NCBI GenBank assembly: GCA_947629905.1
Contig: CANRFM010000014.1
Location: 1 to 56,344 of the forward strand
DNA from: an uncultured Clostridia bacterium
GTDB lineage: Bacteria; Bacillota; Clostridia; Oscillospirales; Ruminococcaceae
Reading direction: 5' to 3'
DNA: 56,344 nucleotides
The notes under the pieces were generated by a model. That model was given only the letters and a program-made list of their open reading frames with translations, did no database searches and was not told where the DNA came from. Shown piece by piece: positions 1 to 56,344 of this stretch; positions within the stretch are counted from its first letter, which is position 1; each line of letters opens with the position of its first letter. A program made the position numbers and the translations under genes.

Positions 1-51
1 CTTTCAGCAGTTTTTATATTCTATGTTATCATAGAAATACAGATATTATAT

Positions 52-79
52 TTGCATAACTGGAAAAATATGGTATAAT
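52..79 (+). promoter_or_regulatory. Promoter-like site in the AT-rich left edge
   Basis: TTGCAT at 52-57 and TATAAT at 74-79 are separated by 16 bp and followed by a run of TA-rich sequence. No convincing plus-strand gene follows before the minus-strand gene that ends at 244. The site could drive a non-coding RNA or be chance in AT-rich DNA. The remaining bases of 1-243 show nothing else I can name. Confidence 0.3.
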
Positions 80-243
80 ATAATATAATATATATATAAT
101 AGCAACAAAGAAAAAAGACGTGCAGACGTGCAATGCCTATACATAGCCAAAACAAGCGTGTACGGATGGTGTGCCAAGGGTGTGCAGACACGGCGCTTTA
201 CACGTTGGCGCAGACACTGCACCGCCTGAAAAGCAAGTCGCTC

Positions 244-633
244 TTATATTCTGCGCCGTGAGTTCACGCCCACTACGCCCCCACCCGCCCCGCTTGACAA
301 GAGGAGCAAGCACCGCAGCCAATAGCCCGGTGCAGCCGTTTCCCGGAGCAGGACTGTGCCGCACAGCAGCACCAATAGCAGCAACACCCCGCAGCACAGC
401 CCGGAAAGCAAGCCATGCCGCCGTCCGTACAGCCCTGCCCGTCTGCCCGCCATGAATGCACCGCCGCACCAGAGTACTGTTCCAAAGCCATGCATGACCG
501 CCGCCGGAAGTACCCCCATAATCCGCAACAGCCCGGCGCAAAGCACCCCGCCGCCGCCAATCCAGAGCAGCCCCTCGGCGACTGCCAGTAAATGCCGGAA
601 CAGCGCCGACTGCTCCTGCCTGAAATGCCGCAT
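244..633 (-). CDS. TIGR04086-type small membrane protein
   Basis: A 129-residue protein of unknown function with about four hydrophobic segments rich in Gly, Leu and Cys. The pattern of Gly-rich helices, a central GRRAGLYGRRHGLLSG-like turn and a closing GGGVVGVN resembles the TIGR04086 (YrzE-like) family, commonly found beside yajC in clostridia. Here it is the last gene of the operon, 44 nt after yajC. It starts at an ATG preceded by a G-rich stretch (GGGGGTACGGGT). The ORF is compositionally skewed, but the hydrophobic pattern and the yajC context support it. Confidence 0.7.
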   Translation of the reverse strand: MRHFRQEQSALFRHLLAVAEGLLWIGGGGVLCAGLLRIMGVLPAAVMHGFGTVLWCGGAFMAGRRAGLYGRRHGLLSGLCCGVLLLLVLLCGTVLLRETAAPGYWLRCLLLLSSGAGGGVVGVNSRRRI

Positions 634-677
634 ACCCGTACCCCCTTCCGGTACAGCCTATGCAGCCGGCAGGGCGT

Positions 678-1157
678 TTATTCGTCCTTTGGCTTGCCGG
701 TCGTAATGCCTTTCATGCGGTTTTTCTGCTTTTCTGCCTTTTCGGCGGCAGCCTGTTCGGTCGCCGTAACATTTTCCTTGATGGCATCGAGCTTCATGCG
801 GATCTTAAGCCGGTCGCTGCCTGTTTCGAGCACGACTGTTTCCGTCGATTCCTCCACACGCAGCACAATGCCCACAATGCCGCCGATCGTGACGACTTCA
901 TCCCCGACCTGCAAATTCCGCTGCATATCCCGGGTCTCTTTCTCCTGTTTCTGCTGCGGGCGGATCAGGAAAAAGTACAGAAATACGATGAGCAGCACCG
1001 GCAGTGCCAGTGTGGAAATGACCGTACCGCCCATTGCCTGTGTTCCGGTATCCGCCGCAGCTTCGCCCTCCGCAAATACCGTCAGGCTGCCCGTCAGGCA
1101 GACCATACCTGCCCCGCTCAGGGCAGCGGCTGCTTTCTTCCAGTTCAGATGTTTCAT
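678..1157 (-). CDS. yajC: Preprotein translocase accessory subunit YajC
   Basis: A 159-residue YajC. This inner-membrane protein associates with SecDF and the Sec translocon. There is a signal-like hydrophobic stretch near residues 8-27, then the conserved transmembrane helix (LPVLLIVFLYFFLIRPQQKQ) and a cytoplasmic domain with the family motif LQVGDEVVTIGGIVGIV. The C-terminus is highly charged. The start chosen is the ATG giving MKHLNWKK, because AGAAAGGC lies just upstream; a longer in-frame ATG at 1199 lacks this support. It follows nfnB by 13 nt, so it is probably co-transcribed with nfnAB. Confidence 0.92.
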   Translation of the reverse strand: MKHLNWKKAAAALSGAGMVCLTGSLTVFAEGEAAADTGTQAMGGTVISTLALPVLLIVFLYFFLIRPQQKQEKETRDMQRNLQVGDEVVTIGGIVGIVLRVEESTETVVLETGSDRLKIRMKLDAIKENVTATEQAAAEKAEKQKNRMKGITTGKPKDE

Positions 1158-1170
1158 AGCTTTGCCTTTC

Positions 1171-2550
1171 TTACTTGGTTTTTCCCTGCATATAGGCATC
1201 CATTGCCTTTGCAGCAGCCTTACCTGCGCCCATTGCCAAAATGACAGTCGCTGCGCCCGTCACGGCATCGCCGCCGGCATACACGCCCTGCTTGGTCGTC
1301 ATCATGTTTTCATCCACCACAAGGCAGCCACGCTTGTTGGCTTCGAGCCCCTCTGTCGTGGTGCGGATGAGCGGATTCGGGGAAGTGCCGATGGACATGA
1401 TGACCGTATCGACCGCAAGTTCATACTCCGAACCCTCGATCGGCACGGGGCTTCTTCTGCCGCTCTCGTCCGGCTCACCAAGTGCCATGCGCTGCACCAC
1501 AGCGGCACGCACCCTGCCGTTTTCATCCCCGAGGAGCTTCACCGGGTTGTTGAGGTTGAGGAACTCCACGCCCTCTTCTTTGGCGTGATGCACTTCTTCC
1601 CGGCGGGCTGGCATTTCCTCTTCGGAACGGCGGTAGATGATGTACACGTGTTCCGCCCCCATGCGCAGAGCGCTCCGGGCAGCATCCATTGCCACATTGC
1701 CGCCGCCGACCACAGCGACCGACTTCGACTGCAAAACAGGCGTGTCGTAGCCCTCCTGATAGCCTTTCATGAGGTTGATGCGGGTCAGGTACTCATTCGC
1801 CGAGCAAACACCGACCAGACCCTCTCCCTCGATACCCATGAACCGTGGCAGCCCTGCGCCCGAACCGACAAAGACCGCTTCATAGCCGTCTGCCATCAGT
1901 TCGTCCACGCTCATCACCTTACCGATGACCATGTTCGTCATGACTTTCACGCCGAGGGCTTTCAGGTTCTCGACCTCTTTCTGTACAATGGCTTTGGGCA
2001 GACGAAATTCCGGGATACCGTACATCAGCACACCCCCGGCAACGTGGAACGCCTCAAAGACCGTGACTTCATACCCCAATTTCGCCAAATCGCCCGCACA
2101 GGTCAGCCCGGCAGGACCGCCGCCGACAATGGCAGCCTTATGCCCGTTGGGGACGGTTTTTTCGCCATGTTCCTGATGATAGCCAGCCGCAAAGCGTTCC
2201 AGTCTGCCGATCCCGACCGGCTCGCCCTTGATACCCCGCACACACTTGCTCTCGCACTGCCGTTCCTGCGGGCAAACTCTGCCGCATACAGCGGGGAGAC
2301 TGTTTGTCGTGTGGATGATCTCGCAAGCCGCTTCAAAATTCCCCTCAGCGATCTGATGAATAAATTCCGGAATGCGCACCCCGACCGGACAGCCGGACAC
2401 GCAGGGCTTGTTCTTGCAATTCAGGCAGCGTGTCGCTTCCTCGACTGCCATTTCCTGCGTGTAGCCAAGGGTGACCTCCTGAAAATTTCTCGCACGTACC
2501 TGCGGATCCTGTTCCGGCATCGGTACTTTTGTCTGTGACATATTCGGCAT
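1171..2550 (-). CDS. nfnB: NADPH-binding subunit of NfnAB transhydrogenase (GltD-like)
   Basis: A 459-residue flavoprotein of the glutamate synthase small subunit family. Cysteine clusters near the N-terminus (CLNCKNKPCVSGCP and CGRVCPQERQCESKC) should hold two [4Fe-4S] clusters. An FAD-binding VGGGPAGLTCAGDLAKLG motif and a second dinucleotide fold VAVVGGGNVAMDAARSALRMG follow. Alone it could be read as GltA/GltD, but the gene just upstream is NfnA, and no large glutamate synthase subunit is present. NfnAB couples reduced ferredoxin and NADH oxidation to NADP+ reduction by flavin-based bifurcation. The start at 2550 has GGAGGAGG upstream. Confidence 0.88.
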   Translation of the reverse strand: MPNMSQTKVPMPEQDPQVRARNFQEVTLGYTQEMAVEEATRCLNCKNKPCVSGCPVGVRIPEFIHQIAEGNFEAACEIIHTTNSLPAVCGRVCPQERQCESKCVRGIKGEPVGIGRLERFAAGYHQEHGEKTVPNGHKAAIVGGGPAGLTCAGDLAKLGYEVTVFEAFHVAGGVLMYGIPEFRLPKAIVQKEVENLKALGVKVMTNMVIGKVMSVDELMADGYEAVFVGSGAGLPRFMGIEGEGLVGVCSANEYLTRINLMKGYQEGYDTPVLQSKSVAVVGGGNVAMDAARSALRMGAEHVYIIYRRSEEEMPARREEVHHAKEEGVEFLNLNNPVKLLGDENGRVRAAVVQRMALGEPDESGRRSPVPIEGSEYELAVDTVIMSIGTSPNPLIRTTTEGLEANKRGCLVVDENMMTTKQGVYAGGDAVTGAATVILAMGAGKAAAKAMDAYMQGKTK

Positions 2551-2570
2551 AGTATTGACCTCCTCCGGTG

Positions 2571-3404
2571 TTACACCTTGTCGGCAGCCTGCAGCATACG
2601 GCATTCGGCTTCCCGCTGTTTGAATGTTCCATTCCGCCGCATCAGCTCGTCAAAATCGACCTCATGCCCGTTAAAATCGGGACCCTCCACGCACGCATAG
2701 CGAATTTTTCCGCCCACGGTGACACGGCAGCCGCCGCACATTCCCGTACCGTCCACCATGATCGGGTTGAGGGAAACAATTGTGGGGATGTTGTATTCTT
2801 TTGTTAAAAGGCTGACGAACTTCATCATCGGTACAGGACCAATGGCAATAACGGCATCGTACTGCACCCCGGCTTCGATCTGCGCCTTAAGGGCATCGAT
2901 GACGAAACCTTTCCGCCCGTAGCTGCCGTCATCCGTGCAGAGGATCAGCTCGGTGCAGCTCTTCCGGAAAGCCTCTTCCAAAATGACAATATCCTTGCTG
3001 CGGAAACCGGCGATGACATCCACGTGCAGCCCTGCGGCATGGAGTGCTTTTGCCTGTGGGTAGGCGATCGCACAGCCCACACCGCCGCCGATAATGCACA
3101 CACGCTTTGCCCCTGCCGGAATTTCTGTCGGCACACCGAGCGGTCCGACCAAGTCAAGCACGCTGTCGCCCTCGTTCAGGGCATTGAGCTTTTCGGTAGA
3201 CCGTCCCACGATCTGGAAAATGAGGGTAATTGTCCCCTTTTCCCGGTCGTAGTCCGCAATTGTCAGCGGCACACGCTCCCCCTTTTCGTCCACCCGGAAG
3301 ATGATGAACTGCCCCGGTTTTGCCTTTTTGGCGATATAGGGTGCTTCCAGTTCCATGAGGGTGACAGAGGGGTTGAGTATTTCTTTTTTTATGATACGAA
3401 ACAT
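2571..3404 (-). CDS. nfnA: NADH/ferredoxin-side subunit of NfnAB transhydrogenase
   Basis: A 277-residue ferredoxin-NADP reductase-like protein. The N-terminal flavin domain carries the RVPLTIADYD motif, the NAD-binding domain carries IIGGGVGCAIAYPQAKAL, and a C-terminal MCGGCRVTVGG...C segment (about residues 220-240) should bind a [2Fe-2S] cluster. This layout matches NfnA, SudB and PyrK-type subunits. The NfnB homologue 20 nt downstream decides for NfnA; sulfide dehydrogenase is the main alternative. AAGGGAGGT precedes the ATG. It is the first gene of the operon. Confidence 0.88.
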   Translation of the reverse strand: MFRIIKKEILNPSVTLMELEAPYIAKKAKPGQFIIFRVDEKGERVPLTIADYDREKGTITLIFQIVGRSTEKLNALNEGDSVLDLVGPLGVPTEIPAGAKRVCIIGGGVGCAIAYPQAKALHAAGLHVDVIAGFRSKDIVILEEAFRKSCTELILCTDDGSYGRKGFVIDALKAQIEAGVQYDAVIAIGPVPMMKFVSLLTKEYNIPTIVSLNPIMVDGTGMCGGCRVTVGGKIRYACVEGPDFNGHEVDFDELMRRNGTFKQREAECRMLQAADKV

Positions 3405-3481
3405 CAGAGTTACCTCCCTTATTTAGCAGTAAGAAAGAAGCAGAAACAGCAAGCCGCTCCCGCCTCCTGCTTTCCCATTCT

Positions 3482-3510
3482 ATTATACCACAAAAATCAG
3501 CTCTCGTCAA
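3482..3510 (-). promoter_or_regulatory. Promoter of the nfnA-nfnB-yajC operon
   Basis: Read on the minus strand, TTGACG (3505-3510) and TATAAT (3482-3487) are separated by 17 bp and point at nfnA, whose ATG is about 78 nt downstream. The -35 box lies beside the intergenic repeat cluster. Confidence 0.8.
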
Positions 3511-3515
3511 GAGGG

Positions 3516-3635
3516 CGGCAGGCTGCCGCATCCGATTTGCCTCCCAATGCGCCTTCGGCGCAAAGGTCGGCTTGCTTGACTGGTAGTGTAATTTGGGTTG
3601 TGCAAAGGTCGGCTTGCTCGGATGATAGTGCAATA
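3516..3635 (-). repeat. Intergenic repeat family A, full plus partial copy
   Basis: A full copy at 3516-3591 and a partial copy at 3600-3635 share AAAGGTCGGCTTGCT. On the minus strand the element contains GTCAAGCAAGCCGACCTTTG, CATTGGGAGGC and a CGGCAG-CTGCCG palindrome. The same unit occurs in the opposite orientation at 50632-50710. It encodes nothing visible and lies outside genes, like a short non-autonomous palindromic element. Confidence 0.75.
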
Positions 3636-3637
3636 TA

Positions 3638-3787
3638 GACCCCTCTGTCACTTCGTGACATCTCCCCTTGCAGGGGAGACTTTGCCCGACAGAAAATGCA
3701 AAGGGGGTCGCATTTCACGACCTTTGCGCCGCAGTCGCCACTGTCTCCCCTTTCAGGGGAGATGTCGGCGTAGCCGACAGAGGGGTC
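3638..3787. repeat. Intergenic repeat family B, two inverted copies
   Basis: Copy one (3638-3680) reads GACCCCTCTGTCACTTCGTG and then ATCTCCCC-TTGCA-GGGGAGAC. Copy two (3743-3787) is the inverse and contains CTCCCCTTTCAGGGGAG and TGTCGGCGTAGCCGACA. Each copy has two small stem-loops, and the two copies could also pair with each other over about 150 bp. The cluster fills the gap between the ABC operon and nfnA and may act as a terminator. A third copy lies at 12540-12585. Confidence 0.8.
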
Positions 3788-3825
3788 AAAACGGGTGCAG
3801 CGTCACGCTGCCAGCCTGCCGGCGG

Positions 3826-4509
3826 TTAGTCCATTCCAAAACCCTTTTCAAGCCAGCTCGTCTCCGGCAATTCGAGGATGCGGTCGCCCTTCTTCCACAT
3901 CCGGAGAGATATTGCCGCAATGTAAGCACCCCCGACCGCAAAGATCAGCAGCGCAGCCCCCACCGCCGCCGGGAGGGACAGCCCGAAACCGTTCCGGAGC
4001 GCAGGGATCTTATCGACCCAGAACTGTGCGGAAATGACCGCAAAATAGAGGATCATATCAAGAAAAGAGGCTCGTTTTATGTGCCGGAACATACAGAGTG
4101 CGATCGCTGTATCGGCAAGCGCACCGGCGATCAGCATATCGGCGGCATACGGTCCTCCGAGAATGACTGCCACTAACACCGTCACTACGACATGATAGCC
4201 AAGGCACTGGCAGGTCGAAAGCGTGATGGCAGAAAGCGTGTACAGCGGCTTTGCACAATTCACAGAGGCGAAGAATTTGTACCGGGTGAGCCTGTCGTTG
4301 AGGAATGACCACGGGAAGATCAAGCCTATCTGTGAAATTGCATAACTGGCGATCATCACCATATAGTCCTCACTGCCGACAGGTGCTGTTTTCGGTGCTG
4401 TGATGAGAATGACAGACACCATGATCAGTGGCAGCGGCAGCATAACTATCATGCCATAGGCAAAAGCGCTTTTCCAACAGAGTTTCAGGGCACGGATGTA
4501 ATGTTTCAC
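3826..4509 (-). CDS. ABC-transporter-associated membrane protein
   Basis: A 227-residue integral membrane protein with about six hydrophobic segments and no motif I can assign to a named family. It begins with GTG (VKHYIRALKL), chosen because AAGGAGGT lies six bases upstream. It is the last gene of a minus-strand operon with a GntR regulator, an ABC ATPase and another membrane protein, so it is probably one of two membrane subunits of an exporter of the YtrA-regulated type. The substrate is unknown. Confidence 0.72.
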   Translation of the reverse strand: MKHYIRALKLCWKSAFAYGMIVMLPLPLIMVSVILITAPKTAPVGSEDYMVMIASYAISQIGLIFPWSFLNDRLTRYKFFASVNCAKPLYTLSAITLSTCQCLGYHVVVTVLVAVILGGPYAADMLIAGALADTAIALCMFRHIKRASFLDMILYFAVISAQFWVDKIPALRNGFGLSLPAAVGAALLIFAVGGAYIAAISLRMWKKGDRILELPETSWLEKGFGMD

Positions 4510-4522
4510 GATGTGACCTCCT

Positions 4523-5185
4523 TCAGGTGTTCCAGAAATATTTGCGGTAATGGCGCAGCAGGATGAGATGCGACAGGGGAACGAGCAGGAGTGCGACCGC
4601 CCCCGCAAGCCAGTGCCACCATTCCACCCTTTGCACCGTGAACCGCACTGCGGAAAAGATACCGGTCAGTACAAGTGCCGTGATACGCAGCACATTGGCA
4701 AGTCCCTCGTCCGGCAGCATTTGCAGGAAATTCAGGAAACTGATCATATACAGCGAAACGATCAGCAGGATCACATAGGCGGCTGCACTGGTTCCTATCG
4801 GTACTGCCATGTTCAGGAGATACATTCCCCCCAAAGACAGCACTAAGATCAGGATAGCGACAAGCAGTACCCCCGTGCGCATTTTCTGATAGCCCGCAAA
4901 GCCTTCCTTTGTGGAGCGGAAGAATTTCCCGCCCGGCACGGATCTCGGGAACATATAGCCGCCCAGAAGGAACAGATGTGTCAGCATCAGACTGATCTGA
5001 AAGATCAGACTGACAAAATCGGATATGCGGTTCGTTTTACCCTCTGACCAGCTGATAACGGCAAAGATGAGCGACGTGAGGCACGTCTGCGCAAACAGCA
5101 GTCCGGTAAACGTGACCGTAAGCCGCCCTATGCTGCTGCCCGTGTATAATTTCACTGCCTGTGAAAGTGTCAGTGTCTTATTCAT
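4523..5185 (-). CDS. ABC-transporter-associated membrane protein
   Basis: A 220-residue protein with five or six predicted membrane helices (for example LLVAILILVLSLGGMYLLNM). It lies between the ATPase gene, which it overlaps by 8 bp, and the second membrane protein 13 nt downstream. The overlap suggests translational coupling and therefore a permease role for the ATPase. The start MNKTLTL has GAAAGGCGG upstream. I do not recognise a more specific family. Confidence 0.72.
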   Translation of the reverse strand: MNKTLTLSQAVKLYTGSSIGRLTVTFTGLLFAQTCLTSLIFAVISWSEGKTNRISDFVSLIFQISLMLTHLFLLGGYMFPRSVPGGKFFRSTKEGFAGYQKMRTGVLLVAILILVLSLGGMYLLNMAVPIGTSAAAYVILLIVSLYMISFLNFLQMLPDEGLANVLRITALVLTGIFSAVRFTVQRVEWWHWLAGAVALLLVPLSHLILLRHYRKYFWNT

Positions 5186-6062
5186 CTTGTTCCGCCTTTC
5201 TGAGCAAGCCCACACTGAGCTGCTGCAATGTCGGGGCTTCTACCGCCGTATCGAGCGCACGGAGCTTGTCCGCCTGTTCCACAAGGGCGATTCCCTCAAA
5301 ACTGGTCGCATTGCCGGAGAAAGTCATCATCAGCGGCTTTGCCTTTGCTGCCTGTGCCGCATCGCCATGCACAAGCTGATAGCTCTGTTTCAGGTCTTCC
5401 ACAAAGCCCTGTGCGATGACTTTGCCGTGTGACATGAAAACGGCATAGTCCGTGACATTTTCCATATCGGAAATATTATGCGTGGAGAACAGCACCGAAC
5501 GCTCCCCGTCACGTGCCGCAAGGTACTCCCGGAAGAGGTCGCACAGCATATCCCGTGCCAGCGGGTCAAGGCTCGAAGCCGGTTCATCCAGTACGAGCAG
5601 TTCCGTATCCCGTGACAGCACTGCCGCAAGGTAAGTCCGCATCCGGTTGCCGTCGGAGAGTTTTGCCAGTTTCTTCTGCTTTTTGTCCGCCGGGTCGCCG
5701 AGCTTGAACCGTCTGCACAGCTCCGTAAATCTCGCCCTGTCAAAATTGTCAAACCCCAGTTCCATAGAAGCGGCAATGGTTTTTAGCGTCCAGTTCGGCG
5801 GGAAGAAATTCATCGAGGAACAGTAGCCGATCCGGTTTCGCAGCGCCGGGTCGTCAATATCCCGCCTCTCCCCGAAATAAAGCGCCTCGCCGCCGCTTTT
5901 CCCCGTCACACCGCAGAGAATGTCGATCAGGGTCGTCTTGCCTGCGCCGTTCACCCCGATCAGGGCAGTGGTAAAACCGCAGGGAATGACAGCATCCACA
6001 CCGCCCAGTGTGAAGTCCTTGTAATGCTTTGTAATGCCTTTGATCTCGATCACGTTTTTCAT
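5178..6062 (-). CDS. ABC transporter ATP-binding protein
   Basis: A 294-residue ATPase with Walker A GVNGAGKTT, Walker B LLVLDEPASSLD and an H-loop STHN. The signature motif reads LSDGN instead of LSGGQ, as often happens in the YtrB/CcmA-like branch used by GntR-regulated ABC systems. The C-terminal 80 residues are a variable regulatory domain. The start MKNVIEIKG has AAAAGGAG upstream; a further upstream in-frame ATG would overlap the regulator gene. It powers the two membrane proteins encoded downstream; whether they export a peptide, lipid or drug cannot be read from the sequence. Confidence 0.9.
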   Translation of the reverse strand: MKNVIEIKGITKHYKDFTLGGVDAVIPCGFTTALIGVNGAGKTTLIDILCGVTGKSGGEALYFGERRDIDDPALRNRIGYCSSMNFFPPNWTLKTIAASMELGFDNFDRARFTELCRRFKLGDPADKKQKKLAKLSDGNRMRTYLAAVLSRDTELLVLDEPASSLDPLARDMLCDLFREYLAARDGERSVLFSTHNISDMENVTDYAVFMSHGKVIAQGFVEDLKQSYQLVHGDAAQAAKAKPLMMTFSGNATSFEGIALVEQADKLRALDTAVEAPTLQQLSVGLLRKAEQDE

Positions 6063-6076
6063 GGTTTGTCTCCTTT

Positions 6077-6448
6077 TCATGCATCCATATTCCAAAGCGC
6101 AGCAAGGGTCTGCTGCACCTCGTCCAGTCCCATTCCGGCAATGCGTGCCGAATAGATCGCATCGGTCAGGTGTTCTTCAAGCTGCCGCATATGCTGTTCC
6201 GCAAGCAGCTGTGCATCCTGCGCATTCACGAAATAGCCCTTGCCCTTGGTCGCCGTCACCAAACCCTCGGCGGAAAGTTCTTCATAGGCTTTCATTGTGG
6301 TAATGACGCTGATCCGCAGATCCTGCGCCAGTGCCCGGATAGACGGCAGCGGGTCGCCCCCCTGAAGCTGCCCGGTCAGGATCTGTTCCCGCAGCTGTGC
6401 AGCGATCTGCTTGTAAATGGGTTCGTTCGTGTTCTGATAGATCTTCAT
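6077..6448 (-). CDS. GntR-family regulator, YtrA type
   Basis: A 123-residue regulator with an N-terminal winged helix of GntR type (NEPIYKQIAAQLREQILTGQ, then LPSIRALAQDLRISVITTMKAYEEL) and only a short helical C-terminus. That makes it YtrA-like, not a large effector-binding GntR. Such proteins usually repress their own operon, which encodes an ABC transporter responding to cell-envelope stress; the genes directly downstream fit this. It is the first gene of the operon and probably autoregulated. Confidence 0.9.
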   Translation of the reverse strand: MKIYQNTNEPIYKQIAAQLREQILTGQLQGGDPLPSIRALAQDLRISVITTMKAYEELSAEGLVTATKGKGYFVNAQDAQLLAEQHMRQLEEHLTDAIYSARIAGMGLDEVQQTLAALWNMDA

Positions 6449-6489
6449 GTCATGCCTCCCTTGCTTAACTGTTCATGCGTTATATATAC

Positions 6490-6518
6490 AGTATACACCA
6501 GTTGAGCCGCACTGTCAA
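6490..6518 (-). promoter_or_regulatory. Promoter of the GntR-ABC operon
   Basis: On the minus strand TTGACA (6513-6518) and TATACT (6490-6495) have a 17-bp spacer. The -10 region sits in an AT-rich imperfect palindrome (GTATACTGTATATA), a plausible operator for the GntR protein encoded 42 nt downstream. The operator is an inference. Confidence 0.8.
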
Positions 6519-6612
6519 TATCTCAGCTGCACAAAGTTACGGATATTTCCGGTGCATTTTTTGACAGAATGCACAAACTCCTGCCATTCTGCCAAAAAAA
6601 GAACCCCGACAG

Positions 6613-6648
6613 ACAAAAAAACCCTGCCCGGTGCAGTACACCGGGCAG
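6613..6648 (-). terminator. Rho-independent terminator of the XRE regulator gene
   Basis: On the minus strand CTGCCCGGTG and CACCGGGCAG form a perfect 10-bp stem with a 5-nt loop, followed by GG and a run of seven T. It lies about 55 nt beyond the stop codon of the XRE-type regulator. Confidence 0.9.
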
Positions 6649-6702
6649 AGCCATCAAGGAGGGTATTCTATTCCAGCAAAATGCCGGTTCAGGAAATCTG
6701 CA

Positions 6703-8088
6703 TTACACCCCAAGCGCCTGTTCCATTAACTGGAGCGTTTCTTCTTTGGAGCGGAGTATGTCCCATTTTTCGAGCTTTTTGAGATAATCGACAAACATAT
6801 CCGTAATGCGCTTGTTATGCGTCACGGAAATATAGCACTTCCCCTCGAAATCAACCATGACCAGAAGCATACCATTTGTCCTGAGATTGACGATCGTGTT
6901 GTCCGACATCCGTATTGCCGGAAAGCGCAGGGCATTGTAGCTGTTCATGTCCGTCTCCCTTGCCGTTTCAACGGCTCTGTGCAGCGAATCTTCCCGCAGT
7001 TCGAGCGGAATTTCTTTCGTAAAAGACAGCATTTCCCGCATTTTTTTGCCCTGCAAAACGATCTCCATCCCGTCCTCAAAAAAGATGTCATGCGTGACGG
7101 TCGTATCACCGAGATATTGCCCCAGAAAACGGATATAATTTTCTGCGATCTGCTCCTTGTTTTCAAAATCCGCAATGTACTCATAAATGTTCCGGACGTT
7201 CGCCTCCATGATGTAGCACGGGGTCTTTTTGAGGAGATACAGTTCCCCGCCGGAGATCATGTCCTTTCCGTCCGTCATCATATCCTGCAAAAAGGCAATG
7301 GGGTCGCTGTACACGCTGACAAACGGGGCAGTTTCCGCAAGGAGCGTGTCAAAATGCTGCCGTTCCGCAGCGACAAAGCTCCCCTCGTTCAGGAACACGC
7401 CATTTTCCGCCTCCTTATCGAACAGGATCATCCCCCTGTCCGTGATGAGCCGGAAGCAGTACTGACTGCTCCCGATAAAGCTGTTAACATCCGTCTGAAA
7501 ACCGCACGGTGTCACGTTCCGCAGCATCAGCGCCGGAATGGCATTGACAATGGAAAGAAAATCCATGCCGGCATTGCTCTTGTCCATCGGCACAAGCCAT
7601 GTAACAGCACAGTCCTCGTCCAGTGCCGCAAACAGGCACTCCACAAAGGCAGAATTGGCATATATGGGCGATTCGAGCAAGCGCACCGTTTCCGTCCCCC
7701 GACAGAGCCACACAGCGGCAGCGGTCAAATCTTCCAGCCCTGAGATGGCAGCTCCCGGCTGCGGGATACGGGCTTGCCGTCTGCTTTCCGGTATGGTCGG
7801 GTAGGTAATGGCGTAGAGCTTGTTGAATGCCCGGCTGACAAACTGATTTGCCGGGGTAGAGCGGTCGTACTGAAAGGCTTCCGCCAGTTCGAGCTTCTCT
7901 TCCGGGGTGAGGGACATCACCTGTGAAAGTTCCTCGATCATGTCATAACTTGCCGAGAGCAGGTGACCGTTTTTGATCTTGCTGAAATGCGATTTTTTCA
8001 GGTTCAGCTTTTCGCACAACTCCACAGAAGACACCTGATACACAAGCATGAGTTCGCTTAGTTTTTTCCCAAATTCCGTAATAATCAT
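6703..8088 (-). CDS. XRE-like HTH transcriptional regulator with large C-terminal domain
   Basis: A 461-residue protein. Residues 1-70 look like a Cro/C1-type helix-turn-helix (FGKKLSELMLVYQVSSVELC, then KKSHFSKIKNGHLL, and a conserved MSLTPEEKLELAEAF). The remaining 390 residues match no family I can name. The start giving MIITEFGKK is chosen from domain extent; the GGGAG before it is close, so the start is not certain. It is divergently transcribed from the hydrolase-condensation-carrier-ligase cassette, with both promoters inside a 285-bp gap, so it is the likely local regulator. The large domain may sense a ligand. Confidence 0.78.
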   Translation of the reverse strand: MIITEFGKKLSELMLVYQVSSVELCEKLNLKKSHFSKIKNGHLLSASYDMIEELSQVMSLTPEEKLELAEAFQYDRSTPANQFVSRAFNKLYAITYPTIPESRRQARIPQPGAAISGLEDLTAAAVWLCRGTETVRLLESPIYANSAFVECLFAALDEDCAVTWLVPMDKSNAGMDFLSIVNAIPALMLRNVTPCGFQTDVNSFIGSSQYCFRLITDRGMILFDKEAENGVFLNEGSFVAAERQHFDTLLAETAPFVSVYSDPIAFLQDMMTDGKDMISGGELYLLKKTPCYIMEANVRNIYEYIADFENKEQIAENYIRFLGQYLGDTTVTHDIFFEDGMEIVLQGKKMREMLSFTKEIPLELREDSLHRAVETARETDMNSYNALRFPAIRMSDNTIVNLRTNGMLLVMVDFEGKCYISVTHNKRITDMFVDYLKKLEKWDILRSKEETLQLMEQALGV

Positions 8089-8130
8089 CTCCCGTACTTC
8101 TGACTTCCTGCACGCTTTGCAGCTTATATC

Positions 8131-8159
8131 ATTATAGCACAATACCAAAATCAAGTCAA
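8131..8159 (-). promoter_or_regulatory. Promoter of the XRE regulator
   Basis: On the minus strand TTGACT (8154-8159) and TATAAT (8131-8136) are separated by 17 bp. The predicted leader is about 36 nt. It is back to back with the promoter at 8294-8322. Confidence 0.85.
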
Positions 8160-8293
8160 TAGAATGTCTACTGGTTTCCATTTTTTTTTTTTTTGTATGG
8201 AAACTCCATAAAAGCCGAAAACAAATCGCTCTTCACAAAATGCGACGGTTTTTGAATATCGTCTAAAAATTATGTGAATTTCTCAAAAACAGC

Positions 8294-8322
8294 TTGACCT
8301 ACTGTCTGAAATATGGTAAAAT
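8294..8322 (+). promoter_or_regulatory. Promoter of the NRPS-like cassette
   Basis: TTGACC (8294-8299) and TAAAAT (8317-8322) have a 17-bp spacer and lie about 50 nt before the hydrolase ATG. No other promoter is obvious before 12537, so the four genes are probably one transcript. Confidence 0.8.
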
Positions 8323-8373
8323 AGAAGAAGAATCCGGAAAGTTATGGCAGACTTTCCGCAAAGGAGCGATCAC

Positions 8374-9339
8374 ATGAACCTGAATGTAATCTTCGGCAGC
8401 GCACTTGCTGTCGGTACGGCTGCTGCGATCGGCGGTGCGTACAAACTCTTCAACAGCGTCATCCCCCGGCAGGACGGCGTGAAAGTGGACATGAGCGAAA
8501 TGGCAGACATGGCAAAGTGGGAGGAATATAAAAAGATCATCTACCCCCGCAAGGAATGGCTGCTTGCCCGTCCCAATGAACAGGTGAAGATCCTTACGCA
8601 GGACGGGCTCACACTCCGGGCGCACTACTTCCCCTGCGACACGCCGTCCCGGAAGTTCGTCATCACGTTCCACGGCTACACCAGCAAGGGACTGAGCGAT
8701 TATGCGGCACTCTCCAAATTCTACCTCGACAACGGCTACAACTGTCTCATCACCGACCTGCGGGCGCATGGGGACAGTGACGGCGCATACTGCGGTTTCG
8801 GCATTTTGGATCGGTATGACTGCATGGGCTGGATCCGCTATCTGATCGAGCGGTTCGGGAATGATATTCAGATCGTGCTGCACGGCGATTCCATGGGGGC
8901 GACAACGATCCTGATGACGACCGGCTTTGCGGAAGTGCCGGAAGCGGTCAAGTGTCTGGTCGCAGACTGCGCCTTTACTTCGCCGTATGCCGTATTCGCC
9001 CACATCCTGAAACGGGACTACCACCTGCCGCCCTTCCCGGTGATGAGCCTGACGAATGCAATGTGCCGGAAAAAGGCGGGCTACGGTTTTCAGGAATATT
9101 CCACGCTGAAAGCCATGGAAGTCAACACACGCCCGGTGCTGTTCGTGCACGGCGGGGATGACCGTTTTGTACCGCCGGAAATGACCTACGAGAACTACAA
9201 CGCCTGTCATGCACCCAAGGAACTCCTGATCGTCGAGGGCGCAGGACACGGCGCAAGCTATTACGAGAATACCGCCCTGTACGAGGAAAAGCTCTCCGCT
9301 TTCCTGCATACATGGGTACGTGAGGAGGGAACGACATGA
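8374..9339 (+). CDS. Alpha/beta hydrolase (thioesterase-like or serine peptidase-like)
   Basis: A 321-residue hydrolase with an N-terminal hydrophobic anchor or signal-like segment (about residues 4-22). The catalytic triad is visible: nucleophile in HGDSMGA (Ser173), acid in GGDDRFVP (Asp262 or 263) and His292 in GAGHGAS. HGYTSKG near residue 100 supplies the oxyanion region. The start at 8374 has AAAGGAG upstream. The gene overlaps the condensation-domain gene by 4 bp, so it is translationally coupled to it. A role in releasing or trimming a carrier-bound or membrane product is inferred from context; family membership alone does not show it. Confidence 0.87.
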   Translation: MNLNVIFGSALAVGTAAAIGGAYKLFNSVIPRQDGVKVDMSEMADMAKWEEYKKIIYPRKEWLLARPNEQVKILTQDGLTLRAHYFPCDTPSRKFVITFHGYTSKGLSDYAALSKFYLDNGYNCLITDLRAHGDSDGAYCGFGILDRYDCMGWIRYLIERFGNDIQIVLHGDSMGATTILMTTGFAEVPEAVKCLVADCAFTSPYAVFAHILKRDYHLPPFPVMSLTNAMCRKKAGYGFQEYSTLKAMEVNTRPVLFVHGGDDRFVPPEMTYENYNACHAPKELLIVEGAGHGASYYENTALYEEKLSAFLHTWVREEGTT

Positions 9340-10748
9340 AAGAATTTACCGTGAACGGTGCCGTCCTGCAATGCTATCCGCTGACGGCTGCGCAGCGGCT
9401 GCATAATTATACCGTCAAGTACTGCCCGTTTCACCAGATACTCAATATCGGTTCGGGGCTGTATATCCAGATGGAGACCGACTTCGACCTGCTCCGGGAG
9501 GCGATTTATGTAGCGTATGAACGCTTCGACTGTATGCGCCTGCGCTTCCTGAAAGATACCGATGATACCGTCTACCAGTACCTTGTCCCCACGGAGGACA
9601 GGGAGATCCCGTTCCGGGATTTTTCAAGCTGGCAGGAAGAGGATGTCAAGCGGGAACTGGAGGGCTGGACGAAAATTCCGTTCAAGCGTTTTCACTCCCC
9701 CATGAATCAGGTCGTGATGATCAAGCTGCCGGACGGGTATAACGGCATTTACCTGAAAGCCGACCATATGACCATGGATTCGAGCTCTGTCATTTCTTTC
9801 TACCGGGATGTACTGGAGATCTACTGCGCCAAAAAATACGGCAGGGCATTCCCGAAACCCATGCAGTCCTATATTCAGGCACTGGAAAAAGACCTTGCCT
9901 ACGAGGATAATTCCCCTGCCCGCAAAAAGGACGAGGCATTCTGGATGGAGCAGATCACCTGCGAGAATGAACCCATGTACACCGACTTCAACGGCATGGG
10001 ACGGCTTATCACACAGCGCCGGGAGAACAACAACCCCGATCAGCGCAGTGCCGTGGTCGTTTCCGTCAACCCGGAGGCTTCCATTTCCGTCTATTCCCTC
10101 GAAAAAGAACCGTCCGACCAGTTAATGCACTTCTGCGAGGAGAACCGCATTCCCATGGTCTGCCTGTTGCTGATGGGGCTGCGCACCACGCTTTCCAAAT
10201 TCAACAACAACGAAAAGGACGTTTCCATTAAAAGCTGTGTTGCCCGCCGGGGTACACTGCTTGAGAAGCGTTCCGGCGGCACACGGATCCACTTCTTCCC
10301 GCTGCGGACGATCATCGAACCGGAGACGACTTTCATGGATGCCCTGAAGATCATTCAGGCAGAGCAGAACCGCCTGTTCCGCCATGCGAATTTCGACCCG
10401 ATCGAGTACACCATGCGCCGCTCCCGCTACCGCAAATTCCGCCCCGGTGAGAGCTACGAGAGTATCAGCCTGACCTATCAGCCGCTCACCCTCAAGAGCA
10501 CGGACGAGAGCGTGCCGGACATTCCCTACAAGAGCCACTGGTACTCGAACGGTGTCGCAGCACAGCCGCTTTACCTGACAGTCATGCACCGGGTAGAGGA
10601 TAACGGGCTGAATTTCAGCTTTGAGTACCGCAAAGATGCCGTCACGGACTACGAAATGGAGTACCTGTACTACTACCTGTGCCGGGTACTGTTCCGGGGT
10701 ATCGAAAACAGCAGCCGCACGGTCGGCGAAATATTAGATATGATCTAA
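9336..10748 (+). CDS. Free-standing condensation-domain protein
   Basis: A 470-residue protein of the NRPS condensation/acyltransferase superfamily. It opens with YPLTAAQRLHNY, the usual first motif. The HHxxxDG active-site motif appears as DHMTMDS at 143-149: the second His (144) and the Asp (148) are kept, the first His is Asp and the Gly is Ser. The rest spans the second chloramphenicol-acetyltransferase-like lobe. It is encoded between a hydrolase and a carrier protein, with no fused adenylation or carrier domain. It probably joins an acyl or aminoacyl group from the carrier to an unknown acceptor. Confidence 0.8.
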   Translation: MKEFTVNGAVLQCYPLTAAQRLHNYTVKYCPFHQILNIGSGLYIQMETDFDLLREAIYVAYERFDCMRLRFLKDTDDTVYQYLVPTEDREIPFRDFSSWQEEDVKRELEGWTKIPFKRFHSPMNQVVMIKLPDGYNGIYLKADHMTMDSSSVISFYRDVLEIYCAKKYGRAFPKPMQSYIQALEKDLAYEDNSPARKKDEAFWMEQITCENEPMYTDFNGMGRLITQRRENNNPDQRSAVVVSVNPEASISVYSLEKEPSDQLMHFCEENRIPMVCLLLMGLRTTLSKFNNNEKDVSIKSCVARRGTLLEKRSGGTRIHFFPLRTIIEPETTFMDALKIIQAEQNRLFRHANFDPIEYTMRRSRYRKFRPGESYESISLTYQPLTLKSTDESVPDIPYKSHWYSNGVAAQPLYLTVMHRVEDNGLNFSFEYRKDAVTDYEMEYLYYYLCRVLFRGIENSSRTVGEILDMI

Positions 10749-10760
10749 GGAGGAACTGTC

Positions 10761-10991
10761 ATGTTAGAAACATTCAAGAAACTGATCTGCGACTATGTGG
10801 AAGTAGAGCCGGATGAAATTACAGAGGATTCCCGGTTTATTGAGGATCTGCACTTTAATTCCTATGATTTTGTAGATTTTCTGGGTGCACTGGAAACGGA
10901 ACTGGACATTACCGTGGACGAGCAGGAAATTCTGGAACTGCACACGGTCGGCGATGCCATTGCCTACGTCAAAAAGCTGAAAGGAGAATGA
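10761..10991 (+). CDS. Acyl/peptidyl carrier protein
   Basis: A 76-residue carrier protein. Ser34 in EDLHFNSYDFVDFLG is the expected 4'-phosphopantetheine attachment site; the usual DSL is replaced by NSY. The acidic four-helix pattern is typical. It lies 12 nt after the condensation gene and 1 nt before the ligase gene, with GGAGG before its ATG. It is the likely dedicated carrier of this cassette and not the fatty-acid ACP, since no fab genes surround it. Confidence 0.9.
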   Translation: MLETFKKLICDYVEVEPDEITEDSRFIEDLHFNSYDFVDFLGALETELDITVDEQEILELHTVGDAIAYVKKLKGE

Positions 10992-10992
10992 C

Positions 10993-12537
10993 ATGGAAAG
11001 ATCCGATGTCAGAACGCTGCGTGACCTGATCCTCTGCTCGGCGAAAGAATACGGGGACAAGACCTTTCTGAAAGAGCGTGCCGGGAAGGAAGTCCTTTCC
11101 CATTCGCACAACGACCTGAAAAACGATGCCCTCCGGTTGGTGAGCTTTTTGCGGGGGAAAGGGCTGCACCGGGTCCATGCGGCAGTGACCGGACCGACCT
11201 GCTACTGCTATCTGGTGAGCTATTTCGGGACGGTCATGAGCGATAATGTCATTGTACCGCTCGATGCACAGCTTGGTGCAGAAGACCTGACCGACCACCT
11301 GCAAAGGTCGGATGCGGAAGTATTTTTCTACGACAAGCGCCATGCCGCCATGCTGCCGGACATTCAGGCAAACTGCCCGAAGATACACACCTGTATTGCA
11401 TGGGATGAGACCGCAGAGGGTCTGACACTTGCGCAGATCTTGGCGGAAAATCCGGTTTCTGGTGAGGAGATCGCCATTGACCCGGCTTCCTGCGCTGCCA
11501 TTCTCTACACGTCCGGCACGACCGGGAAAAGCAAGGGCGTGATGCTGCGGCATTCCAACCTGATCGACAACACCATGTGTCAGGACAACGAAAGCACCCC
11601 GGAGGACAGCCTGCTGACCGTGCTGCCGATCCATCACGTGTACTGCTTTACGTGTGATATTCTGCTGTCTTTGCGGTATGGCACGACGGTATGCGTGAAT
11701 GATTCCATGCTGCACATTGCGCAGAATTTAGCCTTTTTCAAGCCGACTACCTTGCTGCTTGTGCCCATGATCGCCGAGACGATCTATAAAAAGATACGGG
11801 CAGCAGCACAGGCAAAGCCGGAGATCCCCATTGCAGCGATCGCCCAGAATGTGTTCGGCGGCAACCTGAAAGTCATTTACAGCGGCGGTGCTTACCTGAA
11901 TCCGGAATTAGCGGAGATCTACCGTTCGTTCGGGTTCATCATGGCGCAGGGCTACGGTATGACGGAGTGTTCCCCCCGCATTTCCACGGCAAGCCGGGAG
12001 ATCGTGACACAGGCAGATGTCGGGCAGGTCGTCAACGGCTGCACCGTGAAGATCGTGGACGGGGAAATTACGGTCAAAAGCCCCTCTGTCATGATGGGCT
12101 ACTACAAAAACCCGGAAGCGACCGCCGAAGCCCTCACGGAGGACGGTTGGCTGCGGACGGGCGATCTGGGCTATGTGAACGAACAGAACCGCCTGTTCAT
12201 CACGGGCAGGAAGAAGAACCTCATCATTTTGGCGAACGGCGAAAATGTTTCCCCCGAAGAACTGGAGAACAAGTTTGCCGGGGTAGATTTTGCTGCCGAA
12301 GTGCTGGTCTATGCGGAGGATGACCTGATCTGCGCCGAGATACTGCCCGCACCGGATTTTGTGGCAGCCGGGGGAGATGCTGCCGCTGCGCTGATCGAGT
12401 TCACGGACAAGTGCAATAAGACATTGCCGCCCGCCAAGGCAATTCACCGTCTGCGCATCCGGGATACAGAATTTGACAAGACACCCTCCAAAAAAATCAA
12501 GCGGCAGCAGACTACACAGGGGAAACTCATCAGATAG
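10993..12537 (+). CDS. AMP-forming acyl/aminoacyl ligase (adenylation enzyme)
   Basis: A 514-residue ANL-superfamily enzyme. Visible core motifs are ILYTSGTTGKSKGVML (phosphate loop), GYGMTECSP, TGDLG, ITGRKKNLIILANGENVSP and the C-terminal TPSKKIKR with the catalytic Lys. It should activate a carboxylic acid with ATP and load it onto the carrier encoded directly upstream. Annotation pipelines would probably call it a long-chain acyl-CoA synthetase. Whether the substrate is a fatty acid or an amino acid cannot be told by eye. It is the last gene of the cassette. Confidence 0.88.
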   Translation: MERSDVRTLRDLILCSAKEYGDKTFLKERAGKEVLSHSHNDLKNDALRLVSFLRGKGLHRVHAAVTGPTCYCYLVSYFGTVMSDNVIVPLDAQLGAEDLTDHLQRSDAEVFFYDKRHAAMLPDIQANCPKIHTCIAWDETAEGLTLAQILAENPVSGEEIAIDPASCAAILYTSGTTGKSKGVMLRHSNLIDNTMCQDNESTPEDSLLTVLPIHHVYCFTCDILLSLRYGTTVCVNDSMLHIAQNLAFFKPTTLLLVPMIAETIYKKIRAAAQAKPEIPIAAIAQNVFGGNLKVIYSGGAYLNPELAEIYRSFGFIMAQGYGMTECSPRISTASREIVTQADVGQVVNGCTVKIVDGEITVKSPSVMMGYYKNPEATAEALTEDGWLRTGDLGYVNEQNRLFITGRKKNLIILANGENVSPEELENKFAGVDFAAEVLVYAEDDLICAEILPAPDFVAAGGDAAAALIEFTDKCNKTLPPAKAIHRLRIRDTEFDKTPSKKIKRQQTTQGKLIR

Positions 12538-12539
12538 GC

Positions 12540-12585
12540 GACCTCTCTGTCGGCGTAGCCGACATCTCCCCTTTCAGGGGAGACT
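12540..12585 (+). repeat. Intergenic repeat family B, third copy
   Basis: It starts two bases after the ligase stop codon. CTGTCGGCGTAGCCGACA and ATCTCCCC-TTTTCA-GGGGAGA give two stem-loops matching the copies at 3638-3787. A CGGCAGCCTGCCG palindrome follows. Its place suggests it may also terminate the cassette transcript. Confidence 0.8.
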
Positions 12586-12601
12586 GACGGCAGCCTGCCG
12601 C

Positions 12602-12630
12602 TTGCTTTTTTTCAAACTTTGTGGTATACT
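12602..12630 (+). promoter_or_regulatory. Promoter of the PIN/NYN-like gene
   Basis: TTGCTT (12602-12607) and TATACT (12625-12630) have a 17-bp spacer, about 49 nt before the start codon. Confidence 0.6.
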
Positions 12631-12678
12631 ATTAGTAGGCGGCAATGCTGCCGTACTATCGCAAAGGAGGTGAAACCA

Positions 12679-13509
12679 ATGGCAATCTATCTGGTGGACT
12701 ACGAAAATGTCTACATCGAGGGCTTACAGGGTATGGAACGGCTCACCGGAGCGGACAAGCTCCACATCTTCTATACCCAGAACCGCTGCGGACTGACGTT
12801 CGGGCTGTATGAACAGCTGATCGCCTGTCAGGCACAGGTGCAGCTCAACGAAGTCGCTGTCAGTCTGAAAAACAGCGACCCGGTCAAGAATGCGCTGGAC
12901 ATCCAGCTCATGATGTTCACCGGCTACCTCATCGGCGCTCATGCATCGGATGCGCTCTACATAGTCAGCAAGGATAAGGACTTCCTGTTGGGGACTGAAT
13001 TTTATGAGCGCTTCATCCGGCAGGAGGGGATCACATTGCAGATCGTTCCCTCTATCGAAGCTTCCCTCACTCCGGCTGAACCGGAAGCGGAAGAACCCGA
13101 ACCCGTACCGGATATTCCTCCCGAAATACAGGAATATCCCGGTCTTGCCGATGCCCTGCAAAGGGAACTGGATGTTCCGAGCTTTGCAGCGATCTGCGAC
13201 CTTTACGCAAAGCCGGAAGTACCGGAGAACGTAACAGAAAAGCTGCCCCTTTTCCCCGAACCGGCGGAGGAAGCCCCCCTGTTTACCGTGCAGTATTTCA
13301 ACACCGTCCGCAACTTGCTGGGCAAGACAGCGGACGAGGAGACGGTCAGCCGTGTCTGCGAAATGATCTCTGTTTCCGACACGCTGGTAGACTTCAACAA
13401 TGCCCTTGCCCGCTATTACCATGACGGACAGCGTGCCAAGGTCGTCTACCACAAGTTCAAGTCCCGCTTTGAGGATCTGCGGCATCTTGCAAGAGCAGGC
13501 AGGAAATAA
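12679..13509 (+). CDS. PIN/NYN-like domain protein
   Basis: A 276-residue protein. Residues 1-120 look like a PIN/NYN-type nuclease fold: the opening AIYLVDYENVYIEG and later ASDALYIVSKDKDFL supply the acidic residues expected for metal binding. The middle is rich in Pro and Glu (about residues 132-155). The C-terminal part is helical and unassigned. AAAGGAGGTG precedes the ATG. RNA cleavage is an inference from the fold. It stands alone between a promoter and a terminator. Confidence 0.75.
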   Translation: MAIYLVDYENVYIEGLQGMERLTGADKLHIFYTQNRCGLTFGLYEQLIACQAQVQLNEVAVSLKNSDPVKNALDIQLMMFTGYLIGAHASDALYIVSKDKDFLLGTEFYERFIRQEGITLQIVPSIEASLTPAEPEAEEPEPVPDIPPEIQEYPGLADALQRELDVPSFAAICDLYAKPEVPENVTEKLPLFPEPAEEAPLFTVQYFNTVRNLLGKTADEETVSRVCEMISVSDTLVDFNNALARYYHDGQRAKVVYHKFKSRFEDLRHLARAGRK

Positions 13510-13517
13510 TTCCCGTC

Positions 13518-13551
13518 AAAAGGCTCCGGACATGGATCCGGAGCCTTTTTT
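13518..13551 (+). terminator. Rho-independent terminator after the PIN/NYN-like gene
   Basis: AAAGGCTCCGGA pairs with TCCGGAGCCTTT around a 6-nt loop, and the stem is followed by a T run. Confidence 0.9.
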
Positions 13552-13570
13552 CGTCTGAATAACAAAATCC

Positions 13571-13599
13571 TTGACAATGTGCGCAAAATATGGTACAAT
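13571..13599 (+). promoter_or_regulatory. Promoter of the zinc-ribbon membrane protein
   Basis: TTGACA (13571-13576), 17 bp, TACAAT (13594-13599), ending about 32 nt before the ATG. Confidence 0.85.
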
Positions 13600-13631
13600 A
13601 AAGTATCTTATTTACCGAAAGGGGCGTTTTT

Positions 13632-14273
13632 ATGTTTTGTACCAAGTGCGGCGCACAGATACCGGACGGCAGCGCACACTGTACCCAATGCGGTGCAGAT
13701 CTCACACAGTCCGGACAACAACCGCAGGGTGTTCCTGCCGTTCAGCCGGGTGTTCCCGCTGCCCAGCCAGCTGCGGGCGGTATCACCAAACGGCTTGTCG
13801 CCAAGATCGCATTGGTGGTGTCGCTGATCTGCTTCTTCTTCCCGTTCGTGACAGTCTCCTGTACCTATACCGGGGAAGCAACTAAATCTACTTACAGCGG
13901 CTTTGAACTGATGACGAAGATCGGAGCGGACGATGATGAACTGTTTGAAAGCGGCTCGGCGGATGCAGATGACTACAGTGTCAATGTGTTCCTGATCGTC
14001 GCCTTTGCCAGCAGTGCATTGGCTCTGGTGCTCCTGCTCGTCAAAATAAGCGGCAAAGCACCGGGCATTCTCTGTACGATCTCTGCCGTGTCTCTGCTTC
14101 TGTTCATGGCAAGCTTCAAGCTCTACTACCATTTCAACGAACTGGAGGAGTACGCAAAATATGTCGAGGTCGAAAACCGGTTCGGGATCTTCCTATGCCT
14201 GATCTGCGTAATTTTGGCGGCGATACTATCGTTTCTGGATAAAAAGAAAAAACCTGCGACCACTTCCACATAA
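13632..14273 (+). CDS. Zinc-ribbon membrane protein
   Basis: A 213-residue protein with an N-terminal zinc ribbon (MFCTKCGAQIPDGSAHCTQCG), a Pro/Gln-rich linker and about four hydrophobic segments from residue 55 on. A predicted extracytoplasmic loop lies between the first two. Proteins of this kind are common in clostridia and have no agreed function. AAAGGGGC precedes the ATG. It is a single-gene unit with its own promoter and terminator. Confidence 0.82.
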   Translation: MFCTKCGAQIPDGSAHCTQCGADLTQSGQQPQGVPAVQPGVPAAQPAAGGITKRLVAKIALVVSLICFFFPFVTVSCTYTGEATKSTYSGFELMTKIGADDDELFESGSADADDYSVNVFLIVAFASSALALVLLLVKISGKAPGILCTISAVSLLLFMASFKLYYHFNELEEYAKYVEVENRFGIFLCLICVILAAILSFLDKKKKPATTST

Positions 14274-14277
14274 AACA

Positions 14278-14317
14278 AAAGCCCATATCCCGCCGCAAAC
14301 GGGGTATGGGCTTTTTG
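14278..14317. terminator. Bidirectional terminator
   Basis: AAAAGCCCATA and TATGGGCTTTTT form the stem around a GC-rich interior. T runs follow on both strands, so it can end both the zinc-ribbon gene and the minus-strand tRNA cluster. Confidence 0.85.
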
Positions 14318-14318
14318 T

Positions 14319-14395
14319 TGGCGCGCCTTATTGGACTCGAACCAATGGCTTACTGCTTAGAAGGCAGTTACTCTATCCAGCTGAGTTAAAGGCGC
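14319..14395 (-). tRNA. tRNA-Arg (UCU)
   Basis: On the minus strand a full cloverleaf is seen: acceptor GCGCCTT/AAGGCGC, anticodon stem ACTGC/GCAGT with loop CTTCTAA (anticodon TCT), T arm ATTGG-TTCGAGT-CCAAT, discriminator G and encoded CCA. Confidence 0.95.
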
Positions 14396-14398
14396 CTA

Positions 14399-14472
14399 TG
14401 GAGCGGATGACGGGAATCGAACCCGCATACTCAGCTTGGGAAGCTGATGCTCTACCACTAAACTACATCCGC
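14399..14472 (-). tRNA. tRNA-Gly (CCC)
   Basis: On the minus strand: acceptor GCGGATG/CATCCGC, anticodon stem TCAGC/GCTGA with loop TTCCCAA (anticodon CCC), T loop TTCGATT, discriminator T and encoded CCA. Confidence 0.95.
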
Positions 14473-14480
14473 AAAAAAGA

Positions 14481-14551
<71 letters not shown>

Positions 14552-14566
14552 ATGACTGCAATGTTT

Positions 14567-14595
14567 ATTATACCACATCTTCCCGGTTTTGTCAA
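14567..14595 (-). promoter_or_regulatory. Promoter of the tRNA cluster
   Basis: On the minus strand TTGACA (14590-14595), 17 bp, TATAAT (14567-14572), about 15 nt before the first tRNA. It is a perfect consensus. Confidence 0.9.
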
Positions 14596-14804
14596 GGGGT
14601 TTTCCGGATTTTTTTCTGCCACCCTGAACATGAACAAAATCTGAATATTTTGTAACAATTTGATGATTTTCCCAATCTTTCCGCCCTAAAATTGTTATAT
14701 AGATAGGAACGCAGGCAGAAAGCGGAAAGTTCACAAAAACTTTACAATTCCGCCCGCAATCGTGCCGCACCCGCACGTCATATAAAATAAAGGAGGATAT
14801 TTCT

Positions 14805-16496
14805 ATGCGCAAATCGATTTTCTTGGCGGCAGCCCTTGCGGCTGTCCTCTGCACAGCACCACTGCACACAGGTGCGCTCGAACCGCTGCCGCCGGATGTC
14901 TTTCCGGACATCTGGTATGGACCCGGCGATGTCACTATGGACGGTCAGCTCAACATTGCCGACTCTGTTCTGCTTCAGCAATATCTGCTCGGACAGGTCG
15001 AACTGACACCGGAGCAGATGCTGCTTGCGGACATGGACTTTGACGGGACGGTGGATATTTTTGACCTTGCCCTGCTGAAACAGGCGATCCTCGAACAGCA
15101 GAGCATTTACAGCAAGGCAGAATTTGTATCCCCGGACGGCAGTTACCGGATGGTCTTTTCCATGAAAACGAACTACAGACAGCAGACCGCTGTCACCGTC
15201 ACATGGTACGACCCGGACGGCGACACAGAACAAACCGACCACTTCTCCTACAATGGTACGGCAATTTCCGGAGAGGGCACATGGCTGAACGGCTTCACAT
15301 TCGGGGACGGGAATTATGCGATCGGGTGGAAAGAAGATGCCGTCTATGTACAGCTCCCGCCCGAACTGCCCACGGATGACGGCGCTCCGGTGGAAAAACT
15401 GAACTACCCGGACAGAACACGTGTGCCGCAGCAATTTACCGAACCGCTTAACTTTGAGGAAGCCCCGGAGATCAGCTCAGTGGACATTGCAACGGACTGC
15501 TACGGGGATATTGAGCGGAAAATGAACGTTACCCGCTCCGGGCACTGGATGGTCAACAATGCGGTCGGCATCGTGGGAACGGCATTTCAGGTGACGAAGA
15601 AAGACAGTATCGGGGCATACACCGTGACGCTGCACTACAACGAGGACGAACTCCGGTGGGTACCGGAAGGAAACCTCATCGTCCTTGCCTACCGGGATGA
15701 GGGGGTACAGATCTTTCAGGAGATCACCGACCTGAAACGGGACACCGAAGCCAACACGCTGACCTTTACCACGGATCAGGAGGGCTATTTCCTGTTGGCG
15801 GATGCGTATACCTGCAAGTGCTTCGGCAAAGTCAGCAAGGGTATGCCCTACGAGGTGGACGACATCACGCAGTATACGTCTGACTGGGAGCGTTCCGGGG
15901 CTTGCGGCGATCTGTTACAGCTTGCCGACAAGAACTGGGCAAAGGAAAACCTTGCCAACAGCACATTCACCGTTTCCAGTGTGCAGGAACTCGCAAGCGC
16001 CGTCTACTACATCAACGCCATGCAGTCGATCGAACACATCGTGCCGGGGCAGCGTTACAAGATCGTCCTTGCGGCAGATCTGGATCTGTCCGGCTACACA
16101 TGGTCGCCGGTTTCAGACGGTCTGAAAGAACTGGACGGCGGCGGACACACCATCAGCCACATGACCGTTACAGGCGGCTTTGCCGATCAGATCAGCGATG
16201 TTCTCTCTGTCCATGATGTTACCTTTACCGATGCGGATGTCAAGGGGCGGAACGCCGGCATTCTCGTGGGAAATGCCAGCTACCCGAGCACCATCACGCT
16301 GCAAAATGTCCATATACAGGGCAGTGTGGCATCCGGTAATGCTTTTGTCGGCAGCGGCAGCGCAGAAATAGAACTGACCGACTGCACGGCAGAGGTAATG
16401 ATCGGCGGTGAGCCGTACACCTACCCGCAAATGGAACTGACCGACTGCACGGCAGAGGTAATGATCGCCGGTGAGCCGTACACCTACCCGGAATAA
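14805..16496 (+). CDS. Secreted dockerin protein with a beta-helix-like C-terminus
   Basis: A 563-residue exported protein. A signal peptide (about residues 1-24) is followed directly by a type I dockerin (about 39-97) with two calcium loops, DVTMDGQLNIAD and DMDFDGTVDIFD. Dockerins bind cohesins of cellulosome-like complexes. The middle (about 100-380) has no recognisable catalytic motif. The end (about 420-520) resembles GLUG-type beta-helix repeats (ADLDLSGYTW, DGGGHTISHMTV). The last 42 residues are two nearly identical 21-residue units. AAAGGAGG precedes the ATG. No cell-wall sorting motif is seen, so anchoring would be through a cohesin. Confidence 0.85.
   Translation: MRKSIFLAAALAAVLCTAPLHTGALEPLPPDVFPDIWYGPGDVTMDGQLNIADSVLLQQYLLGQVELTPEQMLLADMDFDGTVDIFDLALLKQAILEQQSIYSKAEFVSPDGSYRMVFSMKTNYRQQTAVTVTWYDPDGDTEQTDHFSYNGTAISGEGTWLNGFTFGDGNYAIGWKEDAVYVQLPPELPTDDGAPVEKLNYPDRTRVPQQFTEPLNFEEAPEISSVDIATDCYGDIERKMNVTRSGHWMVNNAVGIVGTAFQVTKKDSIGAYTVTLHYNEDELRWVPEGNLIVLAYRDEGVQIFQEITDLKRDTEANTLTFTTDQEGYFLLADAYTCKCFGKVSKGMPYEVDDITQYTSDWERSGACGDLLQLADKNWAKENLANSTFTVSSVQELASAVYYINAMQSIEHIVPGQRYKIVLAADLDLSGYTWSPVSDGLKELDGGGHTISHMTVTGGFADQISDVLSVHDVTFTDADVKGRNAGILVGNASYPSTITLQNVHIQGSVASGNAFVGSGSAEIELTDCTAEVMIGGEPYTYPQMELTDCTAEVMIAGEPYTYPE
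16368..16493 (+). repeat. 63-bp tandem duplication at the end of the dockerin gene
   Basis: Units 16368-16430 and 16431-16493 are almost identical and in frame, each encoding 21 residues around ELTDCTAEVMI. The few differences suggest a recent duplication. Confidence 0.9.
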
Positions 16497-16596
16497 ACTT
16501 CAAGCCTGTATGCAAAAGTGAATCGGAAATACCTCTATCCTTTTTTCCGGAAATGTGCTATACTGAAACAAACGGCAGATTTTTCCGAAAAAGGAC

Positions 16597-16625
16597 TGGA
16601 CTTTTCCCGTAAAATGTGATATGCT
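16597..16625 (+). promoter_or_regulatory. Promoter of the ribbon-helix-helix gene
   Basis: TGGACT (16597-16602), 17 bp, TATGCT (16620-16625). About 60 bp upstream a related stretch (TTTTCCGGAAATGTGC then TATACT at 16559-16564) may be a second, weaker start. Confidence 0.5.
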
Positions 16626-16631
16626 ATAAGT

Positions 16632-16711
16632 AACACCGCAAAGGTGTTGTCTAATGCCGGAGAAACTGACCCGGAGGTGACAGCAGTCTGATATGGCAGT
16701 CTGCTCCGGCA
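16632..16711 (+). ncRNA. Structured leader over the start of the RHH gene
   Basis: A small hairpin AACACC-GCAAA-GGTGTT (16632-16648) is followed by a second stem TGCCGGAG/CTCCGGCA (16655-16662 with 16704-16711) that encloses both the GGAGGTG ribosome site and the ATG at 16693. This may restrict translation. It does not match a riboswitch class I can name. Confidence 0.4.
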
Positions 16712-16920
16712 ATGCAAATTTGGCTGTATATCAGGCAAATCGTATGTTCAGAATTGCGAAAGGGTACGAGCAGGTGACAAAAACCATACGTATCCCGGAA
16801 CCCGTGGCGGAACAGCTGGACAAGCTTGCCGCCGAAAACAATATTTCTTTCAATCAGCTTGTGAACCAGTGCATCCAATTCGCACTCAACTCACAGGATA
16901 ACCGGGACGACGCACAGTAA
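16693..16920 (+). CDS. Small ribbon-helix-helix (CopG/Arc-like) protein
   Basis: A 75-residue protein whose residues 29-66 (TKTIRIPEPVAEQLDKLAAE and NISFNQLVNQCIQFAL) fit a ribbon-helix-helix DNA-binding fold of Arc/CopG type. The GGAGGTG upstream is about 15 nt from the chosen ATG, longer than usual, so an internal start at 16744 (MFRIAKG) is possible, although it has no ribosome site. No toxin gene partner is adjacent. The leader can fold over the start. Confidence 0.7.
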   Translation: MAVCSGNANLAVYQANRMFRIAKGYEQVTKTIRIPEPVAEQLDKLAAENNISFNQLVNQCIQFALNSQDNRDDAQ

Positions 16921-17036
16921 GCGCACCGGGTTCACAGCTTTTCCGCATACACTGTCAAACTCTGCTCCTGCCGGATGGCGGGGGCAGTTTTCTGTATGCC
17001 ATGTCTCCAAAAAAATGCGCCCGCTGCATTTTCCTG

Positions 17037-17065
17037 TTGCAAATTGCCGCAGAATATGTTATAAT
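17037..17065 (+). promoter_or_regulatory. Promoter of the acyltransferase-like gene and ymdB
   Basis: TTGCAA (17037-17042), 17 bp, TATAAT (17060-17065), about 31 nt before the ATG at 17097. Confidence 0.8.
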
Positions 17066-17096
17066 AGATATATCATCACAAAAAGGAGTGAAAGAC

Positions 17097-18581
17097 ATGG
17101 CAAAAAACAGAAATCTCGGCGTTGACATTCTCTGCTGTCTGGGTGTTGTTTTCCTGCTCGGCGTGCAGTATATGAATGCGGTCGGATTTATGGAACAGCC
17201 GATAGGCTCCTATTACGCTGCCATGCCGGTTGCTGTCCGGTTTTTCTGCCTGTCCGGTGCAATGCTGCTCTCTGCCGGAACGGGCTATGTCCTGTGCGGT
17301 AAAAAATTCTCAACAGGCTATTTCCGGATCTTCCTGCGCCTGATCTACGTGTATCTCATCTGTTCGCTTGCGGCACTGGGGATGCGTGCGCTGTTTTTAC
17401 AGGAAGATATGGCATACGCAGAGGCAGTACAGTCGCTCCTGCAATTCACCGCCACCGAAACCGGACGGTTTGCAGGGATGTACTTCGGGCTGCTGCTTGC
17501 TGCACCGTTCCTGAATGCTGCCATTTACGGTCTGAAAACGCAGAAAGCATGCCGCATTTTCGTGATCTTGGCGGCAGCCGTCTCGACTTTGCAGCCCATG
17601 CTGCTGATTTCGGATGTTTATATTATTCCGGCATGGTGTAAAGGACTGTTCCCCATCGCTGCCTACCTCGGCGGCGCTTACATGAAACGCTACCAGAAAA
17701 AAAAGCAAGCCCCTCTGTGCGTGCTTGCTATCCTCCTGCTGATCGCCGTGCAGACAGCGGTCGTCCTGTTCGTATGTCTGCCGTCCGGAAGCCTGCCGTC
17801 CGTTCCGCAGCTGGACAGCATGGCAAGTCTCCCGTGCTGCCTGATCGCCCTGTGTCTGCTGCGCCTGTTCCACAGCAAAAAGAACGGCAGCGGCAGCGTG
17901 CATCGCTTTTTTGCAGGTGCGGCTGGCGGTGCGTTGGCAGCCCTGCTGCTTGGCGACCCGATGATCGACTGTATGCTGCCGATGATCGATGAACGCTTTC
18001 CGGGGACAGATCTGCAATTATGGGCAGGATTCGGCATTGTGCCTGTACTGTTCATCATCTGCTGCGTGTGCGGCTTGCTGCTGCAATTGCCGCTGTTCGG
18101 TGTCCGTTCCCTGTTCCAGAGTGAGGAAGCCGAGGAAGAGGAGGAGGAAGAAAAGCCCCGCCGCAAAAAGAAAGAGGACGTTGTCGTCCCCCGCCGTATC
18201 CTGACACAGCCCGCCCGTACCCGTGTGGAAAACAACCCCCGGCATACAATTCTTGTCCCCGTGGCACAGCCGGAACGCTCCGTGAAGCTGACACAGCCGG
18301 ACGAGGAAGACCCGCCGGGCGTGCATGAAGTCTCTGTCTCTGAACCCCCGGAGGATATTCTCCCGGAATCTGCCTATGTGCCGGAAGAGTCCCCCGAACC
18401 GGAAGAAACCGTCTCCGGCAATACGGCAAAGCTCTATATCCCCAAAAATGCCCGTAAACAGCCGCAAAAGCCCATGACCGTGGAGGACATTCTCGGCATT
18501 GAGAAAAAACAGCCGGAACCCGAGCCCCCCAAGGACACCACATCATCCATCCATGACCTGCTCAACAGACTGAGCAAATAG
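17097..18581 (+). CDS. Acyltransferase-3-like membrane protein with charged tail
   Basis: A 494-residue membrane protein. Residues 1-350 hold about ten hydrophobic segments in the style of the acyltransferase 3 family, which acylates extracytoplasmic carbohydrates (opening NLGVDILCCLGVVFLLGVQY). The usual His and Arg catalytic motifs of the family are not clear, so activity is uncertain. From about residue 355 the protein is cytoplasmic, first Glu-rich, then Arg/Lys-rich, then Pro/Glu-rich, ending in EDILGIEKKQPEP...IHDLLNRLSK. The start at 17097 has AAAAAGGAG upstream. ymdB follows 8 nt downstream. Confidence 0.62.
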   Translation: MAKNRNLGVDILCCLGVVFLLGVQYMNAVGFMEQPIGSYYAAMPVAVRFFCLSGAMLLSAGTGYVLCGKKFSTGYFRIFLRLIYVYLICSLAALGMRALFLQEDMAYAEAVQSLLQFTATETGRFAGMYFGLLLAAPFLNAAIYGLKTQKACRIFVILAAAVSTLQPMLLISDVYIIPAWCKGLFPIAAYLGGAYMKRYQKKKQAPLCVLAILLLIAVQTAVVLFVCLPSGSLPSVPQLDSMASLPCCLIALCLLRLFHSKKNGSGSVHRFFAGAAGGALAALLLGDPMIDCMLPMIDERFPGTDLQLWAGFGIVPVLFIICCVCGLLLQLPLFGVRSLFQSEEAEEEEEEEKPRRKKKEDVVVPRRILTQPARTRVENNPRHTILVPVAQPERSVKLTQPDEEDPPGVHEVSVSEPPEDILPESAYVPEESPEPEETVSGNTAKLYIPKNARKQPQKPMTVEDILGIEKKQPEPEPPKDTTSSIHDLLNRLSK

Positions 18582-18589
18582 GAGGTTTC

Positions 18590-19354
18590 ATGAAGCTGCT
18601 CTTTATCGGGGACGTGGTCGGCGATGTGGGCTGCCGCTTCCTGCAAAAAAAACTCCCCGCCCTGAAACGGGAACTGGGCGTGGATATGACCGTCGTCAAT
18701 GGGGAAAATTCCGCCGACGGCAACGGCATCACCACCTTTTCTGCCCGGCAGCTCAAACAGGCAGGTGCGGACATCATCACCACAGGAAACCACGCATTTC
18801 AGCGAAAAAACGAACTCCGGCTCTTCGATGACCCCTGCATCCTGCGCCCTGCCAATTATGGTTCAGCCTGTCCGGGCAAAGGTGTAACGGTCTACGACAT
18901 GGGCAGCCTGCGGGCAGCCGTCATCAACCTCATGGGCGTGCTGTACATGGAACAGCTCGACAACCCCTTTGACACGGCAGACCGTTTGCTTCAGGAACTG
19001 GACACGCCGCTGATCTTTGTAGATTTCCATGCCGAAGCCACCTCGGAGAAACGGGCGCTGGGCTTCTACCTTGCCGGACGGGTGACAGCCGTTCTGGGGA
19101 CACATACCCACGTGCAGACGGCAGATGCCTGTATTTTAGAGGGCGGTACAGGCTATCTCACGGATGCCGGCATGACGGGCGTGGAACATTCCGTGCTTGG
19201 CGTGGACAGGCAGACGGCAATTGACAGACTGCACCTGCACCTCCCCATTCGCTTCCGGGAGGCAGAGGGGCGCTGCTTCCTGAACGGTGTCGTGGTCGAA
19301 GCTGAAAAAAAATGTGGTAAATGTACAAAAATCACCCCCCTGATTGTGAGATGA
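18590..19354 (+). CDS. ymdB: YmdB-family metallophosphoesterase
   Basis: A 254-residue protein of the TIGR00282/YmdB family, which acts as a phosphodiesterase on cyclic nucleotides in Bacillus. Metal-binding motifs are visible: GDVVGDVG, NGENSADGNG, TTGNHAF, DFHAEATSEK and LGTHTHVQTAD, and TDAGMTG is also conserved. Length is normal. AGGAGG overlaps the end of the upstream gene. It is placed before spoVS, as is common in clostridia. Confidence 0.93.
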   Translation: MKLLFIGDVVGDVGCRFLQKKLPALKRELGVDMTVVNGENSADGNGITTFSARQLKQAGADIITTGNHAFQRKNELRLFDDPCILRPANYGSACPGKGVTVYDMGSLRAAVINLMGVLYMEQLDNPFDTADRLLQELDTPLIFVDFHAEATSEKRALGFYLAGRVTAVLGTHTHVQTADACILEGGTGYLTDAGMTGVEHSVLGVDRQTAIDRLHLHLPIRFREAEGRCFLNGVVVEAEKKCGKCTKITPLIVR

Positions 19355-19377
19355 TTCACAAAATTTGCGTATTGCTA

Positions 19378-19406
19378 TTGCATTTTACAGCAAAGTGTAG
19401 TATAAT
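19378..19406 (+). promoter_or_regulatory. Promoter of spoVS
   Basis: TTGCAT (19378-19383), 17 bp, TATAAT (19401-19406), about 72 nt before the ATG. It looks like a vegetative sigma-A promoter. Confidence 0.8.
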
Positions 19407-19477
19407 AGTATATGAATAAAACCATAGCACATTTTTTATTCAATAAGCACAAAAAATGTACAAACAAGGAGGCTCAT

Positions 19478-19738
19478 ATGGAAGTTTTGAAGGTATCTTC
19501 CCGTTCTGTCCCGAACTCAGTAGCAGGTGCTATTGCAGGTGTCATCCGGGAAAACAAGGGTGTGGAAATTCAGGCAGTCGGTGCAGGTGCAGCCAATCAG
19601 GCGATCAAGTCTGTTGCCATTGCAAGAGGCTATCTTGCGCCGATCGGTATTGACCTGATCTGCATTCCGGCTTTCACCAGCATTCAGATCGATGGTGAAG
19701 ACCGCACAGCGATCAAGCTGATCTGTGAACCCAGATAA
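19478..19738 (+). CDS. spoVS: Stage V sporulation protein S
   Basis: An 86-residue SpoVS of the Alba-like fold. The family signature is evident: MEVLKVSSRSVPNSVAGAIA, VEIQAVGAGAANQAIKSVAI and IDLICIPAFTSIQIDGEDRTAIKL. AAGGAGG six bases before this ATG decides the start over a longer frame. SpoVS affects septation and spore formation in Bacillus but is also kept in non-sporulating clostridia. The vegetative-type promoter suggests a role outside sporulation here; that is an inference. Confidence 0.96.
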   Translation: MEVLKVSSRSVPNSVAGAIAGVIRENKGVEIQAVGAGAANQAIKSVAIARGYLAPIGIDLICIPAFTSIQIDGEDRTAIKLICEPR

Positions 19739-19763
19739 AAGGCAGCAGGTGCTGCGGATACAA

Positions 19764-19795
19764 CAAGACCCCGGTGTCAAAGCATCGGGGTCTTG
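19764..19795 (+). terminator. Terminator of spoVS
   Basis: CAAGACCCCGGTG pairs with CATCGGGGTCTTG around a 6-nt loop. The T run follows a few bases later. The minus-strand glycan operon ends at 19797, so it may serve both. Confidence 0.85.
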
Positions 19796-19796
19796 C

Positions 19797-20141
19797 TTAT
19801 TCTTTTTTCGACAATCTGTCGATCGCATTGGTGTTGAGTTTGGCAGTGAGTTTCAGGCGGCTGATCTCTTTTTCTGCCGCATCGAGTTCTGCCGCACACC
19901 GCCCGAAGCGCTTGATGTTGCGCTCCTGTTCGGCTTGCAGGGCAGCGACCTGCTGTTCCAGTCCGGCAATTTTCTCCAGTGCATCCCCCAATTGCCCGGC
20001 AAGCAGCTCCACCTGTGTGGTAAGTGTCTGCACCTGTGAAGCAAGCTGCGCATTCAGGGCATTCTGCCGTTCCCCAAATTCCCTGAGCGTCTGCCCGGTC
20101 TTGCCAAGCCCGGAAGAAGCCCCGTATGTTTTGGTTTTCAT
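19797..20141 (-). CDS. Small coiled-coil protein
   Basis: A 114-residue soluble protein, almost entirely heptad-repeat coiled coil (for example LASQVQTLTTQVELLAGQLG and LEQQVAALQAEQERNIKRF). No catalytic or membrane segment is seen. It is the last gene of the glycan operon, 12 nt after the reductase gene, with GAGAAAGG before the ATG. It could be a scaffold or chain-length ruler for the glycosyltransferases, but that is speculation from position. Confidence 0.75.
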   Translation of the reverse strand: MKTKTYGASSGLGKTGQTLREFGERQNALNAQLASQVQTLTTQVELLAGQLGDALEKIAGLEQQVAALQAEQERNIKRFGRCAAELDAAEKEISRLKLTAKLNTNAIDRLSKKE

Positions 20142-20153
20142 CCTTTCTCTCCT

Positions 20154-21098
20154 TTATGAAATGCCGAAATTCCGCCGGTTATGCTCCAACATCGTGTACA
20201 GTGTCTCCTGCAGCGGATATTCCGGCTGCCACCCGGTATCTGCCTGTAACTTGCTAATATCCGCCTCGATGACAGGCACGTCCGAAGGGCGCATCCGGGC
20301 AGGGTCCTGTTCCACGGCAATGGATTCCCGGCTTAACGACAGCAGCGTATCGAGCAATTCCTGAATGGAAACAGCTTTTCCGCTGCCGACATTGTACGTC
20401 TCCCCGGCAAAGCCCTTTTCCATGAGGAGCGTATACGCCCGCACCACATCCCGCACGTCCGAAAAATCCCGCCTTGCCGTGAGATTGCCGACCCGCAGCA
20501 GCGGCGGGCGCAGTCCGGCTTCGATTTCAGCGATTTGCAGTGCAAAATCCGCAGCCACAAACTGCGGTGTCTGCCCCACCCCGATATGATTGAACGCCCG
20601 CACCATGACGACCGCCATCCCGTAAGCCCTCGCATAGATCGTACCAAGCATATTCTGACAGGCTTTTGTCATGGCGTAGGGATTCCCCGGGCGGAGGGGT
20701 TCGCTCTCGGCAATGGGGGTCTCCGCTTTCCGGATGCCGTACTCCTCCCCCGAACCGATCAGCAGAATGCGTGGGTAGTAGTCCGGAATGCACCGCACCG
20801 CTTCGAGCAAATGCAGCGTGCCCAAAACATTCACCTGAATGGTCGCTTCCGGCTCTTTCCACGAAACGGCAACAGAACTCTGCGCCGCAAGGTGATAGAT
20901 CTGTGCCGGTCTGTGCTCCCGGAGCAGATTGCAGACAGCATTCTGCGAAGCAAGGTCGAGGTCAAATTCCTCCACGCCGTCTATAGAGATCCGCTCTTTC
21001 GGCAGCTTTGTCGCACCGGGCTGTTTTCCCTCTGTCAGAAGCTGCCGGAGCAGATACTTCCCCACAAAACCGCCTGCGCCAATGACAAGTGCATCCAT
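20154..21098 (-). CDS. NAD(P)-dependent sugar reductase, Rmd-like (GDP-4-keto-6-deoxy-mannose reductase)
   Basis: A 314-residue extended short-chain dehydrogenase with nucleotide motif VIGAGGFVGKYL and the active-site pair in NPYAMTK. The C-terminal RPSDVPVIEADISKLQADTG is typical of GDP-4-dehydro-6-deoxy-D-mannose reductases. With gmd in the same operon it should make GDP-D-rhamnose. GDP-L-fucose synthase is less likely, since its epimerase features are not evident. The start MDALVIG has AAGGCGG upstream; the longer frame would overlap the next gene. Confidence 0.8.
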   Translation of the reverse strand: MDALVIGAGGFVGKYLLRQLLTEGKQPGATKLPKERISIDGVEEFDLDLASQNAVCNLLREHRPAQIYHLAAQSSVAVSWKEPEATIQVNVLGTLHLLEAVRCIPDYYPRILLIGSGEEYGIRKAETPIAESEPLRPGNPYAMTKACQNMLGTIYARAYGMAVVMVRAFNHIGVGQTPQFVAADFALQIAEIEAGLRPPLLRVGNLTARRDFSDVRDVVRAYTLLMEKGFAGETYNVGSGKAVSIQELLDTLLSLSRESIAVEQDPARMRPSDVPVIEADISKLQADTGWQPEYPLQETLYTMLEHNRRNFGIS

Positions 21099-21111
21099 AC
21101 CGTTCCGCCTT

Positions 21112-22218
21112 TCATCCGTGTAGTACAGCAAAGATCTGCCGCATGATCTTCCGGCTGTCATAAACTTCCCGAACCCGCTGTGCAGCGGCTTTTCCATAGG
21201 TCTCCCGGAGTGCCGGGTCGTCTGCTAATTTCTGTATCGCTGCCGCAAGGGCATCCGCATTTAGCGGCGGCACGGTCAGCCCGGTTTTCCCGTGCAGGCT
21301 GACATAGGGGACACCTGTCGGGAGCGCCGTGTTGATCACAGGCTTCCCGTAAACCATAGCCTCCTGCTGCACGATCCCGAACGCTTCGGAATTTGCCACG
21401 GACGGCAGCACCAGCATATCGCAGTCCGAGAAGGCAGCCTTGAGGTCTTTGTCGCTCAGTTTCCCCAAAAAATGCACGGGCAGCCCCCTTGCTTTCTGCC
21501 GCAGTTCCTCCTCCTGCGCCCCCGTGCCGCAGAGGAACAGTTCACAGCCCCGTACCATATGAAACGCTGCCAGCAGTATATCCACGCCCTTATAATAGAC
21601 GAGCCGCCCCACGAAAAGCACCTTGCAGCTTGCCGGATCCTGTAATTGCCCGGTGAGGAGCGGTCTCCGCTCCGCCGAAAGGTAGTGCCCGATGTCGAGC
21701 GGATAGGGGATGACATGGCATTTTTCCCGGAACGCCGGCAAAAACGAGGAACTGTTGATATGTCCCTCCGTTGCCGTGATGATGGCATCCGCCCGCTGCA
21801 AAAAGCGCAGCAGTACCGGCTGATAGAATTTGAGCAGCGTTTTCTGCCGGATGACATCGCTGTGCCATGCGATCACGACCCGGCACTTGCAGCCCGAAAG
21901 CAGACAAGCCACATCGCCCGGCGGAAACGGCGTGTGTATCTCCACCACATCCGCCCATGCCGCCAACTCCCGGAATTTCCGGAAAAAGGAAAACGAGACC
22001 GGACAGGAAAAATACGTCCCCCAACTCCCGCAGCGGATAATTTCCACACCGTTGTCCCACTCTGTGGAAAAACCGCCCCGTTCCTGACAGACGAGGACTT
22101 TCACCTCCGCATCCGGAAAATTTGCAAAATGCGCCGCCCGCTGTGCGACAAGCGTTTCAATGCCGCCGATGTGGGGCGGGTAGAATTTGTTGACCTCAAG
22201 AATTTTCAGCCGTTCCAT
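21112..22218 (-). CDS. GT4 glycosyltransferase
   Basis: A 368-residue GT-B enzyme of family 4. The N-terminal acceptor domain starts KILEVNKFYPPHIGGIETLV, and the donor domain carries FVGRLVYYKGVDILL and the E-x7-E type segment NSEAFGIVQQEAMVYGKPV. It probably transfers mannose or D-rhamnose from a GDP donor, judged from manC-gmd-rmd in the operon. The gene lies 9 nt after the next glycosyltransferase. Confidence 0.9.
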   Translation of the reverse strand: MERLKILEVNKFYPPHIGGIETLVAQRAAHFANFPDAEVKVLVCQERGGFSTEWDNGVEIIRCGSWGTYFSCPVSFSFFRKFRELAAWADVVEIHTPFPPGDVACLLSGCKCRVVIAWHSDVIRQKTLLKFYQPVLLRFLQRADAIITATEGHINSSSFLPAFREKCHVIPYPLDIGHYLSAERRPLLTGQLQDPASCKVLFVGRLVYYKGVDILLAAFHMVRGCELFLCGTGAQEEELRQKARGLPVHFLGKLSDKDLKAAFSDCDMLVLPSVANSEAFGIVQQEAMVYGKPVINTALPTGVPYVSLHGKTGLTVPPLNADALAAAIQKLADDPALRETYGKAAAQRVREVYDSRKIMRQIFAVLHG

Positions 22219-22227
22219 GTGTATCCC

Positions 22228-23367
22228 TCAAAAAAGCTCCGTGTATACAGCATACAGGGCAGCGGCACTGTTTTCCCATGTGAATTGTTTCGCCCGTGCA
22301 AGCCCGTCCGTCCGCAGCCTTGCCCGGAGCGTTTCATCCGTGAACAACTGCCGCAGCCCGTCCGCAAGGGAAGCCGTGTCCTCCGCATTGACATAGACAG
22401 CCGCCTCTCCGGTCACTTCCGGCAGAGAAGCCGCATCCGACACCAGTACAGGCGTTCCGCAAGCCATCGCTTCGAGCGGCGGCATCCCGAACCCCTCATA
22501 CAAAGATGGAAACGTGAAAGCCAGCGCCCCGCTCATCAGAGCGCAGAGGTCTTCTTCTGCAACATAGTGCGTAAAAATGACCCGTTCCTGCAAACCGAGC
22601 GCCTGCACTTTCCGGAAAATGCTGTCATACAGCCACCCCTTTGCCCCTGCCAACACAAGCTGCGGCGGTTCGTCAAAGTCCCTGCAAAAGGCAGCATAGG
22701 CATCGATCAGGCGCTCCAGATTTTTCCGGGGTTCGAGCGTGCCGAGGTAGAGAAAATATGTCTCCCCCACCCCGTAAGCCGTCTGCACCCGGCGCAGTTC
22801 TGCCGCATCCGTGACCGGATGGAACCGTTCCACATCGACCCCGCACGGCACGACCCGGATCTTTTCGGTGAACTGCGGATAGTACTTCCCGATTTCGAGC
22901 CGTGAAAATTCCGAATCCGTCACAATCCGGTCAGCCCGTTCCATCGACCGCACAAGCCCGACATCGAGCATCTGTTTCGTGCGCCCCCGGACGGTTTCCG
23001 GGTAGGCACGGTAGACCATGTCATGCACCGTGACCACGGTCTTTCCCCCGACACCGGGCGGAACGATATAGTTGAAAAAGTGCGTGAGATCCTGCGCCCC
23101 GAAAAACCACCGGTAGGGGATCGGCACGAACGAAGAAACTGCCCGGTACGCATACGCCGAACCGAAAGCCCACTTCTGCCCGGCATTTTCCGCAAGGTAG
23201 GGCACAAGTTCCGCCTTGTGCTGCGCCAGATGCCGCAGGGCAAAATAATTGAGCGTAAAGCGGTCCTCCGGGTGACGGGCGATCATCGCCTTCACCTGTC
23301 CTGCCTCACAATAGCCGATACCCGTCATCTGCCCAAGCAGGGGCAGTGCATCGAATGCGATCCTCAT
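22228..23367 (-). CDS. GT4 glycosyltransferase, mannosyl/rhamnosyltransferase-like
   Basis: A 379-residue GT4 enzyme resembling WbdA/WbpY-type polysaccharide transferases. [20 protein letters not shown] is the donor-independent N-terminus, [20 protein letters not shown] and [20 protein letters not shown] form the donor site. The GDP-D-rhamnose enzymes nearby suggest the donor. Its start codon overlaps the stop of the small DivIVA-like gene by 4 bp, so the two are translationally coupled. Confidence 0.9.
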
Positions 23368-23603
23368 AGCTTCCCGATCAGATCTGCGAAACAGGCTTCG
23401 ACATCTTCCTGCCGGAAGCCGCCTGTTTCCATCTGAAACGGTTCGTCCGCAATGCGCCGTGCCTCTTCGGCAGCCTGTTCCCGGAACATCGTGCCGCTCT
23501 CCACGGCATCCGCCAATGCCATCAGCGCATCGATCCGCTGCATCACCTGCGCCTTGTTATAGCCTTTCCGGAAAGTGGTGCGGCGGAGTTGTAATTCACC
23601 CAT
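23364..23603 (-). CDS. DivIVA-like miniprotein
   Basis: A 79-residue protein. TTFRKGYNKAQVMQRIDALM resembles the membrane-binding start of DivIVA/GpsB proteins (F-x2-GY-x4-V), and the C-terminus [19 protein letters not shown] looks like a second, weaker copy. Between them is a short helix. It is embedded between gmd and a glycosyltransferase with a 3-nt gap and a 4-bp overlap. Recruiting glycan enzymes to the septum or pole is possible but inferred from similarity by eye. Confidence 0.65.
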   Translation of the reverse strand: MGELQLRRTTFRKGYNKAQVMQRIDALMALADAVESGTMFREQAAEEARRIADEPFQMETGGFRQEDVEACFADLIGKL

Positions 23604-23606
23604 TGC

Positions 23607-24620
23607 TCACATCTCCGCTTTCACAAGTTCCATGTCATGGTGTACCATACGCTCCACCAGTTCCGCAAAGCTGATCTCCCGCTTCCAGCCGAGTTTCTCC
23701 TCTGCCTTTGCCGGGTTTCCGAGCAGCACATCGACCTCTGCCGGGCGGAAGAACTGCCTGTTGACCTTGACAACGACTTTACCCTCCGGTGTCCTGCCCA
23801 CTTCGTCAATGCCCTTGCCCTCCCACGTGAGGGGGATGCCTGCCGTCCGGAATGCAATTTCCGTAAATTCCCGCACGGTGCGTGTTTCGTTGGTCGCAAT
23901 GACATAATCATCCGGTGCATCCTGCTGTAACATCAGCCACATGGCACGCACATAGTCTTTGGAATGTCCCCAGTCCCGTTTCGAATCGAGGTTGCCCAGT
24001 TCCACGCAGTCCTGCACGCCAAGCTTGATCGCAGCAGCGGCATGGGAAATTTTCCGGGTGACAAATTCCAGACCCCGGCGTTCCGATTCATGGTTGAACA
24101 GAATGCCCGAACAAGCGAACATCCCGTAACTCTCCCGGTAATTTTTTGTAATCCAGTGTCCGTAGAGTTTTGCCACACCGTAGGGGCTTCGGGGGTAGAA
24201 GGGTGTCTTTTCCGTCTGCGGCATCTCCTGCACCAGCCCGAACATTTCGGATGTAGAAGCCTGATAGAAGCGGCATTCCGGCTTGACAAGGCGTATCGCC
24301 TCAAGCATATTCGTCACCCCGATGGCATCAATTTCAGCCGTACCAAGCGGCGTATCCCAGCTTGTCGCCACAAAGGACTGCGCTGCCAGATTGTAGACCT
24401 CATCTGCCTGTGAAATGCGCATAGCCGAGATCAGCGAAACGGGGTCGGTCATATCCGCATAGATCAGGTGAACCTTGTCCTTAAGGTGCGCAATATTGCC
24501 GTAATCGACCGTTGCCTTGCGCCGCCAGATCCCGTAGACTTCATAGCCCTTTTTTAGCAGCAGTTCTGCTAAATACGAACCGTCCTGCCCGGTAATGCCT
24601 GTGATAAGTGCGTGTTTCAT
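23607..24620 (-). CDS. gmd: GDP-mannose 4,6-dehydratase
   Basis: A 337-residue Gmd. ALITGITGQDGSYLAELLL is the signature NADP-binding start, followed by WRRKATVDYGNIAHL and the YGVAKLYGHW active-site segment. It turns GDP-mannose into GDP-4-keto-6-deoxymannose, the substrate of the Rmd-like reductase three genes downstream. GAGAAAGAG precedes the ATG. Length is normal for the family. Confidence 0.94.
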   Translation of the reverse strand: MKHALITGITGQDGSYLAELLLKKGYEVYGIWRRKATVDYGNIAHLKDKVHLIYADMTDPVSLISAMRISQADEVYNLAAQSFVATSWDTPLGTAEIDAIGVTNMLEAIRLVKPECRFYQASTSEMFGLVQEMPQTEKTPFYPRSPYGVAKLYGHWITKNYRESYGMFACSGILFNHESERRGLEFVTRKISHAAAAIKLGVQDCVELGNLDSKRDWGHSKDYVRAMWLMLQQDAPDDYVIATNETRTVREFTEIAFRTAGIPLTWEGKGIDEVGRTPEGKVVVKVNRQFFRPAEVDVLLGNPAKAEEKLGWKREISFAELVERMVHHDMELVKAEM

Positions 24621-24644
24621 GCTCTTTCTCCTCCTGAAAACTGC

Positions 24645-25715
24645 TTACAGCAGTGAAGTTTTCCCCTGTTCCCGCAGGGAAGATAGTATTTTCTTGATGT
24701 CCTGCGTACTGTTCTTGTTGCAGACAAGCAGGGCATCCGGTGTATCCACAATGACCATATCCTCCAGCCCCAGCACAGCGACCGTGCGTGCATCGGCGCA
24801 GACCGTACACCGCCGGGAATCCACGCTCACCACGTCCCCGGAGAACATATTCCCCTGCGAGTCCGTGGGGTTGATGCGTTCGAGGGCAAGCCAGCTTCCC
24901 ACATCATCCCAGCCGAAACTGCCGGGAATGGTGCAGATACTGTCCGCCTTTTCCATGATGCCGAAATCCACCGACTGCGCCGGCAGTTCACAGAATGCCG
25001 CATTCAGCACCGTCTCAAACTCCGGCGTTCCGTAGGCATCTGCGACCGGCATCAGCCCGTTATATAATTCGGGCATATATGCCTGCATATTGTACAGAAT
25101 GGAAGAGGCTTTCCAGATAAACATCCCGCTGTTCCAGAGGTAGTTGCCCTCTTTCAGGTAGGTACGTGCAGTCGGCAGATCGGGCTTTTCCACAAAGCGT
25201 TCCACCTGATAGACCCCGTTCCTGCCGCTGCCCCGGACATACTGAATATAGCCGTACCCTGTCTCCGGGTAGGTAGGCGTAATGCCGAGCGTGACCAGAT
25301 TTCTGCCATTTTCCGCAGCGAGCACCGCCCGCCGGAGCGTGTCAAGGTACATATCCTCCGACCGGATGAGATGATCAGACGGCAGCACGAGCATGACGGC
25401 ATCGCCGTATTTTTTCCGGATGACCGAAGCCGCAAGCCCGATACAGGGCGCTGTATTGCGGGGGCAGGGCTCGAAAAGCACATTCTCCGCCGGCAGTTCC
25501 GGGAGCTGTTCGGCGATCCGTTCCCGGTAAGCCGCATTCGTGACAAGATACACATCGTCCTGTGCCACAAGCGGTGCAAGCCGTCTGACGGTTTTTTGCA
25601 GCATCGTTTCCCCGTCCGAGGTGAGGGACAGGAATTGCTTCGGGCAGGAAGTCCGGCTTTTCGGCCAGAAACGTTCTCCCTTGCCCCCTGCCATAATGAC
25701 AGCGGTGAGTTTCAT
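24645..25715 (-). CDS. manC: Mannose-1-phosphate guanylyltransferase
   Basis: A 356-residue nucleotidyltransferase of the ManC/AlgA type without the C-terminal isomerase domain. MAGGKGERFWPKSRTSCPKQ is the GTP and sugar-phosphate signature, and FVEKPD with LWNSGMFIWKASSIL complete the site. It makes GDP-mannose, the starting point of the operon's pathway. Its ATG overlaps the stop of the initiating transferase by 4 bp. No phosphomannomutase is present in the window. Confidence 0.93.
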   Translation of the reverse strand: MKLTAVIMAGGKGERFWPKSRTSCPKQFLSLTSDGETMLQKTVRRLAPLVAQDDVYLVTNAAYRERIAEQLPELPAENVLFEPCPRNTAPCIGLAASVIRKKYGDAVMLVLPSDHLIRSEDMYLDTLRRAVLAAENGRNLVTLGITPTYPETGYGYIQYVRGSGRNGVYQVERFVEKPDLPTARTYLKEGNYLWNSGMFIWKASSILYNMQAYMPELYNGLMPVADAYGTPEFETVLNAAFCELPAQSVDFGIMEKADSICTIPGSFGWDDVGSWLALERINPTDSQGNMFSGDVVSVDSRRCTVCADARTVAVLGLEDMVIVDTPDALLVCNKNSTQDIKKILSSLREQGKTSLL

Positions 25716-27112
25716 GCATCGTCCTCCTTTTTCTGTTCCTGCCTGTCCCCGCCGATCTCCGGCGGAAGCAGTTCGGCATTGTTCTTTGCCGGAAACAGCA
25801 TAGTTTTCAGCGTCATCAGTACGATTTGAATGTCCTTGAGCATGGAATAGCTTTCAATATACATCAAGTCCATCCGCAGCTTGTCATAGGGTGTCGTATC
25901 GTAGACCCCCGTCACCTGCGCATAGCCGGTCAGTCCGGCTTTGATGTGCAGGCGGAAGCGAAATTCGGGGATCGTTTTCTCGTAGGCTTCGCAAAGTTCC
26001 GGGCGTTCGGGGCGTGGACCGACCACGGACATATCGCCTTTCAGGATATTGAAGAGCTGCGGCAGTTCGTCCAGTCTGCACCGCCGGAGGATCTTCCCCA
26101 CGGGCGTAATGCGCTTGTCATCCTCTCCGGCAAGCTGTGCGCCATTCTGTTCGGCATCCGGGATCATGCTGCGGAATTTGATGACTTGAAACACCCTGCC
26201 GCCCTCCGTCAGGCGTTTCTGCCGGTAGAACACCGGTCCGCCGTCACAGAGTTTGACAGCGATAGCACAGAGCAGCATAAGCGGCGACAAAAGCAGCAGC
26301 GCCGGAATGGAAAAGCACAGGTCAAAGATCCGCTTCATGAGCCGCTGTTCAAAGGTCAGCCCGTAATTCCGGCACAGCAAAAGCGGCGTGTCAAACAGCC
26401 GGATATCCTCTGCGCCCCTTAGAATAATATCGGCAATTTTGGGCACGATATACGCCCGCAGGCGGTGATCGAAGCAAAATTTGAGAAGATCATTGCGCAT
26501 CTGCGAGGGAATGTCGTGAATGATCACCCCGTCATACTGCACTATCTTTTCGCAGATCACGTCCATATCCTTGAGGGCGCTGATGGATTCGCAGATCATA
26601 TACTTGTCCACCCGCTGACTCATTTTGGTGACGAGGGCTGCCGCTGCCGGGCTGCCGTAGACGATGATGAGCCGCCGTGGGGGATAGAGCAGAAAATAAA
26701 GCCGCTGCGCCAGCAGTGTCCAGCAGACCAGCACAGCAAGTTCCTGAATGGTGAGCAGCACCATTGGTCTGAGCTGCGCAAAATCCCGGGCGATCAGGCT
26801 GATTTGCAGATAGGTCAGTACATTCGAGCCAAACACGGACAGCACCTGTGAAACAAGCACATCCGTCCGCCGCAGATACCCGACCTTAAAGCCGCCGTAG
26901 ACCTTGAAAAAGAGGTAGAGCAGCACGGCATAGATGGCGATCACGACCCAGTTGCCCCGCCGGTAAAACGGCAGTGCCAGCACCGGATAGTAGTACGTAT
27001 ACCAGATATAGCCGAACAGCATCGTCAGCAGCCCGACCAGCAGTACGGCTGAAAAAAAGGAAAAAATGCGCTTATATTGTTCCCGGTTGGTGGGATAGAT
27101 CTGTTTTTGCAA
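25712..27112 (-). CDS. Polyprenyl-phosphate sugar-1-phosphate transferase (WcaJ/WbaP type)
   Basis: A 466-residue initiating transferase. Four or five membrane helices (about residues 15-145) precede a Rossmann-like CoA-binding-type domain. The C-terminal bacterial sugar transferase domain follows, with KRIFDLCFSIPALLLLSPL, FYRQKRLTEGG and RSMIPDAE, then RRCRLDELPQLFNILKGDMS and VGPRPERP. It starts repeat-unit synthesis on undecaprenyl phosphate. The start is a TTG at 27112, chosen because AAAGGAGAG lies eight bases upstream. It is the first gene of the operon. Confidence 0.9.
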   Translation of the reverse strand: MQKQIYPTNREQYKRIFSFFSAVLLVGLLTMLFGYIWYTYYYPVLALPFYRRGNWVVIAIYAVLLYLFFKVYGGFKVGYLRRTDVLVSQVLSVFGSNVLTYLQISLIARDFAQLRPMVLLTIQELAVLVCWTLLAQRLYFLLYPPRRLIIVYGSPAAAALVTKMSQRVDKYMICESISALKDMDVICEKIVQYDGVIIHDIPSQMRNDLLKFCFDHRLRAYIVPKIADIILRGAEDIRLFDTPLLLCRNYGLTFEQRLMKRIFDLCFSIPALLLLSPLMLLCAIAVKLCDGGPVFYRQKRLTEGGRVFQVIKFRSMIPDAEQNGAQLAGEDDKRITPVGKILRRCRLDELPQLFNILKGDMSVVGPRPERPELCEAYEKTIPEFRFRLHIKAGLTGYAQVTGVYDTTPYDKLRMDLMYIESYSMLKDIQIVLMTLKTMLFPAKNNAELLPPEIGGDRQEQKKEDDA

Positions 27113-27182
27113 GGTTGTTCTCTCCTTTATCCGGCAAAGCCGGGCGGTATCCTGTTTCTTTCTGTGGATGATCCTTCTATTT

Positions 27183-27212
27183 ATTATAGCAAACACACGC
27201 CCTGCCTGTCAA
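27183..27212 (-). promoter_or_regulatory. Promoter of the glycan operon
   Basis: On the minus strand TTGACA (27207-27212), 18 bp, TATAAT (27183-27188), about 70 nt before the TTG start. It is back to back with the glmS promoter. Confidence 0.85.
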
Positions 27213-27284
27213 TAGCCAAAACCCAAAAAAGTAAAAAACAGTCCCTTTTTCCGGTACAGATTTTCGGAAAGGCACAAAAAAGTG

Positions 27285-27313
27285 TTGCATTTCATGCTGT
27301 CTTATGGTATAAT
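27285..27313 (+). promoter_or_regulatory. Promoter of glmS
   Basis: TTGCAT (27285-27290), 17 bp, TATAAT (27308-27313). The leader to the ATG is only about 30 nt. Confidence 0.85.
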
Positions 27314-27349
27314 GTAAAGTGAATCAAAATCTGAAAGGAGAACACAGCT

Positions 27350-29179
27350 ATGTGTGGCATCGTTGGATACGCAGGATTCCGGGACTGTACAGAGGTACTC
27401 ATGGAGGGACTCTCCCGGCTGGAATACAGGGGCTATGACTCCGCCGGCATTGCCGTCTTTGAGGATGACACGATCCGTGTCGCCAAATCCAAGGGCAGAC
27501 TTGCCGACTTGGATGAAAAAATGCAGAAAGAGGGCAGACCGCAGGGTCATGCCGGCATCGGACACACCCGCTGGGCAACACACGGCGAACCGTCCGACCG
27601 CAATTCCCATCCGCACGGCGGCGGCAGTGTGACGATCGTTCACAACGGCATCATCGAGAATTACAAGAAGCTGAAAGAATTTCTGCTGTCCAAGGGCAGG
27701 ATCTTCGAGAGCGACACGGACACAGAGGTCGTGGCACAGCTTCTGGATTATTACTACCTCAACAGCCCCGGCAACCCGGTGGATGCAATCATCCGTACCA
27801 TGAAGGAACTGGAAGGTTCCTATGCACTGGGCGTGGTGTTTGCGGATTTCCCGGATATGGTCTTTGCCCTGCGCAAGGAAAGCCCCCTCATCGTAGGCGT
27901 GGGCGAGGGGGAGAACTTCATCGCCTCTGACGTGACGGCAATTCTGCGCTACACCAAGAACTACTACCTGCTCGAACAGGGCGAGATCGCTGTACTCACT
28001 GCCAAGAAGGCGACGATCTACGACACCCACTATCAGAAAATACAGAAAGAGCTGAAAACTGCTGACTGGGACATTTCCGCAGCCGAGAAGTGCGGCTATG
28101 CGCATTTCATGCTGAAAGAAATTCACGAACAGCCGACAGCCATCAAGACGACCATCACCCCCCGCATCACAGACGGTATGCCCGATCTGACCGAATGTGG
28201 CATCACGCCGGAATCCCTGCTGAAATTCCGGCAGATCCACATTGTTGCCTGCGGCACGGCAATGCACGCCGGCATCGTGGGCAGGTATGTCATCGAGAAA
28301 CTCGCACACGTACCGGTCAATGTCGATATTGCGTCCGAATTCCGCTACAGAGAGCCGCTTGTGGGGGAGGGCGATCTGGTCATCATCATTTCGCAGTCCG
28401 GTGAGACTGCCGACAGCCTTGCCGCCATGCGCCTTGCCAAGGAACTGGGGGCAAAGACACTTGCCATCGTCAATGCCAAAGGCAGCTCCATCGCACGGGA
28501 AGCGGATATGCTCATCTACACCCATGCCGGTCCGGAGATCGCCGTTGCTTCCACGAAAGCTTACATGGTGCAGATCGCTGTCATGTACCTGTTCGCCTTT
28601 GAACTGGCACTGGCAAACGGATCGATCAGTGAGGCAGAATGCCGCTGCCTGACGGCATTGTTACAGGAAGTGCCGGAGCAGATCGAGCATATTTTAGCAC
28701 ACAAGGAGATGACACAGCTCATCGCCTCGGAGCTGATCACGGCAGACAGCCTGCTGTACATCGGCAGAGGTCTGGACTATGCCCTGAGCATGGAGGGTTC
28801 TCTGAAGCTGAAAGAGATCTCCTACATCCACTCCGAATCCTACGCAGCCGGCGAACTGAAGCACGGCACGATCTCCCTCATCACGGAGAATATGCCCGTT
28901 ATCGCCGTTGCCACGCAGACTAAGCTCCTCGAAAAGACCATCAGCAACATCAAGGAAGTCAAGGCTCGTGGCGCAAAGGTCATCCTTGTCTGCAAGGAGA
29001 GCTACGAACCCGAAAAGGATGTTGCCGACCTGCGTTTCAGCGTGCCGGACTTTGAGGATATTTTAATGCCGATGCTGGCAGTCGTACCGCTCCAGCTCAT
29101 CGCCTACTATACTGCCGTACACAAGGGAACAGACGTGGATAAGCCCCGGAATCTGGCAAAATCCGTGACGGTGGAGTAA
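27350..29179 (+). CDS. glmS: Glutamine-fructose-6-phosphate aminotransferase
   Basis: A 609-residue GlmS of normal length. It makes glucosamine-6-phosphate for cell-wall synthesis. The mature N-terminal Cys follows Met (MCGIVGYAG), with the GATase motifs HTRWATHG and HNGIIENY. Two SIS domains follow (CGTAMHAGIVGRY, SQSGETADSLAAMRLAK and GRGLDYALSMEGSLKLKEI), and the end DKPRNLAKSVTVE is the family's conserved C-terminus. GAAAGGAG precedes the ATG. The leader is too short for a glmS ribozyme. Confidence 0.97.
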   Translation: MCGIVGYAGFRDCTEVLMEGLSRLEYRGYDSAGIAVFEDDTIRVAKSKGRLADLDEKMQKEGRPQGHAGIGHTRWATHGEPSDRNSHPHGGGSVTIVHNGIIENYKKLKEFLLSKGRIFESDTDTEVVAQLLDYYYLNSPGNPVDAIIRTMKELEGSYALGVVFADFPDMVFALRKESPLIVGVGEGENFIASDVTAILRYTKNYYLLEQGEIAVLTAKKATIYDTHYQKIQKELKTADWDISAAEKCGYAHFMLKEIHEQPTAIKTTITPRITDGMPDLTECGITPESLLKFRQIHIVACGTAMHAGIVGRYVIEKLAHVPVNVDIASEFRYREPLVGEGDLVIIISQSGETADSLAAMRLAKELGAKTLAIVNAKGSSIAREADMLIYTHAGPEIAVASTKAYMVQIAVMYLFAFELALANGSISEAECRCLTALLQEVPEQIEHILAHKEMTQLIASELITADSLLYIGRGLDYALSMEGSLKLKEISYIHSESYAAGELKHGTISLITENMPVIAVATQTKLLEKTISNIKEVKARGAKVILVCKESYEPEKDVADLRFSVPDFEDILMPMLAVVPLQLIAYYTAVHKGTDVDKPRNLAKSVTVE

Positions 29180-29183
29180 AAAC

Positions 29184-30479
29184 TTGAAGAAACGACCACT
29201 GCTGTTTGCGGCACTGCTCCTGACAGCTTTGCCGCTGCCTGTCCATGCGGAGGAGGAAACTGCCCCCTCCGCCGAACCGACCGAACCGCCGCTGTTCAGC
29301 TACGGACTCGATGCGGAGGGTCATGCGGAACTGACAGATTTTCTCCCGTCCGGGGAATTTACAGGTGCCGTCAACATCCCGTCCGAAATCGACGGACATA
29401 TCGTAGACTACATCGGGGCAAACTGCTTTCAGGATGCTGCCGGTGTCACGTCTGTCACCATTCCGGCAACGGTCACGGACATGGGGGAGAATGTATTTTT
29501 AGGCTGCACGGCACTGGATACGGTGCAGGTGGCAGCGGATAACCCCTATTATACCGTAACGGACGGCGTGCTTTATGCGGACGGCGGAAAATTGCTCTGC
29601 CTGTATCCTGCCGCCGGGGCAGCGGTGCAGTTCACCGTGCCACAGGGCGTGGAGGAGATCGCAGCGGGGGCTTTCGGCTATGCACAGCGCTTACAGGAAG
29701 TCGTCATTCCGGAGGGCGTGTGCTGCGTGGACAGCTACGCCTTCGCCTTTTCGGGCATTGAACGGGTGGAGATCGCCGGGAGCGTTTCGGAACTGGAAGA
29801 ATTTGCCTTTGCCAACTGCCTTCTCCTGCAAGAAGCCGTACTGCAGCCGGGCATCCAAAAAATCGGGAATGCTGCATTTTACAACTGCACAGCACTCGGA
29901 CAGATCACCCTGCCGGATAGCCTTGCCGCTGTTGGGGCGTATGCTTTCTGCGGTACGGGGCTGACCCATATCACCGTTCCGGCATCCGTGGAGACGATTT
30001 CCGACTGCGCCTTTGGCTATACCGGAAACCCGGCAAGCGGCAGTACAGCCGTGCCGGACTTCGTGATCTACGGCGAACCGTCCTCGGCGGCGCAGACCTA
30101 TGCCACGGCACATCATTTTCCGTTCGTCTCCGCAGAGGAAGCCCCGTCCGAAACAATGCCGACCGAAACCGTCCCGGCTGAAACACCTGCCCGCCGCACG
30201 TCACACAGGTTCTCCGACCCCGGCGGCAAGCCGGCTGACTGGACACATATCCTCGGGGCAGGGCTGTTCCGCAACCCGAAAGTGCTGTGGATGCTTGGCA
30301 TCGGCGGCGGAACGGCGCTGATCCTTTCTGCTGTGCTGCTGATTTTCTACCTGAAAAAACCGAAGCGCAAGACCGTTCCCACGGAAACGGCACAGGCACA
30401 GATAGAAGAAGTGCCGGAAAATCCCGATGCTGCACAGGAGACACCGACCGAAGAAGCAGCATCCCAAGAATTGCATTAG
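29184..30479 (+). CDS. BspA-like leucine-rich repeat surface protein 1
   Basis: A 431-residue exported protein with a signal peptide (KKRPLLFAALLLTALPLPVHA). About eight BspA/LRR_5-type repeats follow (for example VTSVTIPATVTDMGENVFLGC), then a transmembrane helix near residues 370-392 and a short cytoplasmic tail. The TTG start at 29184 is used because the GGAG site lies in the last glmS codons. Such proteins often mediate adhesion. It is the first of three adjacent paralogues. Confidence 0.85.
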   Translation: MKKRPLLFAALLLTALPLPVHAEEETAPSAEPTEPPLFSYGLDAEGHAELTDFLPSGEFTGAVNIPSEIDGHIVDYIGANCFQDAAGVTSVTIPATVTDMGENVFLGCTALDTVQVAADNPYYTVTDGVLYADGGKLLCLYPAAGAAVQFTVPQGVEEIAAGAFGYAQRLQEVVIPEGVCCVDSYAFAFSGIERVEIAGSVSELEEFAFANCLLLQEAVLQPGIQKIGNAAFYNCTALGQITLPDSLAAVGAYAFCGTGLTHITVPASVETISDCAFGYTGNPASGSTAVPDFVIYGEPSSAAQTYATAHHFPFVSAEEAPSETMPTETVPAETPARRTSHRFSDPGGKPADWTHILGAGLFRNPKVLWMLGIGGGTALILSAVLLIFYLKKPKRKTVPTETAQAQIEEVPENPDAAQETPTEEAASQELH

Positions 30480-30489
30480 GAGCGTTATT

Positions 30490-31671
30490 ATGAAGCTGAA
30501 ACTGCCGATTTCTGCCGTACTTGCGGCAGCTGTGATGAGTCTGCTGCTGCCGGGACTTTCCGTGCAGGCGGCAGATGACCTGTTTACCGCTACGGAACTG
30601 GACGACGGGACGGTCTCCCTTGTTTGCAGCGACAAGTCTGTACTCCATGCCGAAATTCCGGCAGAAATAGACGGACACCCTGTCTCGGAACTGGGAGAGG
30701 GCTGTTTTGACGGGTGCAGCAGTCTCGAAACGGTTTCCATTCCCGATACGGTCACGGCGATCCGGGACTATGCCTTTCAGGGGTGCAGTATGCTGGACAC
30801 GGTGGAAATTCCTGCCTCTGTGGTGGAGATCGGGGATTTTGTGTTTGAGGGCTGCACGTCTTTAGCGGAGATCGTCACGGATACGGACAACCGGGAATAC
30901 CTGTCCGAGGACGGTATCCTGTTCACGAAAGAACAGGACACGCTGCTGCGTTTTCCGGCTGCGGCAAAGATCACGGACTACACCTTGCCGGAAAGCTGCG
31001 TGACAGTAGCGCCGTGGGCATTCACGCAGTGCCGCTATCTCGAACGTGTCGCACTGCCGGAAGTCATTGCCATGGGGGCGGATGCGTTCATGGGGTGCAA
31101 GATGCTCGAAAGCGTGGAACTTTCGGACAGCATCACAGAGCTGATCGGTGCGACATTTGCAAACTGCACGGGACTTGTGGATGCAGACCTGCCGTCACAT
31201 CTGGTGAGCATCGGCGACAAGTGCTTTTTCGGGTGTGTACATCTGTACGGCGTGAAATTTCCGGACACCCTGAAAAGCATCGGAGAACAGGCATTTTTCG
31301 GCTGTAACGCCATTCAGGAAATGACACTGCCCGACAGTGTGAAAACGATCGGAGAGCAGGGGATCGGCTACAGCCTTGACAGCGATCAGAAGCCGATCAT
31401 CTTACCGGATTTTCATGTCAATGTGACATTCGGCACGGCGGCATACAAGTATGCGAAAGACAACAAGATCCCCTACAATGCGGCCGTTTCCCGCAATACG
31501 GCTATGCTTGTGCTGGTCTGCGCTGTGCTGCTGCTGCTGTTGGTTGTCGGTATTGTCGTTGAGGTGAAACGCCGTAAGATAGAAAAGGAAGAAGAAGCCG
31601 CCCGCCTCGAAGAAGAACGCCGGGCAAAGGCGCTCGCCGAACGCCGTGCGAAAAAAAGGAGTAAGAAATGA
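30490..31671 (+). CDS. BspA-like leucine-rich repeat surface protein 2
   Basis: A 393-residue paralogue of the previous gene. It has a signal peptide ending at SVQAAD, LRR_5 repeats from about residue 50 to 290 (LETVSIPDTVTAIRDYAFQG is a typical unit), a membrane helix (MLVLVCAVLLLLLVVGIVVE) and a strongly basic, Glu/Arg/Lys-rich coiled tail. The start with TTAGGAG upstream is preferred over a longer frame. Probably cell-surface and membrane-anchored; partner unknown. Confidence 0.87.
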   Translation: MKLKLPISAVLAAAVMSLLLPGLSVQAADDLFTATELDDGTVSLVCSDKSVLHAEIPAEIDGHPVSELGEGCFDGCSSLETVSIPDTVTAIRDYAFQGCSMLDTVEIPASVVEIGDFVFEGCTSLAEIVTDTDNREYLSEDGILFTKEQDTLLRFPAAAKITDYTLPESCVTVAPWAFTQCRYLERVALPEVIAMGADAFMGCKMLESVELSDSITELIGATFANCTGLVDADLPSHLVSIGDKCFFGCVHLYGVKFPDTLKSIGEQAFFGCNAIQEMTLPDSVKTIGEQGIGYSLDSDQKPIILPDFHVNVTFGTAAYKYAKDNKIPYNAAVSRNTAMLVLVCAVLLLLLVVGIVVEVKRRKIEKEEEAARLEEERRAKALAERRAKKRSKK

Positions 31672-33077
31672 GTTTCAAACAATGTGCAGCCCTAATGGCT
31701 GCGGGATTTCTGCTGCTGACCGGGCTGCCCGTCTGTGCGGAAGAGGAAAGCACGCGGGAAACCTATGAGGACGGTATGTTTACCTTCGCCTATACGGATG
31801 ACGGGGGCGTGGAACTGTGCGGTGTTGACCCGTCTGCCTATGCGGTGAAGCTGCCGGATGCAACGGACGGCAGGCGCATTACGGGCATCGGGGACGGTGC
31901 TTTTTACGGGTGCAGTGCGCTGCAATCCGTCACTTTCGGGAAGTATATCAAATATATCGGAGAATCGGCATTTGAGAACTGCGAAAGCCTACAGGAACTG
32001 GAAATTCCCGACACGGTGGAAACGATCGGCAAATACGCTTTCTGCGGCTGCACGAGCCTGACATCGCTCACACTCCCCGACGATCTGACCGAAATACCGG
32101 AGGGTATGTGCTACCTCAATGCCCTCCTACAGGATGTCAATTACCCGGCATCCGTGAAAAGCATCGGGGCAACGGCGTTTTATCAGTGCACCATGCTCCC
32201 CTCCCCGGCGCTGCCGGAACAGCTGGAGAGCATCGGGGATTATAGCTTTGCCATTTGCCCGAATATCACGGAAATACAGCTTCCGGACAGCCTGAAAAGC
32301 ATCGGTCCTGCGGCATTTTTCAACTGCACGGGCATTTCCGGTATGACCATTCCGGCAGAGGTGGAAAAAATCGGGACACTGTGCTTTGCCGGGTGCAGCT
32401 CCCTGACAGATTTTGCCGTACAGGAGGGGAACGCTTCGTTCACGGCAGAGGACGGTATCCTCTATTCCGGGGGCGGCAAGGTGCTGTTTGCCTATCCGGC
32501 AGGCAGGACGGACAGCACATTCACTGTGCCGGACGGCGTGGAGACGATCTACGATGCCGCTTTCTATGCAGCGGTAGATCTGCAAAGCGTGCAGTTTCCC
32601 GCTTCCCTGCGGACGATCGGTTCGGCTGCCTTTGAGTGGAACGGTCTGCGCAGCCTGACGATCCCGGAGGGCGTACACGTCATCGGGGAAAATGCGTTCG
32701 CCGACTGCACATCACTGACAAGTGTCAGCTTTCCGGCTTCTTTGCAAAGTATCGGGAACTATGCGTTCTTTGCGTGTACGGCGCTGAAGGAAGTTTCCGT
32801 TCCCGCCGGCTGCAAAGAGGGGGAGTATGCGTTCGGCTATACGGACGACCCGGACGGCGGAGAAACACCCGTGAAAATAGACGGTTTCCGCAAGCATAAG
32901 GCAATACCGGCAAGCACGGTCATGCTGATCGTGGCAGGGGTGCTGGCGGTCATTATCATCCTACTGCTGGTGCGAATTATCCGGAAAAACCAGCTCACGA
33001 AAGAGGAGCAGAAAACCCTGCACCCCGAAAAACCATATGAATCCATCGCTGATACCAAGGAGGACGAGGACGAATGA
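31668..33077 (+). CDS. BspA-like leucine-rich repeat surface protein 3
   Basis: A 469-residue third paralogue, its ATG overlapping the stop of the second by 4 bp. It carries a signal peptide (residues 1-23), LRR_5 repeats (such as [20 protein letters not shown]), a membrane helix ([20 protein letters not shown]) and an acidic cytoplasmic tail. It overlaps prfB by 4 bp, so the LRR genes and the release factor gene share a transcript. Confidence 0.87.
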
Positions 33078-34192
33078 TCTTACTGGACGACCTGAAAAAT
33101 GAAGCCGTTGGCTACCGCAAGGAGCTGACGGAGCTTGGCGAGGTACTCAATATCCAGAAAGCCCGTGAGGAAGTTGCTGATTTACAGGCACAGGCAGCCA
33201 AGGACGGCTTCTGGGATGATCTCGAGAACTCCCAGAAAGTCTTACAGGCAACCAAACAGCTTGAAAATAAAATTGCCGGCTACGAGAAAATGCAGCAGCA
33301 GTTAGAGGATATTTTCGCCATGATCGAGCTTTGCATGGAGGAAGAGGACGAGGAAATGCAAAACGAGATCGTCACGGAGCTTGCCGATTTCCGACAGGCA
33401 CTGGAGGAAAAGAACCTTGAGACCTTGCTCTCCGGCGAGTACGACAGCAAGAATGCCATCCTGACGCTCCATGCCGGAACAGGCGGCACGGAAGCGCAGG
33501 ACTGGGCGGAAATGCTCTACCGGATGTACAGTCGCTGGGCAGAACGGCACAAGTTCAAGGTGCAGCTGCTCGACTATCTGGACGGCGAAGAAGCCGGCAT
33601 CAAGAGCGCCTCGATCATGGTCGAGGGCGAAAATGCCTACGGCTACCTGAAATCCGAAGCAGGTGTCCACCGGCTGGTGCGGGTGTCGCCGTTTGATGCA
33701 CAGGGGCGGCGGCATACGTCCTTTGCCGCCCTCGAAGTCATGCCGGAAATTGACGACAGCGTGGAAGTCGACATCCGCCCGGAGGACATTGAAATGGAAG
33801 TCTACCGTGCCAGCGGTGCGGGCGGACAGAAAGTCAACAAGACCAGCTCCGCCGTCCGCCTGATCCACAAGCCGACCGGTATCGTCGTCTCCTGTCAGAC
33901 ACAGCGCAGCCAGTACCAGAACAAGGACTACGCCATGCGGATGCTGCGTTCCAAGCTCGTGGAGATCAAGGAGCGGGAACATCTCGAAAAGCTCTCCGAC
34001 ATCAAGGGCGTGCAGCGGGAGATCGCATGGGGGTCTCAGATACGCTCCTATGTGTTCATGCCCTATACACTGGCGAAAGATCACCGCACCGGATTCGAGA
34101 ACGGCAATATCAATGCCGTCATGGACGGTGATCTGGACGGCTTTATCCATGCCTACCTGAAATCCCTCACCCACGGTACGCTTAACCAGTAA
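33074..34192 (+). CDS. prfB: Peptide chain release factor 2, no programmed frameshift
   Basis: A 372-residue RF2 that ends translation at UAA and UGA. The RF2-specific SPF tripeptide ([18 protein letters not shown]) and the GGQ motif ([16 protein letters not shown]) are present. The whole protein is encoded in one frame: there is no UGA and no CTTTGA slippery site near codon 25, so the common autoregulatory frameshift is missing. Its ATG overlaps the preceding LRR gene, so translation may be coupled instead. Confidence 0.97.
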
Positions 34193-34208
34193 CAGCGGAG
34201 GTGCAAGC

Positions 34209-35270
34209 ATGAGCGATGCAAGTATGCAGCAGTACAAATGCCCGAACTGTAATGCTGACCTGCGGTTTCATCCGAAAAAGCAAGGCTTTGCCTGCGATTA
34301 CTGCGGCAGCTTCTTTACACCGGAAGAGTGTAAGGCTGCCAATGAGCAAATGGAAAAGCAGGCAGCAGAACAGGCTGAAAAGATCGATGCATTTGCTGAC
34401 GGGAACAACCTTTACACCTGTCCGAGCTGCGGGGCAGAGCTGATCACGGATGCCAATACTTCTGCGACGGAATGCTACTACTGCCACAATGCCGTTGTCC
34501 TGAAAGGCCGTGTCTCCGGCGAATACCGCCCGTCCAAGGTCATTCCGTTCAAGATCACCAAAGACGAGGCGCATCAGATGTTCAAGGACTGGTGCAACAA
34601 GCGTCATTTCCTGCCGAAAGAATTTACAAGTGAGGCGCAGCTGCTGCATATGCAGGGCGTGTATGTGCCTTTCTGGGTGGCAAACTGCGATGTACACGGC
34701 ACGATGCGGGCAGTCTGCAAGAGAGTCCACTCGTGGACATCCGGCGACTACCGCTACACGGAAACCAAGGAATATGACGTATTCCGGGATGCGGCGATCC
34801 ACTTTGACGGCATTCCGGCAGACGGTTCGAGCAAGATCGAGGATCAGCTTATGGAAGCCATCGAACCGTTTGACTACAGCGGGGCAGTGGACTTTGAAAT
34901 GGCTTACCTCAGCGGTTTCCTTTCGGATAAGTATGACATGAACAAAGGGCAGGTGTTCCCCCGTGTGCGCAACCGTGCCGTCAATGGCAGCGACCAGCTG
35001 CTGCGCTCGTCCATGAATGGCTATGACGGCATCCGTGTCACGCAGTCGGATATGCAGGTACTGCGGACGGACTGGCAGTATATGCTGCTGCCGGTGTGGT
35101 TCATGAATTTCCAGTACCGGGGCATGGAATACGGCTTTGCCATCAACGGACAGACCGGCAGACAGGCAGGCACACCGCCGCTCGATACCAAAAAGCTCAC
35201 ACGGCTGTGCGTGCTGATCGCAGGGATCTGTGTACTGTTCGGTGCTCTGATCGGAGGGATTCTGGGATGA
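34209..35270 (+). CDS. Double zinc-ribbon membrane-anchored protein
   Basis: A 353-residue protein with two zinc ribbons in tandem (CPNCNADLRF...CDYCG and CPSCGAELIT...CYYCHN), a long soluble beta-rich middle of unknown fold and one C-terminal helix (LTRLCVLIAGICVLFGALIGGIL). Homologous TFIIB-type zinc-ribbon proteins are widespread in clostridia and uncharacterised. AGCGGAGG precedes the start. It overlaps the TPM-domain gene by 4 bp, suggesting a joint envelope function. Confidence 0.82.
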   Translation: MSDASMQQYKCPNCNADLRFHPKKQGFACDYCGSFFTPEECKAANEQMEKQAAEQAEKIDAFADGNNLYTCPSCGAELITDANTSATECYYCHNAVVLKGRVSGEYRPSKVIPFKITKDEAHQMFKDWCNKRHFLPKEFTSEAQLLHMQGVYVPFWVANCDVHGTMRAVCKRVHSWTSGDYRYTETKEYDVFRDAAIHFDGIPADGSSKIEDQLMEAIEPFDYSGAVDFEMAYLSGFLSDKYDMNKGQVFPRVRNRAVNGSDQLLRSSMNGYDGIRVTQSDMQVLRTDWQYMLLPVWFMNFQYRGMEYGFAINGQTGRQAGTPPLDTKKLTRLCVLIAGICVLFGALIGGILG

Positions 35271-36151
35271 AGAAATGGCTGGGAATGCTGCTTGCGTGCT
35301 GTGCCATGCTGCTGTGCGGCATGGTGCTTCCGGCATCGGCAGCCGGAAAGGTCTGGCTCTACGATGATGAAAGCCATGTCCTTGACAAGGACGAGTATAC
35401 TTCATGCGAAAACCGCCTGAAACAGGCAGCCGACTACACGAACATGAACATCGGCATCATCATCGGTTCGGAGAGCCGTTCCGATCTGGAGATCGAATCG
35501 CTCACCAAAGGCAGCTATGACGAAATATTCGGGCACAAGACGGACGGCATTATCTACTACATGGACATGAGCGGTGTCAGCCCGTATGACTACATCGCCA
35601 CGGCGGGCATGGGGCAGTTTTACTACACAAATTCCACCCTGTATGAGCGCATCGAAATCATGTTCCACGATCTGGATACCTACCTGAAGCCCGTCGGCAA
35701 TGAAGATGTGCCGGGTGCGATCGAGTGCTTTGCCGGGCTGGTCGAACATTACTACGATGAGGGCGTACCGCCCCGGTATTACTACTATGACGATGAGGAA
35801 CACCTTTACTATCATTTAGATAAAGACGGGCAGATCGTCAGCACCGTCACCAAGCCGTATGTCAATCCGTTTATAATACTGTTCGGGATAGGCGGGGGAC
35901 TGTTTGCAGGGATCATTCTTGCCCTCACAACAAATGCACTGGTACGGCATCGCTACCAGTTCAAATACTCGCTGTCCCCCACGACCTATGTCAACCGGAA
36001 AGAAGTGCAGTTCCACCAGCGGTATGACCACTTTGTGCGCACCTACACTTCTAAAGTCAGCATCAACACCGACAGTGGCGGAGGCGGCGGTCACAGCGGC
36101 GGGGGCGGTCACAGTTCCGGCGGCTTCGGCGGCGGCGGACATCACAGATAA
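35267..36151 (+). CDS. TPM-domain membrane protein
   Basis: A 294-residue exported protein. A signal peptide (about 1-25) is followed by a TPM domain (about 26-165; VWLYDDESHVLDKDEYTSC opens it), a transmembrane helix (about 205-228) and a cytoplasmic tail ending in a Gly/His/Ser-rich low-complexity segment (from about residue 265). The TPM fold is linked to photosystem II repair in plants, and bacterial members are thought to act at the membrane; no function is certain. The start at 35267 has GGAGGG upstream. Confidence 0.85.
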   Translation: MKKWLGMLLACCAMLLCGMVLPASAAGKVWLYDDESHVLDKDEYTSCENRLKQAADYTNMNIGIIIGSESRSDLEIESLTKGSYDEIFGHKTDGIIYYMDMSGVSPYDYIATAGMGQFYYTNSTLYERIEIMFHDLDTYLKPVGNEDVPGAIECFAGLVEHYYDEGVPPRYYYYDDEEHLYYHLDKDGQIVSTVTKPYVNPFIILFGIGGGLFAGIILALTTNALVRHRYQFKYSLSPTTYVNRKEVQFHQRYDHFVRTYTSKVSINTDSGGGGGHSGGGGHSSGGFGGGGHHR

Positions 36152-36162
36152 GGAGCTATACG

Positions 36163-37482
36163 ATGGATCTTCCACAGCCTGTGGCAGAAATGTTGAAAAC
36201 CCTGCGGACAGGAGGCTTTTCTGCCTTTCTGGTCGGCGGCTGTGTGCGGGATGCCCTGCTTGGGCTTGCACCGCATGACTATGATATTGCAACCGATGCC
36301 GTACCGGAGGAGATCATTGCCCTGTTCGGGGAGCAGCACTGCACCTATTACGGCAGGGCGTTCGGGACGGTCTGTGTCCGGCTGAACGGCAGCAGTGCGG
36401 AGGTGACGACCTACCGGACGGAGAGCGACTACCGGGACTGCCGGCATCCGGGCGTTGTCACATTTGCCAAAGACATCCGGGAGGACTTGTCCCGGCGGGA
36501 TTTCACCTGCAATGCCATTGCCTACGACCCGGAAACAGGCATTTTCGACCCGTTCGGCGGACAGAAAGACTTAGCGGACGGCATTCTGCGCTGCGTGGGT
36601 GTGCCGCTTGCCCGCTTCCGGGAGGATGCTTTGCGCATTCTGCGGGGGATGCGGTTCTATGCCCGTTTCGGTCTGAGACCCGAACCCCTGACCGATGCGG
36701 CAATGCGTGCGGCTGCATTCCGCCTGAAAGCGATCTCGGCAGAACGTGTATTCACGGAACTCTGCGGAATGCTGACGGGGGAACATATCACGGAAGTGCT
36801 GCTTGCGTACCCGCATATTTTAGGCGAATGGATCCCGGAGATCCTTCCGGCTGTGGCTTTCACACAGCACAGCAGGCATCATGATTTCACGGTATGGGAA
36901 CACACGGCAAGGGCAGTCGGCATCGCCGACCCCGACCTGACCGTGCGGCTGACGATGCTCCTGCACGACCTCGGCAAGCCCGCTCTGTACAAGACCGACC
37001 GCCGGGGCGGACATTTCCGGAATCATGCACAGCGGGGCGCACAGATGGCAGACGGCATCCTGCTGCGGCTGCGGTGTGACAATGCCATGCGCCGCCGGGT
37101 GTGCCGGCTGATCGGGCTGCACCGCATTCTCCCGAAAGATATGCCGACCGTCCGCAGACTGTACGGCAGACTGGGTGAAGTGGAAATGCAGCAGTTTTTA
37201 GAAGTGCTCCGGGCGGACAATCATGCCAAACTGAAAAGCGGTGCAGAAGCCCCGGAACGCATCGAAAAAGCCGCTGCCCTGTTCCGGGAATGCAAAGAAA
37301 ACCATCTCTGCTGCACCATAGGACAGCTTGCGGTAAACGGCAAGGATGCCGCCGCACTGGGCTTGCAGGGGGAAGCGATCGGGCGCACATTAGCAGCAAT
37401 ATTAGAGGCAGTCATCACGGAGCAGCTCCCGAACGACCGGGAAGTGCTGCTTGCTGCCATGCAAAAAAGGAGTTTTTCATGA
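36163..37482 (+). CDS. cca: CCA tRNA nucleotidyltransferase
   Basis: A 439-residue class II nucleotidyltransferase that adds or repairs the CCA end of tRNA. The catalytic start FLVGGCVRDALLGLAPHDYDIATDA holds the two metal-binding Asp; RRDFTCNAIAYDP and the RFREDALRILRGMRFYARFG helix follow. An HD domain (TMLLHDLGKP) lies after it. It is needed for the tRNA-Gly(UCC) in this window, which lacks an encoded CCA. AAGGAGCT precedes the ATG. Confidence 0.95.
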   Translation: MDLPQPVAEMLKTLRTGGFSAFLVGGCVRDALLGLAPHDYDIATDAVPEEIIALFGEQHCTYYGRAFGTVCVRLNGSSAEVTTYRTESDYRDCRHPGVVTFAKDIREDLSRRDFTCNAIAYDPETGIFDPFGGQKDLADGILRCVGVPLARFREDALRILRGMRFYARFGLRPEPLTDAAMRAAAFRLKAISAERVFTELCGMLTGEHITEVLLAYPHILGEWIPEILPAVAFTQHSRHHDFTVWEHTARAVGIADPDLTVRLTMLLHDLGKPALYKTDRRGGHFRNHAQRGAQMADGILLRLRCDNAMRRRVCRLIGLHRILPKDMPTVRRLYGRLGEVEMQQFLEVLRADNHAKLKSGAEAPERIEKAAALFRECKENHLCCTIGQLAVNGKDAAALGLQGEAIGRTLAAILEAVITEQLPNDREVLLAAMQKRSFS

Positions 37483-37877
37483 ATCCGACGGTAAAAGGAC
37501 TTTTAGGGGCAGTACTGGGCAGTATCCCGGGGCTGGCATTATGGGTGATCTTAGGGTATTTCAATATTTTTTCCGCCTATGCGGGGCTGGTGATCGCATT
37601 TGGCATCATGATCGGCTACTCCAAGCTGGGCGGAGATGTGACCGCCGCAGGCGTGGTATTGTGTATCGCTGTGCTGCTGGTCACCATTTATCTGGGCGTA
37701 CACCTGTCGTGGTCGGCACAGATCTATGAATGGCAGCCGGATCTGCAAATGGCAGTGTTCGGGCTGTATGACTGGCTGCACAAGCGTGGTCTGGTCGGCA
37801 GCTTCTTCGGGGATCTGGGAATGGGCTATCTGTTCGGCATCCTCGGGGCAGTGGGTGTCATCCGGCGCACACGGTGA
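37479..37877 (+). CDS. Small membrane protein of unknown function
   Basis: A 132-residue protein with three or four hydrophobic segments (VKGLLGAVLGSIPGLALWVI opens it). I do not recognise a family. Its ATG overlaps the cca stop by 4 bp and has AAAAAGGAG upstream, so it is translated from the same mRNA. Confidence 0.7.
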   Translation: MNPTVKGLLGAVLGSIPGLALWVILGYFNIFSAYAGLVIAFGIMIGYSKLGGDVTAAGVVLCIAVLLVTIYLGVHLSWSAQIYEWQPDLQMAVFGLYDWLHKRGLVGSFFGDLGMGYLFGILGAVGVIRRTR

Positions 37878-37974
37878 AACAGAAATTGGCGGGGAGAATA
37901 TTAAGAAATTATGAAATAATGTTACAAAACAAATACAATTCCCCCCCGAAACCCGTTACAAAACCCGATTTCGG

Positions 37975-38003
37975 TTGACAATCAGCCGGGAAACTGGTAC
38001 AAT
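37975..38003 (+). promoter_or_regulatory. Promoter of the PASTA pseudokinase
   Basis: TTGACA (37975-37980), 17 bp, TACAAT (37998-38003), ending about 41 nt before the ATG. Confidence 0.88.
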
Positions 38004-38044
38004 AAAAAAGACAGCTTTACAAAACAAAAGAAAGGAGGAGCCCC

Positions 38045-39898
38045 ATGGGAGAAAAGAGATTATGTTACGGCTGTATGGAACTGATACCCGATGATGCAAA
38101 GACCTGCCCCCTCTGCGGATATGCGGAGAACGAGCCGTTTGATCCGGAATACATCGAACCGGGTACAGTCCTGAACGACCGCTATACGGTCGGCAGGAAG
38201 ATCGGTGCCAACAGCGAAGGGGCTACCTATATCGGCTATAACCGCTCCATCAGCTGCCGGGTGCTCATCCGGGAATATATGCCGCAGGGTATGTGCAGCC
38301 GTGTACGGGGCAAAGCTACCATCAGCGTCAATCCGCAGCAAGTCGTGCAGTATAAGGCGCTTATGGCAGAATTTACCGACCTCAACAAGCGTCTGGCACA
38401 TATGCGGGGCGTACCGCATATCAACCCCACGCTTGACCTTTTTTCGTGCAATAATACGACCTATGCCGTCTATGAATACTTAGAGGGCATCAAGCTGGTG
38501 GATTACCTGAAAGACAATGCCGGGGAACTGACGTGGAAACAGGTTTCCGAAATGTTTCCGTCTTTCTTCACGACTTTGAGCCTTTTGCACAACAGCGGCA
38601 TCATTCACCGTGCCATCAGCCCGGATACGATCTATGTCACAAGCAACAATGAACTCCGGCTGTGTGCGTTCTGCATTGCGGCAGTGCGCACCGTGCATTC
38701 GGAGCTGCCCTGTGAAATTTTTCACGGCTATGCTGCCCCGGAACAGTACACCCCCAGCTCCCGGCAGGGGACATGGACGGATGTATACGGCATCTGCGCC
38801 GTGCTGTACCGCATTCTCACGGGCTGCAAGCCAACAGAAGCGCCAAGCCGTCTCCAGAATGACAACCTCTGCGCTCCGCATGAGATGAACCCCAACATTC
38901 CCCGGCGTGTCAGCAAGGTCATCATGCAGGGCATGAGCCTGTTCTCCGAGGACAGAATGCAGACCGTCACGGAACTGGTGACACAGCTTTTCACACAGCA
39001 GGAAGAACCCGCACCCAAGCCCATTCCGGTCGAGCCGTCCCGTCGGCAGCAGCGCAGAGCCGCAGCCCCGGAACATGAGACGACTTACCGCCGGGCTTCA
39101 GAGTATGTCAAAGAGGACTACCCCGTCCAGCCGCATGAGAACGTCATCGACCGCATCAAGATACCGATCATCATCGGCGTGCTGCTGACGTGTGTGCTGC
39201 TCGTCATTGCGATCATCGTGCTGAATCTGCTCGATATGGGACCGGTCAGCGACCCCGGATCCAGCATAACCACGCTCGAAACACAGGCGACTTTGCCATT
39301 GACGACCAGTAACATCGTTACCGAATCCGAGAGCGTGACAGAGACAGTCAATGCCTCCGGCGACAGCAAGATGCCCAATCTGATCGGCATGAACTACGAA
39401 AAGAAAAAGCAGCAGCTCGAATCGGACGGCTGGCTGCATTTGGAGGCAGAATATGCCTATAGTGATGAATTCAAGGCAGGGCTGATCATCGATCAGGATA
39501 TTGAAGCCGGAGAATATTTCATGAGCGGTGCGACGGTTCTGGTGACAGTCAGCAAAGGTCCGTCCTCTATCGAGCTGCCGCCCTATGAGGGCAAGACGCT
39601 CAAGGAATATGAGGCGGAACTGGAAGAACTGGGACTGACGAATTACAACACGGAAGCCCGGGTAGATTATGCCTACGGGAATAATATGGTCATATCCCTA
39701 AGTGTGGAGGCAGGCGAGAAATTTGACCTGACCGGCGGGGAGACCCTGAAAATTTACTACGCAAGCAACCCCGAAACACAGGCACCGACCGAACCCCCGG
39801 AGACCGAAGCCCCCGAACCCGAAGAAACAGATGCCCCCGAAGAACAGCAGGAACTGACCAATCCCCCGGCACCGGATATGCCGGATCAGGGAGAATAG
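38045..39898 (+). CDS. Zinc-ribbon PASTA protein with inactive kinase domain
   Basis: A 617-residue membrane protein built like a Ser/Thr kinase receptor. Residues 7-25 are a zinc ribbon (CYGC and CPLCGY). A kinase-like domain spans about 45-335, a transmembrane helix about 373-395 and two PASTA domains about 431-573; the tail is Pro/Glu/Thr-rich. Key kinase residues are changed: the ATP-binding Lys is Arg76 (VLIREYMP), HRD is HRA (188-190), the loop Asn is Thr195 and DFG is AFC (208-210), while APE is kept. It is therefore probably a pseudokinase that senses muropeptide or glycan through PASTA and signals by binding. Confidence 0.88.
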   Translation: MGEKRLCYGCMELIPDDAKTCPLCGYAENEPFDPEYIEPGTVLNDRYTVGRKIGANSEGATYIGYNRSISCRVLIREYMPQGMCSRVRGKATISVNPQQVVQYKALMAEFTDLNKRLAHMRGVPHINPTLDLFSCNNTTYAVYEYLEGIKLVDYLKDNAGELTWKQVSEMFPSFFTTLSLLHNSGIIHRAISPDTIYVTSNNELRLCAFCIAAVRTVHSELPCEIFHGYAAPEQYTPSSRQGTWTDVYGICAVLYRILTGCKPTEAPSRLQNDNLCAPHEMNPNIPRRVSKVIMQGMSLFSEDRMQTVTELVTQLFTQQEEPAPKPIPVEPSRRQQRRAAAPEHETTYRRASEYVKEDYPVQPHENVIDRIKIPIIIGVLLTCVLLVIAIIVLNLLDMGPVSDPGSSITTLETQATLPLTTSNIVTESESVTETVNASGDSKMPNLIGMNYEKKKQQLESDGWLHLEAEYAYSDEFKAGLIIDQDIEAGEYFMSGATVLVTVSKGPSSIELPPYEGKTLKEYEAELEELGLTNYNTEARVDYAYGNNMVISLSVEAGEKFDLTGGETLKIYYASNPETQAPTEPPETEAPEPEETDAPEEQQELTNPPAPDMPDQGE

Positions 39899-39907
39899 AA
39901 ACAAGAA

Positions 39908-39940
39908 AAACCGGAGCTTTTCAAGCGAAAGCTCCGGTTT
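39908..39940. terminator. Bidirectional terminator between pseudokinase and metG
   Basis: AAACCGGAGCTTT and AAAGCTCCGGTTT form a perfect 13-bp stem with a 7-nt loop in the 45-bp gap between two convergent genes. Confidence 0.9.
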
Positions 39941-39943
39941 CTG

Positions 39944-41878
39944 TTATCTCAGTTTGGCACCGCAGGGGTAGGCATCATCGGCAAACTGCACTTTCACGCT
40001 GCCATCCGGCAAATCGGCAGCGCAGAGCATACCGTTGCTTTCAACGCCGCACAGTTTGGCAGGTTTGAGGTTGGCAACGATGATGACCTTCTTCCCGATC
40101 AGATCCTCCGGGGCGTACCACTGCGCAATGCCGGAAACGATCTGTCTGCCGCCCATGCCGTCGTCGAGCTGGAGACAGAGCAGCTTTTTGGCTTTCTTGA
40201 CCTTTTCGCAGGCGGTGACTTTGGCAACACGCAGTTCCACCTTAGCGAAATCCTCGATGCTGATCTGCTCCGCAAGGGGGGCAGGTTCGTAGGCAGGTTC
40301 GGTTTTCGGGGCATTTTGCAGGAGAATGGCATTCAGCTCCTCGATCTCTTTCTCCACATCGATGCGGGGGAACAGGATCTCGCCCTTGTGAACGGTCACG
40401 GTTTCGGGCAGAACGCCGAATTTTGCGGCATTTTCGTAGGTGACGGTCTCCGGTGCAGCACCGATCTGCGCCCAGACTTTGGGCATGGTCGTCGGCATAA
40501 AGGGCGACAGCAGCGTGGAAATGATACGAATGCTTTCCAGCAGATTGTAAAGCACGGCAGCAAGGCGGGCTTTCTTGCTCTCGTCCTTGCCGAGTACCCA
40601 CGGTTCGGTCTCGTCGATGTACTTGTTGGAACGGTCGACCAGCTTGAAGATCTCCGCAAGGGCAAGATTCAGCTGTGTATTGTCAAAATAGCTGTCCACC
40701 GCATCCCGGATGGAGAGTGCAAGGGTTTTCAGTTCCTCGTCCACGGGGGCAGCCTCCCGTTCTGCCGGGAGCGTGCCGCCGAAATACTTATCTGCCATAG
40801 CGACCGTCCGGGAAACGAGATTCCCCAGCCCGTTGGCAAGGTCGGAGTTAATGCGGTTGATCATGATCTCATTGGAGAAAGAGCTGTCCGCACCGAGTGC
40901 CATTTCCCGCAGGATATGATAGCGGATGGCATCCGGGCTGTAGCGTTTGCCGAGGATCATCGGGTCAACGACATTGCCGAGGGATTTGCTCATCTTCTGC
41001 CCGTTGAACGTGATCCAACCGTGTACGGCAAGGTGTTTCGGGAGCGGCAGGTCAAGCGCCATGAGCATCGCAGGCCAGATGATGGCGTGAAAACGCATGA
41101 TGTCCTTGGCGACCATGTGCACATCCGCCGGCCAGAACGTGCTGAAATCATCATAGGCGTTATTCAGGTAGCCAAGGGCGGTGATGTAGTTGGAGAGTGC
41201 ATCGATCCAGACATAGACCACGTGCTTGGTGTCGAACGTCACCGGAATGCCCCACTTGAAAGAAGTCCTCGACACGCAGAGGTCTTCCAGACCGGGCTTG
41301 ATGAAGTTGTTGACCAGTTCCACGGCACGGGTGCGGGGCTGGAGGTAGTCCGTGTTGAGCAGCAGATCCTCGATCCTGTCCGCAAAGGGGGACATTTTGA
41401 AGAAGTAAGCCTCCTCCTCCGCATCGACGACCTCTCTGCCGCATTCCGGGCATTTGCCGTCCACAAGCTGCGTGGCTGTCCAGAAACTTTCGCAGGGGGT
41501 GCAGTACTTTCCGGTGTACTTGCCCTTGTAAATATAACCCTTGTCGTAGAGCGCCTTGAAAATCTTCTGAACGCTTTCGATATGGTAGTCATCCGTCGTG
41601 CGGATGTAGCGGTCATAACTGATGTTCATATACTGCCAGAGTTCCTTGAATATGGCAACGATCCTGTCCACATATGCCTTGGGGGTGATGCCCTCGGCGG
41701 CAGCTTTCTGCTCGATCTTCAGTCCGTGTTCGTCCGTTCCGGTCAGGAACATGACATTGTGCCCCTGCATTCTGCGGTAGCGTGCAATGGTATCGCAGGC
41801 AGCGGTCGTATAGCAGTGCCCGATATGGGGATTGCCGGACGGATAGTAGATGGGGGTCGTGATATAGAAATTGGCCAT
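39944..41878 (-). CDS. metG: Methionyl-tRNA synthetase
   Basis: A 644-residue class I synthetase. The HIGH motif is in YYPSGNPHIGHCY (about 12-23), a four-Cys zinc site lies in CTPCESFW...CPECGRE (about 120-145), and the KMSKS loop in GQKMSKSLGN (about 300). The C-terminal 105 residues are an appended OB-fold tRNA-binding domain (SIEDFAKVELRVAKVTACEK). AAAGGAGG precedes the ATG. The protein is complete. Confidence 0.97.
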   Translation of the reverse strand: MANFYITTPIYYPSGNPHIGHCYTTAACDTIARYRRMQGHNVMFLTGTDEHGLKIEQKAAAEGITPKAYVDRIVAIFKELWQYMNISYDRYIRTTDDYHIESVQKIFKALYDKGYIYKGKYTGKYCTPCESFWTATQLVDGKCPECGREVVDAEEEAYFFKMSPFADRIEDLLLNTDYLQPRTRAVELVNNFIKPGLEDLCVSRTSFKWGIPVTFDTKHVVYVWIDALSNYITALGYLNNAYDDFSTFWPADVHMVAKDIMRFHAIIWPAMLMALDLPLPKHLAVHGWITFNGQKMSKSLGNVVDPMILGKRYSPDAIRYHILREMALGADSSFSNEIMINRINSDLANGLGNLVSRTVAMADKYFGGTLPAEREAAPVDEELKTLALSIRDAVDSYFDNTQLNLALAEIFKLVDRSNKYIDETEPWVLGKDESKKARLAAVLYNLLESIRIISTLLSPFMPTTMPKVWAQIGAAPETVTYENAAKFGVLPETVTVHKGEILFPRIDVEKEIEELNAILLQNAPKTEPAYEPAPLAEQISIEDFAKVELRVAKVTACEKVKKAKKLLCLQLDDGMGGRQIVSGIAQWYAPEDLIGKKVIIVANLKPAKLCGVESNGMLCAADLPDGSVKVQFADDAYPCGAKLR

Positions 41879-41910
41879 GAAAATTCCTCCTTTGTAAGGT
41901 CATTGCATTT

Positions 41911-41939
41911 ATTATAGCATATTTTTTCAGATTTGTAAA
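41911..41939 (-). promoter_or_regulatory. Promoter of metG
   Basis: On the minus strand TTTACA (41934-41939), 17 bp, TATAAT (41911-41916). The leader is about 25 nt, too short for a T-box. Confidence 0.82.
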
Positions 41940-42009
41940 TACAGAACACTTAATTTTTGGAAAATATCCCGCCGACACAAAAAAATTACATCTGCATTTC
42001 CGGAAAAGT

Positions 42010-42038
42010 CTTGTATATTTCCAAAAGATGTGGTATAA
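42010..42038 (+). promoter_or_regulatory. Plus-strand promoter facing an opposite-strand gene
   Basis: TTGTAT (42010-42015), 17 bp, TATAAT (42033-42038). It points into the 3' end of the minus-strand CmpB-like gene, so its RNA would be antisense to that gene and could continue to rmuC at 42504. No short gene is evident right after it. Confidence 0.55.
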
Positions 42039-42062
42039 TAGAAAACAGGAGTGTGCCGTCTG

Positions 42063-42452
42063 CTATATTGATTTCAGCTGCCTGTCCGTCATCTGCCACA
42101 GATACCGGGCAGGGATGCAGAGCAGATACCAGAAACTGCTGTACAGCGGACAGATCTGCCCGTGAAAATGCATCGGCACATCGCTGTAGTCCCACACATT
42201 CCAGTGCAGATAGAGATTGACGGCAACACCGACAGACAGTTCGGCAGCCGTGATGAGAAATGCCCCGCACAGGTACAACAGCGGCAGCGGCATTGCGGGC
42301 GGTGCGTTCCGGAACATATGGCACAGGGCGGCAAAGACGACCCCGCCGGTGAGTGCCATTGTCCAGTGTGTATAGCCCCGTGCAACGATTTCAATCAGGG
42401 CATACAGGAAAAATCCGATCAGAAAGGGAATTGTAACTCGTGCAAGTTTCAT
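42063..42452 (-). CDS. CmpB-like (putative ABC-transporter type IV) membrane protein
   Basis: A 129-residue protein with about four hydrophobic segments. The TMALTGGVVFAALCHMF and NVWDYSDVPMHFHGQICPLYS segments resemble the ABC_trans_CmpB family of small clostridial membrane proteins. No ATPase is adjacent, so a transport role is doubtful. AAAGGAGC precedes the ATG. It is divergent from rmuC and is faced by an antisense promoter. Confidence 0.7.
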   Translation of the reverse strand: MKLARVTIPFLIGFFLYALIEIVARGYTHWTMALTGGVVFAALCHMFRNAPPAMPLPLLYLCGAFLITAAELSVGVAVNLYLHWNVWDYSDVPMHFHGQICPLYSSFWYLLCIPARYLWQMTDRQLKSI

Positions 42453-42503
42453 GGAAAATGCTCCTTTCGTTTTAGAGAAGTATTCCCGGAAAGAGGTGTA
42501 TTT

Positions 42504-43739
42504 ATGCAGTGGCTTTTGCTTGTGCTCTGCCTGTTGCTGGCAGCGGCATGGCTTGTGGAAACGGTTCTCCTCATCCGTTCCCGCAAAGAACAGGACGGCA
42601 GCAAGGAGCTCGAACAGCTCCGGGCGGAGCTGTCTGCCTACCGGCAGGCGGCATTGCAGAGCAATGAACAGACTGCCCGGCTGATGCGGGAGGAGCAGCG
42701 TGCAGCCTTTCAGGCGCAGACGGACAAGCTGACGATGCTCGGGAACGAGACACAGCGCTCCCTCGATGCCCTCAGCAACCGCACAGAGGAGCGGATGCGG
42801 ACATTTTCACAGGAGAATGCACAGAAACTATCTGCCATAGACAGCACCGTCCGCAGCAGTCTGCAATCCCTCCGGGAAGAACAGAATCTCCGTCTGGACG
42901 AAATGCGCAAGGTCGTAGACGAAAAGATGCAGAAAGTACTCGGCGAACGGATGCAGCAAGCGTTTTCTACCGTCAATGAACGGCTCGAACAGGTGTACAA
43001 GGGTCTCGGAGAGATGCAGACCCTTGCCGGAAGCGTGGGCGACCTGAAAAAACTGCTCACGAACGTCAAGACACGGGGCGAGGTCGGGGAAATTCAGCTC
43101 GAAGCGCTGCTGTCGGATATGCTGCCGGAAGAATGCTTTGTGCGCAATGCAAAGCTCGGCAAGGGTGTTGTCGAATTTGCGGTGCAGATGCCGGATGCAC
43201 ACGGCGGCAAAAGCCTGCTGCCGATCGATGCCAAATTTGCCGGAGACACCTATCTGCATTTGCAGGATGCCTATGAAACGGGCGACAAGGCACTCATTCA
43301 GAAAGCACAGAAAGCCCTTGCCGACCGTGTGCGCAGAGAGGCGCAGGATATTGCCGGCAAATACATACAGCCCCCGGAGACGACAGATTTTGGTGTCCTG
43401 TTCCTGCCGACAGAGGGGCTTTACACGGAGATCGTGCGGGCAGGGATGACAGAGGAACTGTTCCGGAAATACCGCATTTTCGTGACAGGACCGACAACGC
43501 TGGCGGCTATGCTTTCTGTGCTGCAAATGTGTTTCCAGAGCATTGCCGTGCAGCAGTACAGCAGCGAGGTATGGCGGGTACTCGGAGAGGTGCGGACGGA
43601 GTTCCACACATTTGCGGAAGCCCTTGCCAAAACGCAGTCTAAGATCATTTCCGCCGGTGATGAACTGGAAAAACTGGTCGGTGTGCGTACCCGGCAGATG
43701 GAAAAACGACTCAACAGCATTCAGACATATCTGGATTAA
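42504..43739 (+). CDS. rmuC: DNA recombination protein RmuC
   Basis: A 411-residue RmuC. An N-terminal membrane helix (WLLLVLCLLLAAAWLVETVL) is followed by a coiled coil (about 30-165) and the RmuC nuclease-like domain, with GEVGEIQLEALLSDMLPEE, LPIDAKFAGDTYLHLQDAYE and FGVLFLPTEGLYTEI. RmuC limits DNA inversions and belongs to the PD-(D/E)XK-like superfamily. AAGAGGTG precedes the ATG. It may share a transcript with malQ, 23 nt downstream. Confidence 0.93.
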   Translation: MQWLLLVLCLLLAAAWLVETVLLIRSRKEQDGSKELEQLRAELSAYRQAALQSNEQTARLMREEQRAAFQAQTDKLTMLGNETQRSLDALSNRTEERMRTFSQENAQKLSAIDSTVRSSLQSLREEQNLRLDEMRKVVDEKMQKVLGERMQQAFSTVNERLEQVYKGLGEMQTLAGSVGDLKKLLTNVKTRGEVGEIQLEALLSDMLPEECFVRNAKLGKGVVEFAVQMPDAHGGKSLLPIDAKFAGDTYLHLQDAYETGDKALIQKAQKALADRVRREAQDIAGKYIQPPETTDFGVLFLPTEGLYTEIVRAGMTEELFRKYRIFVTGPTTLAAMLSVLQMCFQSIAVQQYSSEVWRVLGEVRTEFHTFAEALAKTQSKIISAGDELEKLVGVRTRQMEKRLNSIQTYLD

Positions 43740-43762
43740 ACTATGCAGGAGGATATAGCACT

Positions 43763-45349
43763 ATGGAAGCAAAAAAACGGAAAAGCGGCATTCTGCTGCA
43801 CATCTCCAGTCTGCCTTCCCGGTTCGGGATCGGCAGAATGGGACGGGAGGCCTATGAGTTTGTGGATTTCCTGCAAAAGAGCGAAACTGCCTGCTGGCAG
43901 ATACTGCCCCTTTCGCCCACAAGCTATGGGGATTCGCCCTATCAGAGTTTCTCGGTCTATGCCGGAAATCCCTATTTCATTGACTTTACACTGCTCGAAG
44001 AAATGGAACTGCTCGAACATGAGGACTATGCCTCCATGCTCTGGCAGAGAAGCCCGGACACGGTGGATTATGAATTGCTCTACCGGAGCAATATCACCGT
44101 CCTGCGCAGGGCTTATGCAAGATTCAAGGAAAGATCCGTGCGGGGCTATGCCGCTTTCCTGAAAGCCAACAAGCACTGGCTGCCGGACTATGCCCTGTTC
44201 ATGGCGCTCAAAGCCGAACATGACGGTGCGCCGTGGTACGAATGGGAGCAGCCCCTTGCCATGCGTGAACCGAAGGCACTCCGGGAGGCGGAGAACCGCC
44301 TGAAAGACGAGATCGGGCTGTACTGTTTCATTCAGTTCATGTTCAGCCGGCAGTGGCTGGCGCTCCGGCGGTATGCCAATGCGCATCAGGTGGAGATCAT
44401 CGGGGATATGCCGATCTACGTTGCCTACGACAGCGCAGATGTCTGGGTCAGCCCGGAATTATTTGATCTGGACAAGGACAAGAAACCTGTTGAGGTCGCA
44501 GGCTGTCCGCCCGACCCGTTCGCCCCGACCGGGCAGCTTTGGGGCAATCCGCTGTACGACTGGACCTACCACAAGCAGACCGGATTTGCATGGTGGATCG
44601 CCCGCCTGAAACACGCTGCTTCCCTGTATGATACGGTTCGTATCGACCATTTCCGGGGGTTTGAGAGCTACTATGCCATTCCCTACGGTGCACCCGATGC
44701 CGTGAAAGGCAGATGGCGCAAAGGTCCGGGCAAGGCACTGTTCCTCACGGCGAAAAAGGAACTCGGTGACCTGCATATCATTGCGGAAGATTTAGGCTTT
44801 ATCACCCCTGCCGTGCATAAGATGCTCGATGCGCTGCAATATCCCGGGATGAAGGTCTTGCAGTTCGGGTTCAGCGATGCGGACAATGAACACCTGCCGC
44901 ATAATTTCGCTACACCGCACTGCGTGTGCTACACGGGAACGCACGACAACGAAACGCTCCGGGGCTGGCTGGAATCTGCCGATAAGAAAACCATCCGCTT
45001 TGCAAAGCAGTATCTGCGCTGCAAGCGTTCGCAGATCCCGGATGCCATTGTTTCCGCCTGTTGGGCAAGCACTGCGGAACTTGCGGTGGCGCAGATGCAG
45101 GACTTTCTGCACGAGGACAAGTCCGGCAGGATGAACACCCCGTCCGTCCTCGGCGGCAACTGGCTGTACCGGACACAGCGGTCGGATTACACGACAGACC
45201 TCATCAAGGCGATCCGCCGCCTGAACCGCACCTACGGGAGAGCCGTTCCGCAGCCGGAAAAGCCCGTCCGCCCCGCAAGAGCACGGCGGAAAGACCCCAC
45301 CCCCGCAACTGAAACTGAAACTGAAACTGAAAACATGGAGGAAGTATGA
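43763..45349 (+). CDS. malQ: 4-alpha-glucanotransferase
   Basis: A 528-residue GH77 amylomaltase that disproportionates malto-oligosaccharides. The start SGILLHISSLPSRFGIGRMG is typical, as are DMPIYVAYDSADVW, the nucleophile segment VRIDHFRGFESYYAIP, IAEDLGFI and the acid-containing TGTHDNETLRGW. The last 45 residues are a Pro/Arg/Glu-rich extension not needed for the fold and end in a TETETETE run encoded by a 6-bp repeat. AGGAGGAT precedes the ATG. It is coupled to glgP. Confidence 0.95.
   Translation: MEAKKRKSGILLHISSLPSRFGIGRMGREAYEFVDFLQKSETACWQILPLSPTSYGDSPYQSFSVYAGNPYFIDFTLLEEMELLEHEDYASMLWQRSPDTVDYELLYRSNITVLRRAYARFKERSVRGYAAFLKANKHWLPDYALFMALKAEHDGAPWYEWEQPLAMREPKALREAENRLKDEIGLYCFIQFMFSRQWLALRRYANAHQVEIIGDMPIYVAYDSADVWVSPELFDLDKDKKPVEVAGCPPDPFAPTGQLWGNPLYDWTYHKQTGFAWWIARLKHAASLYDTVRIDHFRGFESYYAIPYGAPDAVKGRWRKGPGKALFLTAKKELGDLHIIAEDLGFITPAVHKMLDALQYPGMKVLQFGFSDADNEHLPHNFATPHCVCYTGTHDNETLRGWLESADKKTIRFAKQYLRCKRSQIPDAIVSACWASTAELAVAQMQDFLHEDKSGRMNTPSVLGGNWLYRTQRSDYTTDLIKAIRRLNRTYGRAVPQPEKPVRPARARRKDPTPATETETETENMEEV
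45308..45331 (+). repeat. Hexanucleotide repeat in the malQ tail
   Basis: Four perfect copies of ACTGAA encode alternating Thr and Glu near the C-terminus of MalQ. A 6-bp change in copy number keeps the frame. Confidence 0.95.
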
Positions 45350-47739
45350 TGCAGTACACAAAGGATACATTTCTTGCCTACCTGAAAGGCACACTCGACA
45401 AGCCTGCCGCAGAACTGACACCGCAGGAACTTCACAACGCTGTCGGCACTATGGTGATGCAGCTCCTGACAGAGGACTGGGAGGATTCCCGGAATGCACA
45501 CCGCCATACACGCCATGCGTGCTATTTCTCCATGGAATTTCTCATGGGGCGGAGCATTTTCAACAACCTGCTCTGCCTTGGCATTTACGATGCCGTGGAA
45601 CAGGCTTTGCAGGAGTTAGGGACATCCCTGTCCGCACTGGAAGAGATCGAAGATGCGGCACTCGGCAACGGCGGTCTCGGACGGCTGGCGGCGTGTTTCC
45701 TCGACAGTGCAGCGACCTTGCATTTACCGCTGGACGGCTACGGGATCCGGTACAAGTACGGTCTGTTCCGGCAGGAGATCAAGGACGGCTTTCAGTGTGA
45801 AACCGCTGACGACTGGACACGGTTCGGGGATGCGTGGTCGGTGCGCCGGGAAGAGGATGCCGTTCTTGTGGCATACAACGGTCTGACCGTCCGGGCTGTT
45901 CCCTACGATATGCCTATTATCGGCTACGGGACACGGAACATCGGCACGCTCCGTCTCTGGCAGGCAGAACCGTTGCAGGAATTTGATTTCGGGAAATTCA
46001 ACAGTCAGGACTACCTCGGGGCTTGTGCGGAACAGATCTACGCTGAAAATATTTCCCGCTGTCTGTACCCGAATGACGATACCGACGAGGGCAAAAAGCT
46101 CCGCTTGCAGCAGCAGTATTTCTTCTGCTCTGCCTCTTTGCAGGATCTGCTGAAAAAGCACTATGAGGACTACGGGACATATGAAAATCTTGCAGAGGTG
46201 CTGACGGTGCAGCTCAACGATACGCACCCGGTCATTTCCATTCCGGAGCTGATACGGCTGCTCATGCAGACAGGGGTCTCTTTTGAAGATGCTGCGGAAA
46301 CGGCACGGAAGGTATTCCGCTACACCAACCATACGATCATGGCAGAAGCCCTTGAAAAATGGAATGGCAGTCTGGTGCAGGCACTGCTGCCGGAAATTTA
46401 CAGCATCATTCTCCGGCTGAATGAAATGCTCATTGCCGAACTCTATCAGAAAAATGCGGAAAAGCAGGAGATCCGGCGTATGCGCATCGTGCAGGACAAC
46501 ACGGTACACATGGCACATATGGCAATTTTCATGGGCAGCTTTGTCAATGGCGTTGCGGAAATTCACACGCAGATTTTGAAAGATACTGCCCTTGTGGACT
46601 GGTACAAATATTATCCGGAACGCTTCCAGAACAAGACCAATGGCATCACGCAGCGCCGGTGGCTTGCCCTCTGTAACCGGGAGCTGTCCGCCTTGCTGAC
46701 GGAGCTGCTCGGTTCAGAGGACTGGGTGACCGACCTTGACCGCCTGAAAGAGCTTGACCATTTCGCAGAGGATGACAGCGTGATGGAACGCTTCATGGCG
46801 ATCAAGACTGCCAAAAAGGAACAGCTTGCGGACTACATCTACCGCCGTGAGCCGGAACGCTTTGCGGATGCGGAAGCTTGCCGAAATTTCCTTGATCCGA
46901 AACACAGCGTGTTTGACATTCAGATCAAGCGGCTGCACGAATACAAGCGGCAGCTCCTGAATGCGTTCTCCATCCTGTACCTGTATTACGGCATCAAGGA
47001 CGGCAGCATCACCGATCTGCCGCCGGTAACGTTCCTGTTCGGGGCAAAGGCTGCGCCCGGCTATCGGCGGGCAAAGGCGATCATCCGCTATATCAATGCC
47101 ATTGCGGACAAGATCGCAGCCGACCCGGAGGTCTGTGACAAGCTCAAGGTGTTCTTTGTGGCAGATTATAACGTTTCCTATGCGGAAAAGCTGGTCGCTG
47201 CGGCAGATATTTCGGAGCAGATCTCGACTGCCGGAACGGAAGCTTCCGGTACGGGCAATATGAAGCTCATGCTCAACGGTGCAGTCACGCTCGGCACATA
47301 TGACGGGGCAAATGTGGAGATCGTACAGGAAGCCGGAGAGGAGAACAACTACATCTTCGGCGCACGGGTAGAGGAATTCCCGGAGATCTGGAAAAATTAC
47401 GACAGCCGCCGGGTACTGGCTGAAAATGACCGCATCCGGCAGGTCGTGCAGACCCTCATGGACGGCAGTCTCGTGGACAATGCGGACGTGCGGGAACTGT
47501 ACGATGCCCTGACAGAGGGCGCAAGCTGGCACGTGCCGGATCACTATTATGTACTGGGCGATCTGCAAAGCTACTGCGATGCCAAAATTCGGGCTCTGCG
47601 GGACTATCAGAATGACCGCTTGGGCTTTGCAAGAAAGCAGTGGCATGATCTCTGTCATGCCGGGAAATTCAGCTCCGACCGGACGATCCGGGAATATGCA
47701 GAGCAGATCTGGCAGATCGAGCCGGTCTCGCTTGCTTAG
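45346..47739 (+). CDS. glgP: Glycogen/maltodextrin phosphorylase
   Basis: A 797-residue GT35 phosphorylase releasing glucose-1-phosphate from alpha-1,4-glucans. MEFLMGRSIFNNL, LGNGGLGRLAACFLDS, TNHTIMAEALEKW and the pyridoxal-phosphate segment EASGTGNMKLMLNGAVTLGT are all present. It works with MalQ, which supplies longer chains. The ATG overlaps the malQ stop (ATGA); a second Met follows directly, so either may start. Length is normal. Confidence 0.96.
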   Translation: MMQYTKDTFLAYLKGTLDKPAAELTPQELHNAVGTMVMQLLTEDWEDSRNAHRHTRHACYFSMEFLMGRSIFNNLLCLGIYDAVEQALQELGTSLSALEEIEDAALGNGGLGRLAACFLDSAATLHLPLDGYGIRYKYGLFRQEIKDGFQCETADDWTRFGDAWSVRREEDAVLVAYNGLTVRAVPYDMPIIGYGTRNIGTLRLWQAEPLQEFDFGKFNSQDYLGACAEQIYAENISRCLYPNDDTDEGKKLRLQQQYFFCSASLQDLLKKHYEDYGTYENLAEVLTVQLNDTHPVISIPELIRLLMQTGVSFEDAAETARKVFRYTNHTIMAEALEKWNGSLVQALLPEIYSIILRLNEMLIAELYQKNAEKQEIRRMRIVQDNTVHMAHMAIFMGSFVNGVAEIHTQILKDTALVDWYKYYPERFQNKTNGITQRRWLALCNRELSALLTELLGSEDWVTDLDRLKELDHFAEDDSVMERFMAIKTAKKEQLADYIYRREPERFADAEACRNFLDPKHSVFDIQIKRLHEYKRQLLNAFSILYLYYGIKDGSITDLPPVTFLFGAKAAPGYRRAKAIIRYINAIADKIAADPEVCDKLKVFFVADYNVSYAEKLVAAADISEQISTAGTEASGTGNMKLMLNGAVTLGTYDGANVEIVQEAGEENNYIFGARVEEFPEIWKNYDSRRVLAENDRIRQVVQTLMDGSLVDNADVRELYDALTEGASWHVPDHYYVLGDLQSYCDAKIRALRDYQNDRLGFARKQWHDLCHAGKFSSDRTIREYAEQIWQIEPVSLA

Positions 47740-47752
47740 GAAGTGACAAGGT

Positions 47753-49213
47753 ATGCAGTATGATGTCATCATTGCCGGGGCAGGGGCAGCAGGGCTTTAC
47801 GCTGCCCTCAACCTGCCGGCAGAAGCGAAAATTCTCCTGCTTGCCAAGCGGGAACTGAGCCTGTGCAATACGGCACTGGCACAGGGGGGCATTGCCGGGG
47901 TGTATCATTCCCCGGGGGACAAGACTTCCCTGCACGAAAACGATACCTACATTGCGGGCGGCTTTCAGAACAACCACCGCACCGTCCATATGCTGGTCGA
48001 GGAAGCCGCACAGGATATCGGGCATATCATCGAACTGGGCGTGGATTTCGACAAACAGGCGGACGGGGACTATCACCGGACGCTTGAGGGCGGCCACAGC
48101 CGGCGGCGGATCTTTCACCACAAGGATGCGACCGGACGGGAGATCGCCGAAAAGCTCCTTGCCCACGTGAAAACGCTCCCGAATGTGGACATCCAGGAGA
48201 GTACGCTCCTGTGCAGCATCCGGAAAACAAATACCGGATTTTCCGCACTGCTGCTGCATGACGGACAGTATGAAACGGTCAGCAGCCACTTCTGCATCAT
48301 GGCGACCGGGGGTATCGGGCGGGTGTATGAATTCACGACCAATTCCGCCATTGCCACGGGGGACGGTATTATGTTCGCCTATAATATGGGGGCGATGATT
48401 CGGGGGCTGTCGCTCATCCAGTTCCACCCGACGGCATTCAACAACCGCCACACACGGGAATGTTTTCTCATTTCGGAAGCTGTGCGGGGCGAGGGGGCGT
48501 ATCTGCTCAACTGCCACGGGGAACGCTTCATGCAGCACTATGACGACCGTCTGGAACTTGCCCCAAGGGATGTGGTGTCCAATGCCATTGTGCTCGAAAG
48601 CCGGCGCACGGGGTCGGATGAATTTTATCTGGACATCACCCACAAGCCCGCTGACGAGGTGAAGGACCGCTTCCCCATGATCTACCGGAATCTGCTCGAA
48701 CAGGGCTATGACATGACAAAAGACAGGATCCCCGTCTACCCGTGTCAGCATTACCTGATGGGGGGCATTCAGGTCGATGCCGAATCACGGACAAAGGTGA
48801 AAGGCTTGTATGCCTGCGGGGAATGCTCCAATACGGGCGTACACGGCAATAACCGGCTCGCAAGCAATTCGCTGCTCGAGGCACTGGTATTCTCCCGCCA
48901 TGCCGCAAGGGATATTGCGGCACATCTGCACGATACAGAGGGCTTTGAAGAGGTGACATTTGACACCTGCGAGGGTGCTCCGCCTGTGCCGCACGGCATC
49001 CGCACGGAGCTGCGGAAAATTTTGCAGGAGAGCTATTTTGTCATTCCGGACGGGGAGAAGATACGGGACAATTTCGGGCGGGTCTGCACCTTGCTGCACC
49101 AGTTGGAAGACGGCAGGTATCAGATCAATGCCGATTATGTGGAAGCGAGAGCCACGGCGACCATTGCGTTTTTGATCCTGAACGAGGCGCTTGTGGAGGA
49201 GAAAGGAGTATAA
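47753..49213 (+). CDS. nadB: L-aspartate oxidase
   Basis: A 486-residue flavoprotein that makes iminoaspartate for NAD synthesis. VIIAGAGAAGLYAALNL binds FAD; ALAQGGIAGV, HHKDATGREIAEKL, EAVRGEGAYLLN and GVHGNNRLASNSLLEALVFS are family motifs. It is followed by nadC after 1 nt. nadA, the usual third gene, is absent from the window. GGAAGTGACAAGGT precedes the start, 13 nt after glgP. Confidence 0.94.
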   Translation: MQYDVIIAGAGAAGLYAALNLPAEAKILLLAKRELSLCNTALAQGGIAGVYHSPGDKTSLHENDTYIAGGFQNNHRTVHMLVEEAAQDIGHIIELGVDFDKQADGDYHRTLEGGHSRRRIFHHKDATGREIAEKLLAHVKTLPNVDIQESTLLCSIRKTNTGFSALLLHDGQYETVSSHFCIMATGGIGRVYEFTTNSAIATGDGIMFAYNMGAMIRGLSLIQFHPTAFNNRHTRECFLISEAVRGEGAYLLNCHGERFMQHYDDRLELAPRDVVSNAIVLESRRTGSDEFYLDITHKPADEVKDRFPMIYRNLLEQGYDMTKDRIPVYPCQHYLMGGIQVDAESRTKVKGLYACGECSNTGVHGNNRLASNSLLEALVFSRHAARDIAAHLHDTEGFEEVTFDTCEGAPPVPHGIRTELRKILQESYFVIPDGEKIRDNFGRVCTLLHQLEDGRYQINADYVEARATATIAFLILNEALVEEKGV

Positions 49214-49214
49214 T

Positions 49215-50054
49215 ATGCAGCTATTGCAAAGCTATGTGGACGGCATTATTACAACGGCTCTGGAAGAAGACATCCACTATGTGGACGTGACGACCGACTA
49301 TCTGCTTCCGGAGGGGCATACCGGGGCAGCATATTATATTGCCAAAGCAGACGGTGTGGTCTGCGGGATAGAAATTGCCGCTCGGGTGTTTGAGCTTGTC
49401 GGGGGCGGTGTGACGTTCCGTTCCCATGTAAAAGACGGAGACAGGGTGAAAAAGGGCGATATCCTTGCCGAAATGGAAGGCAGCACGGCGACTTTACTCA
49501 AGGGGGAGCGCACGGCGCTGAACCTGTTGCAGCATATGTCCGGCATTGCCACGGCTACGGCACGCTGTGTGGAACTGGTAAAGGGCACGAATGCCAGCAT
49601 TACCGACACCCGAAAGACACTGCCCGGTTTGAGACGGCTGCAAAAATATGCCGTCACGGTCGGCGGCGGGAAGAATCACCGCTATAATTTGTCGGACGGT
49701 GCGATGCTCAAGGACAATCATATTGACGTGTACGGGGGCATTACGGCAGCTGTCACGGCACTGCGGAGCAAGTTAGGGCATATGGTGAAGATCGAAGTCG
49801 AGGTGCGCACGCTTGCGGAATTGCAGGAAGCACTTGCGGTCGGGTGTGAAATTATCATGCTCGACAACATGGACTGCCCGACCATGGCGGAAGCCGTAAA
49901 GCTCACGAACGGGAGAGCTTTGCTCGAAGCATCGGGCAATGTCACGGAAGCGAACATTGCACAAGTCGCCGCAACAGGGGTGGATATTATTTCACTGGGT
50001 GCACTGACGCACTCGGTGCAGTGCTTTGACATTTCCATGCGGTTCAAAAAATGA
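49215..50054 (+). CDS. nadC: Nicotinate-nucleotide pyrophosphorylase (carboxylating)
   Basis: A 279-residue quinolinate phosphoribosyltransferase, the step after NadB/NadA in de novo NAD synthesis. ERTALNLLQHMSGIAT, TDTRKTLPGLRRLQKYAV, GGGKNHRYNLSDGAMLKDNH and IMLDNMDCPTMAEAV are diagnostic. The start MQLLQSYV has AAAGGAG upstream. Its last codons overlap the next gene (ATGA). Confidence 0.96.
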   Translation: MQLLQSYVDGIITTALEEDIHYVDVTTDYLLPEGHTGAAYYIAKADGVVCGIEIAARVFELVGGGVTFRSHVKDGDRVKKGDILAEMEGSTATLLKGERTALNLLQHMSGIATATARCVELVKGTNASITDTRKTLPGLRRLQKYAVTVGGGKNHRYNLSDGAMLKDNHIDVYGGITAAVTALRSKLGHMVKIEVEVRTLAELQEALAVGCEIIMLDNMDCPTMAEAVKLTNGRALLEASGNVTEANIAQVAATGVDIISLGALTHSVQCFDISMRFKK

Positions 50055-50608
50055 GGGGCTTTCTGCCGGCACTCCTGTGCCTGTGCCTGCTGACGGGGTG
50101 TTCCGGTCAGCCGGAGACTGTGCAGGAGTGGGACGATGCACCGCCGCTTGCGCAGACGGAGACTGCAGCGGCAGAACTGCTGCATATCACGGTAGAACAG
50201 GTGGAAATTCCCCTTGCCCGGTTACAGGAACAGGGCTATACCGTTCCGGTACAGGTGAAGCTGACGAAAAACCCCGGTATTGTGGCGGCGGAGTGGGGGT
50301 TACAGGTCGATAGCCGCTGTAGCTTCACGGTCGAGGAAGAGGAGAGCTTTCACATCTACACAAGCTGTGATGCGGAAAGCGGCTGCCTGTGGGCGGCATG
50401 GCTTTCCGGCGGGGAGACGTTCACGGATACGGGCACACTGCTGACCGTGCAGGTGACGCTCCCGGCAGATGCACAGGCAGGGGACAGCTTTGCCGTCAGC
50501 TATGCGGCAGTTTCCCCGACCGGGAAGGCGCATATCTGGCTTGCGGATACGAATATCGCCTATGGTGCTGTGTGGGAAGATGGGAGTATCACTGTTACAG
50601 AAGGATAG
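50051..50608 (+). CDS. Lipoprotein with cohesin-like domain
   Basis: A 185-residue lipoprotein with lipobox LLTGCSGQ (lipid-modified Cys about residue 17) and one domain. Features that recall cohesin are LLHITVEQVEIPLARLQEQG, the strand PVQVKLTKNPGIVAAEWGLQ, the later GTLLTVQVTLPADAQAGDSF and a closing GSITVTEG. Cohesins bind dockerins, and a dockerin protein is encoded at 14805. The match is by eye and the domain might be another cohesin-like beta-sandwich. The gene is translationally coupled to nadC, an unexpected partner. Confidence 0.65.
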   Translation: MRGFLPALLCLCLLTGCSGQPETVQEWDDAPPLAQTETAAAELLHITVEQVEIPLARLQEQGYTVPVQVKLTKNPGIVAAEWGLQVDSRCSFTVEEEESFHIYTSCDAESGCLWAAWLSGGETFTDTGTLLTVQVTLPADAQAGDSFAVSYAAVSPTGKAHIWLADTNIAYGAVWEDGSITVTEG

Positions 50609-50631
50609 GGGATAAAAGGCAAGCTGAATTA

Positions 50632-50710
50632 AATTGCACTATCTGTCAAGCAAGCCGACCTTTGCGGCGAAGCCGCATTGGGAGGCACAACGGAGCCGGC
50701 AGTCTGCCGG
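50632..50710 (+). repeat. Intergenic repeat family A, second locus
   Basis: GTCAAGCAAGCCGACCTTTG, CATTGGGAGGC and CGGCAG-CTGCCG match the inverse copy at 3516-3591. The copy sits right after the cohesin-like gene and before the next promoter. Confidence 0.8.
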
Positions 50711-50767
50711 TGGGAAGATGGGGGAATTACCATAACAACAGCATGACCAATTATTCTCTGCTGTGCC

Positions 50768-50796
50768 TTGACATAATAAAAAAAATAGTGTATAAT
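50768..50796 (+). promoter_or_regulatory. Promoter of the FAD oxidoreductase operon
   Basis: TTGACA (50768-50773), 17 bp, TATAAT (50791-50796), about 55 nt before the ATG. A perfect consensus. Confidence 0.9.
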
Positions 50797-50851
50797 ATAA
50801 AATGTGATAGTATATCATCTCCCATAGGAGATCTTACAGGAGGAATGGAAC

Positions 50852-52432
50852 ATGAAACAGGTAATCATCATCGGTGCCGGTCCTGCCGGACTGACTGCCG
50901 GGTATGAACTGCTCCGGCAGGCACCCGGCGAATATGAAGTTACGATCTATGAGGAGTCCTCTGCGATTGGCGGCATTTCCCGTACTGTCAACCATAGGGG
51001 CAACCGGATGGACATCGGCGGTCACCGCTTCTTCTCGAAGGACAAGGCGGTCATGCAGTGGTGGGAGGACATGATGCCCCGTCAGGGCAAGCCGTCCTTT
51101 GACGACATCAAGCTCAACCGCCCGAAACAGCTCTCCCCCGGCGGTCCTGATCCGGAAGAGACAGACCGTGTCATGCTCGTGCGCAACCGGGTTTCCCGTA
51201 TCTACTACGACCGCAAATTCTTTGACTATCCCGTTTCCCTGAAGTGGGAGACAATTAAGAATATGGGCTTTGCCACGACCATGGAAGCCGGGTTCAGCTA
51301 CCTCGGCTCGACCGTGTCGAAACTGCCGGAAGATTCGCTGGAGAATTTCTATATCAACCGCTTCGGCAGAAAGCTCTATTCCATGTTCTTTGAGAGCTAC
51401 ACCGAAAAGCTCTGGGGCCGTCATCCGTCGCAGATCTCTGCGGACTGGGGCGCACAGCGTGTCAAGGGGCTGAGCATCCTTGCCGTGGTCAAGGATATGT
51501 TCAGCAAGCTGGGCGGCAGTGACAAGAAGAAGTCCGGCAAGGTGGAAACCTCTTTGATCGAGGAATTTTATTACCCGAAATACGGTCCGGGACAGCTCTG
51601 GGAAACGACCGCAAAGGAATTTGAGAAGCTCGGCGGAAAGATCATTATGAATGCCAAAGTCACTGGTATCCACACCAATGCAGAAGATACCGTGGAGAGC
51701 GTTGTCATTGAGCAGAACGGCATCGCACAGACCGTCCGGGGCGACATTTTCATCTCGTCCATGCCGGTCAAGGATCTGGTCGCTGGTATGAACGATGTAC
51801 CGGAAAACGAAGCCCGCATCGCAGCCGGACTGCCCTACCGGGATTTCGTGACCGTGGGTCTTCTGGTGGACAAGCTCGAACTGAAAAATCAGACCAACAT
51901 CCGCACCCTCGGCAATATCGTGCCGGACTGCTGGATCTATGTGCAGGACAAGGGTGTCAAGCTCGGCAGGATCCAAGTGTTCAACAACTGGTCGCCTTAT
52001 ATGGTACAGGACCCCGAACACAATGTCTGGATCGGGCTGGAATACTTCTGCACGGAGGGTGACAGCTTCTGGAATATGTCGGACAAGGACTGCATCCTGT
52101 TCGCTATCAAGGAACTGCGCAAAATGGGCGTTATTTCAAGAGTGACACGTGTCATTGACGGACACCGGGAAAAGGTGAAGAAGGCATATCCGGCGTACTT
52201 TGACACCTATGATGAGATCGATACCCTCATCGACTACCTCAACAAGTTCGGCAACCTCTATTGTGTCGGCAGAAACGGACAGCACCGGTATAATAACATG
52301 GATCACTCCATGGCGACTTCCTTTGAAGCCGTGAAGAATATCCTCACAGGTGCCACAGACAAGTCCAATATCTGGAGCGTCAACACCGAACAGGAGTACC
52401 ATGAGACTGCCACGGAGGAGGCTGAGGCATGA
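50852..52432 (+). CDS. FAD-dependent oxidoreductase, amine-oxidase/UDP-galactopyranose-mutase-like
   Basis: A 526-residue flavoprotein. [19 protein letters not shown] and [28 protein letters not shown] are the FAD signature, and [19 protein letters not shown] is the C-terminal FAD site. Proteins like this are often found with surface glycan genes and are distantly similar to protoporphyrinogen oxidases and UDP-galactopyranose mutases; the substrate is not known. It overlaps the GT-C-like gene by 4 bp, which supports work on a membrane-linked sugar. AGGAGG precedes the ATG. Confidence 0.82.
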
Positions 52433-54156
52433 GTGCGCCTGACAAGACACCCAACACTGCCGCACCGTCTGAAAAGCCGGAGCAGTCTGCTCCGGCAGAC
52501 CGTCCGCCGGTAAAATTTGCGGATGTGGTGCGGTATTGCAGAGATGCCCTTGCCAAATGGGGCTGGGCAGTACTGTTAGCGGTCAGCGTGTTCCTGATCG
52601 GGTACTATACGCTGTTCCCGTCAAGGGGGTACTTCCACTCGGACACGACGGATTCTTTGATGTGGGCAGTCGCTTCCAACGAAAGCGGCTCGCTGTTCAA
52701 TGAGGATTTCAGCTATGCGTGTCTGCTGCCGTTCAGCACCTCGCTCATCATGACGGCACTGATCCCGCTGTTCGGGGTGACGATGACGACACACGTGCTT
52801 TCCATGCTGATTTTCTTTCTGCTGTTCACGGCTGCGCTGGTATGGCTGCTGAAAAAGCTGAACTGGTCGTGGAACTGGGTCGCTTTCGGGGTATTCGTGG
52901 AGCTGATGATCTGTTCCGGCAGTGAAAAGCTCCGGGAAATTTTCTGGGGGCATTCGATTTATTACAGTTTAGGCGTGTTCTTTATCTTTGTCGGGCTGGC
53001 GCTGCTGTTCCGGCATATGGATCTGCTTGAAAAGCGGAGTTTCCTTAAAAATTCCGATACAGCTGCCCGGAAAAGATCCTTGCAGTCGCTGATCATCTCG
53101 GCAGTGCTGATCTTTGTCTGGCTGGTACTGACGTGCATGGATCAGATCATCGCCATCACGATCTTTGCGCTGCCGATCATGGCTGCGGTATTCTGTGAAC
53201 GCTGGCTCGATTCGGATACGAAACTGTTTTCTAAGAAAAATCTTCCGGCGCTGCTGATCTTTCTGGTCATGGGTGCAGGTATGGTGGCCGGCTACCTGAT
53301 CACTGCCGTTGCCGCAAAGGGCATTGTTGCCGGTTATGAGGGGGCATACTCCAACTATTCCGACATGAGCGAATGGGCAGATCATCTGCTTTCGTTCCCG
53401 CAGCAGTGGTTCTCTTTGCTCGGTGCGGACATGAAGCTCAACGAACCGCTGATGAGCGTCAAGAGCGTGGGCGATCTGCTGATCGTCATTACGGGCGTTG
53501 TTTTGCTGATCGTTCCGGTGATGGCACTGTGCTTCTACAAGAAGCTGCCCGACCGCAAGTCAAGGATTCTGGTGCTGACACACTGGTTCATGGTCATGCT
53601 CATCATGATGGGCTACATCATGGGGAAACTGTCCAATGCAAACTGGCGGCTTTCGCCGATCGTGGCAACGTCTGCACTGGTAACGATCCTGTTCCTGCGG
53701 TGGGCGATCGGAGAGATCTCCCTTCAGCGGATCATGACACTGATGATGATACCGCTGACGGCGGTTTGTCTGGTGACGGGCTATACGGTTGCGGATATGC
53801 CGGCGGACAACACGGAGGACAACGACCTCTATCTGCTTGCGGAGGAACTGGAAGAACGGGGGCTTACCTACGGGTATGCAACGTTCTGGCGGGCAAATGG
53901 TCTGACGGTCGCTGCGGATTCGCAGGTAGAGTGCCGGAGCGTGACAATTGACGATGCGGGCTGCCGTCCGTATTACTATCAGAGCTGTAAAAACTGGTTC
54001 GACAAGCAGCCGGGCGTGGACAAGTATTTCCTCATCCTCGATGCCGGTGAAGTGGCAGCATTGCAGGATCAGGCAAGTCCTCTGGTCGATCTGCACAGGC
54101 AGGAATTTTCGATCGGCGGCTATACGGTCTGGGTATTCAATGACAATATTTTCTGA
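52429..54156 (+). CDS. Polytopic GT-C-like membrane protein
   Basis: A 575-residue protein. A Pro-rich cytoplasmic start (about residues 1-40) precedes some ten to twelve membrane helices, with a large first loop ([20 protein letters not shown]) whose acidic residues recall the Asp of GT-C glycosyltransferases. The last 100 residues are extracytoplasmic. I cannot assign a family with confidence. Coupling to the upstream FAD enzyme suggests polyprenyl-linked sugar transfer. Confidence 0.68.
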
Positions 54157-54161
54157 CAGAA

Positions 54162-54185
54162 AAAAGCCCCCGCAAGGGGGCTTTT
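54162..54185. terminator. Bidirectional terminator
   Basis: AAAAGCCCCC-GCAA-GGGGGCTTTT, a perfect stem with a tetraloop, lies between the convergent GT-C-like and acidic membrane protein genes. Confidence 0.92.
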
Positions 54186-54200
54186 GCTGATCAACAGGAC

Positions 54201-54479
54201 TTATTCCTCTGCATCCTCCGGCTTTTCGGGGGCAGCTTCTTCAGCGGGGGCTGCTTCGGCTGTCTCGTTCAGCGGTGCTTCTCCGGCGATCTCGCTGCCG
54301 TCATCCGCAAAATTACACTGCTCCGGGCAAGCGATGTCGTCCATAAAATCATCATCGTCAAATTCGGAGCTGTCAAAGCGCATCTTGCGCTTGGAATTCT
54401 GCTTCTGCAATACAAATACGACTGCAGCCGCAGTTGCTACAGCAGTAGCAAGGATGATGGCAATAATTTTTCCGTTCAT
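54201..54479 (-). CDS. Small acidic membrane-anchored protein
   Basis: A 92-residue protein with an N-terminal membrane helix (KIIAIILATAVATAAAVVFV), a short basic stop-transfer stretch (KQNSKRKMR) and an acidic tail containing DDDDFMDDIACPEQC and Ala/Glu/Pro repeats. No family recognised. AAGAGGAT precedes the ATG. It follows rsmE on the same strand, about 125 nt downstream. Confidence 0.72.
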   Translation of the reverse strand: MNGKIIAIILATAVATAAAVVFVLQKQNSKRKMRFDSSEFDDDDFMDDIACPEQCNFADDGSEIAGEAPLNETAEAAPAEEAAPEKPEDAEE

Positions 54480-54603
54480 GGTGAAATCCTCTTTTCTCCG
54501 CAGTTCATCACTCCGCCGCCCGGCTGCTGCGGACAGACCGGCGCTGCATCTGTATGTATTATACCACACTCCGGAAAAAATTTCAACACTTTTCAGAAAA
54601 AAT

Positions 54604-55326
54604 TTATAAATTTTCTGTCAGGTACATCAAAATAGCCAAGGCAGCGGTCGGTGCTGTTTCACAGCGGAGAATGCGTCTGCCCAGCCACACCCGGTAAATG
54701 CCGGCATTTTCCGCCTGCAGCGCCTCCTCAGCGGAGATACCGCCCTCACTGCCGATGAACAGACCCACACGCTTCACGCCCGCAAGCGGCACATCCCCGA
54801 ATCGTCTGCCGCCCTGTTCCTCGTAAAGCATCACGGCAGCATCCTGCTGCTGCATAGCGGCAAGCGCTTCCTGCCATGAAAGCAGCGGCGTGACCTCCGG
54901 GATGATGCCCCTGCCCGACTGCTTGGCGGCGGAGAGGGCAATTTTTTGCAGGCGCTGCTGTTTCCGTGCAAAGTCCGCAGCGGTCGGTCTTGCCACGCAG
55001 CGAGCCGTCAGGACGGGTACAATGCGGAAAACGCCCAGCTCTACGGTTTTCTGGACAATCTCGGCAAGCTTGTCCTGCTTTGGAACAGCCTGAAAGAGTG
55101 TCACCTGAACAGAAGGTTCCGCAGCGCAGGGCTGCACGGAAAGGGGCTTGAGGAAAACGGCATCTTCCGTGATGCGGGTGATCTCGCACTGGTAATCCAT
55201 TCCGCAGGCGCACACGGTCAGCGGTTCACCGGGCTTCATCCGGAGGGAACGCCCGATGTGCCGGGCATCCTCTCCTGTGAGGACGATCTCCTGCATGGTG
55301 GCGTTCTCTGTAAAAAATCTTGGCAT
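54604..55326 (-). CDS. rsmE: 16S rRNA (uracil1498-N3)-methyltransferase
   Basis: A 240-residue SPOUT methyltransferase that modifies U1498 of 16S rRNA. The PUA-like N-terminus has ARHIGRSLRMKPGEPL. The knot carries PKQDKLAEIVQKTVELGV, LFIGSEGGISAEEA and LGRRILRCETAPTAALAIL, all diagnostic. Length is normal. The ATG lies just downstream of a palindrome-rich promoter next to the toxin-like array. Confidence 0.95.
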   Translation of the reverse strand: MPRFFTENATMQEIVLTGEDARHIGRSLRMKPGEPLTVCACGMDYQCEITRITEDAVFLKPLSVQPCAAEPSVQVTLFQAVPKQDKLAEIVQKTVELGVFRIVPVLTARCVARPTAADFARKQQRLQKIALSAAKQSGRGIIPEVTPLLSWQEALAAMQQQDAAVMLYEEQGGRRFGDVPLAGVKRVGLFIGSEGGISAEEALQAENAGIYRVWLGRRILRCETAPTAALAILMYLTENL

Positions 55327-55356
55327 GGTATCACTTCCTATGGTATACTATTGTAT

Positions 55357-55386
55357 ACTATACCATATTGTACCGGATCTTGTCAA
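55357..55386 (-). promoter_or_regulatory. Promoter of rsmE
   Basis: On the minus strand TTGACA (55381-55386), 18 bp, TATAGT (55357-55362). The -35 box and the bases next to it are the same as in the antisense promoters of the array, so rsmE appears to use the left border copy of that repeat. Confidence 0.7.
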
Positions 55387-55417
55387 GCATTTTTCCGGCG
55401 GATCTGCGGAAAAATCG

Positions 55418-55446
55418 TTGACAAATGCCGGAATTTGTGTTATACT
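55418..55446 (+). promoter_or_regulatory. Sense promoter, unit 1
   Basis: TTGACA (55418-55423), 17 bp, TATACT (55441-55446). The predicted transcript start is at about 55453, in AGAGCACACC. Confidence 0.88.
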
Positions 55447-55513
55447 ATGTTCAGAGCACACCTGAAAACGGTAGGCGGCGAATCCTGCTCCCTTGAAAAA
55501 GGGGGTGAAATTC

Positions 55514-55627
55514 ATGGTGATTTTTGACATTGTTTGTAAGATTATCACAACGTGCGCAAGCATCGTTTCTATAATCAAGACAGTGGCAGAAGTACTTACT
55601 TCTGATCATGATGAAAAAAGGAAGTAA
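55514..55627 (+). CDS. Small hydrophobic peptide, type I toxin-like, unit 1
   Basis: A 37-residue peptide starting MVIFDIVCKIITTC, continuing through a single membrane-spanning stretch and ending TSDHDEKRK. A hydrophobic helix with a charged C-terminus is the hallmark of type I toxins such as Fst and TxpA. AGGGGGTG lies ten bases before the ATG. A leader of about 60 nt (with CCTGAAAACGGTAGGCGGCG) precedes it. Convergent antisense RNA from 55743 would pair with its 3' end. A small bacteriocin or holin-like peptide is the alternative. Confidence 0.75.
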   Translation: MVIFDIVCKIITTCASIVSIIKTVAEVLTSDHDEKRK

Positions 55628-55713
55628 CCGCCCAGCTGATACCTGAGCGGTTACTGTTTACTTAAACAGTAGCATAAGGGAGCAGCCGTCAAAACGTTTG
55701 ATGGTGTGCTCTT
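55614..55713 (-). ncRNA. Predicted antisense antitoxin RNA, unit 1
   Basis: On the minus strand TTGACA (55743-55748), 17 bp, TATAAT (55720-55725) drives a transcript starting near 55713 with AGAGCACACC. The hairpin at 55623-55655 (GTAACCGC/GCGGTTAC) followed by CC and six T (55614-55619) would end it after about 100 nt. It overlaps the last codons and 3' region of the peptide mRNA. Confidence 0.72.
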
Positions 55714-55719
55714 TCTATT

Positions 55720-55748
55720 ATTATATCACGTATACCGGGCTTTGTCAA
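55720..55748 (-). promoter_or_regulatory. Antisense promoter, unit 1
   Basis: Consensus -35 TTGACA and -10 TATAAT with a 17-bp spacer, facing the peptide gene. Confidence 0.88.
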
Positions 55749-55780
55749 GCATTTTTTGCGGCGGATTTGCGGAAAGATTG

Positions 55781-55809
55781 TTGACAAATACCGGAATTTG
55801 TGTTATACT
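55781..55809 (+). promoter_or_regulatory. Sense promoter, unit 2
   Basis: TTGACA (55781-55786), 17 bp, TATACT (55804-55809); same leader as unit 1. Confidence 0.88.
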
Positions 55810-55877
55810 ATGTTCAGAGCACACCTGAAAACGGTAGGCGGCGAATCCTGCTCCCTTGCAAAAGGGGGTGAATGTTC

Positions 55878-55985
55878 ATGGTTTTTGATTTGATTTGTAA
55901 AATCATCGGCTTATGCTCCGGCATTGTGTCGATTGTCAAAGCAATCATGGAAGTACTTACTTCACATCATGAAAAAAGGAAGTAA
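55878..55985 (+). CDS. Small hydrophobic peptide, type I toxin-like, unit 2
   Basis: A 35-residue paralogue of the unit 1 peptide, starting MVFDLICKIIGLCSGIVSIV and ending TSHHEKRK. The charged end, the Cys-Lys-Ile-Ile core and the EVLTS segment are conserved, while the middle has changed with mostly conservative replacements, which argues that it is translated. AGGGGGTG lies upstream; an in-frame ATG at 55872 would sit too close to it, so 55878 is chosen. Confidence 0.75.
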   Translation: MVFDLICKIIGLCSGIVSIVKAIMEVLTSHHEKRK

Positions 55986-56069
55986 CCGCCCAGCTTGCTA
56001 CTTTGGGCGGTTACTAAACACGTAACCAACTACGGGAGCAGCCGTCAAAACGTTTGATGGTGTGCTCTT
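55972..56069 (-). ncRNA. Predicted antisense antitoxin RNA, unit 2
   Basis: TTGACA (56099-56104), 17 bp, TATAAT (56076-56081) on the minus strand starts a transcript near 56069, again with AGAGCACACC. The stem AGTAACCGCCC/GGGCGGTTACT (55981-56015) followed by six T (55972-55977) would end it. About 98 nt. Confidence 0.72.
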
Positions 56070-56075
56070 TCTATT

Positions 56076-56104
56076 ATTATAGCACGTATACCGGGCTTTG
56101 TCAA
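56076..56104 (-). promoter_or_regulatory. Antisense promoter, unit 2
   Basis: Consensus promoter with a 17-bp spacer, equivalent to that of unit 1. Confidence 0.88.
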
Positions 56105-56136
56105 GCATTTTTTCCGGCGGATCTGCGGAAAGATCG

Positions 56137-56165
56137 TTGACAAATGCCGGAATTTGTGTTATACT
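56137..56165 (+). promoter_or_regulatory. Sense promoter, unit 3
   Basis: TTGACA (56137-56142), 17 bp, TATACT (56160-56165), followed by the conserved leader up to GCTCCC at 56212. Confidence 0.88.
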
Positions 56166-56243
56166 ATTTTTTAGAGCACACCTGAAAACGGTAGGCGGCG
56201 AATCCTGCTCCCGGAAATGAAAATGGAAGGGAGGGAACACGTT

Positions 56244-56344
56244 ATGGAATGGAATGAGTTTTTTAACTTCATTATTATAATCCGCCTTTCTGCGAAAGGC
56301 ACCGATGGGGTTATGAAAAGGCACTTTCGCTGTTGTAATATTTG
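56244..56344 (+). CDS. Partial reading frame under the unit 3 leader
   Basis: An open frame of at least 33 residues that runs off the window. It begins MEWNEFFNFIIIIRLSAKG and is unlike the unit 1 and 2 peptides, although it too has a short hydrophobic stretch. GGGAGGG lies ten bases upstream. It could be a different small peptide controlled by the same leader, or a chimera made when unit 3 was disrupted. The function is unknown. Confidence 0.5.
   Translation, partial: MEWNEFFNFIIIIRLSAKGTDGVMKRHFRCCNI

Follow-up and report, generated by a model that had tools for sequence, protein, structure and literature searches.

A tandem array of candidate type I toxin-antitoxin modules, read as a divergent TxpA/RatA-like branch, in an uncultured Clostridia bacterium

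We analysed a stretch of 56,344 nucleotides (the window), which is the whole of contig C14 in the draft genome of an uncultured Clostridia bacterium (2.0 Mb, 40 contigs). Its right end carries two complete repeat units and the 5' part of a third, adjoining a minus-strand gene that we take, from its sequence, to be rsmE (Table 1). The direct-repeat copies follow each other with a period of 363 bp and then of 356-357 bp. Each complete unit is made up, in this order, of a sense promoter, a leader, a strong ribosome binding site, an ORF of 35-37 codons ending in KRK, and an antisense promoter that faces it. Units 1 and 2 have the same 43-nt leader, and the leader of unit 3 is 98% identical to it. 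In unit 2, the ATG at 55878 lies at a better distance from the ribosome site than the start at 55872. The mRNA of a unit appears, from the terminator scan and the fold, to pass the hairpin shared with the antisense RNA and to reach a second one; in unit 1 the mRNA 3' end doubles as 3' hairpin and as template of the antisense 5' end. At 55339-55367, in the gap that separates rsmE from the array, we noted an almost perfect palindrome of the type TATGGTATACTAT, which overlaps promoter-like sites on both strands.

Table 1. Features of the array and its left neighbour (window positions).
Feature	Position	Strand	Remarks
Gene presumed to be rsmE	54604-55326	-	
Unit 1 sense (toxin) promoter	55418..55446	+	TTGACA-17-TATACT, 11/12 consensus
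Unit 1 mRNA 5' leader	55453..55492	+	holds the 5' arms of the long-distance pairing
Unit 1 leader 5' arms	55453-55462; 55474-55479; 55486-55492	+	AGAGCACACC; GGCGGC; TGCTCCC
Unit 1 ribosome binding site	55500..55507	+	predicted local pairing with leader CUCCC run
Unit 1 toxin-like ORF	55514..55627	+	37 aa, hydrophobic, ends KRK
Unit 1 antisense RNA	55614..55713	-	about 100 nt; exact ends inferred from sequence
Unit 1 antisense hairpin	55655-55623	-	13 bp; terminator scan; tail TCCTTTTTTC, T run over last toxin codons
Unit 1 mRNA 3' end	55678..55712	+	arms GGGAGCA, GCCGTC and GGTGTGCTCT pair with leader
Unit 1 antisense promoter	55720..55748	-	TTGACA-17-TATAAT, 12/12 consensus
Unit 2 sense promoter	55781..55809	+	11/12 consensus
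Unit 2 mRNA leader	55816..55855	+	repeat comparison, fold
Unit 2 toxin-like ORF	55872..55985	+	37 aa; 35 aa from ATG at 55878; ends KRK
Unit 2 antisense RNA	55972..56069	-	promoter and hairpin; ends inferred from sequence
Unit 2 inverted repeat	55981-56015		exact 12 bp; adjoins A run (T run on minus strand)
Unit 2 antisense promoter	56076..56104	-	TTGACA-17-TATAAT, 12/12 consensus
Unit 3 sense promoter	56137..56165	+	11/12 consensus
Unit 3 mRNA leader	56173..56212	+	98% identity to unit 1 leader, 43 nt
Unit 3 toxin-like ORF, 5' part	56244..56276	+	MEWNEFFNFII...; lost before contig end; longer relative in L041

Promoter-like sites numbered seven between 54800 and 56344, against a mean of 1.8 (sd 1.3) in 50 shuffles, and the leader pattern (at most two mismatches) occurred three times in the window and never in 100 shuffles. 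An initial annotation, made from the sequence, had described promoters, frames, hairpins and repeats in tandem, and all of them are present at this place, including the two hydrophobic peptides with a charged tail and the two consensus antisense promoters. It had also claimed that the antisense RNA would end at a hairpin followed by a T run. The terminator scan listed such a hairpin for unit 1; that of unit 2 is absent from the list, and there the inverted repeat and its A run point to the same kind of end. The announced third unit exists as a 5' part alone, cut by the contig end. It departs after about 56276 from its relative L041, a unit with an altered sense promoter region that our pattern extraction missed. 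The last 68 bases of the window (56277-56344) match other parts of the genome only partially and over short lengths, and could stem from a chimeric assembly or from an insertion into the toxin gene. Contig C1 ends in a similar unmatched stretch within the same toxin type.

Elsewhere in this genome, contigs C1 and C13 bear homologous units, and a DNA match was found in 17 of the 38 genomes of the genus, many of the matches being short. From five of these (G000, G024, G035, G036, G037) we extracted 25 units, of which 21 are complete and four run into contig ends. The antisense promoter is present in 21 of the 25, the remaining four being cut by contig ends, and its match to consensus was better than that of the sense promoter in eight cases, equal in five and worse in eight. 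G035 has an array at the corresponding place, next to rsmE (the RsmE proteins share 97.9% identity over 240 aa). There (L040, G035:C4, 978-1466) the first unit lacks its toxin half, which leaves an antisense gene by itself beside rsmE, an orphan antitoxin RNA, and one complete unit follows. Copies appear to have been gained and lost.

A scan of genome contigs with the leader pattern, from which the records of the window's own genome may be excluded, returned 15 stretches. Eleven came from Lapin-012, Lapin-024 and Lapin-025, labelled uncultured Clostridia, and from RUG11230, an uncultured Ruminococcus; the names of these assemblies suggest gut samples. The other four stretches (L058, L061, L064, L065) belong to unrelated bacteria; over the 400 bases inspected they lacked a promoter-leader-ORF layout, and they were taken as chance matches. 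The scan of viral contigs with the leader pattern found nothing.

The ORFs evolve as proteins. In the largest peptide group (10 units) we counted 456 synonymous and 477 nonsynonymous differences over 856 and 3350 sites, which gives a pN/pS of 0.27 over all pairs, pairs that are not independent and whose last codons overlap the antisense RNA. The ratio was 0.48 in a seven-member group including one outlier peptide, and 0.00 and 0.21 in two pairs. Several peptide types are carried on one RNA framework within the genus; the window type and the largest genus type align as one family. In the unit at L043:2703-2963 the toxin-like ORF stops ahead of the usual KRK end, and this is possibly a shortened or decaying copy. 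None of the window and genus peptides reached a family cut-off in Pfam or NCBIfam, Fst included, which agrees with the earlier statement that these peptides match none of the known families. A PDB profile search with the window-type peptides returned no match.

For the sense RNAs of units 1 and 2, the minimum-energy fold (-103 and -101.6 kcal/mol; z about -7.6) pairs the initial 40 nt with the terminal 35 nt. In unit 1 the upstream/downstream duplex reached -54.2, far below the local-shuffle mean of -34.2 (sd 4.6, n=500) and yet not below every shuffle (lowest -55.5); that of unit 2 (-64.1) lay below all local shuffles. All 21 complete genus units have 21-32 predicted pairs between leader and 3' end. 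In alignment A1, two rows of which are misaligned in the leader, the three pairing blocks had 94.6% of cells paired (92.8% in shuffles), 13 cells changed on both sides (3.2, sd 1.9, in shuffles) and five pairs with both-side changes (1.7 in shuffles). The covariation score was 0.107 against 0.070 (none of 500 shuffles as high; 0.019-0.060 for slid versions), with no excess of further pair types (10 against 10.7).

We extended this comparison to 100 distinct units, 17 from the genus and 83 from the family (104 before removal of duplicates; 10 of the 93 family units with an ORF were dropped, their mRNA start being unrecognisable). The duplex between a leader and its own tail averaged -20.0 kcal/mol, against -13.2 with swapped tails, and none of 10,000 permutations was as low. 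The cognate tail was within the best 10% for 70 of the 100 units. At least eight pairs joined the first 40 to the last 60 nt in 80 of 94 folded units, the other 14 being without end pairing. A clear match between sense and antisense leaders is missing in 18 of the 100 units. The first two positions that follow the CGG of the leader were both paired with the tail in 43 of 93 units (permutation mean 27.5, maximum 37 in 5000).

Since the sense leader is repeated at the start of the antisense RNA, complementarity between the mRNA ends could be a by-product. The units would then be modules as described here, in which the shared leader is a common 5' element or a product of gene conversion. This account is compatible with the best explanation and would remove its 5'-3' step; we consider it unlikely, though less so than any of the alternatives discussed below. 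In its favour, the two RNAs start alike, which alone makes the mRNA ends complementary. Against it stand the isolated differences between these leaders, which mostly keep G-U pairing: 15 are compatible with G-U (13 T in sense with C in antisense, two G with A), three give A-C (no C with T, three A with G) and eight are transversions, i.e., 15 against 3 (p = 0.004), in units that are related, so that the cases are not fully independent, and with a filter (three matches on each flank) chosen after a first count. That count, over whole leader segments, gave 32 G-U, 35 A-C and 65 transversions, and was uninformative, since the segments extended into the loop.

The ribosome site is predicted to pair locally. 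It does so with the CUCCC run just upstream in 17 of the 21 genus units, the hairpin being absent from the minimum-energy fold in the other four, and its exact complement was found upstream in 89 of 114 leaders from the genus and the family, against 40.3 with shuffled letters. The median predicted accessibility of the site was 0.00 in the full-length, 0.00 in the 3'-trimmed and 0.01 in the antisense-bound mRNA, except that in two units it was open in all three states (0.67-0.80). An opening of the ribosome site by trimming or by antisense binding, which we considered, is not supported by these nearly unchanged medians. It is the leader alone that opens, from 0.21 unpaired in the full-length mRNA to 0.46 and 0.49 in the trimmed and antisense-bound forms. 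The leader might be a landing site for ribosomes, closed by the pairing of the ends. In hok/Sok and AapA/IsoA, as outlined in PMC6733600, the full-length toxin mRNA is shut by 5'-3' pairing and inert until its 3' end is trimmed. Prediction and covariation indicate the same closing of the 5' and 3' mRNA ends here. In the predictions, by contrast, the ribosome site is masked by a local hairpin, rather than being sequestered by the 3' end and freed by trimming.

To follow the RNA beyond the genus we used R1, a covariance model of the 3' part built from 19 sequences. It matched 113 of 396 family genomes (49 of 126 genera) at E <= 0.001 and, at E <= 0.0001, 85 of 394 order genomes (46 of 169 genera) and 20 of 398 phylum genomes, four of them from the order; these genome samples overlap, the E-values are rough, and most matches were not examined singly. 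Two distant matches, L187 and L188, look false or toxin-less. On the minus strand of the window R1 gave three weak matches inside the array (28.8, 19.8 and 18.2 bits). In family genomes the copies of this RNA chassis are often in tandem, with differing peptides. One large array (L145, G162:C92, 550-3786) has eight R1 matches in about 3.3 kb, three on one strand and five on the other.

Among 115 distinct R1 hits, which are the best-scoring and not random matches, weak or cut hits being excluded (and L110 left out of one of the two underlying locus sets), 93 hold in their first part the end of a small ORF that has a ribosome site; the other 22 are without a good ORF. A 19-residue stretch with a mean hydropathy of at least 1.6 was found in 80 of these 93 peptides, and at least two K or R among the last three residues in 92, a basic tail that is partly fixed by the conserved RNA beneath.

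Some copies of the chassis are linked to known toxins by the peptides that they encode. Five of 20 peptides of relatives scored above the Hol_Tox cut-off (PF16935, 23.3 bits), ten of the scanned peptides having been chosen partly by appearance: L095 (25.3), L181 (42.7) and L186 (24.6), found first by the RNA model, and L197 (33.3) and L202 (23.5), found by a Hol_Tox search. In 148 family genomes that search gave eight matches at E <= 0.01, one of them above the cut-off; as a control, it matched in 3 of 14 genomes (B. subtilis, T. maritima, L. lactis). Five of the eight (L197, L200-L203) overlap an R1 hit on the same strand, with 24.5 to 54.4 bits. Of the other three, L198 and L204 lie in long ORFs, and L199 (39 aa) has no R1 hit at its ORF. 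In the window's own genome there was no Hol_Tox match at E <= 0.01. The window and genus peptides all stayed below the Pfam cut-off, and we therefore do not call them Hol_Tox members. Profiles of the window-type and Hol_Tox-type peptides aligned with an hhalign probability of 45 over 23 columns.

Searches of phage and plasmid collections with one Hol_Tox-type peptide of a relative led to further loci; another such peptide found none. Two plasmid loci annotated as putative holin-like toxin (L214 and L215, Paenibacillus and Shouchella) show, by eye, a related leader motif, a hairpin at the ribosome site, a small ORF and a complementary 3' end, and an unannotated locus (L213) has the same layout by eye. 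The latter lies in Brevibacillus phage Jimmer2 (10660-12137), where a small ORF resembling a Hol_Tox peptide stands between two annotated phage genes, with complementary flanks. Two of the three were matched weakly by R1 (E 0.0004 and 0.006). The upstream/downstream duplex lay below all 200 shuffles in L213 and L214, and not in L215. These loci encode other peptides than the window, and no second copy was seen in the short stretches examined.

Taken from its sequence, each unit is very probably a type I toxin-antitoxin module. The general layout of type I systems, a small hydrophobic ORF with an antisense gene overlapping its mRNA, is found here at the sequence level. This was already the reading of the initial annotation; it is still the best one, and selection on the peptides, the covarying 5'-3' pairing of the mRNA and the Hol_Tox peptides of relatives on the same chassis speak for it. 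The annotation had likened the layout both to TxpA/RatA and to Fst/par. The first comparison stands as the nearest kind, the second fails because the repeats of the array are inverted. The kind to which TxpA/RatA belongs is described as having a hydrophobic peptide, an antisense RNA overlapping the 3' end and a strong ribosome site, TxpA itself being 59 aa long (PMC8167048), and SprG1/PepG1 of Staphylococcus as discovered through homology to txpA/RatA (PMC8309996). The window units resemble TxpA/RatA and BsrG/SR4 of B. subtilis in their small hydrophobic peptide, in their strong ribosome site and, judging from the positions of promoter and hairpin, in an antisense RNA covering the 3' end of the toxin mRNA. 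They differ in having shorter peptides than TxpA, none of which attains a family cut-off, and in being arranged as tandem arrays whose peptides are diverse. The Rfam RatA model (RF01776) matched neither 54600-56344 nor any other part of the genome, and was silent in all 14 control genomes as well. Between 54600 and 56344 Rfam gave three matches up to E = 5, all to eukaryotic RNA families and far below their gathering scores. We took them as chance, including the top one, to a microRNA model (31.1 bits where 245 are required, E 0.0002). The modules probably work like the TxpA/RatA kind and descend from it.

Type I modules of C. difficile (CD2517.1-RCd8 and others) are also described as convergent, overlapping pairs of a small toxin gene and an RNA, several per genome, with toxins without homology to those of other bacteria (PMC6563280). 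The available part of that description does not mention tandem arrays on one chassis. A literature search, at the level of titles and the beginnings of abstracts, brought up no paper on such modules in Ruminococcus relatives or on a covariance model for them; T1TAdb or Fozo 2010 may contain a description.

The peptides might instead form an antisense-controlled family of small membrane peptides other than toxins, e.g., regulatory or envelope-stress peptides made in small amounts. The window peptides have no match among the known toxin families, their toxicity is itself putative, and the genus peptides are conserved, all of which suits this account. On the other hand, Hol_Tox peptides of relatives ride on the same RNA chassis, and double repression, many copies and variable peptides would better suit a toxin. 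We hold this account to be improbable. Still less credible is an array of small bacteriocins or of lysis peptides resembling phage holins, in which the antisense RNA would be incidental. The peptides are indeed short, hydrophobic and basic-tailed, and two peptides of relatives had weak PHROGs holin hits (E 0.13 and 0.0076). Yet the antisense promoter is kept in every extracted genus unit that contig ends have left whole, the array DNA and the unit 1 peptide found no match in the phage and plasmid collections, and the large ORFs to the left, read by eye, do not resemble genes for lysis, immunity or export (on the right the sequence is truncated).

The least likely alternative, a module of the Fst/par type, resembles the units in having a toxin mRNA and an antisense RNA that converge, and a small peptide whose tail is charged, but it is ruled out by the orientation of the repeats, which in par of pAD1 are described as direct, with a common bidirectional terminator (PMC8167048), and here are inverted (I4-I7); no Fst-family toxin was hit in Pfam or NCBIfam, and the mRNA seems to run on beyond the shared hairpin. 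The 5' elements being inverted repeats in the DNA, the two RNAs begin similar, and not complementary. From its sequence, the array is thus best read as a divergent, array-forming branch of TxpA/RatA-like modules, and not as Fst/par.

Anatomy, conservation, coding selection, covariation of the mRNA ends and the Hol_Tox link are seen in the sequences; from them we infer how a TxpA/RatA-like unit of this kind might be transcribed and controlled. An mRNA of about 270 nt from the plus strand would encode a short membrane-inserting peptide with a basic tail. This full-length mRNA would be inert from birth, its first 40 nt being paired with its last 35 nt and its ribosome site kept in a local hairpin by the CUCCC run. 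An RNA of about 100 nt from the minus strand, spanning the final codons and the entire 3' end, would anneal to the mRNA, removing the 3' partner of the leader and exposing the message to degradation by RNase III. When antisense synthesis stops, or when the 3' end of the mRNA is trimmed, the leader would become free and ribosomes could load; the peptide, a presumptive toxin, would then damage the membrane or envelope. For the activation step we see an even chance.

Type I modules are hard to find because their toxins are tiny and diverse. Here R1, the model of the shared 3' part, picks out candidate modules throughout an order, and peptides that were not recognised are tied to the Hol_Tox family through a shared RNA. 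The interaction between the two mRNA ends is a testable prediction. It may be, with the balance at present level, that the RNA chassis, with its paired mRNA ends, hairpin at the ribosome site and antisense gene, is the conserved, heritable unit of a toxin-antitoxin superfamily spanning the Bacillota, within which different toxins are carried and diversify, with tandem expansion in these Clostridia; such modules could then be found by RNA structure even where their toxins are unrecognisable.
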